Shown piece by piece: positions 1 to 64,000 of a DNA stretch of 64,000 bases. The notes beneath the pieces were generated by a model, which saw nothing but the letters and a program-made list of their open reading frames with translations, made no database searches and was not told where the DNA came from. A program made the position numbers and the translations under genes. This stretch comes from Liquidambar formosana (taxonomy: Eukaryota > Streptophyta > Magnoliopsida > Saxifragales > Altingiaceae), in NCBI GenBank assembly GCA_039720395.1, contig CM077834.1, positions 4,732,607 to 4,796,606 of the forward strand, read 5' to 3'. The first letter of the stretch is position 1, and the number at the start of each line of letters is the position of its first letter.

Positions 1-642
1 TCGCCCCCGCGTCTCCACTTATTCACAATCGTCCATCCCCTCTCTCTCTCTCCCGAACTCCAAACGCAGCAACATTCCCTGCTCTCTCCTCTCGCCAGGC
101 AGGTTCTTTCTTCTCCTCCTCCTTTACACGAAACCCTTATTTTGTTCTTCTCAATCTTGAAAATACCATAATTTTATTTTTTTCATTATTCCTCAAGGCG
201 TTACAAATTTCTTACTTTCCACTACCCTGTTGCCTCAAGAGTTATCAAACTTTGACCCTACTACTCCGTATCAAGTTACTTATAATTGATGAGAAAGGTC
301 CCGCTTTGGAGGTCTTTCTGATCCTTTTCCCAAAAATGAAAAATAAAAAGTTGTACCTGCTATTGAACCGTTGTTGAGACTCGAGAGTATAATTCAGAAA
401 CTTATTTGAAAATTTTGGACGATTCGTGAGGATGCCTAGCATTAGGCAAGATAAACAGGCGGATTTGCGTAGTTATGATTAGGAAAAAGCCAATGAGCTA
501 TAAGGGAAAAAATAATTAGTACACTAAATGATATTAACTTTAAAATATACAGAAGAGATGTATGCCATAACAGGATAAATCAATTTATCTTACATAATTA
601 TGCTGTAAATCAATCGACCAAGAGCAGAATTAGCAAATACTA
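1..642. other. Gene-poor left edge and PLPBP 3' flank
   Basis: No coding exon is recognisable here. The first 120 bases are C/T-rich with a CT repeat and could be the 5' leader of a plus-strand neighbour outside the window, but no start codon or splice pattern confirms that. The rest is AT-rich and would include the 3' untranslated region of the minus-strand gene that stops at 643. Confidence 0.4.
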
Positions 643-3600
643 CTAATTTGGTTGTTTCTTTGGATACTCCCTCGGTCCAAATATGGTTGATCCAATTCTT
701 ACATTGGTACTGCCCATTTCAATCTGCAGAAATCAGAAAGCATTATTCATCAGTAGCATAATCCGTTGAGTTGATACTCTAACCTTGCTAAAATTGTGCT
801 GTGGATGGCACGATAGAAAGCATATCCAGAAAATCATTTAAGAAAATTACCAATGCTCATGTTTGGAGCAGGAAAAGTTTGATACTTGGTTCAAAACAAA
901 TACTAAAACCTACTAAATGAAGGAACAACACTTCCTCTACTTTGCCTTGTGACACGGCCCGCGCGCGAGAATGACCCATGGAGGGGTTTTATAGTGGAAA
1001 GTGGCAACTCTCCTACATGGTGGAAGATTCTAGAGTTCTCTAGGAGACTCTAGACTTGTAAATATGTAGAGACTTCTAGAATAGGGCCTAGAATAGTCTA
1101 TATCTAGAAAGTTCTATTGAGGAGGTGGGAGAAGCTTCTAGAGAATGCTCTAGAACCCTCCTAGCATTTATTACATTCTAAAATAGTCCATAGGAGCTTA
1201 TAAATAGGAGGTAGGCCTCATTTGGCCAAGCCAACCTGGAAGAGTTGGAAGCATTGTAGCTCTTGAGTGTTGTAAAGCTTACTTAGTGCAATACAAGTAA
1301 ACTTTCCACAAGTGTCCGAGTGTGTTTTCCTTCTTTCCAAGCTTAGAGGTGTCGAGTAGGCTTACTTAAGGGTTCACGGAGAGGGCGTGAAGCTTAAGTG
1401 CCGCACGGGTATTAGGTCGAAACATCGAGCCCGTGACAGTTGGTATCAGAGCAAGGTTGAGCCAAGGTTGCAAGGCGTGTGACTAAGGTGAAGACGGCGA
1501 TGGCAAATACCTCTAACCTAACGGAGGAGCTTCTCAACAAGGAACGGGAGGACCCTCACAATACTGGCAGAGGCAGGAGGGACAAGTCGAAGGACGTGGT
1601 GTCATCTATGGAGGCACGGTTGGTCAAGATGGAGACAGCCGTGGCTGACATTGCAATGCGGTTCGAGGAGGACGTCCCAAGTCAGGCGACCCTTGAAAGC
1701 ATGGTGGAAGACCTTAAGGGCGAGATGTTGGGAGCCTTGAACTCCATGGCTGACAAACTTCGACAGGAGGTTCAAGGCCAATTGGATCGAGTGTTTGCGG
1801 AGCTGGCCTCATTCCGCAAGGAGATGAAGGAAATGAAGGGAGATTGGGTACTTTGCAAGGAGGCGGTGGTCAGTCGGGCTCACATGGTACGTGGGGCGCC
1901 GAAGATAGAGGCTCCAAGGCCCAAAGCCTTTGATGGCAGGAGGGATGCGAAGGAGCTAGACACCTTCTTGTGGAACATCGAGAGATACCTCCGACACATG
2001 GGTGTGGAGGACAATGCAGGGAAGATCTCTACGGCTAGCTTGTTCCTCACCGACAATGCTCTCTTATGGTGGCGTCGACGAAGCATTGAGATCGAGCAAG
2101 GTACGTTCACCCTTGAGACTTGGGATGAGTTTAAGAAAGATATTAAGTTACACTTCTACCCCGAGAATGCCCGCTTTGAAGCAAAAGAGAAGTTACGATG
2201 GCTAAAACAAATGGGCACTGTCCGGGAATATGTCGCAGAGTATAGCAATCTCTTGTTCGAAATTCCGGACATCAGTGAGGAAGATAAATTTGTGTTCTTT
2301 ATAAGTGGGCTCCAACCCTGGGCAAGGCAAGAACTGCAACGGCGTGGGGTGCAGAACTTGTCTTCGGCTATAGCGGCTGCGGAGTCACTTATAGAGTTCA
2401 AGAAGAGTGATAGGAGACCCAAGGGGTGGGAGGATGGTGATAGCAATGGTGGGGGAGACAAGGATGTCGAAAGAAAGACGGAATCGAGGAGGCCATCCCC
2501 GAGAAGGGACTCAAGGGGAGATAAGGGTAAGGATCTGTCCAAGCCCAGGGCGTGCTACTTTTGCGATGGACCACACTTCTTGAGAGACTGTCCTAAGAGG
2601 GCGGCCCTAAATGCTTTGGCGAAGCAGCATGAGGAGGAGGAAGAGCCAACTGAGGAGGCAAGGGTGAGTTCTCTTCAGTTGCTCAATGCGGCAGAAGCCA
2701 AAGTGGGGAAACCAAAAGCCCCAACCAAGGGACTGGTATACATCGACACAGTGGTGAAGGGGAAGACATCCCGTGCCTTGGTCGATACAGGGACGACACA
2801 TAACTTCCTAGACGTGAAGGAAGCCAAGCGGTTGGGCATGGAAGTCACCAAAGAGAAGGGATTGCTGAAGGCAATCAACTCAGCTGCCAGGCCGACAGAG
2901 GGTGTAGCTTATGGGGTAAAGCTATACATCGGTGCGTGGAGTGGGTTAGTCGACTTCTCGGTGACGCATATCGGTGCTTGGGATGGACTTCTTTGACAAG
3001 GTAAAGGCCTTCCCTATTCCCTATGCCAATAGCTTGTGCATAGCAGAAGAAAGAATGTCGTGTACGGTGCCGATGATAAGACAAGCCAATACCAAGTCGA
3101 AGAAGATAACGGCCATGCAGCTCTCGGACAAAGGGGAGACGATGTACTTGACGACTTTGAAGGGAAAATGGGCTTCCCAAAAGTCGGCGCAGGTCATACC
3201 CAAGGAGCTGCCAAAGAAACCACCAGGTCAAGCCAAGGAAGTGGACGATATTCTGGCAGAAGGCGTGGTGCACAGGAAGGGAATGCCAGAATATACGGAG
3301 TACTTGGTGAAGTGGAAGGGACTACCAGAGTCCAAGGCGAGCTGGGAACGAGAAGAGTCCTTATGGCAATACAAGGATCATATCAAGAGGTTCAAGGTGC
3401 GATTGCGCGACGAGGACGTCGCAGGATTGGGTGGGGGAGAATGACACGGCCCGCGCGCGAGAATGACCCATGGAGGGGTTTTATAGTGGGAAGTGGCAAC
3501 TCTCCTACATGGTGGAAGATTCTAGAGTTCTCTAGGAGACTCTAGACTTGTAAATATGTAGAGACTTCTAAAATAGGGCCTAGAATAGTCTATATCTAGA

Positions 3601-6600
3601 AAGTTCTATTGAGGAGGTGGGAGAAGCTTCTAGAGAATGCTCTAGAACCCTCCTAGCATTTATTACATTCTAGAATAGTCCATAGGAGCTTATAAATAGG
3701 AGGTAGGCCTCATTTGGCCAAGCCAACCTGGAAGAGTTGGAAGCAATGTAGCTCTTGAGTGTTGTAAAGCTTACTTAGTGCAATACAAGTAAACTTTCCA
3801 CAAGTGTCCGAGTGTGTTTTCCTTCTTTCCAAGCTTAGAGGTGTCGAGTAGGCTTACTTAAGGGTTCACGGAGAGGGCGTGAAGCTTAAGTGCCGCACGG
3901 GTATTAGGTCGAAACATCGAGCCCGTGACACTTGGAAGTCATTTTCCTCAATTTTAAGCACCTCATTCATCTCATTTTAAGTATTTTACATCAATAACAA
4001 CAAAAACAAAAACAAAAACAAGAAGTCCTCGGCATAGAACATGTTTGTAAAATTACCAATGTTCATGTCTGTAAAATCATTAAAAGAAAGGCTTGGGAAA
4101 CATCTAAAAGACATGAGAATGGCTACCAGCAATCAGGGACCTAGGAGAGGTACGGGAAATATATTTCTAATGAATTTCGGAAATGATTTAATGTAAATTG
4201 GGAAAGTTCCAAGATGTGTCAGCAAAGCTTTTGGGCGTCTCCAAAACGATTATCAGGCACTTCACAAGCATTTCTGAAAAGCAAAAGGCTTTTCAAAACA
4301 TTTTCCATGAAAATTTCAGAAGTTATAACCCACTTCAGAAATGCGCTCCGGAAGATACACTCATACACATATCCCACCACTACCAAACACTAGGATTTTT
4401 TAGTGACTATGGTGTTATCCAATCATGATTTCAGACAGCATATTTATCAAGAAGTTCAAATGTCCAGAACTATGGTAGTCTGAAGTGAGATATATTTTCA
4501 TTCTAACACCTGCTAGCAAAAGATCAAATCATCAAGAAAATGGAAATTCGTTGTGGTTCATTAGGATCTAGGAGTAAGTTTGAACACAGCATAGAGTCCT
4601 TACCGCTTGCTCAAAGTCACCAGACATGCCCATGGACAGCTCACACTGCTCCTCTGCTATTCCGAGCACCTTGCAAGTCTCAATTCTACAGTTTAACAGC
4701 GTCTGTTGCATCACAACCACAGAATGGTGTCTCAGAAAATAGATTAACAAGTGCACAGGGAAAGGGAATGATAGGAAAGTATTAATCTGAATATAGTAAT
4801 GGGTGTATCAACTTTTTATGAAAACACAATGAATCAAATAGCATTTTAATATGCAAGTTTATCACCAGCAACAAAAATGGAAATGAGTTCATAATATTTG
4901 AAACTTTATGATAATTAGTGACCTAATTCAAGTAATTGTAAAAATAAATAAATCAAATTAAATAACAGTTTCATCTATAAAACAAAAAGTAGACTTATTT
5001 CAAAAGCTCTGAAAACAATAAAGAATTTGATCATCATGTGGTTCCCAAAGATTCTCATAATAAGTTTGGCATTCTCACCCTGAAGTTCTCTGGAGTGGAG
5101 GTATAGTTGGCCATCCCTATGGTCATTAAACCAGAAAACTTGAGATTTGGGCAGCCCAGCTGAACATGTTTAGCAAGCTCTACACACCCTGATGGTTCGA
5201 CACCAGATTTCGCTGAAATAAAGTCACAGTAAGCAATCAACTGATCAATATTTGCCCCTTTCATAAAGTAAAAGCAACCTCAAAATTTTGGTAAAGGTGT
5301 TAAAAGCATTAGGACAATATGTTAATGTCGTGCACTTGACTGTAAGTCAGTCATGGCCTACAATATTGGGTGAGGTAAAGTGATTTGATAGTGTTAGGCA
5401 TATGCTCCCTGAGGCAGTCATTGACTGAAAATTAAGGACGTCAAAGTAGTCGTGTAAACTATCACAAATCTAAAATGCAAATTATTTCCTCTCTGCAAGT
5501 AAGAATTGGGAATGAACGAGCAAGTAGCAATTACAAAAGTTGTGATTTAAGCGGTTAGATCAGATACCACTTGATAATAGACAAGAAAAATCATGCTTTC
5601 ATGGGGCTTTTTCCTTCTTTTTTTTGCCTTTCTTTTTTGGTTGGGGAGAGAGGGAGAAAGAATCTGATGTTTTGAGCAATTCAGCACTATGGATCTCATT
5701 CTTAAGTCCAACCAATCTCCCTGTTGGATATCAAAGAAAGATGGGTAGTGGTTGATATTTTACATACATGCTTCTCCGCTGGTATTCACTTGGACCAAAA
5801 CCTTCAAAGGCTTCCTTCCAATGCTTGAAACTACACGATCAAGATGATTTGCAAGCTGCAGATCATAAAAAAGTATAATAACTGCCAAATTGTCATTGTG
5901 AGTGAAATGCATTGAACAACTCATTAAGGTTTTTACCTTTTCATTATCTACACCCTCAACCATTGCAAGATTTGGGACAGCAGCTGCAAATAGGAAGTAA
6001 AGCCACAACATTTGCCATAAACCTCTCTCATGCAAAATAAATAAAAGGGGGGGTGGGGGGTGGGGAGCAGTAGAACAAGCTAGACACAATATGTTTCATA
6101 ACAGAATAATCAAGGAGGTGAGAAGATGTATCACTTTACACACATGTGCAACCGCACCATGCACACACATCCAATTCTCACAAATCATTTCTCGCTATTA
6201 AACATATTGCAAATTCTCAAGATTCATGCTCATAAGGTATGACTAAAGGTTTTCCCCACACCTTCTACCAACTGCAACTCGCCTGCCTTCTCCATGGGCA
6301 AGGGACCGTTTTTGTTCAGGATATAAGTATTACTAAACGCAACACGACATGGGCAGAGTTCCATTCCATAACTATTCAGAATAATTCAGGAATTTTAGAA
6401 TTAATTAGAGCATTATTCACAGTATTCAACATCTTCTGGCATAATTTCGGAATTATTGAAGTATACAAACAAAATTCAGGATTTGTCATTGGATGAGAAG
6501 ACAGGGATAAGTTCATGAATTTTGGGAATAATTGAGATAACTCTAAATTATGAAGTAATGGAAATAATTCCAAGCAGGAAAAGTAACATGAGTTCAAACC

Positions 6601-7051
6601 CAAAAACAGAAAGAAAGAAAAAAAAAATCATGAGAAGGCATCAATTTGGAACATACCAAGAAGCGATTTCACTTTGTTGCTCTGCAAATGCCCGATGAAA
6701 TGCCACTCAATGTCCTCAGGAAGCTGCATATTTCTAACAATACCAAATTCAACTCATCTATTCACATGGAAATGATACACAACACCAAATACAAATCATA
6801 CACGCATGTGTATAGAGAGGGAGAGAGACCTGGGGAGCTTTTTCGACGAACTCTTGAACGTAATTCTCGCCGAAACAGCGGTGGCCTGCGTCGTAGACTT
6901 GGCGAATGAGAGAAACGGGTTTGGTCTTGGAGACCGCCACCACCCTGACCTGGTCGGACCGACGGCCGGAAATCTCGGCCGCCTGCCGGACTCGGTGCAT
7001 CACCGACCGGAGTGCCGTCACGGCCACGCCCTCCACGGCGGGAGCAGCCAT
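643..7051 (-). CDS. PLPBP: Pyridoxal 5'-phosphate homeostasis protein (PLPBP/PROSC/YggS family), 7 exons
   Basis: Binds PLP and buffers free PLP in the cytosol (or organelles); the family has no known catalytic activity. Exons on the minus strand: 7051-6830, 6723-6657, 5983-5937, 5855-5768, 5212-5079, 4702-4604, 723-643. They join in phase to 738 bp (245 aa plus TAG), the usual length for plant members. All junctions are GT-AG. Visible family motifs are VSKTKP with the PLP-binding lysine at residue 42, CFGENYVQE, EWHFIGHLQSNK, LVQVNTSGE, GLMTIGM, ELSMGMSGDF and the phosphate-binding RIGSTIF near the C-terminus. The start at 7051 (MAAP) is preferred over the in-frame ATG 21 codons upstream because plant homologues begin with a similar MAAP. 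No frame break is seen. The last intron (724-4603) is enlarged to about 3.9 kb by an antisense LTR retrotransposon. Family assignment is near certain from motifs. Confidence 0.95.
1023..1183 (+). promoter_or_regulatory. Array of heat-shock-element-like motifs in LTR U3
   Basis: HSF sites are alternating nGAAn units at 5-bp spacing. Groups seen: GAAgaTTCtaGAG at 1023-1035; TTCtaGAA at 1074-1081; aTCtaGAAagTTC at 1102-1114; GAAgcTTCtaGAG at 1131-1143; GAAtgCTCtaGAA at 1143-1155; and TTCtaaAA at 1176-1183, whose counterpart in the 3' LTR is a perfect TTCtaGAA. The array ends about 16 bp before the TATA box, where an HSF-driven promoter would have it. Binding is inferred, not shown. The 3' LTR has the same array about 2492 bp downstream, with one unit (1074-1081) degraded. 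Confidence 0.7.
1199..1206 (+). promoter_or_regulatory. LTR TATA box
   Basis: TATAAATA, 16 bp downstream of the last HSE-like motif; the copy in the 3' LTR is at 3691-3698. Transcription would start roughly 25-30 bp downstream and define the U3/R boundary. Confidence 0.75.
1441..1452 (+). other. Primer-binding site (initiator tRNA-Met)
   Basis: TGGTATCAGAGC, the standard plant retroelement site complementary to the 3' end of initiator tRNA-Met, two bases after the 5' LTR. Confidence 0.92.
1500..2996 (+). CDS. Retrotransposon Gag-protease polyprotein
   Basis: Start chosen at the first ATG (1500), giving 498 codons; the open frame itself extends slightly upstream. Order of parts: a charged N-terminus with a predicted coiled coil (about residues 35-115); a Ty3-type Gag capsid domain (about 140-300) with the aromatic LLWWRRR and FYPENA motifs; a Lys/Arg/Asp-rich linker; a zinc knuckle CYFCDGPHFLRDC at about 350 (CX2CX3HX4C, one residue shorter than the canonical spacing); and an aspartic protease with the catalytic ALVDTGTTHNFL at about 427. 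The frame ends at TGA just after the protease flap region, where one extra base near 2973 separates it from the chromodomain frame. No polymerase follows. Confidence 0.9.
   Translation: MANTSNLTEELLNKEREDPHNTGRGRRDKSKDVVSSMEARLVKMETAVADIAMRFEEDVPSQATLESMVEDLKGEMLGALNSMADKLRQEVQGQLDRVFAELASFRKEMKEMKGDWVLCKEAVVSRAHMVRGAPKIEAPRPKAFDGRRDAKELDTFLWNIERYLRHMGVEDNAGKISTASLFLTDNALLWWRRRSIEIEQGTFTLETWDEFKKDIKLHFYPENARFEAKEKLRWLKQMGTVREYVAEYSNLLFEIPDISEEDKFVFFISGLQPWARQELQRRGVQNLSSAIAAAESLIEFKKSDRRPKGWEDGDSNGGGDKDVERKTESRRPSPRRDSRGDKGKDLSKPRACYFCDGPHFLRDCPKRAALNALAKQHEEEEEPTEEARVSSLQLLNAAEAKVGKPKAPTKGLVYIDTVVKGKTSRALVDTGTTHNFLDVKEAKRLGMEVTKEKGLLKAINSAARPTEGVAYGVKLYIGAWSGLVDFSVTHIGAWDGLL
2974..3444 (+). 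CDS. Retrotransposon protease C-terminus plus chromodomain
   Basis: The open frame is shifted by one base relative to the Gag-protease frame and overlaps its end. It begins with LGMDFFDKVKA, the usual end of the plant Ty3 protease, then a short linker. It then reads straight into a chromodomain (from about 3238: VDDILAEGVV, then YLVKWKGL and the SWE motif). In intact chromoviruses the chromodomain sits at the integrase C-terminus and is thought to direct insertion through histone marks. Here everything between protease and chromodomain is missing. The stop codon TGA (3442-3444) is made of the first three bases of the 3' LTR, and the polypurine tract is translated as GLGGGE. Confidence 0.85.
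   Translation: MLGMDFFDKVKAFPIPYANSLCIAEERMSCTVPMIRQANTKSKKITAMQLSDKGETMYLTTLKGKWASQKSAQVIPKELPKKPPGQAKEVDDILAEGVVHRKGMPEYTEYLVKWKGLPESKASWEREESLWQYKDHIKRFKVRLRDEDVAGLGGGE
3430..3441 (+). other. Polypurine tract
   Basis: GGTGGGGGAGAA immediately before the 3' LTR, the plus-strand priming site expected for an LTR retroelement. Confidence 0.85.
3442..3930 (+). repeat. 3' LTR
   Basis: 489 bp, same ends as the 5' LTR, four visible substitutions. TATA box at 3691-3698. Confidence 0.95.
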
Positions 7052-8658
7052 GCGATATTGCTCACACAATAGTTCTCGTCTTGTTGCTCTTCTCAGCCGT
7101 ATTTCACTAATCATCGTCAGGATTTCGGGTCATTTATAAATATACCGTATGCATTTCGGGTCACTTATTTTCTGCCCCCAATTTATGGTCAGGGAAATTT
7201 ATTGTCCAAATTTAGGCAAAAAAAATGCCAAGCCCCAAATTTACTGTCCCAGCTCCCATGCATGGCACCTACCTCTCAAGAAATGAAAGGTTCTTATTTT
7301 CAGAGGTACAATGATCAACCTAACATTTATATTAAAATCTTTATCCAGCGTGTTAGAGCATTTACACCATTCAAGTGAACATTGGTCTTTCTTGAGATTG
7401 GGGATTAATCGATTCTTGCAGTCGGATATCTTAGGGACTTGTCCAAACTCCAAACAAATAAACTCTCTTCACATAATAAATTTGGATGCACCACTGCGTC
7501 CCGGTTAGGAAAATGCAATTTGCCCAACTTTTGAGTAATTGAAATGTCTCGATTCTCTCATATGAAAATAGGGTTTATGGACTATGCTAATATAATGTTG
7601 CTTACATTTAATGTCATCAATATGGCTGTAGATCGCACTCCATTAAAAGGAGACAGTTTGGATGCATAACATTACTATTTCAATCTTGTAGTTTTAGAGA
7701 CTTGTGACATCATCCTTATTTATCACATGAAAAAATTGTTATTGTTTTCAAATTTTTTTTTTAAAAAGAAAAAAAAAAATCTAATTTGACAACTAATGAA
7801 GTATTGATATGTCAATATAAAAATATGCTTTGATAATGAAGCATTGGTGTATCAACTCAATGTTAAGTGATCTGTGGTCATGACATCATAACTCATCAGT
7901 TAGCACATCAATTGAGAAATAAATAAATTTAAAAAAAAAAAAAAAAAAAAAAAGAAGAAGAAGAAGAAGAAAAGGTTGTTAAGAAGAATAACACTGCACT
8001 TATCCAATTTGCTCCATCCCACATTCCCACCAGAAAATTATTAAATTAAGACCAAGCAAAATTAAGCCCACATGCTTGGAAGATGTTGATTTGTTCACCA
8101 AGAATTTTGATCAACCATCACTCAACTCGAGAATGAAAAATATTTACATCACAGTCCATCATTTACTTTATTACATATTAAAGGATATAAAAATCCTTTT
8201 AAAAATCAATTTTTTTTTTTATTATAACAATGTTGTTACCTAGGATAAACATTTATTAATAAATAAATAAAAAGGTTATTATAATAAAAAAAGTACCTTG
8301 GGACTTCCGAATATACCTTAAACTAAAGAGTATTACTAGGTATAACGAATAAATTTCCTAAATTCATCAAACGGTTTATGTGTATTTCACAATCGTACAA
8401 GCCAAAATGAAACCAAAATATATGTATTTTAAAACAAATATTTTGCGATTGGGGTATCATATTTTGCATGTCATCAAGGGATATAAGTAAAACTATTTAT
8501 TCCCATCAATTGCTGCATTAATTCGCACAAGCCAAAATGGAACCAAAATATTTTAAAACAAATAAATAAACAAGAAAGCATCTGCACGCAAAAATGTAAA
8601 AATAAAAGAAAATATTATGAGCAGATGTTTTACATTCTATTTTATATATAGTTTGTGT
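7052..8658. other. Intergenic, AT-rich
   Basis: Upstream region of PLPBP and downstream region of the cytochrome b561 gene. It holds poly(A) and GAA-type low-complexity tracts around 7929-7970. No gene or bounded repeat was recognised. Confidence 0.5.
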
Positions 8659-9611
8659 CTATTTTTCATCTGGAGGTTGAGATGAATTCGGGGCAGTGGT
8701 TGGTCCTTCTTGAGGTTTACCGGTTGGTCCTTCCGGAGGTTTATCCTTCTTGGTTTTTCTGGAGTTGACAAACTTAATCCATGTGTAAATTTCGAAAGCC
8801 AAGGTAATGCAGAGCAGAAGTCCTAGGAGTCCGATGTAGGCCCATTTCCAAGTTTGGTTCTGTGGCCTTAAGATGGATATCCCTTGGAATATATTTGCTG
8901 AGATTACAGCTATCAGCGCGTAGCCCAGAAAATGGTGGTACATGTTCCACTATTTGCGGTATTCATCACTTTTGCCCGGTTTTAGCCGTAAGGCAAACAT
9001 CTGCAACCAAATTGCATTGCCATCATAACATTTTATAACAAGACCACAAAAATAGTGATATAATATATAATAAGACATCGGTATGTTTGCCTTACTTTTT
9101 TTGTTTTTTGTTTTTTGGGAGACTATATATTGGATCTTGTTGAATCCAACAGATGAACAGTTTAAGAATGCTGTAAAAAATGTTGTGTAAATTGCATCCC
9201 TTAATCTTGATCATATATATACATGACAATGATCACGTGTAGACCGTTCCAGACGGTTTGGATAGGATCATAAGGTTAAGTGCCATGTGATTAGTCTCAA
9301 ACAGTCTGAACGGTCCGCCCTCGATCTTTTCCACACACACACACACACACACAAATCCAGTCTCATCAACTAGTGTTAATTTTCTTATATCAGTACTATA
9401 TATTGAGGATTGTATCATATGTATGGATAAATTGTATTATATCTGTAGAGGATTGTTCAAGTGCAGAATATCTTAAACGATCTCAAACAATCTTTACCGT
9501 GCGTGAATGATATGTGCACATTCACATGAAGTCACCCACAAACGGCTATGTTCATATGAGATATCCTACACATAATCAAACTTGTATATATATATATTAG
9601 CATGTATATGT

Positions 9612-9654
<43 letters not shown>

Positions 9655-10631
9655 ATTACTTGTAATGTGGTAAATGTGAAAATGAATATGGCGAGGACCC
9701 GGTGAGTGCGAAAGGTGTAGTGCTTAGAAGCGTGTCCGAGCCATAGGCCAATGGCCCAGCCAGTTGTGCCCAGAGTGTATCCAGCAATTTGGCAAGAGAC
9801 GTGTAGAACGAACCACCATGTGTATTCTATTGGGAATTTCCTGAAGTACCTGGCGATAATCGCATCCCATGGGCATCAGCGTTCCCCATCCCACTATGTT
9901 CAAAATCCCATGCACCTAAAAATCAACCACTCAATTAATCTTCAAAATCCCTACTAATTAATAATTCAGGAAAATTAACTAATTAGCAATCTTACCATTC
10001 TCAAATGATGCCGGTGTTTTCCAATGCTTTGACTCTTTCTAGTCCACAAATTTATAGTATCAGTGCTATCAACATTCTGAAGAGTCGTGGGATGTTTCCT
10101 GGGCACCACCCCTTCAACATTGTACCCAACTTGCCAAACATGGTGCAATTTCGACATATTGTACTCCATGGGAAGAACCAATGTTGCGTAAATAGTAAAA
10201 TATCCAGTTTCGCTTGAGTATTCTGGCCTCATTTTTCGAACCACCACATCAATATCGGAAGGCTGGAGATGGCAGCCAAGCTTGGTGTCAGCAGTGATAT
10301 TGTATTTGTCAATTGATAAGGTCCCATTTGGGTATCTGATGCCTATGAGGGCTCTTGTGCCTACCATCTGTGGTCTCTCACGTGGGTTCAACCCCCAAGC
10401 TACCCATCCCATTTCGGCGTCTAGCTTTGCGGTGAAGTAGATGTCGATTTGTGACTTATTGTTGGTGAAGTTCCAGCCAAACTCAGCTCCTAGAGTTGGC
10501 AACACCCTACATGTTGCTGTGTCGTTTCTCTTTAAGGCTTCCCTACAAGGAGAGGATTGAGATGTGGTGAAGAGGCCTAGGATGGAGAACAAAGCCAAGA
10601 TAAGGATTGCATGTCTATCACAAGAAGACAT
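8659..10631 (-). pseudogene. Cytochrome b561 and DOMON domain protein, disrupted reading frame
   Basis: Family role: plasma-membrane, ascorbate-linked transmembrane electron transfer, with an extracellular DOMON haem domain and a b561 core. Exons: 10631-9996, 9915-9660, 9000-8659. Exon 1 has a signal peptide (ILILALFSILGLF) and a DOMON domain (EFGWNFTNN, GWVAWGLNP). Exons 2-3 carry the b561 core with the four expected haem histidines (VHGIL, VLHVSC, THRVL, YHHFLGY), several membrane spans, and a hydrophilic Pro-rich tail ending PPDEK. Two lesions are seen. An extra base at 9864 shifts the frame after GTLMPMG, giving a stop near 9724. A TAG at 8950-8952 replaces the tyrosine expected in YRKYWNMYHH. 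Splice sites are intact. It would be about 410 aa without the lesions. It is either a recent pseudogene or an intact gene with assembly errors. Confidence 0.85.
9619..9655. repeat. (GA)n microsatellite with G-run
   Basis: AG dinucleotide run followed by a G-run, inside intron 2 of the cytochrome b561 gene close to the exon 2 donor. Confidence 0.8.
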
Positions 10632-10636
10632 GTTTG

Positions 10637-10639
<3 letters not shown>

Positions 10640-10671
<32 letters not shown>
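10640..10671. repeat. (CT)n microsatellite in 5' leader
   Basis: A CT run (GA on the coding strand) directly upstream of the DOMON protein start at 10631. It reads as Glu-Arg repeats if the upstream in-frame ATG were used, which argues for the 10631 start. Confidence 0.85.
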
Positions 10672-10674
<3 letters not shown>

Positions 10675-10736
10675 TCCTGTCTCTTTCCCTCTCTGTATAA
10701 TATATGATGATTGCATGGTATGTGTGAAGTTACCAA

Positions 10737-13463
10737 CTTTGGAAGTGAACTTTATTCTGAAAATAATTACTGGAGTTAAGGAGAAGTTATGCTTAATTTT
10801 GGTTCCCTTTTCTTTTCTTTATGGTCTGTGCCAGCAAAAACGTTCTTACATTTAGGGCTGAAAGTGAAGCTCAAAGGTGCCCCACAGCACGCGTTCATGT
10901 GGCAACACTATTGTCTGATTAAATATAGTTTATTGGAAAATAAATTTTTTTTTTTTTATGTTTTTTTTTTTTTTTTTTTTTTTGGGTGGTGGATAGAAAG
11001 CTGGTCATTTTGTTTTAGGTTGGGTACGTAAAGTACCTTGATACTCTAGTGAAGAGTATTAAAGAATGATTTGGGGGACCACGTACATGTCGTGTCTATC
11101 TCAAAAAATGCCTTGGTGCAATTACAAGCAACCTTCACAAATCCTCCCTAAATTCGATGGGCTTCGTTTTTTTTTTCTTCGGTCACCATGGTGAGGATTG
11201 ACGCAGTTATTATTAGTATATATAATATTTTAACGAGATAAAATCATCCATATAATTTTTTCCATCTTTATAAAGTCACTAGTATTTGTTTCTCTTTGTT
11301 ATTTATTTATTTTATTAGAATTTTTGTAAGATTATGAGTATAAAGGATTTTAATTTGATTAATTATTTAGTCTAAATGACACTATTAGAATGATACTAAA
11401 ATCAGCAACTTAATTTTTTAGTGGTGCTTAATATTTGGCTTGAAATGACTCACTATTATTATTATTTTTTTTTTCTCATTACTTTTTAATATATGAGACA
11501 TCTCTTGGTGTACTTGGACCTATGGCCTTGAATACAAGTAAGGTCATTGTGTGTTAGACACCCTGCACCCACTAAAGCATAATATTTAATCCTAGGCTTT
11601 TGTGGGCATTTTAAGTGCATAGCTTCTTATGCAATTGAGGCCATAACACCATATATCACAATGATAAAAGTACTTGGATAAGGGAGAGTTCTCTCTTAGC
11701 CTCATCACAAGAATGTTGCATAAATCTCAAGGTATATATCCCATGGTCAGATAGAGAATCATCTTAGGTGTCACGTACAATTAAAATTCATTTTTAATAA
11801 ATAAAAATAGTAGGAAGGGAAGACCGATATCGCAATCTTACTAGAAGCTAGCGGGCTCTACCGACACTTTGCTACGCGCAAATAGGCATTTTTCAACCTA
11901 TCAACTTAACCATAGTTGAAGGTAAGCATCCCACCAAGGCATAATAAGAAACAGGTGGTACCGCGGTAGCCTAGTAAGAATCCAGAGTGAAGCTTAATTC
12001 AGGTTTCAAACTGAAGACCCACTAGCCTCCAGACCTTATCAAGAGTAGTGATTGAAGCCAGTGGAGTATTGGACCATCACTCTTTGTGGCTACATATAAA
12101 ACTTCTTCGTACAACGAACTCTTCTAAGTTTTATGATATGGTGGCAATGACATTGAGATTCTAAAATGTATGTAGTATAATAAATAATAAATTAACTGAT
12201 ACCATCATACAAATAATTAGTTTAAATCTTTTTAAAAAGTAATATAGGTTTATGTCAATGCCACAGAATCAATATTATAATTATAATGATGTGCTGCATT
12301 TATGTCTTAATTTGCTTGATTAATATATACATTAAAAAAAAAAAAGGGAGGGGGGGGGGGGGCTCATAGCTAGGTTGATCCATTGGTTAAAGGTTGAGCC
12401 ACGTGTCGCAATTTAATGAGCCTTTGAAAATGTGATACATACATTCCTCCTCTAGCCCTCTACCATGCAAATCACGTTTATGTATATGCTTTGCCCAGCG
12501 AAACTGAAATTCTCTTTAGCCTTTGCTTTGATAAAACAGGTGACAGACACAGATTCTTACCTTTAACTTTTAAAATTTTCATTTATGACCTTCCCTTTAG
12601 CTTGGATGGTGTTCATATATATTCTTGTAGGCATGATCAGCTTGGGATTTAAGAAACATTTCGTCCTTTGCTACGTTCACCACTTTCGAAGATGTGTCTC
12701 GGCTTGGGTGGTAAAATTTTTTACTTGTCTTATTATGAATCTCAATTCGAATTTCTTTAGGCATCTGTTGTCATTCCACTAATTATAAATATTTTTTTTT
12801 TTATTTTTTTATTTTTTTAGCACATTTCAAATAACATATTAACACATCATAAATTACCCAAAAAAAAAAAAAAATACATCATAATATCTCACACCCTATT
12901 CTATCACTAGGATAATTCTGCCACGTCGAAGTAGTCTAACATTATATTTTGAAAATAAACTTAGCTTGAAACTTCTCTCCTCAAAAGGAGTATTTAGATG
13001 CTACTAATTTACAATGTCACTGGCGACCATTAATTATAAAAGTATTATTATTCATCCGATATCATAATATAGGATTCTATTTGGTCACGTACTTGGATCC
13101 CAAGCCTTTGTTAAAATCCTAAATTACAAGATAGGAAAATGTTATAACCCTAACCTTTTTTTATGTCTCAACTATCCCAACTCTTTTATATAAGGTAGAG
13201 GTTACACATCTGTGAGGGCCCACACAGTGATAAATGTAATTTTTCTGACTATATAATTATGGTATATTGCAATTTTTGGTCCCTACTCCAAAAAGGAAGA
13301 AAAATTCTCTCCTCCATCATCAAGTTGCCGTGGGCTGGGATAACCACAAAATCTGATGGGCCCAATTCAGCCAGCTTAACCATAGGCCTATGTGGACAAG
13401 TTGAAGCCTGGCCTGTGTAAAACCGAGCCTGACTATGTATTATATGTAGCGTGCGTAGAATAT
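10737..13463. other. Intergenic, AT-rich
   Basis: Holds T-rich runs (10948-10983) and a 13-base G-run (12350-12362). Short open frames lack recognisable protein features. Segment 11815-12070 looks like degenerate repeat sequence but I could not assign it. Confidence 0.45.
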
Positions 13464-13860
13464 TGGGGCCCTCTATTTGCACTCCCAAAATTTGTTTTTT
13501 ATACCTCATTTATTTTACATTTTAAAATCTAATGAAAAATATAAAGGTTTTTATGAAAATTGACGGTTGTTTATTAGAAAACATCATTTTAACTAACTTT
13601 GCAGAATAAATTTTTTTTTAAATCTATCCTTTAAATAGACATTTTAGTAATTTACGAAATAGAGACTGTAAATTATAAAAAAAATTTACTTAAATGATAA
13701 ATTTTGAAAAAACTTTATTCTACAAAGTTGTTCAAAATTATGTTTTCTATTAGACAATGCTATTAATTTTTATAAAAACAATTTATATTTTTCATAAAAC
13801 CTTAAAGTACAAAATAAATAGATGATTAAAAGCAAGTCTTGGGATACCAATAGAGGTCCT
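13464..13860. mobile_element. MITE-like inverted-repeat element with 12-bp target duplication
   Basis: 397 bp. The left end (GGCCCTCTATT) and the right end (AATAGAGGTCC) are inverted repeats, and the complementarity continues inward over most of each arm, so the element could fold into one long hairpin. Perfect 12-bp direct repeats TGCGTAGAATAT flank it at 13452-13463 and 13861-13872. A duplication of 9-12 bp suggests a Mutator-type origin, but the family is unproven. No coding capacity. Confidence 0.75.
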
Positions 13861-13872
13861 TGCGTAGAATAT

Positions 13873-15050
13873 ATCATATCTACTTATAAAGAATATTACA
13901 CTGAATTTAACATAACACGTACTATATTTGAGTTGTATTAATGCAAGAAAAATGTTATTTCACCCATTTTGTATCATCTATTTTTTTCACCCACCTGATG
14001 TATCCTTGGAATTTAGGAATAAAGAGAAATCTAATCATTCTCCCCTCCCCCATAGGCTTCGACATCCTCCCCTTTTTTGGAAATTATGCTGTATCATCAT
14101 GCTATTATCATGTAGGTATTGTACTTTTTATATTTTAACAGGCATTGAAAAAAAAAAAAATCAAGATAGCCCATTGGTGCAATTTCAACCACATCTGGAT
14201 GGACTGTTGTTAAATAGAGTCCCTCCTTGAACCCATTTTGATACATTTCTTTTGAAAAATACAAACTCAACCGAGTCATGTGACTCGATCAGAATCAAAG
14301 GAGTCAACCGAGTCAGATCAGTGACTCAGTCACGGAAGCCATCCAGATTACTCAACTCCCCATTTTTTGGAGTGTAAGAGTCAACCATAATTTTGGGTCA
14401 AATGTAGTTCATCCAAATTGCAGGCCAATTTTAATTGTAACCTCAATTAGGCCAAGAAATTATTGCAAAAGTTTATTTTAGGTCAACTTTATGAAAAAGA
14501 CTAGCTAGCGCAATCCACAAATGACGTAGCTTTTGGTGTAAATGCATGCAAAGGGGGGCCATCTTTGGTGGGAAAACAGTGTGAGTACGTGTTTTGGCAG
14601 AAAGAGAAACATGTGATTTCAGGCGATATTCACGCAAAATTCCATGGCCTAGCTTGAGCCTTTTTCTGCGTTTAAAGTTTGAACAGGGCTTCTCTTTATG
14701 ATGCTTCAAGTAACATTTCAGAGGAAATGAAGGAAAAGCTCAGTTTTTTGCTTGCCATAATCCCAAACTAGTACTTTTTTATTAATTATCACTAGATTGC
14801 TTAAAGCTTTAAATAGCCAATCTAGCTAGTATCTTAAGGACCAATATACTTTTTTTCAGAATTTTGACCATATAGTTTAGAGGATTTTTTTATTCAATGG
14901 GGTTGTTTCCATCATAAGATATCACAGGGACGGCCGTGGCATCATGAAAACTGCAAAAAAAAACAAAAACAAAAACAAGAAAAAATGAAGAAGAAGAAGG
15001 ATTTCACATTTTCACAACTCGTTTTGAATAGCACATAGCGATTTTGTTCA
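13873..15050. other. Intergenic, AT-rich
   Basis: No gene recognised. Around 14264-14340 there is a run of short GAGTCA/GACTCG-type repeats (ACCGAGTCATGTGACTCGAT and variants). Confidence 0.4.
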
Positions 15051-15335
15051 AGGTATATGAAAACATGTTTAATTCGATATTTAATTGGTGTGGGATGTGG
15101 TATATTTCCAACACTTTTTCTCATATGCAGACCTATTATTAAGATTCAAATGACCTGTCACGTGGACAATAATGACAGGTTCATGAACGAAATAGGTTTA
15201 GGAACGACATATTCTGATACCATATTAAGTTTCTAACTTACAAGCTTAAACTTATAAGTGGAGGGCCTAAACAGGTATATGAAGATATGTTTAACTCAAT
15301 ATTTAATCGGTGTAGGATGTGGTATATTTCTAACA
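15051..15335 (-). mobile_element. TRIM-like element (two short LTRs, tRNA-Met PBS, PPT), 3' LTR truncated
   Basis: Read on the minus strand: a 113-bp LTR (15335-15223), then TGGTATCAGAAT (15222-15211), which matches the first ten bases of the tRNA-Met primer site. About 95 bp of non-coding interior follow, then a purine tract (about 15120-15114). A second LTR starts at 15113 with TGTTGG and is truncated at about 15051. The two LTRs match over their shared part. The size and lack of coding capacity fit a terminal-repeat retrotransposon in miniature. Related solo LTRs lie at 29929-30046 and 35133-35245. Confidence 0.75.
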
Positions 15336-16250
15336 ATATGACAAGGGCACGTCTCCATTTTCTTAGAATTTTTTTTTCTTTTGAACAACGAGTATCAAGG
15401 TCTTCAATCAGCCATCGATAATTTGATCGATATGTTGTAAAAATAGTATAAAATTTTTAATTTCAAGCTAAATATTCAATTTACACTAGAGTATGATCAT
15501 ACTCCGTAATAAAAATCATTAAATAAGGAATATAATAAAAATCATTAAAATTAATTAGCCCGTGTTGTAACATCTGCTTTAATTTATCAATATATTGTGA
15601 TGGTTACTGGTCGTTTTAGTTCCAAAAGACAACAATTGTGAAGGCCTCCTACTATCATGAGCAAAAGTACTGTTACGGTAAACTTCAATTTTCGCACTCA
15701 ATTGCAAGAAAAGTACTTCTGAAATCCCATTTTAAAAAAAATTAAAAACTTCCAAAATCCAAACCAAAAAGTACCTTAATGCATCATGTCTTTTGATCAT
15801 TCAAAGAACTTTGATTACTTTGATGATAAATACTCGTAATAGTCATTACAATGAACTTATCTATAGCGTCAAAAACTTTATATATGATAATTTTTTATTT
15901 ATTCAGAATTGGAAAGGGACTCAAATTCCTCTTCAGTACACCAATGTCCAAACAATGAATTGAAATTGCATGCTCCCTCGTATATATTGTATGTATATAA
16001 CAAAGTCTATATATATCTCAAACCCTATAACAAATCATAAGCTAATAATAATTAACAAGTGGTAAGTACATATTAATTACTAATAATTTTAAGTGCATTA
16101 CAATTGGAGAAACCCTTGAGGATTAAAAAGCAATATATAACTATATATAATTAATATCGAGAGGACCACCAAATGTGGTCTTTTATTGTTTTCTTTTTTT
16201 ACGTATAAAACGATAAATGACGAACCTCATGACCCAATTAATAGACCGTC
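15336..16250. other. Intergenic, AT-rich
   Basis: Downstream flank of the STIG1-like gene; no feature recognised. Confidence 0.4.
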
Positions 16251-16754
16251 TTATGGGTAATCACACATCCCATATATACAATATTCACCGATCTGGCACT
16301 TGTTGTGGCAACTCCCACAGTGCCTCTTGTCGTAGGCCAGATTTACACACTCTCCCCCGCAACAATCATCAGTGTACTCGCACTTTTTCTTCTTGCATGC
16401 CCCGCAATTGTTCTTGTCGTACTTCACGTCGATGCATTTGTTGTTGCAGCAAATAGTGGAGTTACGGCCTTGTTCAGGGTGACATATCTCATTGTCTTTA
16501 TTGCAATGATCGGATGCGTTAGGGTTTCTACCTCTAGGGTTTTCATTTCCGGCGAGGAAACGGCTTACCCTCTTGGATGGCATTAAATTCTTGTCATGCA
16601 AAGGTACTTCTTTCGACCATGTGTCCGATGTATCGATGAGCTTGAAAGGTGGCTTCTCTTCAGCTTCTTCGATATTTTTCATGGTAATTAAAGTGATGGT
16701 TAAAGCCATGAATATGGCTATAGTGAAAATCATCTTCATAACCTCCATGGTCAT
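16251..16754 (-). CDS. Stigma-specific STIG1-like protein
   Basis: Small secreted cysteine-rich protein of the STIG1 family. Known members act in the apoplast: tomato STIG1 promotes pollen-tube growth through a pollen receptor kinase, and Arabidopsis GRI modulates ROS-linked cell death. Single exon, 167 codons, typical for the family. An N-terminal hydrophobic segment ([16 protein letters not shown]) acts as signal peptide, followed by a variable linker. The C-terminal STIG1 domain (about residues 80-167) has 16 cysteines, with the hallmark [39 protein letters not shown] and [12 protein letters not shown] motifs. ATGs at codons 1, 3 and 6 are all possible starts; all keep the signal peptide. 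Which STIG1 paralogue this is cannot be told from the sequence. Confidence 0.93.
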
Positions 16755-16858
16755 GAAGAGGGGGAGAGAGGAGGGGGAGAGAGAGAGAGGGAGAATGGTT
16801 TAAGTTTTGGTTGGTCTAGAAATGATAAGCAATGGGGTGTGAGACTTTAGGGTTTATA
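16755..16858 (-). promoter_or_regulatory. STIG1-like core promoter and CT-rich leader
   Basis: On the coding strand TATAAA lies at 16858-16853, about 100 bp upstream of the start codon. It is followed by a pyrimidine-rich leader (CT runs at about 16793-16757), a common plant core-promoter layout. Inferred from position only. Confidence 0.5.
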
Positions 16859-18141
16859 GTGGGACTAAATGAAGGAGTTGACGCGGAAAAGGTGGCAAAA
16901 GGAGCACACTCTTGGGATGTAATACAAAGAGTGTGGTCCAATTCAAGTGTATAAGACACTTGAAATGCCGGTTTTTGGGGAGGGAATTAATTTGGCCACT
17001 TCCAATAATCCAATAATTCCTTCGCTGTAATGATCCAATTAATAATTTCGTACTTGGGGCGGTTCTCCTTGGAAAAGGCATATTGTGGCCAAGTTAGGTG
17101 TTTTTTGTTTTTTTGGGTACCATACGTGGGTATCTAGCTAGCCTAACTCAGTCCGCCAAGTTTTGGGTCCAAATTAATTCTACACAACATATTATCCATT
17201 CACAAGTCATGCATCCAACAGTAAAAAGCAAATATTCAAACTAGAAATTTTGGATTTTTAAGTTGTGATCCTCAAATACATGCGCTACCATTGCGGGATT
17301 GCCCAAGAGCATTTTTTATTTTATTTTATTTTGGAGCAATAAAGTTGACATGCTGATAAAGGGTAATTTAGACCTTGTGTTGCTCTTTAATTTCTAGATG
17401 GGGTGCCCCATTAAGAGTAATCCAATTAAGGTGCCCACTTCATTGACCAAGTAAGAAATTGGCCATATATGCTAGCTTTGGAAGCAAAGGGGGGGCGAGT
17501 ATTAAAGAAACGAAAATCAAATTAAAGCTTATTATACATGCACTAAATACGTTATTACGTGACGTGATTTTGTAAAAACAAACCCTTAACCTGAAAGGTG
17601 GGTTCTCTGAATGCACAATGGAGCTTAATGCATAATTTTTAATTAATCACATTCCTGCAAGTTAATTAGCACTGAAGAATTAGTGTTACATACGCGTTTA
17701 TTGAGTAACACGTAATAACACAAAAATATTAAGGGAAACTTAGAATGAAAGAGCACCAAGTGTCAAGATCTTATAGGCAACGTTTGACCTAATATATATA
17801 TATATATATATATATAGATTTTGCATGTCTGCAAGGGTTATAGAATAATCGGTGATTTGATATCTACGCCAACTCCTAGCTAGCTAGGATGATTTGTTTT
17901 TATAGTTGTAGTTATAATCACATCGTGTTATTCTAAATTAAAAAGTAATTAAAGGGAATTCAAATATGTCATGTAGGCTATCAATCAGAGAAGAACCGAA
18001 AGCAGGCCTGAAACACATGCGCGCTCTTCTAAATTAACAAGCTAGCTAGCCAAAAGAGCAGACAAGGTGATAGTATAGAGTCCCCACCCTTGCTGAATTC
18101 ATATATTTTAAATAAAAATTTGGTGAAAATATATTTTTAAA

Positions 18142-18175
<34 letters not shown>

Positions 18176-20363
18176 TTTAGTCATATTATTTAGTAATTAG
18201 ATGTTAGCTGGTGAATATGGAGCTTTACCAACTAGTCTAAGAGCATCTTCTTCCTTCTTGTTATTAATTTGTTCGTTCTAAAAAATTTCCATTTGCATCT
18301 TTGGGCCATTGCAGTAGTTAGAACAAATACAATAATAATTTTCATTTTATCAATCATTAAAATGTGCGTTTGTTTTATATTAAGCCAGTTTTGTTTTAGT
18401 TTAAGGGACTTGTGAATTAATAAAATACTCATGCACCTAACTTCAATTCAAATTAAAAAATTTTAAATGTAAAATAGTAAAACAAAATTAAAATTTTCCA
18501 ACTCATTCATTATTTTCCTGAACAAAACTGATTAAGTACTCACTAAATTCTCCATAGTAACTAAAGTGTCTATTTGTTTTAAACTATGGCCGGGGATACA
18601 GTGAGGTATATTAGGTGCATGCACATACTGCACACTATCCTTAGTTATTTCATAATTAAAATACAATATTTACTTATAAAATAATTTGAAATTAATTACA
18701 CTATATTATATTACAAACATTGGTTGTGGTCACTATCAAGCGAATGATGTTGGATCAATTTTGTCGAGTCAGGATCCTTTGATTGGGTACTTGGGTGCAT
18801 CCAACAGCTTTAAAAGGTTCAACTTTTATTCCATGTATTCGCTTGTTTTTTTTCAACCATTATATTACCTAAGCAATCTAAACACCCAAGCAGAGGATCT
18901 TCAATTGGCTCCAATTTTACCTATGTCATCTTTTTTCTTTTTTTTTTTTTTTGGGAGGGGGGTCCTAATGTCAATAAATAAAGAATCAAGAATTAATGTT
19001 TTCATAGCTAAATTCTAAAGCCTACAACAACTAATAAGCTTGGAGTCAATGAATTGTGGCCAACTCATCTAGATATAGGGATTCGGGTAGGTTAAGGGTT
19101 ATTTTCCCTCTCATCCTCTCTAATGTAACACCCTGGCCTGGCCTTTCCCCCACCCCCTTAAAAAAAAAAAAAAAAAAAAAACCACCAATGATTGAGCAGG
19201 TGATTGATGGCTCAGCCAATTGCTTTAACAGTTGTAATTACTTGTATTAGGGAACAGCATAGCATGAATTGTAGAATAAGTTAAAGTATGATTTTATTAT
19301 GTCAGAATGGTTGATAATTACTTAATTAGAGGTATGGAATAATGGAATGCCGCATTGGGAAAGCGCTGGTAGATTACAACTTCAGCTCACTCTACGGAGA
19401 AAATTCAGGTCAACCCTTTTGCAAATTCCACGTACCTGCCAAGTTTGATTTTACACGTGTGATTCACCTATAAAAAAGGGGGAAAAAAGGTGGAAAAAGA
19501 TCTTACACGTGAGAAATCAAGAACCTCCATTTAATGGTGGATGTAGAAAGATCTAGAATTGACCAATGATCATGCAGATCTATTAAGATCTCAATCACCT
19601 GATCAGTTGAACCACATATCACAGATTCTTTTTGTTTTTCCTTCGTATATTTCCCCCTTCAAACTCCATTCAAATTTTTCATTTTTACTCACGCAGATTC
19701 AACTCAGAAAATGTTTTCATTTTCGCTAAATAAGAATCACATAGTCATAGGTAAGCATTTATGAAAGCCATACAGTATACATACATAGAATATAATTTTG
19801 GCAATAAGATTTTTTTCCCCCTTTTTTTTGGTTTTTAAAAGAGAATCCAGTGGATTCTTGGCTACACAACAAGGATAGTCCATTTCTTTTCTGCTTTTCC
19901 CTGACCCTTTCCCTCCACACATGCATTCAAGATGAGTTGAAATAACAGATTCTCACAAATTCCTCACCTTTCAAAATAGAAGAAATGCCATCAACTAAAG
20001 CTAGACCAGTAAAATTCAATCAAACATGAGATCATCTCGAACTTGTTTGAGTTTGATATATTTGATCCACATGTACGTAATAACTTCCAATCCCAATTAT
20101 GTTATTTTTAAATCAATTTCATTAAGACAAGCGTGGACGAGTTATTGGTTAACCTGACCAACTGCAATTTTGGAGGAATTTTATACGAAGTATATGATAA
20201 CACTAGTAAGGATTAAGGGACAAAATTTTTATACACAAATATTTTCAGAATTATTAGACTATAAAATCTTGCAAAAACTAGTGGGTTCTAAAATGTGGAG
20301 TAAAAAAATGATTAAATATAATAATGAGCCCGTTGCATTGTGTGAAAAAGTATGCATAAGAAT
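16859..20363. other. Intergenic, AT-rich
   Basis: Contains a (TA)n run (17790-17815), a (TTA)n run (about 18144-18173), a T-run/G-run (18940-18962) and a poly(A) tract (19160-19180). No gene recognised. The segment beginning near 18238 (CTAAGAGCATCTTC) resembles one end of a common plant MITE type, but no opposite end was found. Confidence 0.4.
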
Positions 20364-21063
20364 TAGGGGTGTTAGTGGTTTAAGTTAAAATCGAGTACCA
20401 AATTACCGAAATAAAACCAGACTGGTTTGGTTTGATTTTTTTATTATTAGGTTTGGTTTTGTCTAAATTTAGAAAACCGAATTAAATTGATTTGATTTTA
20501 GTTTTCATGTTTAAAAAACCAAACCAAACCGAAAAAACCGAAAAAACCAAAAAATATATAATATATATATAATTTTATATATTATATATCAAACTTTAGT
20601 TTGTAAATTTCTTATTCTAATAAGGGCAGAATAGGTAATATATTCAACATAGTTATACTGAACTTACTGGATTACAAATAAACCTATTGAATAGTGAATA
20701 CTGACCAAATAACTAGTGATATTAGCATGTATTAGATTAGAGATTTGAATTTGGAATGACATATGTCATTATGTTTCTATTTTGGTATAATGTTTAATGT
20801 TTTTTAGTTGTTAATGTAATGCTTTTATTAAAAATGTTTTTATTTGGAGTTTGGCGTGTCATTTTTTTCATTTTCAATTATTTGTTGTTACTTGATAGGT
20901 TAAAACCGAAACCAAACCGAACCAAACCAAAATTTTTTTTGTTTGGTTTTTTTATAATATGATTTGGTTTTGGTTTTGATTTGATAAGAACAAAACCAAA
21001 ATATTATGATTTGGTTTCAAATTTATCCTAAAATCGAACCAGACTGAACCACTAACACCCCTA
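20364..21063. mobile_element. hAT-type MITE upstream of VPS35L
   Basis: 700 bp with terminal inverted repeats TAGGGGTGTTAGTGGTT (left) and its complement at the right end. The 8-bp flanks ATAAGAAT (20356-20363) and ATAAAAAT (21064-21071) match at seven of eight positions, the duplication size of hAT transposons. The interior is rich in GGTTTGGTTT and AACCAAACC arms and has no coding capacity. It ends 211 bp before the VPS35L start codon, within its likely promoter. Confidence 0.8.
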
Positions 21064-21274
21064 ATAAAAATGGTATCTTTATTACCGGACCATTTATGTT
21101 ATTCTGTTTTTCAATAATTAAATTTATTTATTATTATATTTTTCATCAAACGGTGCCGTTTTGAAGGGAGGCAGAGAGGGAGAGAAAAACGATGCGTTTT
21201 GGCGTTTCCTGCCACTCTTTTCCTCATTTCATCACTGGCAGCGAGTTGACAGTTGACACTCGAAATCCACTTCC

Positions 21275-24200
21275 ATGGAGTTCAGACCTCGAGACTACAG
21301 TGCCGAAGAGGAAGCGTACTCCCTCCCTCGCGTACGCGCCGACAATCACCCTCTCTCCGAGCAATCTTCATCTCACCAGCAGGTCCAAATATCGTCACAA
21401 CTCTCTCTTGAATTTTCCTTTTCTAATTCATTCTCACCTGAAAACCCTCAGTTTGGTTGCTAAGAAAATTTAGGAAACCAAAATGAATCGAAATTAGGAT
21501 TATTCGAAAGAAAATGAATCAAACTTCATCATAAATTTTGAATTTTCCTTTTCTGTTTCACTTCCACCTTGAAACCCTCCGTTTGGCTGCTGAGAAAATG
21601 TAGGAATGGATATTGAATCGGAATTCGGATTATTAGATGTTTCATTGTCTGGTCTCGAGAAATCAAAACCATCCGTTTTCGTTTCATTTGGTTTGTTTGA
21701 AAGAGGATGAATCGAATCTCATCGGAACTTTATTGAAGTCTCGTTAGTCGTTATACGTTGCCTAGGAAACATAAGACCTTCATTTTGATCATAAAACCCA
21801 CCCTGTTTGGTTGCCGAGGAAGTGTTGGAAAAGAAAATATATTAGAATGTATATGACTTAATTTTTTTTTTCTTTTTTTCACCAAATATGTTTTGTTTTA
21901 GTTTTCTTCATTTTCCGTTGCTCCAATGTATCTACTCCGCTGTTTTTGTGATTTTCTCTTGAGTGGAGATGCTTATGTGTCCAATAAGCCTCTATTTAGA
22001 ACTTGGAAAATTTGAAGGAAAGAAATGAAAAAGAGCAAAAATACTTTCGTAATGAATTTATTTTAAACAAATGTTAAAATTTTCATTTCTTTTCCCTCAT
22101 TCTTTCTAAGATTTAAACAGGGCCTAAAATTATTAAAATCATGAAAACACATTGAATGAGAATCAAAGTTTAGTGCATTAGCTGAAAATCAGATCAAGAT
22201 AGGACATATTCGATGGGAAGTTTAGTGTATGACACAATATTTTTCTTTTTGAATTTCTTTTCAATTTGGTCTGACTTATCTGAATTTGACAGAATTTCTG
22301 ATTTCAGATTCGGTTTGACTTGTCAACATTCCCTTGTATATACCTTCTTTTTCTTTTGTCTGAATCATATTTTTTCAATTACAAAAAATTGAAAAAGTTT
22401 TGAATATCACTCAAGTGCTCCATGAATGCAGCCAATGTAAACTAAAAAAAAAAAAATGTAAAAAAGTATTGTGGCACTTAATGGCACCTCCCAAAGCTTA
22501 TTTAGGCTTATTGTAGAAGCAATACGAATAAATTGATCATGGGTATATTAGTAAGTTTTGAAATGAGGGTTTTTAATTTGCTAGAACAAAAAAGCATAAA
22601 AAATAACTGAACCAAAATAAATGTAATGTAGTTGCATATGAATCTTTATTTTTAAGCCGCTAGGTAATTGTCTTGTAATAATTTGGGAGCCCAGAACATA
22701 ATTCTTATGTTGGAATATTCGAGATCGTGGGGAATTTTCTAGTTATAAGCAATGCAATTGGTGTTGTTTGTATTTAATCTAGGTTTTCATCAGAGACAAC
22801 TTATCTTTTGCTTTCTTGTGCTAGGTTAGCAAAAGTTAATTTAGGGTTTATATCACTTGTCTATGTAATATTAGGGGTCATTCTGAGTAGAATGACACAA
22901 TTTTTTGGATAGAGATTTATTGTCGGATATTTTTATATATATGTTTTATTTATAATTTTTTAACACATCTCATGGTAAAAAATTTCTTTGTGTAATACTT
23001 CTCTGTGGTCTTCAAATTTCCACACTCTTACAGAGTTCGGTGACATTTTATTATAGGTTGATATTGAGGATCATGAGAACAATGATTTCTTTGATCCACT
23101 GAGAGGGCCAGATACTAATGTAGCAGTTACTACTGATGATTTACAAGATGTTGAGAGCATTTTTACGGTAGGGCTTTCCCGTAGAGCTGCCATTCAACTT
23201 CCAGCAAAGGAGTGGACAACTTTTAAGAGAATATTAATGCAAAGGTTTTCAATTTCAAAAATGATTTCAATTTCTTCGGTAAGCATGTCATTCCTTGTGA
23301 AATTATATTTATTGAATTTGGATTCCTCTATTTGATATTTGGGTCTGGTAAGAACCGAGGAAGGCATGTGATGTAGTTTCCAGCTAAGGTTGTGTGGTGG
23401 GTTTTTATTAAATTGCTGAAAATCTGTACTGTTATAAAAAGTGAAGCGACTCACCTTTTCTTTTTCCATGTTTTTCGTACCAATTTCACCGCGTTTTCTG
23501 TGAAAACCCTAAATTTAACAATAATGCGTTGGTAGGTAGTTAAATTTAAGGAAAGAACATTAAGTAACTGGAGGGGATGCAAGGTGGGGTGATTGGATGG
23601 GGAAGATGAAGTGATGTAGTTAGGTAAGGAGCCCCTAGGTACGAATGGTTATTCGTAATGTAAGTTATAATTTAATTAATATTTTGATAAGTAAATTTTA
23701 AAAATCCATATCAGAAATATTGTTTGGTACATTAGGAAAATAAACACGGTGACTACAGTTTCCATAACATTTATCATTTGCAAAATAATACCCCCGACCT
23801 TTGACTTCTCTGACTAGCATCATGTGTTAAAAGGAAGTTTCTACAACTCCCTTGAATTCATCATTATTACTCTTTTACATGGGTATAATTAGATGATAAA
23901 ATTTACTCTTTAATTTTCTATTTCTGTGTGGGAGTTGTAACTTTGTGACCTTGTTGTGTTGTTCTTACAGACATCTGATGTAATAACGAAAAGTGGAAAG
24001 GGTATGGTATTCACTTTCTTTCTTTATTTCGTTTTGTTTGGTTTCAAATTAAATCATGCCATTGCCTAGCATTATTTTATTTGACTTTGGTTTCTAATTC
24101 TAAGATTGCCATCAGATCAGCTGTAACATTCTCTTATTATAGCTATACAATGACTACCAATTTGCAGCATATGAGAAATCATCAACAAGTGTGCATTTAG

Positions 24201-26094
24201 AGGAACTGGATGATCCACAAAAGTTCGCTGAAGAAGGTGTCAAGGTCATCACTCAGCAGGAGTATGTTGCACGATTACATGAACTCAAAGATGAAATTAA
24301 CCGTGCTTGGCGCGCTGAGGATCGTGTAACGGCTTTGAAGTTATCCATCAAGGCTAGTTTTACCCAAATATATTTTTGATGCCTCTACTTTTTGTTTATT
24401 TTTTGTATAAATTTTATTATTATTATTACTCTATTACTGTTGTTGTTGTTACATTCCACCTTTATGCTCCATTTGATATGCCACTAATATGTGGGAAAAG
24501 AAAAGAAAAGAAAAATTGGAAATATGCAACAGTCTTTTCAATTCCCCCATATTCTTGGCAATGAAACAGAACATTACACTCGCAAAGTTGGACTGACTTT
24601 GCGAGTGTTTAGGGTTTGCAACAGGTTTTTTTTTTTTTTTCTCAGTCATGGTTATAAACCTCTGAAAGTTGGACTGACTTAACCATGACAACAACTGTGT
24701 TTGAATGAGAGCTGTCAAAATCTGACATTGACTGGCTAACCTGCCAGAAAGAAATGGGTTTGTGCTGGTCAGTTTCATTAATGGTGTTCGGGTTAGGCTT
24801 TTGGGACCCACCAAACTAATTGGAAAATTTGGGTTTTTACTTTGAGATATTTCTTGAATACTTTTAATGCTAAATTTTTATTATTTTTTTGTTGTCTTTT
24901 TACCCCAATGTAATAAAGTTTCCAGGTTTGTGTACTAAATAGTTCAGGTTGAGGCTTGCTAATCTGATTGTTAGGTTAGGTTTGCATTAGACAGTTTTGG
25001 CCCCCAATCTGCACCCAACCCATTACCAGCTAGAGATCAATGTTTTGACTTGATTTTATTCTTTTGTAGTCCAAGGCATTAGCTTCCTGGCCATGCAGTC
25101 ATTACCATGCTCTACTTTATTTCGTTCAGTAACCTAATGAGTAACTTGTTACATTCATTTTTTTCACTATGTTGGAGTTTTGAGAGTGGTTTACCCAACA
25201 TGTAATAACTGAAGATTCAAACTTATTGTCTGTCATAATTATGATCAGCATGCAGGTCATGAGTCAGCTTTGCTTCTTCTTCACTTATCTATTTATTTAT
25301 ACTTATTTGTTGTTGTTGTTATTGTTCTTTAATTTTTTTTACCAGTCCTGCTTACCCATGAAGAAACCAAGAGATATTTGGCTCTTTCCCTTTGTTTCAT
25401 ATATGAATATGTAGTCATGTAGAATGTCCATGGGGGTAATGCAGGGAGATGTTTGGTTCCTATTTTTATATAAACTTGAGTACCAATGTGGTGAAATGGG
25501 TGTCCATGTCCTGCCTAGATATGAAATGTCTGGTGTGATGACCTGGAAAAATCAAAAACTTATGTACCTATTGCCATATTGATACATGTCTGACAGGCAT
25601 ACATGTCAGTGAATGTCTGCACTGCAAAAAGATTAAATAGCTTGGCTGTTAAGTAGATTTCCCTTTTAATTGTATGGTTAAGAAATGTTTAGCACCATCT
25701 TATTATCCATCGGTATTCAGTATTTGGTGAGGTTACTCAGCTTAGTTACACTTTATATTTTAGCATTTCATACAATCTGGTTTACGGATATTAATAGTTT
25801 TGATTACAGTTGTTACTTTGAAATCAAAATCCATTGTGTGAGAATGCTAGGGTTGATATTTTAGTTTGTGTAAAGTTTTTGTCTTTAAAACCAGACCTTC
25901 TGTTCTGCAGGTTGCTAGGCTTTTGATGGATACATCAGTGTTACAGTTTTATCCTATGCTATTTGTTCTAGCAACGGATATTATGGATATGCTTGGGGAT
26001 ATGGTATGGGAACGCATTGAGCGGAAAGCTGAGTTTGCTGAAGATGGAACCATAATATGCTCCTTACCAGGTCTACAAATTTTTTTATTTCTTA

Positions 26095-26126
<32 letters not shown>

Positions 26127-29100
26127 TTTAAATTTAAAATATACATATATTTTTTTGCGTCTGAATATCCCCCCTTCCCCTCTCTTATGGCCTTTCATAC
26201 TTTCGAGTAATGCAATTGGAATTTCTGCATGCAAAGGATGAGATTCATTAAGCTGGGACTTGTTCATATTAGCATCGTTGACATCCTTGTGATAAACATG
26301 GTGTAAAGTTCTTGGCATTTTGGTGCTCAAACAATAATAGAGTTTGTGGCTAATGTAGGTTTTATAACATTTCAATGAATCTCTTCAACTTAAAACTATT
26401 TTCAATATCCCTAAGGTGTATTTAGTAACCTAGGTAACAATGACATTGACATGGGTTTCTGATGTAGAACACAGATACATATGACCCTTTTACCTTATGA
26501 ACTTAAATTACTATGAAATTATGTGCTGTTGTGCCTGGCGACCTTTGTTGATACATGTTACATAAATTGGGAAGTCTGGCACATGCATTTATGTATCCTC
26601 GTTTCTCTCTTTTCTTTAATAAAATTTCTTTGTTGTTGTTGATCAAGAAAAAAAAAAAGACATCAATTCATTCAAAAACTTGCAAACTAATATACATAAT
26701 ATCTTATTTCACCTGTTTCTGATCATATATATTTTTATTAAATTTGAAATAGGTTTGCATGGGTTTGATCTTCTTTTTATTTATTTATTATTATTATCTT
26801 AAAATTTAAATTTTATGTACATCGCAACTAGAAAACTTTTCCTGAAATCTACATTTGATTTATGGCAGAGAACTTTGAAGCAAGTGATATATGTGATGAT
26901 GCCAAAGAAACCTGCTATAACTGGTTCTGCAAGATTGGTTCGATCCGAGAGCTTCTTCCACGCATGTGAAGTGCTCTTCTTCTCACTTCCTTGAATTCCA
27001 TTCTTTATATTTTCTATATTTTTATATCCTATCCTCCATGTGCTTTAAAGAATCTTGTCATATAATACTGTTGTTTCTTACTTTTTCGTGCTTCTTTGTT
27101 CATTTTATTTCCGTTTACTCTTTTGCATTTATCTGAAGATGAATTTGTTGCTCACAGTTAAGCTCCGTCATTCTTCTCCATGTGTGGGTAACTCATGCTG
27201 GACCTGGTTTTTATTTTGTGGTGGAGTATTATAATCTAAATTATAATTATTATAATTTTTGAATATTGATTTCATGCTTACACAATAGGTATCGAATAAA
27301 TTTTTTTGACATTGAGCCAACACCAAATGTTGCTAATTGCTATAATAAGTTCATTTCATGCTTGTAAATTTGCATAACTCCTACATGTGCATGTGAGAAT
27401 TCCCCTTGGTCCTTTTTGAGTATGGTTTTTACTGACAGTTTAATTTTATATCTTACTTTAGTTATTTGGAGCTGGCAATTTTGCCCTGCCAGAGGTTCCT
27501 GCTTGACCGGCCTGTGGACAGCCTCCAGCGCTTAGTTATGATGACAAGAGGGTTGGCAGATCCATTGGCATCTTCCTACTGCCGTCTTTATATGGCTCGA
27601 TGTGCACAGAAATTGCTCGCCTGTGATATAGGTATACATCTTTTACTCATTTTGTGCACACCCAAACACATTATCAAAGTAAGCTTCATGGACAACATTT
27701 GGCCCTTTATACATGGATATGTGCATTTGCATACTTGCAATTATCTGCTTGCTTAGCCATAGGCTTGAATAGGAGTGAGTTTGGCCCAATCTGGTCTAGG
27801 TTCATAAGTCTTAGGTTTGAACCTTGCTATTGAAACACCTTAAAAGCGTTTATTTGTAGTTAAATATAGGTTTGCAGACTAGATTTAGATTTGATTCGAA
27901 ATGAATTTCTGATGTGCAATGTGGAATAGATCAGGCTTCTAAAAGTAGACCCTGGGGGCTGAGTTGTTGAATTTAGTTTTTGAAGGATCTACAATAATTT
28001 ATTTGACAAACTTTAATTTTGGAGAATTCTTTTTGTGCTGCTGCTCAATCCAAAGCTGAGCTCCATGCCTCCATTATGGGGGTTTTTATTTTTTTTATTT
28101 TTATTTTTATACTGATGTGTCTTGGAGTTCAAATTTGTGAGTGTGTTATGGATGTGGGTAAGGTGTGGAACTTGGGTTTGGCAGGCTATTATTTTGGCAT
28201 TTTCAGTCTTCTGATAGGCTATTATTTTGTCATTTTCATTCTTCCCATCGGAGATTTATATGGTGATTTGATTGAAAATTTCGCAACAGGATTTCTGATT
28301 ACATGCATTAATGACATGAAAGTTCTACTGACACGGATTATATCGGCAAAAGAACCCATACTTGGAGGCTTTTCAGAAAACAGAAGGCTGCTTGTCAGTT
28401 TGATGGAACCAACAATTGAGTATATAATGAAATGCATATTTAAGGAGGCATATCAGGTCAGTGATGGAGTTACATGGTAATCATACTTCTTGTGCGGTTG
28501 TGCTAAACGATATATAGGGCAGGGTTCTGAAAGACAATAACCTGGGATACACCTCTTCTTTTAAAAATGGTCACACATCATTCACATTGCTTGTCGGTTT
28601 CATATGCATGCTGGCCTTACTCCACTCCAAAATCATAAGATGTTTGGGGTATGGGCCTCTGCGCTACAATCCCTAACCACCCCCCCCCCCCCCGGTGTTA
28701 AAAAAAAAAAAAAAAAAAATCACAAACATAGAGAAAAAAACCTCTTCCAGAATTCTCATCTAGAATTCTCATTTTGGTTGTGTTCAAGTTTGACTTCATA
28801 ATATCTCTTAAATCTATTAAAAGGGGCAAGTGGGTAATGTACTTGTGGAGCTTGGACTGGGGAGGAGTCACTCAAAGTTGTTTGGGAATTTCCCATGTGT
28901 CTCAGTTATTCTTCATCATCTACTAAAGGAACTTCCGACTGAAGTAGTCAGTTCTAATGCTGTGGAGATTCTTCATCTTGTTGAGTGCAGCAATGATTAT
29001 TCCTTTGATCAGGTACTCCTCGTATGGCACTCCTTCTAAATGCATTTATATACATCTAGAGTATGTGTTGTGCTTTTTGGCCATGTCCTTTACTTTGGCT

Positions 29101-32100
29101 CTGCCCTTCCAACCCATTGTAACTTTTCAACATTGCAGTGCTTGAATTACAGGTTACTTGGATTTAGGCTGTGCGAAAAGAGATCTCAAATGGACATAGT
29201 CAGTGCCGTGCTGGATAAAGTTATGAAGGTACTCAGAGTTCCTGTTTCTGTTCCTGTTTGCTTTATGTTCAGAATTTTGCTGGTTTTTTTCTATTGCATG
29301 ATCCTTCTTAAATCTTAGGTCTCCAAATCTTGTTCTTAGTCTTTCCCCAAATAAACCCCATTCTGATCATGTATGCAGTTTTCTTCATTTTACTTTTATT
29401 TTTTAGAGTTTCCTTTTGGTATACTTTTTGCATGGGCCACGGCCCTTCCTTTTGTGAAAAAATTGCCTTTATCAGAAAAATACCTCCGTATCAAACATTT
29501 AGTTTCTGATTAATGTCCCCAGCGTTTCATTTCTTTTGGTAATAATATCCATTGAATTTGTTTTGTGAAATTGTCATAAATTGTTGCCCATTCTGGTTAT
29601 TTATTTATTTTATTGTCTCATTTATAATTACAATTTCAGGTTGTTGCTCATTACGATAGCCTTGATGAGTACCTTAAGGTTATTGATGCTTATGTGGATA
29701 TTATTCTTCAAAATTCGATGGTAAGTTTAAGTGGCTTTTGAATATGTAATCCTGTTTGGTTTTGCATTTCACTTAAATTATTCTAAAACAGCATTTTGTA
29801 ATTATTATTATTTTTAAAACTGTTTGTGTTTGATGTTATTTCCTAGGCCCGTTTTATTCGTGGATCCTTCTTTGTTATTCACGTGACAGTCCTGTTTGTC
29901 TCTTGTTAGGCTTGCACGTGAGGGGAATTGTTGGGAAGTCCCACAACGCACATTGATTAAATATCGAGTTTAACATGTCTTCATATACCTGTTTTTGTTT
30001 GGACCCTCCACATGATAGTTTAGGTTTTTAGGTTGGAAACTTAACAATTTCTATGTAAGCTGTTGCAGACTAACCCAACTTGCTGATGTCAGGGCCTCTT
30101 AATAACAGTTTTCCTGAGCTAGGTACTTTAAAAATATTGATTTAAATGGTGATTTTAGTTTCTTATTATTATTATTATTAATATTATTTTCCATTAAGGT
30201 CTTAAAATCACTGGGTTGCTTCTGGTTCTGGGCATGATACAGAAGCTCTATGCATTTGTGACAAGTTCTTATCCAATTTTAAGCACTTTAGTTAAGTTTC
30301 CGGTTGATTGGGTGGTGAAGGAGCATGACCATAAACGGTGTCTGGTCAAAATGAGTATATTAATGTGGACAGATGGCAATAAGAAGGCAATTGAATTATA
30401 AATGAATGTACTCGTTTTGAGTTAGTAGTTAGTACTGCTTGGGGACGTGATGAGAGAACAGTGGTTGGGATGCTTGGTCATAAAATGAAGATCATTGGCT
30501 GGACCAGCAAGGAGGGGTATGGATTGAGTTCAGCTGTTCAAGGCACTACAATGGCAAGGGGAGGTCAGGATGGATGTGGGTTTTGTTACTAAGAAAAGAA
30601 ATGACGAGCTCTAATAAGAAAAAAAAACGAAGAAGATATGGACGTAGATTGAACTGGTAGCAAATATATGTTTCTTCACCCAACGCACCAAAGTGTGTAT
30701 AAGACTTTGTTGATCTGAGTCAACTTGGGCTGTGCTCGATGGGCTGGGCCTTTTGTTGGCCTTCAATTTACAGTGGTTACATTTTTGCCTAGTTATTTTT
30801 GCTATGTAATTCTATTATATATCTCAAAGTTTGTGTGCATTGTTGTGGATGTAAGCCATATTGGGCACATTGCCATACATATGTTATGTAAGTTCACTTT
30901 TCTCCTGAACCTATTACTTATGCCAGGATAATTATCTGAATGCCATCTTAGAAGGCATTTTAAAGCGAGCATGCAGTAAAGAGATTTCTGAAACTGAAAT
31001 GGCAAGTTTGCAGTCCATTTTTGTAAAGCTTCTTTCTCATTTCAAGGACTTGGAAGATGTATTCGCCTTGGTATGCTTCTGTTGTACTTCTGTTGTAGCT
31101 TGTATTGATCTTTTTTTATCTAAAAGTTCTTTTTTTCATTTTTCTTTTCTTTTTTTTTTTTTTTTTTTAAATTTAAAATTTCCAAGAAATTTTCTATGAA
31201 TATGTGTTTATTTTCCTTTATTAGTTGCATACTTTGCAGACCATTATTAATTTTTAATGTTGGACTATTTATTGGCCTTAAATTGTATTGATGATTTTGT
31301 AGAATCATTTTGTTGAGATCTTAGATGTGATGCATGGGAGTACACGAAGCATTGTGAATATGCATATCCTTACTATGGCAACAAGGTATCATTCTTGGTG
31401 AATAATATTTATATTTACATCCTAATTAGTGTAGTGAAGGCATTATTTGTGCATTACTGCACCTTGTCAAACTGGACTACCCTTTGCCTGCTTTCATTAC
31501 TAGGTGTCACCCCTTTACAACCCATTTGATTTGTTACTCAAGAAAAAAAGAGTGGTGAAAGCTTAACCCAAATTGCTTCACTAGGGTGAAGTGAAAAGAA
31601 CGAATGGGAAAGGAAGGAAAGAGAATGAATGGGCCCCACACATGCCTTCTTGTAAAGTACTTGTACAGTTATACCCTATGCTGAAGAGTTGTATCTAAGT
31701 TCCTTTCTTAGTTCTCTCCAAATCACTTTCACTAAGGTGAAAAACTTTGTGATCCTACAGAAAGCATTTCCTCTCTATTGACCTCATTTCTCTTCGTTTC
31801 TCCCCACTAAGCAAACCAAATGGAGGAAAGGGGGAATTTTTAAGTTCTTCCTTCTCTTATCTCCTACCAAACAGACCATTAAGATTGCTTATATATTGTG
31901 GTATGCTTCCCCCCCCCCCCCCCCCCCCCCCCCCGGCTCCCTCCCTGGGGTTGTGTACCTGGTTAAAGTTCTATTTATGTCATGTTTATAGTATGCACGT
32001 TGTTTCTTGATGAGTGATAACATTATATTTTTGTTGTGTTTTGATTCTGTAGGAATGGTTATATTCATGATCCCACAACCATACAGTTGCTTTTTGAAAT

Positions 32101-35094
32101 TTCTCAGGCTTTGCATGATCTCATTGATTATTCCAACCTCAAAAGATGATGATAATCAACAGCCAGCACGCCTAATATCTCGTTTTGTTCAGTTTGGTAT
32201 CCTCTTTCATCTGCCTTCTTAATTTGTTTGTTTATTTACATTTTGGTATATTATTGTAAGCAGTGACTATTTGGTGCCTATTAGTTTAATTGGTTGACAT
32301 TTATAAGTTATAACTGCTATTATTTGTTAGGTTGACTTTGGAGCAGAAATGGAACGCCACTTAACATTTTTGGTTGAATGTCGTGGAGCTTTTGGTAGCA
32401 TAAACGAACTAAAGGTCTGTAGTTGTGCTGCCTTGTTGAAACATATGCTAGAATTGGGTACATTATTTTCTGATTAAATTTGGAAGTCGTTTTTTATCAT
32501 TATATATCAGGTTGATGCACAACCTTGCAATCAATAGGTTACAAGTGGTGTTCTATATAGTTTTAAAACTTCTAGTAATATTGAGGCAATGGTAATTTAT
32601 AATATGGAAAATTACACTAATCTTCACTGAGGTTTGGCAAAATTACAATGTGCTTTGCTCGCTTAAGATTTCATTTTATGGACTGGGAATTCCCCTTTTT
32701 TAGTCAGCACAAGCTCCTATCCTTTATTTTGTGGACTGGAACTCCTTTTGAATGCATACTTAAGATGGTAAAGGTGGTACGAACTGAAGATAAGATGAGA
32801 TAAAACCGTCTAAGGAGGTTTGGTCACATGCAACGAAGACATAATGAATTCTCCATTACAAAGGAGTGATTGGATTAAGTTGAAGGCACCAAAAGTGTGA
32901 GAGGAAGACCAAAACGAATGTGGTTAGAAACAGTGGGAATGGACATTAAAGGATTTAACGATGAATATGGCCTGAAATAGAGCTGAATGGCTTACAAAGG
33001 ATTCAAGTAGGTGATCCCAAGTAATTGGATTAAGGCTTTATTGAGTTGAGTTGAGTTGGGGTTGGGTTATATCCAAACTTATGTAGAGATTAATCATGTA
33101 TTTAGAGAAGCTAAAAGAGTAGTTGATGCTTTTGGTAGTTTTGGTCATACAATAGGAGATCGTATCTTTCGGTTTACTTCCTTTCCCAAGTGGATATGGA
33201 GAATTATTATAAAGATGTAAGAGGATACAACAGACAGAATGGTCCTTAAGAAAGAGTCAACTAACTCTAGAAGGTAAAACCGAATAGCAGTTTGCCTACC
33301 TCAAAAAAAGAAAGGGGAATTTTTTTTACCAGTTCTTTATATGGAAGTTTAAATATCAGTACAGTGGCAGTTTTAGTTCCATTTTAAAAGGAAAGAATAA
33401 TGAAGTTTTTTTGTTTAATCGAGGTGATGGATTAGAGAAGTTCTGGCTTTAAAAACCAGCCGACAATTGTCAATACTCAATACTAAAGATTGGTTTTTAT
33501 TAACATTCATACATCTCTCCTACAAGTCTTAATTAAGTATTTTATCTTACTTGCAGGAAACTCTTGTTCACTCCAGTAACTGTTTGGCAATTAAAGCTAT
33601 CAAAGATGTGAAAAAACATCTTAGTTTCGTAAAATCTTGCATAGCATTTAGTGAAGTAACAATATCTGCTATTCCGAGCTTGCATTAGGCAGCTGAATCT
33701 TTATCTCGAGACGGCAGAGGTGATATTTCCTCTTATTTAAAATTAAACTTAAACATACAATATATATATATATCCTTATTCTTGCTTTAATGTGTCAGGT
33801 TGCCTTGTTAGGTGGCTTAGTTTCTCATTCAGATGGACTTATAGATTCAGCAATCGGCTGCTTACAAAGTTTTGACCTCATGGATGGTTAGTTCATCAAT
33901 TTTTTACACTAAATGTGTGTGTGACATAATTTGTTGCATCAGAACTATCAAAGTAGTATGTTTCATTGTATTATAGCCTAAAATTTGAAATTTGTTGAAT
34001 AAAATTATTTATGTATGGGAATTGTTATGTTGCCTTCTTAAAATTATCCTAAATGCTGCCATTGATTGTTAAGGTTTCTTGGGTGTGAGAACTCCATAAA
34101 AGATTGAATACGTTCCAGTTATTTTGTGGCATTTGCATCCAATAATTAATCCTTTAGAATTCATTTAGTTTGTATTTTGGTGAGGTACAGGACTGTAGGG
34201 TTAAATCATTATCATGGCATCATGTTTCTGCTTCTTTGTGGGTTTTGGTTTCCCTGGATTTTAAGGGCATTCCTTTTGGGGAGTATTTTGAGGGATTGGA
34301 TTACTGTGTGTGGGTCAACCAATTAATTTGTTCTAAGCTGGCATGGAATCCTCCACCTAGTGGATTCATTAGACTTAATTTTGATGGATGGTCTCTTGGG
34401 AACCCAGGGCGGTTCGGAATTGGGTGCATATATAGAGATTGTAAGGGAAAGGTTGTGTTTGTGTTCTCTCTTTTTGCCAGGGAAGGTATTGCTTTGAAAG
34501 TGGAATTGCTGGCAATTTGGAGGGTTTGAGAGAGGTTGAATTTAAGGATTTCTCATTTGATTGTTGAGGGCGATTTGGCTATTGTCATTAGAAGGGTGAA
34601 TTCCAGAACCATAGGTGCTTGGCAGTTCGGTTCTATTTATCGAGAGATTTTAGACTTAGTGGATATTCTCCATGTACAGGTGAGATGGGTGTCCAGAAAA
34701 GCAAATAGGGGCAGTGGGTGAGCTAGCTAAGAGCTCAGAGGAATTTTTTATTTTTTTTCCTTGTGAGACTGCTTTGGTTGCTAGGGTTTTGGGGTTGGTT
34801 TTGTGGTTCGGTTTTTTTGGGTTGTATAGTGGTGGTTTCTTGTAGGAGGCTATCTCAGGCCCCTGTCATGCTTATATCCTCTTATTCTTTTGTTCCTTAT
34901 GGAGAAAGAAAAAAGTAAAAACGGAGCCATAAAGATAAGATAACCATTGGAAAGTTAACATGGTTTGGATCTCTTAAGATAAGATAAACCTATTAAAAAA
35001 ATAAAAATCATTTGAAAAATAAAGAATATGCCATGTGGTTACATAAAATGGCGCCATTTGGCTACGCTGAATGTCACTTTATTATATGTCACTT

Positions 35095-35136
<42 letters not shown>

Positions 35137-38100
35137 AGGAAGTCCCACATCCCACATCGTTTAAATATAAAATGTTGACATGACTTAATATACCTGTTTG
35201 GGCCCTCCACCTAATAGCTTAGGCTTTTAGGCTGGAAACTTAACATATATATATATTAGATTTCATGATGCCTTGGCCACTATTGCACTTTCTCATTTTT
35301 TCTTTCTGATAATTTGTCTTTTATTAAAAAAATAAAGTGTTTTATTGCTTAAAACTTTAAAAGGCCATAATGTTTGCATTGTATCAGACTTAAAAGCATT
35401 AATTGTGAAACCATGTATATGTATATACTAAATTTATTTTCCATTTTCTTGACAATTTTAAATGTTTATTGTTTTTGCTCATATAATAATGATTTTATTC
35501 ACTATATTTCTTCGTAACTTCTGTAATTTTCTAAGATTAATGCTGAATGAATTGGCTTATCTTCTTGTATAGGCTCCCGAACACCAAATGACGTAGATGG
35601 AATTGTCTCCTCAATACGAAAATTATGCAGCTTTCTAGTTGTGGTTCCAGGTTCTTAAAATATTTTTCTGTCTTAAATTTATTGTGCAAATTTTATTGCA
35701 TAGTGTTGACTGCTATTAGTTCAATTATTCCGAGTGTTCATTTCATCAAATATTTTATGCAATTGTAGCCAATCTGTGTCTTATGACTCTTATCAAGGGA
35801 GGAATTGTGGTCCATTTTTTCCAAAAAAAAAAAAAAAAACTCTTGTATTTAATGCATATGTAAATGTGTTATTCTAAAAACCCCTTATATAATCAACAAT
35901 TACTTGAGAATTAAAAGAAATAAAAAGGAGATTGGGACGGAAAAATTACATTAGGTTTCATTTCTGTATAAATGAACAAAATGGTGGATTTTTTTCCCCC
36001 CTTGCACACAATGTTTTATTCTGTGGATAGGCTTTAGACCAATATGGCAGAAAATTATTCATCTAGCAGAATCCAAGTAGTTGGGTTAAGACCTGTCTCG
36101 ATGGATTTTGTGGACTGGTGGAATAGGATTCTAGCTTCAGATGAATTCAGGTAGGTCATTTATAGTTGACGACAAGACCTGTGTAAGTCTGTAAGAGCAC
36201 TAGACTTTAAGGTACGATTCAGCTTTTAAAAAAGCATCTTTAATATGTGTTGTGGCCAGTGAGAAGTTTTGCAAGTTGATGGTTTCATCATACTTAAAAT
36301 AAACTGTTCCACATGTGTTGGCATTTCAAGTAGTTTAGTTCGTTGATTCATTCAAGGTGTTTGCGCTGTGTATCCATGTTTATGATTAGCAGCTTTTCTT
36401 TATGGAGTCTTCAGCTGTCAAGTATCAACTAGTCTTATCTGAATTTAACCCTATAGGCTAAGGGAGGTACTTCCTCAAAATACTAGATTATTACAAGTCC
36501 AGAATAGTCGCTTTTGCAAATACATTAGAGATGCTTGCCTGCCTAAATTTTAGATTTCCTAGCTTTGAAAAGATTGATATGGCACTTGTTGTAAAGGAAG
36601 TTGCAACCAAGAATTTTTTTTTAAACTCGATGTTTCTTTGTCTGTGTTATTCCCATTTGAAGGTAATCTTGAACAAGGAGTCACCTACATCCCAAAGAGC
36701 ATATATTATCTCATTAATTCTAAATCATGGTAAGCCTTCTATCGCATATGTTTAAGGTTGAGATCCTTGCATTATTTTATTTATTTATTTATTTATTTTG
36801 GGGGGGGGGGGGGGGTTTGATGCTTTATCACGTTGTAGGATGACACCGAGAATGAGGACAAGGATATCATGTGCAATTGTTTCACTGTCAGCAACACTAT
36901 CTCAAAAAAAGCTCCCATACAATGCAAACCATACTGAGGTAGTTTTGTTATATATCACCTCATGTTTGAATTTCGAAATTTTAATCTTAATGTCAATTTC
37001 CAACCTGGTTGAAATAAAAGGGAAATTCCAAAGAAAGTTGGTTTAAATACTGAACAGTTGGCATAGTAAAAGGTCAAAAATTTTAAACTGCTTGAAGTTG
37101 GAATGAAATAACGAAGTCCTCACTTATTTATTTATTTGTTTCACCTATGATTTATGGATTAGTTCATTTACCTTCTCATGAGGAGTAATATTAGATAACA
37201 TACTACTCACTGCACCATCCCAACCTTGAACCGGGAAATGTTGACTGATGTGATCTGAGAAATTATAAATAAAGTGCACGGGCGCACACACACACACACT
37301 ACACACACATTTTTATTAGTATTGTTGTTGTTTTTGTAGTATTGAAGGAAGTAGGGTCATGAAGCTAAATCACCTTTAAAAAAAAAAGGGGAAAAAAAGG
37401 AATTGAATGGAGAAAACTCCTAATAATTTATAAATTTTATTGCTATAAGTCACAACTTGTGTTTTAAACTTTTAACCCTGTTCTCATCAATCCTTCTTGA
37501 GTCACAACCAATCCTAAAGTAAATACTGCGCATTCTATCTAGTGTCTGTATGCTGGACTGCTAGTTCATGGGCGTCCCTTGTGCTCGTGTAGAGATACCT
37601 TCTTAACACTCATGTATACAAATTTTCTTTTGTATCTCATATTTTTGTTTATGCTTTGATAAACTACAATTCTATTAAGGAAAAAAAAAAGGGAATATAC
37701 GAAATGGACAAGAAGTCCTTGAGATAAAGATATCAATAGCCAAAAGTTATTTTCTATCTTATTGCTCCTAAAATATTTCTCTTTTGACTTGTTCAGATTT
37801 TCGGCAATGACTTATTATTTTTTGGTGATCCATCCTATTCGCAAGAACTTGTGTCATTGTCTGAGTTTGTTCTTCAGAACCTGGTCGACATCATTCAACA
37901 AGAGCCTTCTCGAGGTAAATGGCTTCCAATTAATGACTATAACTGCATTATTTGACCTATTTATCTGTGCTGACTTTTAATGCTGAATGAAGGCTGCTCG
38001 TGGAAGCATGGCACTTGAAGCTTGTAACTGCATTGCATCATCTTTCAAGGTTGGTTCCTGTCTCTTCTCTCAAAGATGTTTCCTTGATTTTACTGGCACA

Positions 38101-38695
38101 ATATGATTTTAGTAAATCATAGGTCAAACTGTTTTAGAGATGTAATATTCTTTCCAATGGCCCATTTTGCTTGAATGGTGTGTATCGTGTCTTAGGGGAG
38201 CTTCAGAATGTTGCATATGCTCAAATTAAAACTCCAATGGATTTTTAAAAATGCTCAAACTTCCATCTATGTTTTTAGGACAAAAGTAGTGGATTTGATA
38301 AATTGTCCTAAGCTAGTTGTTTTCATTCTAACCTGGTCATACTTACCTGTTAACTCGTTAAGAGTTATGCATAGAGGATGCCTTCCTCTCACTGTTTTGT
38401 ATTGACTGTGTAATGCCAATTTTGATTCTCTTCATTGTTCATTACTCTTCATTTATCTCCTTTCTGATTTTCTTGTTGTACATTGAGCAGATGAGTCATG
38501 AAACATCACCAATCTGCTCCAAACTGTTGGAAACTGCCAAATTGTGTTTGAGCGCCAAGTGACAAATATCTGCAGTCCACCACGAAATTTTTAGACAACT
38601 TGCCAAATGCTCCAAACAGCGCCATCCATAGCCATCAGATAGGCATAGATGTTGAATTGGTACATACCCTGATAAATGTTTGTGGTAATCTTTGA
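21275..38695 (+). CDS. VPS35L: VPS35L (C16orf62/UPF0505) homologue, Retriever complex subunit, 23 exons with frame breaks
   Basis: VPS35L forms Retriever with VPS26C and VPS29 and, with the Commander complex, returns endosomal cargo to the cell surface. Exons: 21275-21382, 23057-23278, 23971-24001, 24168-24352, 25911-26070, 26869-26965, 27462-27631, 28290-28456, 28824-29012, 29139-29228, 29640-29720, 30927-31070, 31303-31385, 32053-32196, 32331-32414, 33557-33719, 33799-33886, 35573-35650, 36663-36729, 36839-36938, 37797-37914, 37993-38049, 38491-38695. They total about 941 codons, close to the roughly 920-960 aa expected. Conserved stretches include [72 protein letters not shown] and [20 protein letters not shown]. 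Frame breaks occur in exon 14 (A-run 32141-32144, and probably T-run 32193-32195), exon 16 (near 33683-33688), at the exon 21/22 junction (phase mismatch) and in exon 23 (extra G at 38559). Intron 4 uses a GC donor. It may be a functional gene with assembly errors or a recent pseudogene. Confidence 0.85.
24353..24358 (+). other. Non-canonical GC splice donor (VPS35L intron 4)
   Basis: Exon 4 must end at ...ATCAAG for the phase and the conserved join LSIK|VARLL. The intron then begins GCTAGT instead of GT. The matching acceptor at 25910 is a normal CAG. GC-AG introns are about 1% of plant introns. Confidence 0.6.
26101..26126. repeat. (TA)n microsatellite in VPS35L intron 5
   Basis: Uninterrupted TA run just downstream of exon 5. 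Confidence 0.9.
28680..28693. repeat. C14 homopolymer in VPS35L intron 8
   Basis: Fourteen C in a row, followed shortly by an A-run. Confidence 0.9.
29929..30046 (+). mobile_element. Solo LTR of the TRIM family, VPS35L intron 11
   Basis: 118 bp, TGTTGGGAAGTC at the start and AACTTAACA at the end; collinear with the LTR of the TRIM at 15051-15335 (which is on the other strand). No clear target duplication. Confidence 0.65.
31909..31934. repeat. C26 homopolymer in VPS35L intron 13
   Basis: Twenty-six consecutive C, exceptional in an AT-rich intron. Confidence 0.9.
32755..33072 (+). mobile_element. 3' remnant of an RTE-type LINE, VPS35L intron 15
   Basis: Translation with interrupting stops gives [11 protein letters not shown], then [19 protein letters not shown]. 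This is the typical C-terminal end of plant RTE-clade LINE reverse transcriptases. It ends in a short TTGAG repeat tail, as RTE elements often do. It is 5'-truncated and inactive. Confidence 0.7.
34170..34910 (+). mobile_element. Degenerate LINE (L1-type) RNase H fragment, VPS35L intron 17
   Basis: The open frame 34170-34529 carries [15 protein letters not shown] and [12 protein letters not shown], the start of the RNase H-like domain of plant L1 LINEs and related non-LTR sequences. The frame breaks at about 34529, and the continuation reads [14 protein letters not shown] to about 34720. The rest looks like 3' untranslated sequence. Inactive. Confidence 0.7.
35092..35132. repeat. (TA)n microsatellite
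   Basis: TA run directly abutting the solo LTR that follows; probably the insertion target. Confidence 0.9.
35133..35245 (+). mobile_element. Solo LTR of the TRIM family, VPS35L intron 17
   Basis: 113 bp, TGTTAGGAAGTCCCACATCC at the start and AACTTAACA at the end; flanked on both sides by TATAT. Same family as 29929-30046. Confidence 0.65.
36800..36815. repeat. G16 homopolymer near the exon 20 acceptor of VPS35L
   Basis: Sixteen G in a row, ending 23 bases before the acceptor AG at 36837-36838, where a pyrimidine tract is normally expected. Confidence 0.9.
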
Positions 38696-40562
38696 TTATT
38701 ACTATTCTTTTGTATCTTCAGAGATATCCGGTAAACTTGGAACAGGAAAAAACTTGGTATTCCTTTACAGTATAGTTGAAGAGAAGATAAGAACACTTCT
38801 TGTAAAATTTCTTCCGTTTCTCCGTTTGAAGGGGAAAACTAAAATTGAATAGAAATAAGGTAATTACTAATTAGAGTTGAAATACTCTCTTGGGGCCCAC
38901 ACAAATTTTCACCTTGGCAACGTCACATGGGTGTCTTTATGCGTGGTGCAAATTGTATCTATTGACCATAGGCGCGTACCATCACACGTGCATGATCACA
39001 ATGGCTGCAATCTGCATTGCGGACAAATTTACACTTTTGAAAATTTTTGTCGCAGGTAGAACATGTGTTACGGTCAAGAACAGTAGGCAAGATTCGAACC
39101 CCCTGACACATCCTTCACAGATGGGGAGATGCACCACTTCCATTACAATAACCACTGTAACATTTGGTGTTTGGCACAGCCTTTTTTCACCTAACCGTCC
39201 CCCTATCAGCAACGTTTGGGACATCTTCTCAGCAGCCCAACAAGCAGATTATTCTTGCTTTCAAGCACATCCTGCTTTAGAATTGGAGGAGTTTATTATC
39301 AGTAATAAATTTTTGTTTTTGTTTTTTTGATCAAGTAATGTATGTATTGGGACAAAAAGAAGGGGCCAAGAGACTCGTACATGAGACATATCCAAGAGAA
39401 AAAACTACCAAGGCTCATTAAACAAAAGAGCCACAAAAAAGGAGACACCCCCAAACAATTAATACAAGCTAAGGCGGTCAACAAAAAGAGTAAAAGAAGG
39501 ATTACATCCTCCAGTATAACTATAAAACCACCAATACAAGGATTTAACCAAAAGAGATTTGAGCTCCAACATGGATGACTCAACCCCTTCAAAGGTTCTC
39601 ACTTAACTATCATTTTTGGATAGTATCACTTAACTATCAACTAGAGCCTAATAGTATTATGAGTAATAATTTAGCATAATAGTATCACTTAACTATCATT
39701 TTTTGATAGACTCATAATGTCAACTAGTTCCAGTAGTTGTTCAAAGTACAAAAATACATGATACTATTTAAGATATGGCCACTAAATCAACTAGGGCATG
39801 AAACCAAATTATAATATGATCATATCTCCATTGTTCATAAAATAAGCTCGGAAATTGCATAGCCATTGGGGCTGAAATTTTGCAACACAGCCAACAAATA
39901 GACTATTTGATAGGGTGTTTTGGTAATTTCTCATTTGTCACTGGAAGATATTTTATACCATAATTTGGCTTCTCTTTTTTTTTTCTTTTTTTTTTTTTGG
40001 CTCATATGGTCAGGATATTAGGTATCGATTTCGAGGTTCCTGAGTCTTGTGGGTTGCATACCCAGAGCGTAAGTTTTATGACTTACTTGCCACGTGCGTT
40101 GAATATGTTGTGCATGTGTCAATGAAAGTTTATCAATAGATTAAGTTAAGAAGTAATCTTGATGATATATCAGACGGGTTCTTCCACCTTATCAAAAAGG
40201 TATCTTGGCTATAAGTGATAGATTTGGATTTGATACAGTTATTACATGGTGCAATAAACGTAAAATTCATGCGACAATGAGGAGAAGTAGATAACTGAAA
40301 TTCGAGCCCCTAAGTGATTATGGTTGTGAAAAGTAAATTTTGATGGGATGGAAAAAACGGTGCATTTGGCCCCAAGATTTAAAACGGTGCGTTCTCGGGG
40401 ACAATGGTTCAAAGATTTGAGACGTATTAAAAAAAGCCATAGTGCCGCGGAGTTGCTTCATTCAGCACCCACCATTTCCAGGGTTTTCTAGTTTTCTACA
40501 AATCTCTATCTGGACGATCACTACACTATCTAGGGTTCGGTTCAATCGAACGGTGGAGATTC
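38696..40562. other. Intergenic between VPS35L and the SFSWAP-like gene
   Basis: Holds a LINE 3' remnant (39301-39595), three copies of CACTTAACTATCA (about 39600-39700) and T-rich runs. A GATTCGAACC box at 39093-39102 resembles a minus-strand pol III box B, but no complete tRNA or SINE could be drawn. Confidence 0.4.
39301..39595 (-). mobile_element. Possible L1 LINE 3' end remnant
   Basis: On the minus strand the sequence runs into ACATTACTTGATCAAAAAAA, an ending commonly seen at plant L1 3' termini, then A-rich sequence. No coding part remains, so the call rests on the tail alone. Confidence 0.45.
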
Positions 40563-43500
40563 ATGGATCTAGAGGTGGTCGGCCGCCACGCCCTCCTCTT
40601 CGACGACGACGCCACCGCGGCGTTCGTCAACTCCAGCGACGCACTCGTGGATTGGAACTCGCTGTTGATCGATCGCTACGACGTCCGCCACCTTCTCCCG
40701 AGCCCTCCTCCGCCGCGCAAGAGGCGGCGCCATTCGTCACCGCCTCTTGCTTCTTCCGGTGATCCGCTTCAGCTGGAGCTCGATCACGAGCGATACCTCG
40801 ATCTTCCCTCACCATCCGATGAACAAGGTATACCATTTCGTATTCCATCGTTGATTTCTTTTGATTAGGGTTGGAAGAATATTCCTTTTTGAAAAATTCT
40901 CTTGTTTGCTTACCGAGAAAGCGGAAGAAAAGAAAAGTTTGGATTTTAAGTTTGATGTTGTTTTGTACATTTTTTTTTCCCTGAAACAAGAACTGATTTA
41001 CTGAGCAGATGAACTGAGCATAATTAGTTGTTTTTGGAGCTTGGGATTAGTTGAAGAAATTTGAGTGATGATTTATATAGTTTCTTTTCTTTTGCTGATA
41101 AAAAAAATATATAGTTTCTTTTCTTTTCGTACCTTTTCTATACAACCAAACGGGGAATAATTAATGTGTTCGAATTTCAGAGTGCTGTTGAGATCTATCT
41201 AATTGTGGAAATGAGATGCATTATGTTTCTGAAATGGCAGTAGAAGCGTTTTTTTGTATGTGGTACAATTTGGTTTTGTTTTGGTGGTTGATAAAAGGAA
41301 AATATGAAAGCAGTGATCCGGTGATTGATTGATAAATGGAGATATGGGCATTAAAAGTCTCGGTAGTCTTCAATCAATGAGAGACATTAATGATTGTAAA
41401 ATATAGAGCTGAAGAGAGGGAGTTGAATTATTAGTATTTCAATAATTGACAGATGGATAAGGCCAAACAAGGAAGTTCTCTGAGATATTGGGCTAACTAT
41501 AATCTTGAAGAGGTGTAATCTTTTTGCTATAGCCCTTTCTATATCGGTTTGAACTTAGAGAAAAACATTAGTTGGTCATTCCCTTATGTGTTTGTGAAGT
41601 GTTAAGACATTCAGGGACATTAAGCCAGGATCTCCAGGAGCTTTGGATCAGAAATGGAGAATAGTAGCCAGTGGCCATGATTTCTTGGTTAATTTCATGT
41701 TTTTAGCTACTAGCCAGTGTCAGTGATTTTAGGAAGGCTATTAACTTATTCCTAGTTTTCTTCTTGTATCTCACTCTAGATTTTAGTTTAGAGTGGAGTT
41801 GCTGAGTGAAGTAGGTTATTGTGCGTAGACATCCTTGGGTGGACAGATGCTAAAGTTTATTATTTTTAATACATGTCCGCAACAGCTACTCTATTTGAAA
41901 TGGTGTTTTTGGGTGATTGGGTCAGATGGTATGTTGGTGAGATAATTCTCTTTGAAGGGGAAAATTTTCTGTGGTGCAATCTCTCTTCAACCTAGGAGTA
42001 GGCTGAGGAATGGGAGTTTAGTTTCTAGTTTATATCCATATCATACTCTTTGCAGTAAGTTCTTTAAGTTTGCAGGAAGAATGTCTAGTGTGCAACAGTT
42101 GCTCTCTCCAGGAGACAAGTAAGATTATATTAAACTCTGGTGTTTTTTTTCTTAAGATTATGTTTGTTTTTGATGTTTCTGTTAGTTTTGTAATTATCAA
42201 TATTATGATAAAAGAGGCATGTGTAAAGTTAATTTTAAATTTCTTTCCTTTTACATCCATAATTAGATAATGGTGAGGAATGCGTGGATGCTGGTGCCTA
42301 TCATTCTGTTGCATTCTCATATGGATACCCTGATGATTCTGCTAACCAAAAGAAAGACGATGCTGGTTTTCACCCACCCTTCCCAGTGCCCGAAAGCCTA
42401 CTTCAAAGCCTAGTAAGTACAGGCTCTTTTGTTTTCTATTTGCCAAGTATTTTTTCCTATAACCTTGATACTGGTGTTTATTCATTAGGTTGTGCTTATC
42501 CGATGTGGCCAAAAGATAATTTTCTAAGATGCACGTGTTATTCTAAGGCTTACCATTTCTAAGTTTCAGATGCTTGGAGCAGGCAATGGAGTTCTTGTGA
42601 CTTAAGGTTGCCATTCACGGGCAACTTGTTTCCTTTTGATGTGATGGTCAAGGGGCTGTGCAGGTGGGGTTAGGATGTTAGAATTTCATTATTTCATCAG
42701 GAAAAATCATCACCATCACCACTTGAGAGCAAATGAGATGAAAAATATCTTCATAGAGTTCTGTTTCTTGATCTTTAGGGTTATTCAATTATTATATGAA
42801 ATTCAGTGGGTTTATCTTGGAATTATTCGGTAATAATTCTATTTTTTCTTGATATTTTCCAAATGTCATATTCTGCATTTTGAGAGAGAATCTTGTTTTT
42901 GTCTGTTTTTTCAGCCTCCAACAGAGAAGATACATCAGATCATTGCTAGGACTGCTATGTTTGTTAGCAACCATGGTGGGCAGTCAGAAATTGTTTTGAG
43001 GGTGAAGCAGGGAGACAACCCGGCGTTTGGGTTTCTGATGCCCGATCATCACCTTCATACATACTTCAGGTTTCTTGTTGATCACCCAGAACTTCTGAAG
43101 TCTGACAGTGATGGCAAATATCAAGAAGAAGATAAAAAAGCTGATACTGAGGACAATCAGAAAGGAGGTGTGGGAGGAAGTGGAGCATTGTCCTTGCTTG
43201 GTTCTGTATATGGGTCTGGGGAGGATGAGGATGGTGCAACCGAGGATGCCCCAAAATCTATAGAAATTGACTCTGGAGGAACTTTTGATGCTCTTAATGC
43301 AACCATTGCTAATGGATTGGAACAGGCAGAATTTTCTGTTAATGTGGCTGGAAAAGATGATATGCTTCCCAAGCATCCAGTTCCTTATTCTAAAGAAAAG
43401 GCTGCATCTAAAAAGATTCGCTCCATGGGTACAGTGAAGGCTGGAACTATGAGTAGCTTGAAGAAGGAAAGTGACGCCTCCAGTCCACTTGATGCCTCAG

Positions 43501-45426
43501 CGGTAAAGTCACAGGCTTCTGCTCTGCCAAGCGCACCCAAGGTTGAGACGTTGATTTTGGAGCCTCCCTCTGATTTAAAACGGCTGGTTGATAAGATAGT
43601 GGAGTTCATTTTGAAAAATGGGAAAGAATTTGAGGCAGTACTTGTTGAACAAGACAGTAAACATGGGAGATTTCCTTTTCTTTTGCCAACCAACAAATAT
43701 CATCCTTACTATCTAAAAGTTCTTCAAAAAGCTCAAGAGGTACGTTTCTCTGCAACCCTTCAAATTTTCTTCTAATTCTGAGGCTGATGTTTGCCTGAAA
43801 AGGAATTTTTCTTAGTTCTCTGGTTGGCAAAAACGACAGAAAAGGAACATGGGTGTGGATATTGATTTGGCATGAATGTGTGTTAATTACAGTGTGCTGG
43901 CCTTCAATGCCAGAACATGGCTTCCTTTATTTATTTCTACCATGCATATTATGTTTTGAGTAAGTGTTGTGATTTCAGAAGATGCTGAGCTATCATTGTT
44001 TGATTTTTGCTCTCATGCTGATGTTTCCCACTGTCCCTTTTTTTACAGTCCAAATTAACTGGCAAGAGTTTCAATTCTGAGAAGGACTGATTCAATGGGT
44101 CAGGGAGCAAATAAGAAAACAGCTCTATCCAGAGAAAGTGATGCTGTGTCCTCAGGATCTGCTGGTAATGATATGCCATATGATTCTGACAGGAAAGAGA
44201 AATTCAAGATGGTAATTGGCAAGTCAAAGAAGGATGGACTGGATCCACCTTCCAAAGCCACTCAGCCGCAATTTGGAGTCAGTGTGGATGCAGCTGCAGC
44301 TGCAGCTATCCTTCAGGCTGCCACAAGAGGCTTTAAAAATCCCAATTTGGAAATTCTCTCGAAGGCATCATTGGATGGTATCAGTCATGGCCTTAGCAGT
44401 GAAGGTGGCCAGGCCTCAAGTTTTGGCAGTTTTCCCTCATCTCGACCTCAAAGTTCCAATCAAAAGCTGGATCAGAATGGGGAGCCCAGTGTTTCTGTCC
44501 CTGTTGCGAAGGCTATTGCAGAGACAGCAGCTCGGGCAGCTGCAAGTGAGGCTGACTCGTCGGAAGCATGCTTGACTAGGGAGCAGAAGTTAAAGGCTGA
44601 GAGATTGAAACGGGCAAAGATGTTTGCAGCCATGATAAAAAGTAGAGATGCACCATTAATAACTCAACCATTGCGTGGCTTATCAGTTGAGCGGCCAGAG
44701 TCGGGGGTTTCTGGGTCAGGTGCTGAGGTTGTAAATCTTGTGGGCAAAGAAAGAGAAGGAAGCACAGTTCCATTAGAAGTTTATTCTTCAGATAAAAATG
44801 GGAAATTGGATAGGAAATTTTATGATGATGAATGTAATGAACGACGATCAAGGAGGGCATACCGTTCCAGATCTAAACGAGATGATGATAATGATCGTCG
44901 TGGTGGTGATGACGATGACAATGATGATGATCATGATCATGATAAAGATGATGAAGAGAGTGATCACAAAAACTCTAGGAAGAAGCATCGGTCTCATCGT
45001 TCCTCACATCACAGTCGGGACAGGCATAAGCACAGGAGGCGGCATTCCTCTTCCAAGGACAGGGAGTCTCGACGTCGGCGCAAACGTGATGGCTCTTCCG
45101 AAGACTCGTCTTCCAAGGACAGAGAGTCTCGACGTCGGCACAGGCATGACGACTCTTCCGAAGACGAGCATCATCGCAAAAGATCTCATAAGCATAGGAG
45201 GAGATCCCACTCAGAAAGAGAAGTGGAATTGGAGGAAGGGGAAATCAGTGCAAAATTATCAGATCAATCGAAAGTGAGTGTTAGTGACGGCGCTAGTAGA
45301 GAAGCTTCTCTGGATTTATCAAATTCGCATCATGATGGGAGGGCTCCGTCACAGCCCTCTGAAACCACGGAGGTTTCAGATGATCTTAGAGCCAAAATTC
45401 GAGCCATGTTGATGGCAACCTTGTAA
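40563..45426 (+). CDS. SFSWAP: SFSWAP-like splicing regulator (DRY_EERY N-terminus, two SURP domains, RS-like tail)
   Basis: Nuclear regulator of alternative splicing, homologous to suppressor-of-white-apricot. Exons: 40563-40827, 42267-42412, 42915-43739, 44049-45426, all GT-AG, about 870 codons. Exon 1 carries the DRY_EERY-type start (VGRHALLFDDDATAAFV). SURP1 is about residues 130-195 (IHQIIARTAMFVSNHG, NPAFGFLMPDHHLHTYFRFL) and SURP2 about 358-412 (VDKIVEFILKNGKEFEAVL, FPFLLPTNKYHPYYL). A KAERLKRAKMFAAMI helix comes before an Asp/His-, Arg/Ser- and Lys-rich tail (about 670-800), ending RAKIRAMLMATL. One frame break is seen: the last exon runs in phase to a TGA at 44088-44090, while the long downstream frame is offset by one base (an extra T at 44088). 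Given the conserved reading on both sides, this is an error or a very recent mutation. ATG 44095 is not the real start. Confidence 0.88.
42076..42118 (+). other. Candidate cryptic (poison) exon in SFSWAP-like intron 1
   Basis: A 43-base segment bounded by TTTGCAG and a strong donor GTAAGA inside the long first intron. If included, it would continue the frame of exon 1 for 14 codons and hit TAA at the first codon across the exon 2 junction. Drosophila su(w-a) represses splicing of its own early introns; a similar role here is a hypothesis. Confidence 0.35.
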
Positions 45427-45594
45427 GTAGCAGCTCACATCTTAATAGTTTTGTGACTTGTAATAAATATTGTCATGATTCTTTAGTCTCTTGAGCCAAT
45501 AGATAATCTTTTTCATTTTGGAACTTTCATCCCCTCTCTCTCTCTCTATCTCTCTCTATCTATCTATATATATATATATATATATATATCTTTT

Positions 45595-45757
45595 TTGGTA
45601 TATCAGGAGGTTCTTTAGGATGCTTATGCACCCGACTAATCCTCGTAAACACATGTTGTTCCCCCGTCCCATATGCACCAAGCAATTACGGGACATGAGT
45701 TCATAGGAGTAGTGAGAGTTGAACCCAAGAGCTCTTACTTGGGAAAATGCATGTAGA
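45595..45757 (-). mobile_element. Probable tRNA-derived SINE
   Basis: On the minus strand: a box B-like TTGGGTTCAACTC, a body ending GGATTAGTCGGG, and a short A-rich tail inside a TA repeat. The GATTAGTCGGG block is shared with the better-supported SINE at 56966-57184. Box A is weak. Confidence 0.5.
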
Positions 45758-45758
45758 T

Positions 45759-45789
<31 letters not shown>

Positions 45790-46059
45790 ATAGGATTACG
45801 TATACACTTTTTGACTCTTTTTTACACATTATAGGCCCTTAGATTAAAGACATTCAACGGTGGAGATTAGCCCACCACTTAAGTGTTCATGTGACATGGT
45901 GATTACGTGGAATATTTGATAAAATACATTTTTTTGTTGATATTGACAAGGGCATACAGATTTCAATCCAACTAGTTCTGTTAGCACCATTGCTCACTGA
46001 GCATAAGTTAACGATAAATAACAGAAATTTAGGATTGTGTCCATCTATTATTTTCACTA

Positions 46060-46380
46060 ACCCACCATCATCCTTACTAACATCATTAGCCATTCATCTA
46101 TCACCATTCACCACCAATACACTATCATCATTACTACCGCCACCTAAAAAACTTCACTGAACCACTAATCACCGCCACTATCACTATCCACAAATCACTT
46201 CCACTCAACATCTCCCGCACACCTATCACTGTTACCACCACCACCCAACACCATGGACCATTCATCATTACCAATTAGTCGATCACTCACCACTACTCAA
46301 TGTCATTAACCACTCGACATTCCTATCCACCCATCACCCCCACCACCCAATCAAATTACTGCCCCCATGATGACAATCCA
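46060..46380. repeat. ACC/ATC-rich low-complexity region
   Basis: A long C/A/T stretch with very few G, built of degenerate CAC, ACC and ATC triplets. Confidence 0.7.
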
Positions 46381-49300
46381 TGCACCCTCTCTCCATTAAT
46401 CCCATGTATGGTGAATTTCCACAAAAAGACATTATACTGGCATGACAACCCTCAGCTTTTGTAATGCTGATTAGTACTTAAATAAACCTTCCCTTTTAAC
46501 CAAAAATGAAAAACAGAATTTTATACTCCGTAAGAAGATGAAGAGTTGGAGATTACGAAGTTACAGGTTTTTTTTATTGTTAAGATGGTCTTTCTTTAGT
46601 TTTGGTCACATCTCTAGTTGTCAATAGTCATCCTTTTGGCCTTTTGAATCATTATAAAATGGCATAATTTTGCTCTCTACTTTTTTTTTGAGTCTTTCAA
46701 TACGTTGCGTGTGTGGGGCCTCTTTCACTCAACTAAATAAATAAATTTCCTTATAAAAAAGGGAAATAAGAATTCAGGGAGCAAGTTGAGCAAATTGGGC
46801 AATTGGAGTTTCAAACCATTATTGTAGATGAAGAAAACTCAGTAGGTGTGTGCCCACCAATCACCGTGTATCATTAATGCCTTAATTAAAAATATAGTTG
46901 GTTTGCTGTCAGCATAATGTAGCTTATCAACTTTTTCAACCATGAACGAATTACAAAGTTTAAATATTGTAGTATCCATAGCTGTGGAAGAAATGTTTTC
47001 TCCTCATAAACCTTTTAGCTATCGAACAAAAAATGTTAAGGTGCTACCAAAGTCTTCCTCGACGCTCGTGCGCAAACAAAAAAAGGTTGACTCATTTTTC
47101 ACTTTTTTTTAATTAATGTGAGCACGCACGCGTGCTTACATGCACACATACAAAAAAAAAAAAAAAAAAAAGAAGGGGTCGTGTTCACTTGTTCCATTTG
47201 TGCGAGGTTGCTGCCTTCTTGTTTTGGTTCACTTAGAAATGTCCGTTGCTCTGCTCAGCTAATGTGAGTGAGAGTTTAATAAGTTCATGTTCGCCTGGAT
47301 TTGTAAGGATACGCATGCAAGAGAGCCATTATTGCATTGTCGCGGGTCGGTTTGGAGCAGCTAGGAATGAAATTACCAATCAACCCACTAAAGGTGGTTT
47401 GAATATTTTTATGCCATCGTCAAACCATTGGTCCTAAAAACTGGCAGATTGATTGATTTCTTTTGAGTGTTTTAAATTAACGGTTTGAGTAGATTGGAAG
47501 GGTTGTATCATACCCTTCATAACTTTTATGAGGATTGTTAAATGAGCAAAAATTGTGCTTTCATAATTTCTATGATGATGGTTTGTTGATTCCTTAACAA
47601 AAATGTTTAGAGACAAACCATTTTTTGGGAGGTAAAAAGAGACAATCATTTAACATTCTATAATATCAAATCCCACAAAAATAATGATAGATCGAGTAAC
47701 AAGAAGTTGAAAAAAAACTATAATGACTTTAACATGTTTTCTTGTAGAAAGTGTATACATTATATATTTATATATAACTGAAAGCGGCTTGGATTGGTTT
47801 ATTGGTAATTTGACAAAGTTCAACTCGTCAATCAAACCGAATTGCCAAATTTATTGCTTAATCCACCTAAACCAATCCGCCTATTCTTTCTATGCGAAAT
47901 GAAATGGATTAATTTGATTTGAAGGATTAGACGGTTTTTTACCCATCCCTAATCATACCGCCGAACTTGTAGCTTAGGTGATGGCTTTCTCTCATGAGGG
48001 AGAGGTTAGATGTTTCATGTTTAAAAAGGGAGGCAGAAGAGATTATATGGAGTTTGGATTTTATATGCTTGGTGAGGAGAAAAGGGAAGAGGACCGCCCG
48101 CCGGGGTGGGGGGGTGTGTGTGGAAGGAATTGAAGAGACCACAGTATCATTTTTTAACCAATTCTTTAAAAGAAAAAAATTGATTATTCTTCAGTAGCTT
48201 GAGATTATTGTTTTAGGGCATGTCTTTAGCTTCCTTTCATGTTTGATCTTTATCGCTTCACATGTCATATCATTCATGACAGTTTCAAATGGGGTAGGCA
48301 TTTTTCACCTGATCTAACCTTTATATATGAGAAAAGCACTTGTCACCTAATCTAATCTGATATCTATCACGAAAGAAATAGTTTAATCTCTTGTTTAACT
48401 ACTCTCTAGCAGTCTCTTTACTCTCAAATAGAAATCTTAAGGAAGGTCTATGCTATAGTCTTGGGGAGGATTTTGTGCCCACAAGTATAGAAAAATGACA
48501 TTTGATTATATAATTAGAGATGTCTCTAGATTAGGTGGTAAAGTCTCATTGCTATTATATTGAATGCTCGATTTCAAAAATTATCTTCCTTTTTTTTTCT
48601 TTTTCATTTTTGATAAGCTTCAAAACTTGTCTTTATCCGTGCATAAAAACAGGTTTATTATTATTATTTTAATTTAATTTCTAGAGCACAATCAACTAAA
48701 TGTTGATGGTATAAATTTTTTTTGGTGGTGCATAGGGAATTTGATACTAGATTTCTTTTCACTTTAATTGTTTCTATTTGTGATTGCTAGCCTAGCTAAT
48801 TTAGTAACCTACTTGAATAATAGTCAAGACCCATCAATCAATCACCCTTGCATCATGCTTTTTCCTATTAAACAAATCATGCAAGCATCATTCCTAAATC
48901 CTACAGTGCTTACCTAAGTACGTGAATGACATTTTATTGAATGATAAAAGATAAAAAAAAAGGTCTTGAAGTCAGGTGGCCTTATAGGTTAATCGGCTTT
49001 CAATCAGGTACTCAGTTGCATTGACACGGTATCGATCAATAGATCATACCTATCGCTAGCCTCTTCCTTTAGGAGTCATGAAGTCTTCCATCTTTGATAG
49101 CAGCTGAAGGGCGGGTTGGAGCCTAACCTATGGGCTGTGTCTTAGGATTAGGATCGGCATTAAAATAAATAAAAGAGTGGTTACCACTAAGCGGAGTAGG
49201 AATGCTGTGCCAGTTTTTCTCTCCATTACACACCCCGATTTGGACATAACTTGCACTTTTCTTAAGTGATTGCGAGTTTACAACTAGTTTTCTGTTGGGG

Positions 49301-49563
49301 CATATTATAATATGACTGTCTTACGAGCGAAACTAATGAAAAATAAATAAATTAATTAATTAATTCTCCGGCGGGGAAGGGACGCAACCCGTCGTTGTAA
49401 CGCTAATTTGACCACCCTCTTTGGGCAAACATTTTTTTATTGGGGGATTATAAAAGAAAAAAAGGATTAAAAGGGTAGGTGAATGAACCTCTAACCCGTC
49501 AAGGCGACCCATTCAGAAGAACAGCACCATCACATTTACCAGGGAAGAGTCAGAACTCGAAAC

Positions 49564-51590
49564 ACAAATACACAGTAGATTCAAATTAATCCGGGCCACT
49601 AGACCAAGTGATGCCGTGGTAAACGTTGTTTTTCAATAATGAACACAAGTGGGCTGAAAATAAGAGAGACAAGCTTGCCAAAATGGAACAGTGTCTTGAA
49701 AATAATTAATGCCACATGCAATATATGTGAAGAGTCAAGAGAGGAAGGCCTCGTGCTGGTCCTAATTAACAGCCCATGGAATTCATTTTCCTTCCAAAAG
49801 TGTTGCCATCACGGTATAGTCAAGATTGCGACCGTAAATATTTGGCAGTCTCTTGTTTTGATCTTATCAATTTGTAAAATTTAGCTAGTCTATGCCTCTT
49901 CCTTGACAATGAGAAATGAGGAAAGAGGATGACAAAAATCTAATATTGAATTCCACCTTAGACATATTCATTTCATTATTTTAGAATTGAAAAATAAAAC
50001 CCTTGATACTACTTTACTTCTGGCTTCTAAATACGGAAAACGCTAGTCTTCATTAGCTTACACTTTTATAATCTCATATTAATTACCTAATATGATAGTG
50101 AAATGGCATAACATGACATACTATGTATGTCAATTATTGTGCTGACATTGGCATTATCTTTTCACTCATCGACTCAATCGTATAATCGATGAGAGATGAT
50201 AAAAGTGACCTTGAAAATAACTACACTTATTAAAATCAAATGAAAAATGTTATAGCTTAGAAAGAGCTCCGAAATTATGTATAATTTTTTTCCACTCCTA
50301 ACTCTTACTAAGCCGCAGCCTGCCAAGAATGCATCCTTTGAATAATCTAAGAAGGAAATTTCAAATAAGGGATTTGAAAAGAGACCTTTTAGCTAGTGGG
50401 TCCACAATGAGTTGGATTATCAACTTTTCAGCCATGAAAAAGAGTAGAGGCTAATATAGTGTGTGAATACTTATAGCTATACATGCAAGGATTAACAATA
50501 ACGTGCGGCAAGTTTTTCCCACACACAGGCCTTTCAGCTATTGAACAAATGATTAGGTGCTGCCAAGTCTTCCCATGCGTAGACCCCTAGCCTCCCTCTC
50601 TCTCTCTCTCTCTCAAGCACGCACCCATGTACACGCACACTCACCAAATTTGGCCATGTTTCACCTGTCTTTGTTATTCTTACGTTGCTGTCGTTCGATT
50701 CTATAAAGGAATTAGTTTCCAAAAATGCTCTTTTCCAAAACTATATATATAAAATCGAAATATGCGGTTTTCAATAGTTTCATTTATCTTCGGCAGAAAA
50801 TAAAAATCCAAAACATCATCTAAAGAACGTTTTAAAAAGGAGTTTTCGAAAATCCGTTTCCAAACATGCTTTCTACTTTGTTTATTTTTTTATTTTTTTT
50901 TTGCCACCCAAGAAGATAAAACATTTTGGGAGCACAGGCCCTAAGTTGTTTTGAAAATAATGTCACATGGGTAGAAGGGAAGAGAGGAAGGTATTGAATT
51001 CCTTTCTAACAGCCCAGAGAAATTCATTTTCTTTCGCCTCTTGGGAGTCAAGATTGCCGACAGCGTATGCATGTGACAGCCTCTTGTTTTAATCTTATTC
51101 CAAGGGAGTAGCTACAGAGATAGCCTTGGACATTTAGGGCACATGACTTTGGTAGATAGTTGCCTCTTACTTTTCAATGTTCGATAATGGAAAAAAAAGG
51201 GTGAAGGAGACTGATAAAAATAGTGAATTCTGCCTCAAATACAACAACCTTTTTTTAAAAAAGAAAATTCTAATTTTAGAGGTGCAAGATATCACAAAAA
51301 GAAAGAAAAAATATTGATTAGGCTAAGGGAAGATAATTACAGTTTTGTCCGAAATACTACTAACTTTTTAACAATGACTATTAATTGTAATTATTTTTCT
51401 GTAGGCTGACCAATCTAAAATTCCCCCCAAAAAAAGAAAGAACAACACGTTTGCTTTTTGAAGAAAATCTCATTTATTCCTTTGCCTATGCCCAAAATAA
51501 CAATTTTTGTTTTTCAAAAGATACTTCTCAAGCATAATTATTAATATATGATTCGAAAAAATACAGGACGTCATGCATACATAGTACAAA
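49564..51590. repeat. Tandem duplication, unit A (about 2.0 kb)
   Basis: Begins near AAATACACAG and ends near CATACATAGTACAA. Its whole length is matched in order by unit B (51597-55014) once two insertions in B are removed. By eye identity is roughly 85-90% with small indels. Contains CT and CA microsatellites (about 50597-50640). No conserved open frame, so not evidently a duplicated gene. Confidence 0.8.
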
Positions 51591-51744
51591 GATACAAATA
51601 TAAATACACAGGAGATTCAAATTAATCTGGGCCACTAGACCAAGTGATGCCGTGGTAAACGTTGTTTTTCAGTAGTGAACAAAAGTGGGCGGAAAATAAG
51701 AGAGACAAGCTTGCCAAAAAGTAATAGTGTCTTGAAAATAATTA

Positions 51745-52587
51745 TGGGGACTTTGGCCACAAGTCCATAAACTTAGACTTGTGCAGTCATAAGTCTATCA
51801 TAAAATCTTATGTAGCCAAAGGTCCCTCTTAGATATTTTCAGACGATATTACCCCTTCATATTATGTAACAAAAGGTTCCTCTTAGAAAGTTACAGATAA
51901 TCAATGTAACTGTTTTTTTAAATATTTTTTTATACATAATTTTATATTCATCATAAGTCTTTTTCCTAATTTTTCCAAAAAATAAAAAATAAAAAAAATC
52001 AATTAAATCTAAGCAAACATCTACTTGTAACTGAAGTATGTACTGAACCCATAGAAAAATAGTTACATGAAAAAAATTACTTTTAAGTCAATTGTGACTA
52101 AATTTAGTCACAAAATATTTAAGTCTTACAAATTTTTAGTTTCAAACACATCAATTTAACTGATTCGATAGTTACATCTATTAAATTTAATAATTTTGTA
52201 TGGGAAATTGTACAAAATTGAACCCACATTAAAATAGTTACATGTTTATTTATTTTAAAACCAATACATGTAAATATGTAATCAATGTAACTATTTTTTT
52301 TTATACATAATTTTATTTTCATCATGCGTTTTGTTTCGAAAAGCTCGACGAATAGATTTCAAATATATAAATTTTATTGGAAATCGATATCTAAATCAAA
52401 AGTTATGTCATTTTAAAATTTGAAAACAAAAAATAACACTTAAGGGTAAACTTGACTTTATGCATATACCACGGTTATAAAAGTAAACTCATTTTACTTA
52501 AAAGTGGACTTATGGCTTCATAAGTTTGTTGCATAGACTTATGCCTCTATAAGTCCTATAAAAATATACTTTTCGCTAATTTCCCCA
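51745..52587. mobile_element. MITE-like element nested in unit B
   Basis: 843 bp with short inverted ends TGGGGA and TCCCCA, flanked by ATAATTA at 51738-51744 and 52588-52594. Unit A has the empty site (AAAATAATTAATGCC), which confirms a clean insertion with a 7-8 bp target duplication. The ends share AAGTCC and CATAAGTCTAT-type words in inverted order. Inside, a GTAACT...ATACATAATTTTAT block occurs twice (about 51905-51957 and 52276-52324). No coding capacity; superfamily not assigned. Confidence 0.75.
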
Positions 52588-53626
52588 ATAATTAATGCCA
52601 CATGCAACATATGTGAAGAGTCAAGAGGGGAAGGCCTCAAGGTGGTCCTAATTAACAGCCTATGGAATTCATTTTCCTTCTAAAAGTGTTGCTATCACGG
52701 TATAGTCAAGATTGCGACAGTAAATATTTGGCAATCTCTTGTTTTGATCTCATCAATTTGTAAAATTTAGCTAGTGTTTACCTCTTTCTTGACAATGAGA
52801 AATGAGGAAGGAGGATGAAAAAAATCTAGTCCTGAATTCTACCTTATACATATTCATTTTTACTATTTTAGAATTAAAAAAATAAAATAAAATAAAACCC
52901 TTGATACTACTTTACATACGGAAAATGCTAGTATTCATTAGTCACTTTTACGATCTCATATCAATCACCTAATATGGTGAGAAAATAATGCAGTATGACA
53001 TGTTACGTATATCAATTATTGTACTGACATGGCATTGTCTTTTCACTCATCAACTCAATCATATAATTGATGAGAGACGATAAAAATGACCGTAAAAATA
53101 ACATTACTTTATAGATAATAAATCAAATTAATGCATGCTGCAATGGAAAGAATTAATTCAAATATTTTATAGCTTAGAAAGAGCTGCGATGCGAAATTAT
53201 GTATAATTTTTTCCTCTCCTATCTCCTTCCAAGCCGCAGCCTGACAAAAAAGCACGTTTTGAATAATCTAAGAAGGAAATAAGGGATTTGCAAAGAGACC
53301 TTTTAGCTAGTGGGTCCACGATGAGTTGGATTATCAACTTTTCTGCCATGAAAAAGAGTGGAGGCTAATATAGTGTGTGAGTATTTATAGCTACACATGC
53401 AAGGATTAGTAGTTGCTTGCAGCAAGTTTTTTCCACGCGCGGACCTTTCAGGCTTTTAGCTATTGAACAAATCATTAGGTGCTTCCGAGTCTTCCCATGC
53501 GCAGACGCCTAGCCTCTGTCTCTCTCTCACACACGCACACGCACCCATGAACACGCACACTCACCAAATCAGGTCATGTTTCACATGTGTTTGTTATTCT
53601 TACGTTGTTGTCGTTCGATTCTGATT

Positions 53627-54200
53627 CTTTCTTTCTTCTTTCTTTCTTTCTTTTTTTTTTTTTCTTTTTTTTTTTTTTGGAGAAAAGCCATAAATTTTTA
53701 TAGAAACTAACAATGATATAAATCTATATGAATTTGGTCCCGAATAAAGGGGGACTTCCTCTATTCAGATTTGTACATCATCTAAATCTTTAACAAATCT
53801 AACCAAATTGTGGACTACCATATTACCCATTCTGTACATATGAATAAAAACAGTTGAGAAAAAACAATGTCTAGCCGCCAATTGAATGCCTTCAATAATC
53901 AACTCTACCGACGAAAGATTAGCAACATTCGAATTAATAGCCTTGATGGCCCCTAAACAGTCTCCTTCGAAACTCACCTTGAATAAACTCAAATCCCTCG
54001 TGAAACCAACCGCAAACCTGATTGCCAAAACTTCAACTATTTCCATAGGGAATTGGCCTTACACTCGCTTTGATGCAGCCGCTATAGGTTGACCCTCGAA
54101 ATTCCTGACAACCACATCCACCCCCACATTACCAGACTCGGCAAAAATAGCTCTATTAGCATTGATCTTATAAACCCCTTCAATTCTAAAAACAGAGCAA
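53627..54200 (-). mobile_element. 5'-truncated L1 LINE, RNase H part
   Basis: On the minus strand the translation includes LAIRFAVGFTRDLSLFKVSF, EGDCLGAIKAINS and VELIIEGIQLAARH, the RNase H-like domain of plant L1 LINEs. It ends in a T-rich tract on the plus strand (53650-53680), equal to its poly(A) tail. A stop at about 54047 interrupts it. Inserted in tandem unit B. Confidence 0.75.
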
Positions 54201-54834
54201 TTGTTTTAAAAAGGAGTTTTCGAAAATCAGTTTTCAAACATGTTTTCTACTTTGTTTATTATTATTATTATTTTTTTTTGGCGACCCCAAGAAGATAAAA
54301 CATTTTAGGAGCACAGGCCCTAAGTTGTTTTGAAAATAATGTCATATAGGTGGAAGAGAGGATCGGAGGGTATTGAATTCCTTTCTAACAGCCCATAGAA
54401 ATTCATTTTCTTTCACCTCTTGGGGGTCAAGATTGCTGACAGTGTATGCATGTGAGAGCCTCGTGTTTTAATCTCATTCCAAAGTAGTAGCTACAGAGAA
54501 AGTTGAACAATTCGTACGACTTGGCTTTTGGACATTTAGGGCACATGACTTTGGTACATAGTTGCCTCCTACTTTTCAATGTATAATAATGGGAAAAAAA
54601 AAAAAGGGTGAAGGAGACTGAGAAAAACTAGTGAATTCCGCCTCAAACACAACCACCCTTTTTAAAAATGAAAATTCTAATTTTAGAGGTGCAAGATATC
54701 ACAAAAAGAAAGAAAAAAGATTGATCAGGCTATGGGAAAGATAATTACAGTTAGGTCCAAAATACTACTTACTTTTTAACAATGACTACTAATTGTAATT
54801 ATTTTTCCGTAGGCTAACCAATTAATCTAAAATT

Positions 54835-54851
54835 CCCCCCCCCCCCCCCCC
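54835..54851. repeat. C17 homopolymer
   Basis: Seventeen C followed by an A-run in unit B; the matching place in unit A has only seven C (51423-51429), so it has expanded since duplication or is an assembly artefact. Confidence 0.85.
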
Positions 54852-55014
54852 AAAAAAAAAGAAAGAACAATAGGTTTGCTTTTCGAAGAAAATTTCATTT
54901 ATTCCTTTGCCTATGCTAAAATAACAATTTTTGTTTTTCAAAAGATACTTCTCAAGCATAGTTAATGATATATGATAAAGGAGAACACAGGACATCATGC
55001 ATACAGAGTACAAT

Positions 55015-56965
55015 TAATTTGGTTTTTCTTGACGAAAATATGATAAAAAATTTGGTATAAAAAAAAAACGGAAACGAAAATAATATAGATACGAACATGT
55101 ACGAGTACAATACAAATTTTTTAAAAAATTCAAGACAAAAAATACGTAAATATGTTACATGATTTCATTTAGTATACCCCTATTAATCGCTATTTTTATA
55201 TTATATTATTTTTAATTTTTGCCTTTGCTTAGAAAGGAGTAGGAAATTTGTTTAGAAGATGACTACAAATTAATATATAAGTCTTGATCTATATATGTAT
55301 TTTCACATTTGGATTCTCGATCTAAATTATTTTATGGCTTTTGTTCTAAAATCATATGAAATTAATGTGGTCTAGTGTATATAGTAAAAGAGTAGATACA
55401 ATCATCTAATTTTTAAAAAACTCAAAAAAATTATATTAAGAGATAGGAGATTACAATAGAAAATTTATAAATTAAATCTTGATTTAACAAAATAAATATT
55501 AGAATCAAAATATTTTAAATATTAGTAGTAATATTGTGGATGATGTTTAAATTTTGTACAAAAAATAAGATTCTTTTTTTTTTTTTTATAAAAAAAAATA
55601 CATACATACATCTATTATATTATATAGATATAATATGAGTATTTACTAAGGAGGTTCTTAAGTGCCCACCCAACCAACCGAGTAATACTGTGCTTTTGAA
55701 AAGTCGAACCAATCAAGCACTGCCGACCTTACGTGTGAAAACTATCAAATGAATCTGCCTAGCTATATAGATTCAATTCAGGCTGTACGCAAATTGTACG
55801 TTTTCTTTTATTTAAATTCCACCGGTAATCATATCGCCAATTTTCAAAGTCTTCGACATTTCTTCTTTAACATCCGAGCTAACAGTACCCCAATTTTTCC
55901 ACATGATGGGTTGGCACTGAGACAGCCACGTTGAATTTTAAAGTTAACATAATCTCCGGTCAAGACTTGCGGGAATTTATTTATTTCCAATTAAATATGT
56001 CTTTTTTTTTTTTTTTCAGAATTTGGTCAATATATGTATAAATATATAACAAACTAATAATTGATATTTGAGATGCATAAATTAAATTGCTATATATATT
56101 GTGTATATATATAACAAACTAATAATTGATATTTGAGATGCATAAATTAAATTGCTAGGTATATATATATATATATATATTCTTGATTAGGTCAGTACGT
56201 GTTAATATAAATTATATCAGCACTATATATATGGGGTTATACTCCTTTCATTAGTCCAATGTACTCTAAAACAAATTAATACATGAGATATAACTTCCAA
56301 TACAGGTATTGATATAAGTTATATCGATCAACACATACTTACCTGATCATCATCCATATAATTAAGTGAGCACGTGTTGATATAATTCAGTTTTGTATCG
56401 AGGATTGTATATGATATATTAGGATCAATGCACCAGGTACAACTCCTAATTAATATATGGTGATGATATAAATTAGATGAGTACGTGTTCACACAATATA
56501 TATATATATATATATATATACACACTAGATAATGAACACACGTGCATTAGATGTGAATAATATTTTAAATAATAAAATATACATGAAAATTAATAGGTCG
56601 AAATTCCTTCATGGCTTGGAGTTATGGTAAGAATAGAAGTTGACTAAGTTAGAGATATGTATAGTGGTAGAAGGCTGTGTATAATTCATGAAGTGAATGT
56701 TAACATCTTTTTTATTTTCCTCTCTTTTTTAAAAAAATTCTTTTTTGCTAGAAAATAAACATTCTTAATTGGTTAAATATAGGGGATAAATAAGCATTTA
56801 AAATTTAAAATAAGAGTATAATGGTTAATCAAAAGTTTTTTTATGATATAGATTTTAAATACCAAATTAAATATGTTTTTATATATCTGTTTGAACTTTT
56901 CCCTTGTAAGTTTAGATTTTTAGGTTAACAACTCAACAATACTTATATATTACTTATACGCATTT
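55015..56965. other. Intergenic, very AT-rich
   Basis: Holds a tandem pair of about 55 bp (56044-56095 and 56108-56155), (TA)n runs at about 56160-56180 and 56498-56520, and a faint relative of the TRIM LTR at about 56855-56938. No gene recognised. Confidence 0.45.
56044..56155. repeat. Short tandem duplication
   Basis: Two copies of a segment containing AACAAACTAATAATTGATAT and GATGCATAAATTAAATTGCT, almost identical. Confidence 0.85.
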
Positions 56966-57184
56966 TTTTTTTTTTTTTTGCCAAGCAACGAGGTGTCCGA
57001 ATTGCCAGAGCCCGACTAATCTCCGCTCCCCACATAGGGTCACCGTCCCGTGAAGTCGTTTAATATCCAAGCTAATAGCCTTGACTGGTGGCTGGCCAAG
57101 AAAAATTGACTGATTTCGAACTCAAGATGTCTGAGTTTATAACTCACTCTTTTACCATCAGGCCAACTCTCGTTAGTTTACATG
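56966..57184 (-). mobile_element. tRNA-derived SINE with 9-bp target duplication
   Basis: On the minus strand: a pol III box A-like TTGGCCTGATGGTAAAAGAG, a box B-like GAGTTCGAAATC about 30 bp later, a tRNA-unrelated body with GATTAGTCGGG and CGGACACCT, and a poly(A) tail (the T-run 56966-56979). TACGCATTT is repeated exactly at 56957-56965 and 57185-57193. No coding capacity; copied in trans by LINE machinery. Confidence 0.82.
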
Positions 57185-57193
57185 TACGCATTT

Positions 57194-57740
57194 AATGATC
57201 ATGTAAAAGTCAAAATAATACTAAAACGATCCGTAGTTCCGCATTAAATGGTTAAGGCGTTTAGTGTTTACAAGTCTTTTATTTGCAACAACTGATGATA
57301 TGCAGTAGGCGTCCTCAGATGGAGAGACGTGACACCCAAACGTGCTTAGATTGTGGAGGGAGTGATTGCCGGCCCGAATAGTACCACATAAAAAACAGAA
57401 TAAGGACCCATATTGCCTTCTATCAACTTGACTTGGTTCATTAATACGGGATAGGGTTGGCCCTAGGATGGAGCTGGGAGGTCTTGATGGGATTTATAGG
57501 GATTAAAGGGATTTAATTTAATTTTTTTTTGGGTAAACTGGACAAAAGGGATTTAATCTCACACTCTTAGATTTTTAGACTATGGGTTGGAGTCGCTATT
57601 TGAATTCTTCATATAATTTGATCAACCTTCGCCAAATTTCACCGGATTCTTTCCAATTCAATTCCTTTTGTCCATCACTTAGGCATAGTGAATTGATAAA
57701 AAAATAATAATAATAAATAAAAAAATAAATAAAAATAATT
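57194..57740. other. Intergenic
   Basis: No gene or bounded repeat recognised; AT-rich run at the end (57698-57740). Confidence 0.4.
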
Positions 57741-58107
57741 TTAAAAATATTCAAATTCTCTAGCTAGATTTTCCATTTTGGGGCCAAAATTTCTCAAAGT
57801 ATGATTTGAAAGATTGAGAATATACCCGCAACTTTATTAAAGTGAGGCTTTGAGCTAGCTAGGTTGGTTCAAAGTGGGGGCATGAGGTTCACAAGGGGAA
57901 AAAATTCACCCAAAAAAAAAAAATTTAAAAATTTAAAAATATTCAAATTCTCTAGCTAGAGTTTCTATTTTGGGGCCAAAATTTCTCAAAGTATGATTTG
58001 AAAGATTGAGAATATACCCGCAACTTTATTAAAGTGAGGCTTTGAGCTAGCTAGGTACATTGGTTCAAAGTGGCGGCATGAGGTTCACAAGGGGAAAAAA
58101 TTCACCC
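57741..58107. repeat. Recent tandem duplication of about 170-190 bp
   Basis: Copies at about 57741-57911 and 57933-58107. They differ at only a few positions and by a 4-base insertion (ACAT) in the second copy. Separated by an A-rich spacer. Confidence 0.9.
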
Positions 58108-60122
58108 ACTAAAGAAGGTTCCATACCTTATAATTCGACAATATTTTCAATAGCTTCAATTGATGGGCATGGTACGTAGTGGTTGAATTGGACTTCTGGT
58201 CGACACTAGCTGGAGTCATGGTTGGATTAAAGAAGCTAGATTGATCCAATGGATATAAGTACTATGAGATTGATAAATAGTTTCGCGTAAAGAAAACGGA
58301 AATAGAGATTACATAATCATACTAAAAATGATCAAACATGATTTGATGACTATTAATTGCCATCGATCTCTATACCCAGATTTCAAAGTTTTACCATGAC
58401 CTTCTTAAAAGTTTTGAAGAAAAATTGTGACTGAATTGACATATGCAAATCATATGTATGACTAAAGTTTTGCACTCCTGCAAGCTATTGTACATGCTCA
58501 CAAGATTATTAGTGATCTTACTTCTTTCCACCACCGTCGATTTAAAGTATGACCAAATTAGTTTGAGTGATAACCAGCACCGTTTGAGCTTTCATGTTGA
58601 GATAGGTTTTGAGGCCCTAACTCGAATTCATTTATTAAAAACCTTCTGTACAAAAGGTTTTATTTAAAATTTTGATCTTAGATTCCATTCAAATAGGATT
58701 CGTTTACAGTTTTAGTCCTTGACCACAATTTGTATTGAGCTGCTTATTATCGGAGGACCCTTTTTTCATTTTTTTTCACACTCTCCTTGGGACTTAATAA
58801 CTAATACTCCGTATTAAAAGAGTGAACAATGAGATAAGATGGCATCTTATTACTTGGACATTTGATATTGACAAACGTAAAAATGACGAAGACTTTATCA
58901 TTTCTCACGTTTTTGAGATATGACGTGGGTGCCTTTTACGCATGCCCAAGGGCCATAATGCATGGTTATTATTATTACTACTACAAAAAGGTAAGAAAAT
59001 GCATGCATGCATGCGTCACGTAAGATGGCTTTAGCTTGCACCTTTCTCTTCCAATTGATGATGAACCCAGTCTTCCGTGCCGCAATTGGTTAAGGACCTC
59101 TGAGGCTAAGATTACGTGTAAAAAGTCAATTATATTAACCGGTGATCTCTAGCAAGCATAGGTGAGCCCGAACATATAAATTTACTAGACTGAAACAATT
59201 TCAAACCTAACGGCATGTATAGTCCACTCCTAATTAATTAACCTTCTCACCTAACCATATATACATTCAAGCTCCTTTTTCATCTTTGGTTTGCTAAGGA
59301 ATGAATCAAAAACAAATTAAACTTTTAACCTAGTTTTGTGCCATATAGCATGTCACATAAAATGATATCAATATAAAGGATTGAAAAAAAAAAAAATTCC
59401 TCTCACGTGGATATCAAAAATGGGCTTATAAAAAGAACGATAAGATCTAGTACTATGTGAAATTTCTAACCTAAAATCTTAAACTATTTTGTATAAAGAC
59501 TCATACAAATTAATAGGTATTTGAAGCCATATATCAAATCTAATATACTATTTGGATGATGTAAAAGCGTGGGATTTCCTAACAAGCCTGAACTCCTACC
59601 TTTACAACAATCTCCTTCCTATTTGGCTTTGGACCAGTCAAAGGGGGAAATAAAAAAATGCATTTTGATCAATGGGTCAAGTTATAGCCACCATTTTTCT
59701 CCAATCATGACTTGGTTGCAAACATGCATTGATGTGTGAAACTTGTAAGACACTCTATAGAAGATTGATGTCAGTGTGAACTAAAAGCCATCAGAGAATG
59801 TATTCCAAAGTTAGGATACATTTGAAGAATTAGAGTCTGCCGGCGGCCTCTTTGCTGGCGTGGTCTACAACATGATAGATTGACAATTATGGTTTCAATG
59901 GATCGATATAAACCTTTCCTGTGATATTTGAATTTTGATAGTTGATTGTTATTAATTAGCATAGAAAAGTGGGAAGAATCGTGACTATAGGTTAATGGTA
60001 ACGTGAGCAGATATTGTGTCCCTTTTATAGTTTTGACTTCTACACCTGCATTCCTTTTTTTTTATTAATAAAGAAATTTCCACCCAATTCTTTTTTGTCA
60101 CTAATTAAGGAGTGAAATACAA

Positions 60123-60158
<36 letters not shown>

Positions 60159-61786
60159 TTGCTCTACTGCACACGAAACGTTCATGCATGATTGTTAGAC
60201 GGTGGCGATGGATGTCACACATGCACAACATGCCACATAAGAGTGAAATCATATATGTCTATATACATATATATATAGAGAGAGAGAGACCATGCACCAC
60301 ATCATGGAAGGAGAGACATCATTATCATCATTTTGTAGAAAAGCTTTAAAAATAAGAATGTGAATAACTACATACACTACCTCTGCAAAGTTAATTATTG
60401 ATATATTTTTGGTGAGTTTTTTTTTTTTATACCTTTTTTACTGGGATGTTCCAAAATTATTCTCGATCTCATTCAAAAAGTCAAGGAATTTTTAAAATTG
60501 ATTTCTTAAAATACAATTTCTTATGAGTATGTATTTTACATTTTCCAATATTTTGTACATTTGAAGGTAAAATTAGTATGTTAAAATATTTATATTGATA
60601 TAAAAGCATTTAAAATAGTTTTATAAAAAAAATCTGTTTTTTTTTTTTATTTTTAAAATGATGGTCAAATATAAATAGAGGGAGTAATTTATATTAAAAG
60701 GAAAATATTTGCTCTTACCTATCGATAACTTGTTGGAACAAAATATGAACAATGTCTTGAAAAAGATAGATTTAAAACTAGTGGAAATCATTTTTAGTTT
60801 TCATTTCAAATTATGAGGCAAAAGTAAACATCGTCCTGCGTTAAATTTCAAAAGCGTCTCTCCCACTTTAGTTAGTTTCCGTAGGTATGTAAATTAGATT
60901 GTTTAAAAAGCATTTCCTTTCTAGAAAATGAATGTGAAAATTATAAGCTCCTTTTACCAATACACTAAATCTGGAATTACGTCGTTTTCTTAATCGGGGG
61001 CTTATTCATCTTAGCACACTTATGGCAAAGCCACGAAGAAATGATTTGTTGGAGTGGTCCGCATGGACCACGGGTTAGGTGCGACAAAACATCAAGATCT
61101 CACTACATTACTAATTAAAGCAAGGCTGGGATTCAAATACTTTTCTCTTGAGAGGATTTTTTTTTCCTTCTTTCTTTTTTTTTTTTAATTTGGAATTTTC
61201 GAACATATATTAAATAATTAGTGGGTCAATGGGATTTTCATTTTTTTTTTTTTTGAATTTTCAAAGAACATATATTAAATAATTAGTGAGTCAATGAGAT
61301 GAAAACGGTACGGGAATTTGAATCCAAAGAGGGTACACTTTAATCTTAGGGTAATATATACACGGTATAGTACTGTTCGATTAATCATCTTTTATTTTTC
61401 TTTGGGGCCTAAATTATAAGAAAACTCAGACACACGATATAACCCAAAACAGAATATAACCCGCAATTCACCTTCAAAATGACTTGACACTTTAAGAAAA
61501 TATAAAACCTCATTTACTTTTAAAATTAATCTTGACTAACTGAAGTGGACCGTTACACCTCCAAACATTTCTCTCTCCGTTGATTTATTTATTTATTTTT
61601 CCTTCCTTCCTCCTGACATACTGCCAGCACAGGCGATCAAATTCATTACGAGAGAATCAAGACTCAAATCCACAGGTGTATATTGGCAGCTGAAGTGGTG
61701 GGAAAAGATTATCGAGGTAATGAGGCGAGTCAGATGGAGCCGCATGATCTGAAAACGTGGCATCACCGGCGTCCTTGGATGGGGAG
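58108..61786. other. Intergenic, distal upstream region of the WRKY gene
   Basis: Holds a GCATGCATGC run (about 59001-59013), a (TA)n run (60125-60155) and a tandem pair around AACATATATTAAATAATTAG (61203-61238 and 61268-61303). No coding exon recognised. Confidence 0.4.
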
Positions 61787-62034
61787 GGTCAAACATTTTA
61801 TTGGACCCACCCCCAGTCGTCACAGGGAGAAAGCCTGGCCGTCAATCTCGTTGACTCCGCACCTTTCCCTCTCACGCGGAATGCGCCGGCCAAATCGGGG
61901 CGGTGGATTCGTGCGAACCAGTCAAACTTAGTTCTCACACACAGCACAATCTCTCTCTCTTTCTCTCTCTTCTTGTATAGACTATTTCTCTGACCCATCC
62001 TTCTCTCTCACAACTGCTACGTGTCCAGTTGACG
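61787..62034. promoter_or_regulatory. W-box cluster upstream of the WRKY gene
   Basis: Four TTGAC-core sites within 250 bp: TTGACC on the minus strand at 61787-61792, TTGACT on plus at 61851-61856, TTGACT on minus at 61920-61925 and TTGACG on plus at 62029-62034. They lie about 190-440 bp before the start codon, around a CT-rich stretch that probably includes the transcription start. WRKY factors bind this core, so auto- or cross-regulation is plausible. Confidence 0.6.
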
Positions 62035-62226
62035 CACACCCTTACCTCATTTTCTCTCTCATCCTTTCATGCTTCACATCACTTTTGTTCCCCATTTTGT
62101 CATAAGTTCAAAAAAAAAAAAAAACCCTTTTAAAATGCCGAGTCCATTGCACCATTAAAAAAAGGACTTTCAAAACTTGCACACCTTCTCCTCCTTTTTT
62201 CAACCCATATCTTCAAATACAACTTT

Positions 62227-64000
62227 ATGGACAAAGGCGGAGCAGGAGGAGGAAGAGGAAGAGGAGGAGAAGGACTCTCCATTGATTGTGATCCAACCAA
62301 GTTCTTTATCATTTCCAAGCCAACCGCCATCGATTCTTACGTAAAATCTAATCATAGTACTACGTGGAATAAGCGTGATATCATGGTCGATTTTCGAGAT
62401 GGTGATCAGTTTTCTCCGGCGAAATCCGGTGGGAAACGGGTGGTCAATGAGATGGACTTCTTTTCGGATAAGAGTTTTTCGAAAGAATCGTCGAGTGTAG
62501 AGGTGAAGAAAGAGAGTGCACATGATGGGGTGGCACAAGGGTCAGAAATATTGGACGTAAGTGTATGCTAAACATCTTACTTCTTTCCTTCGATCGCGCG
62601 AGCTCTTTGTTTTTATTGAAACGTAGTACAAATTTTAGTGATGTTTATCGTTTTTTTCTCGACTATAGACAGGTTTGAATCTCCTTACCAGGAACAATAG
62701 TAGTGACAAATCAACGGTAGATGATGGCGCATCATCTAACATTGAAGAAAAGCTAACCATGAGTAAGGTATGCATGATAGTTTTTTGTTTTTTGCTTTTT
62801 TTTTTTCCCATCTGGGTATGAATGATCTCTCATTTTTGTTCTGTTTTAAGAATACCCATAAATAAAGTTTTTTTTTTTTTAAAAAAAGAAAGAAAGAAAA
62901 AGGAATACCCATAAAAGGTTTTTGCTTAATTGGTGCAGTTGCAAGTGCTAAAGGCTGAGCTGAACCGGATGAGAACAGAAAATCAACGATTAAGAGGTAT
63001 GCTTAATCAGGTGAACAATAACTACAATGCCCTACAGATGAATCTTGTAACACTGATGCAGCGGCCACAGAATTTAAAAGCCAAAACCACAGAGGAACAC
63101 ACGGTACGTAATTAATTAATGTCTTTAATTATACTATAATTAAGCATCTTCACATATATCAAGATATCTTATTATAGAAATTATTAATTTTTTTTTTTTT
63201 AATGGGCTTGTTTTAGATGATTGATGCAACACTGGGAGAGAAGAATCATATGGTTCCGAGGCAATTCATGGATATGGGTCGAGCTGCAGCCATGGCACAA
63301 AAGGATGAGCCTTCACAATCTTCATCAGAAAGCAAATACCGGGAATGTTCTAAATCACCTAAAAATATTGTAGAATCGGGGTCTATGGAGTATAAGACGC
63401 AGAAGGAAAATACTGGTAATGAAATCATTCCATTTGATCCAAATAGGAGTGATTCTAGGGGGAGTGGAAGAACTGAAAGAGAAGATAGCCCTGACCAAAC
63501 ATTTCAAGGCTGGGTTCCAAACAAAGTCCCTAAATTTAATACTTCTAGGGACGATGATCATCAAGCCACAGAACCCATGTCCATGATGAGGAGAGCCCGT
63601 GTCTCCGTTCGAGCACGTTCAGAGGCATCTATGGTAAGTATCAAGAGGTTAAAATGTTAAATATTTGATTAGAGAGTGGTCTGTCTCTATTGGTCTTATA
63701 TACTCCATTCAGTCCATTTTATATACTACTTCATCACTCCATTCAATTATGCCGATGCTGATGTGTGATCTTGAATTTTCCCCCTGATCCCCATCTTATC
63801 CAAAGATATTAAAAAAAAAAAGAAAAAAAAGGGGAGTTTGATTAGGGGAAGAAAGACACTTGACACAAGTAATTGAAATAATTCCACTAGCCTCTATTTT
63901 TTTTCTTTGAAGTTGCATGTCAAATTCGATAAACTGATTAACCCTAAAAACAGATCTCTGATGGATGCCAATGGAGAAAGTATGGGCAGAAGATGGCGAA
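62227..64000 (+). CDS. WRKY transcription factor, group IIb (WRKY6/31/42-like), 5' part
   Basis: Nuclear DNA-binding regulator of stress, defence or nutrient responses. Exons seen: 62227-62556, 62669-62767, 62939-63103, 63217-63633 and 63954 to the window edge, all in phase with GT-AG junctions. The N-terminus has the acidic VNEMDFFSDK motif of the WRKY6/31/42 branch. Exon 3 encodes the group IIb leucine-zipper-like coil (LQVLKAELNRMRTENQRLRG). Exon 4 ends MMRRARVSVRARSEASM, the conserved lead-in. Exon 5 begins ISDGCQWRKYGQKMA at codon 338, so the window stops inside the WRKY domain and the zinc finger lies beyond it. The start ATG at 62227 is the only in-frame one near the family's usual N-terminus. 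No frame break in the visible 352 codons. Confidence 0.93.

Follow-up and report, generated by a model that had tools for sequence, protein, structure and literature searches.

Heat-shock-element arrays in the LTRs of a Liquidambar formosana Ty3 chromovirus that lacks reverse transcriptase

Introduction

Heat shock factor (HSF)-driven LTRs of plants have been documented, in the accessible literature, for elements of the Copia superfamily, for which ONSEN (ATCOPIA78) is the standard example. The strong HRE of ONSEN consists of four clustered nGAAn sites and is accompanied by a weaker gap HRE, and an origin by duplication of a proto-HRE has been described for it (PMC5059998). According to the same source, COPIA37, TERESTRA and ROMANIAT5 of Brassicaceae are also heat-responsive, and LTR HREs have been classed into the 4P, 3P, gap and step types.

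In the Ty3 superfamily, heat-raised expression has been reported for PHRE1 and PHRE2 of moso bamboo (PMC8656106) and for LTRs of Cryptomeria (PMC9780303). In the accessible text of the bamboo paper, the terms 'HSE', 'heat shock element' and 'HSF' are absent and 'heat shock factor' occurs once. In the fungus Cryptococcus, putative LTR HSEs and mobilisation at 37 C have been described for TCN3 (Ty3/gypsy), which carries two putative HSEs in its LTR, and for TCN12 (PMC12810828); the accessible part of that article yielded no test of site conservation among TCN3 or TCN12 copies. An HSFB2A motif has been noted in Gypsy elements near genes that are raised in an Arabidopsis proteasome mutant (PMC8725346), and TTCTAGAA is named as an HSE in another plant study (PMC10030974).

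Here, we describe an LTR element in a 64,000-nucleotide stretch of the genome of Liquidambar formosana (contig CM077834.1, positions 4,732,607 to 4,796,606 of the forward strand; hereafter, the window, to which all coordinates refer). As in ONSEN, a Ty1/Copia element of Arabidopsis, phased nGAAn sites are present in its LTR; unlike ONSEN, the element belongs to Ty3.

Results and discussion

Structure and coding content of the element

The whole element spans 950-3930 of the window, with two 489-bp LTRs that differ from each other at four positions, and it lies in antisense orientation inside the last intron of a minus-strand host gene for a PLP homeostasis protein.

946..949, strand not applicable: target-site duplication (TSD) CTTG, 4 bp, left copy, identical to 3931-3934
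950..1438, plus strand: 5' LTR, TGACA...TGACA, 489 bp, direct repeat of 3442-3930
1199..1206, plus strand: TATA box TATAAATA, read from the sequence
1441..1452, plus strand: primer-binding site TGGTATCAGAGC, read from the sequence, at the same place in sister copies; presumably of the initiator-tRNA-Met type
1500..2996, plus strand: gag-protease reading frame, 498 aa, with matches to Ty3_capsid, Retrotrans_gag and Asp_protease_2
2974..3444, plus strand: chromodomain reading frame, 156 aa, with Chromo PF00385 at about 3238-3396
3430..3441, plus strand: polypurine tract GGTGGGGGAGAA, read from the sequence, with the same or a similar string in sister copies
3442..3930, plus strand: 3' LTR, 489 bp, with the same HSE array, direct repeat of 950-1438
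3931..3934, strand not applicable: TSD CTTG, 4 bp, right copy, identical to 946-949
724..4603, minus strand: last intron of the host PLP homeostasis protein (PROSC/YggS-type) gene, from splice sites and exons

The element encodes a Ty3-type capsid and a C-terminal chromodomain (PF19259, 8.7e-15; PF03732, 5.1e-14; PF00385, 1.5e-11), and the chromodomain frame is out of register with the gag-protease frame in the window copy. No family match to reverse transcriptase (RT), RNase H or integrase was obtained in the window element at E values up to 0.01. The element is a Ty3 (Metaviridae) chromovirus that possesses gag, protease and chromodomain and is devoid of RT and integrase, and its assignment to the Ty3 type in the initial annotation is upheld by the capsid and chromodomain matches.

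A protein from an ENA contig (P0085) shares 140 of 156 residues with the window chromodomain frame and contains protease and chromodomain joined in one frame, an arrangement like that of the window element. Scans of viral and genome contigs with the gag protein yielded no relatives outside this genome that were confirmed by tblastn. Several Malus proteins (P0007-P0012 and P0015) and an ENA protein (P0013), 802-868 aa in size, contain gag, protease and chromodomain families with no RT family listed, in a search limited by protein length that left longer proteins outside. RT-less chromovirus proteins of a similar layout may therefore be present in apple too.

The conceptually spliced host protein matches yeast 1ct5 and YggS 1w8g in PDB, and a Pfam search with two single host exons gave no match. 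Transcription from the 5' LTR would read antisense to this gene. Elsewhere in the window, direct-repeat blocks about 2.0-3.4 kb apart and 86-93% alike occur at 49560-55013 and resemble a tandem duplication, and a 145-bp direct repeat (94% alike, spacing 192 bp) is found at 57720-58056. The window also contains a STIG1 gene, whose best named matches come from various eudicots at about 50-61%.

Amplification without reverse transcriptase

In nine sister elements, the inner region measures 2007-2034 bp and the LTR-LTR distance ranges from 0.002 to 0.036; the distance in the window element is 0.008. Exact 4-bp TSDs were found at 18 of the 28 places examined, including the window. Among the 10 places without an exact TSD, a polypurine tract comes before five and a primer site comes after two, which identifies these as halves of longer structures. 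The family therefore comprises many copies with LTRs and TSDs but neither RT nor integrase, and the non-autonomous nature proposed in the initial annotation is borne out by its amplification in this form. The lowest LTR-LTR divergence among complete copies is 1/501 sites, so that some transposition is recent. The RT-less form itself has moved, in part recently, and must, we infer, have been served in trans.

Galadriel is a chromovirus lineage. Its commonest TSD type is 4 bp (PMC6911290), the single trait by which the present family would fit this lineage. At the 18 exact-TSD insertions (the window and loci within L009-L036), the target has the common palindromic pattern TTGC-CTAG-GCAA, with C before the TSD in 17/18, A/T at TSD position 2 in 18/18 and G after the TSD in 16/18; L028 and L030 show the same target site and are perhaps duplicates. 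This palindrome looks stronger than the slight palindrome preference of targets described in PMC6911290.

An HSE array upstream of the LTR TATA box

Each LTR carries four perfect GAA/TTC dyads and five 3-unit HSEs matching at 8 of 9 bases in the ~180 bp upstream of the TATA box. The perfect dyads of 1023-1206 start at 1023, 1074, 1107 and 1131, and the 3-unit groups start at 1023, 1069, 1102, 1131 and 1143; with a further TTC/GAA position at 1176, the six sites are spread over about 165 bp.

1023..1035, plus strand: HSE S1 GAAGATTCTAGAG (8/9); GAANNTTCTAGA kept in 38/40 LTRs
1069..1081, plus strand: HSE S2 GAGACTTCTAGAA (8/9); perfect GAANNTTCTAGAA here in 18/40 LTRs
1102..1114, plus strand: HSE S3 ATCTAGAAAGTTC (8/9); last TTC in 40/40 LTRs
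1131..1143, plus strand: HSE S4 GAAGCTTCTAGAG (8/9); GAANNTTCTAGA in 38/40 LTRs
1143..1155, plus strand: HSE S5 GAATGCTCTAGAA (8/9); GAANNCTCTAGAA in 30/40 LTRs
1176..1188, plus strand: HSE S6 TTCTAAAATAGTC, TTCTAGAATAGTC in the 3' LTR; TTCTAGAA in 38/40 LTRs
3515, 3594, 3623, 3635 and 3668, plus strand: 3' LTR HSEs at 8/9 (S1, S3, S4, S5 and S6, respectively), by consensus count

The window LTRs thus contain HSEs in the sense of at least three alternating nGAAn pentamers with one mismatch allowed, and the location of the array in the LTR promoter, as originally described, was confirmed. The initial annotation had also reported several groups with three consecutive units; however, no perfect (9/9) 3-unit HSE exists in either window LTR, and the window copy may for this reason respond weakly. 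Nor is the array built on the repeated word that had been assumed, because the full TTCTAGAA occurs once per LTR, and the word that is repeated is TCTAGA, with six occurrences per LTR. As to a unit said to be lost in one LTR and kept in the other, the 5' LTR does have an A at 1181 (TTCTAAAA) where the 3' LTR retains TTCTAGAA, but the converse is also seen: in the 3' LTR, the G that corresponds to 1079 is gone and the S2 equivalent at 3561 is weakened by one base, so that units have been lost from both LTRs at different sites.

The array region of the window 5' LTR (1021-1197) contains no CG and no CHG, a condition found in only 1 of 544 background windows (177 bp, GC above 0.34). Over the same region, CG is absent in 36 and CHG in 15 of 40 aligned family LTRs (see below), and the 40 LTRs have a mean CHG of 0.75, compared with 3.57 when the window array is dinucleotide-shuffled.

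Comparison of the array with chance expectation

Dinucleotide shuffles of 1023-1206 contained on average 0.16 dyads and 0.06 triples, and none of 1000 reached either observed count. For 1021-1197 of the window 5' LTR, the triple count was reached in 0/1000 shuffles that preserve 3-mers and in 2/1000 that preserve 4-mers. Six of the 40 LTRs gave 0/1000 each (3-mer) and 0 to 6/1000 (4-mer) over this region, and their 4-mer shuffles reached the dyad counts in 0 to 22/1000 and the numbers of four-unit groups in 3 to 39/1000. Of 1388 segments, each 184 bp long, scored across the 64 kb, those over the two LTRs rank top with 4-5 triples, and elsewhere at most two occur among the segments listed. The earlier interpretation thus withstood the comparison with shuffled sequence, by consensus count rather than by an HSF matrix. 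A chance origin of the array is ruled out by the dinucleotide, 3-mer- and 4-mer-preserving shuffles.

Across the 40 LTRs, GAA/TTC is the leading trinucleotide pair at spacing 5, with 5.22 per LTR, and the same pair is found at 0.00, 0.07 and 1.43 per LTR at spacings 4, 6 and 7, respectively. AGA/TCT at spacing 3, i.e. the TCTAGA word, is more frequent still (7.12 per LTR). It is therefore conceivable, although improbable in our assessment, that the array is a CTAG/TCTAGA palindrome repeat kept for some other factor or structure, with the HSE phase as a by-product. The frequency of TCTAGA, the commonest arrangement, fits such a repeat; however, the 4-mer-preserving shuffles keep the CTAG and TCTAGA words and yet rarely reached the triple counts of the six LTRs. 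The pattern of base changes among copies, described in the next section, also bears on this explanation.

Conservation of the sites among genomic copies

From 257 first-look candidates for LTR similarity, 40 LTR places, including the two of the window, were scored and aligned, and HSE sites were defined on the window sequence alone. Two pairs of places with the same flanks (L015/L016 and L028/L030) are probably duplicates but carry limited weight, because changes were counted on a tree. The 38 other LTRs are 86-94% identical to the window LTR. Dyads number 4-7 and triples at 8/9 number 3-7 in every one of the 40, of which 38 retain TTCTAGAA at 1176 and 34 retain it at 1074.

By parsimony, the unit triplets have undergone 0.66 changes per site (50 sites), versus 1.54 at the other non-unit, non-spacer positions of 1021-1197 (105 sites), and the rate at positions 1208-1438 is 1.63 (231 sites). 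None of the 176 circular shifts of the unit mask gave a value as low as that of the unit triplets. The conservation of units among family copies that had been anticipated thus held in 40 LTRs against neighbouring positions. The two types of spacer behave very differently: GAAnnTTC spacers show 3.2 changes per site (10 sites; a value equalled or exceeded in 224 of 20000 random draws), whereas TTC-TA-GAA spacers show 0.0 (12 sites). This asymmetry is that stated for HSF-DNA contacts in PMC8379338, with a Y-R dinucleotide between TTC and GAA and a free dinucleotide between GAA and TTC.

The same data can be set against the palindrome explanation. CTAG bases outside HSE units are less conserved (1.31 changes per site) than those inside, where 0.80 changes are found in unit cores and 0.00 in TA spacers. 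The five triplets outside TCTAGA words have a mean of 0.6 changes, two of them do change, and 823 of 20000 random draws are as low; constraint on these triplets is no more than suggestive, and to this extent the palindrome repeat retains some support. However, the outer triplet is unchanged at three of the five sites (1023, 1112 and 1131), across a mostly variable 2-base spacer.

A second sample was chosen by gag. It comprised 93 matches from 840 candidates (86 scored), from which 30 loci were cut out; both LTRs were readable in 20 of these, giving 40 LTRs. The 10 loci set aside consist of eight without one or both junction patterns, two of which belong to the longer family described below, and two without a matching LTR start. 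All 40 gag-found LTRs have at least four dyads and at least three triples at 8/9 (one of them, from L042, is truncated at 361 bp). A perfect triple is present in 19/40 LTR-found and 30/40 gag-found LTRs; a few copies, among them that of the window, are common to both samples.

Another explanation is that the array was the driver of a past burst but has since become neutral, its apparent conservation reflecting solely the youth of the copies. The high identity of the 38 other LTRs to the window LTR and the loss of one site from each window LTR are in line with such a relic, but the HSE sites are conserved relative to their neighbours within the same sequences, and the LTR-LTR divergence reaches down to 1/501. 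We consider this explanation quite improbable.

A longer gag-pol family with its own array

Through gag matches of 68-72% identity, a longer family with gag-pol was identified in this genome; three of its copies (L067-L069) were examined. L067 encodes, over three frames and in this order, capsid and protease; RVT_1 and RNase H; and RNase H, Integrase_H2C2, rve and SH3_Tf2-1. The same parts were recognised by eye in L068 and L069, with a chromodomain-like end in L068, and LTR matches of this family occur as pairs 4.97-5.14 kb apart. The gag-pol region is split over two or three frames in all three copies, and the longer family is thus a candidate helper only. In L067, moreover, 225 bp of the gag N-terminus are present three times in tandem (1502-2176), and an inverted LTR piece lies at 1249-1418.

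The array of the longer family resembles that of the window element or is richer. The LTRs of L068 contain five dyads and eight triples, one of which is perfect (GAATGTTCTAGAA). In its first 250 bp, the triple count was reached in 0/500 shuffles at k = 2, 3 or 4 and the dyad count in 3/500 at k = 4. In the BLAST comparison with the window LTR, the proximal part of this LTR gives an alignment of about 83%; the distal U3 half gives none, yet has triples of its own.

More distant gag matches were represented by 19 loci (L068, L069 and L072-L088; gag identity 43-77%), four of them without a readable primer-site junction. At least three triples are present in the LTR or in the 500 bp before the junction in 13 of the 15 readable loci; L083 and L088 have no triple in these regions. 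In 10 longer-clade LTRs, changes per site are 0.43 in the core, 0.43 in both spacer types and 0.52 in the rest, and 52/200 shifts are as low. A more distant chromovirus, family C (37-38% gag identity), has 0 dyads and 0 triples in its LTRs of about 1.25 kb in two copies. This control, although small, suggests that the array is a trait of the clade of the window and longer families and not of chromoviruses at large.

The LTRs of three RT-less copies are mosaic in appearance. Compared with the L068 LTR, the last 320 bp are 92-95% identical (L043, 302/319; L048, 296/320; L052, 293/320), whereas the distal U3 is 51-54% identical (L043, 54/100; L048, 54/106; L052, 55/106). This contrast could be explained by exchange between co-packaged RNAs as they are reverse-transcribed; alternatively, it may reflect stronger constraint on the proximal part. 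Within the window LTR, the alignment of 1023-1091 with 1131-1193 scores 45, above the best of 1000 shuffles at either k = 2 (40) or k = 3 (44). This suggests that the distal and proximal array halves stem from an old duplication and are offset by about 105 bp.

A possible heat-responsive promoter

Six phased sites upstream of TATAAATA, free of CG and CHG, are what an HSF-driven promoter would need. The U3 of the window LTR is therefore, with fairly high probability, a heat-shock-factor-responsive promoter that would work like that of ONSEN in another superfamily. The earlier interpretation of the array is partly supported, having withstood two of its three refuting conditions, the comparison with shuffles and that among genomic copies. 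Under heat or proteotoxic stress, trimeric class-A HSFs would bind the LTR sites and transcription would start in the LTR. The RT-less element would then supply Gag, protease and chromodomain. RT, RNase H and integrase would come in trans from the longer family, induced simultaneously by the same signal, and both families would be copied in one burst.

HSFs also have roles unrelated to heat. The HSE-like sites may accordingly be real but serve another HSF programme, such as seed or pollen development or the response to oxidative or proteotoxic stress, in which case heat would be a minor trigger. The HSFB2A motif in Gypsy elements near proteasome-mutant-raised genes (PMC8725346) is consistent with this, and no observation made here discriminates between HSF programmes; we regard it as unlikely.

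If the heat-responsive reading of the U3 is extended to the longer family, the gag-pol and RT-less families may form a heat-synchronised pair of helper and parasite, in which one stress pulse acts on HSF-driven LTRs to produce both RNAs. The shared cue would enable packaging and spread, and the LTR exchange would be its trace. We offer this only tentatively, as a possibility rather than an expectation. Such a pair, if heat-induced, would make it possible to test whether a non-autonomous element can spread only when it has the promoter cue of its helper, and the copies that differ in HSE number form a ready-made set in which HSE strength could be related to heat response.

Comparison with known heat-responsive elements

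Membership of the element in ONSEN (ATCOPIA78) is ruled out by its Ty3 capsid and chromodomain. The two nevertheless resemble each other in that, as in ONSEN, CG and CHG are missing from the array region (1021-1197) of the window 5' LTR, a likeness that is weaker in the 40 LTRs (36 without CG, 15 without CHG). An origin by duplication has been described for the ONSEN HRE and is suggested for the window array. They differ in layout, with four clustered nGAAn sites and a gap HRE in ONSEN (PMC5059998) and six spread sites here. Of the two, ONSEN alone has been shown to be heat-induced. Because the element belongs to another superfamily and two related chromovirus copies in the genome have no array, convergence with ONSEN is plausible. 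If heat induction is true, the HSF-driven LTR trait arose outside Copia too.

COPIA37, TERESTRA and ROMANIAT5 are all Copia elements, unlike the window element. In the accessible open-licence literature on heat, HSFs and LTR elements, no conserved HSE array was seen in a plant Ty3 element, nor one common to a plant Ty3 chromovirus family and its RT-less partner. Within this literature, the nearest precedents for the array are the HSFB2A motif in Gypsy elements of Arabidopsis and the putative HSEs in a fungal Ty3 LTR.
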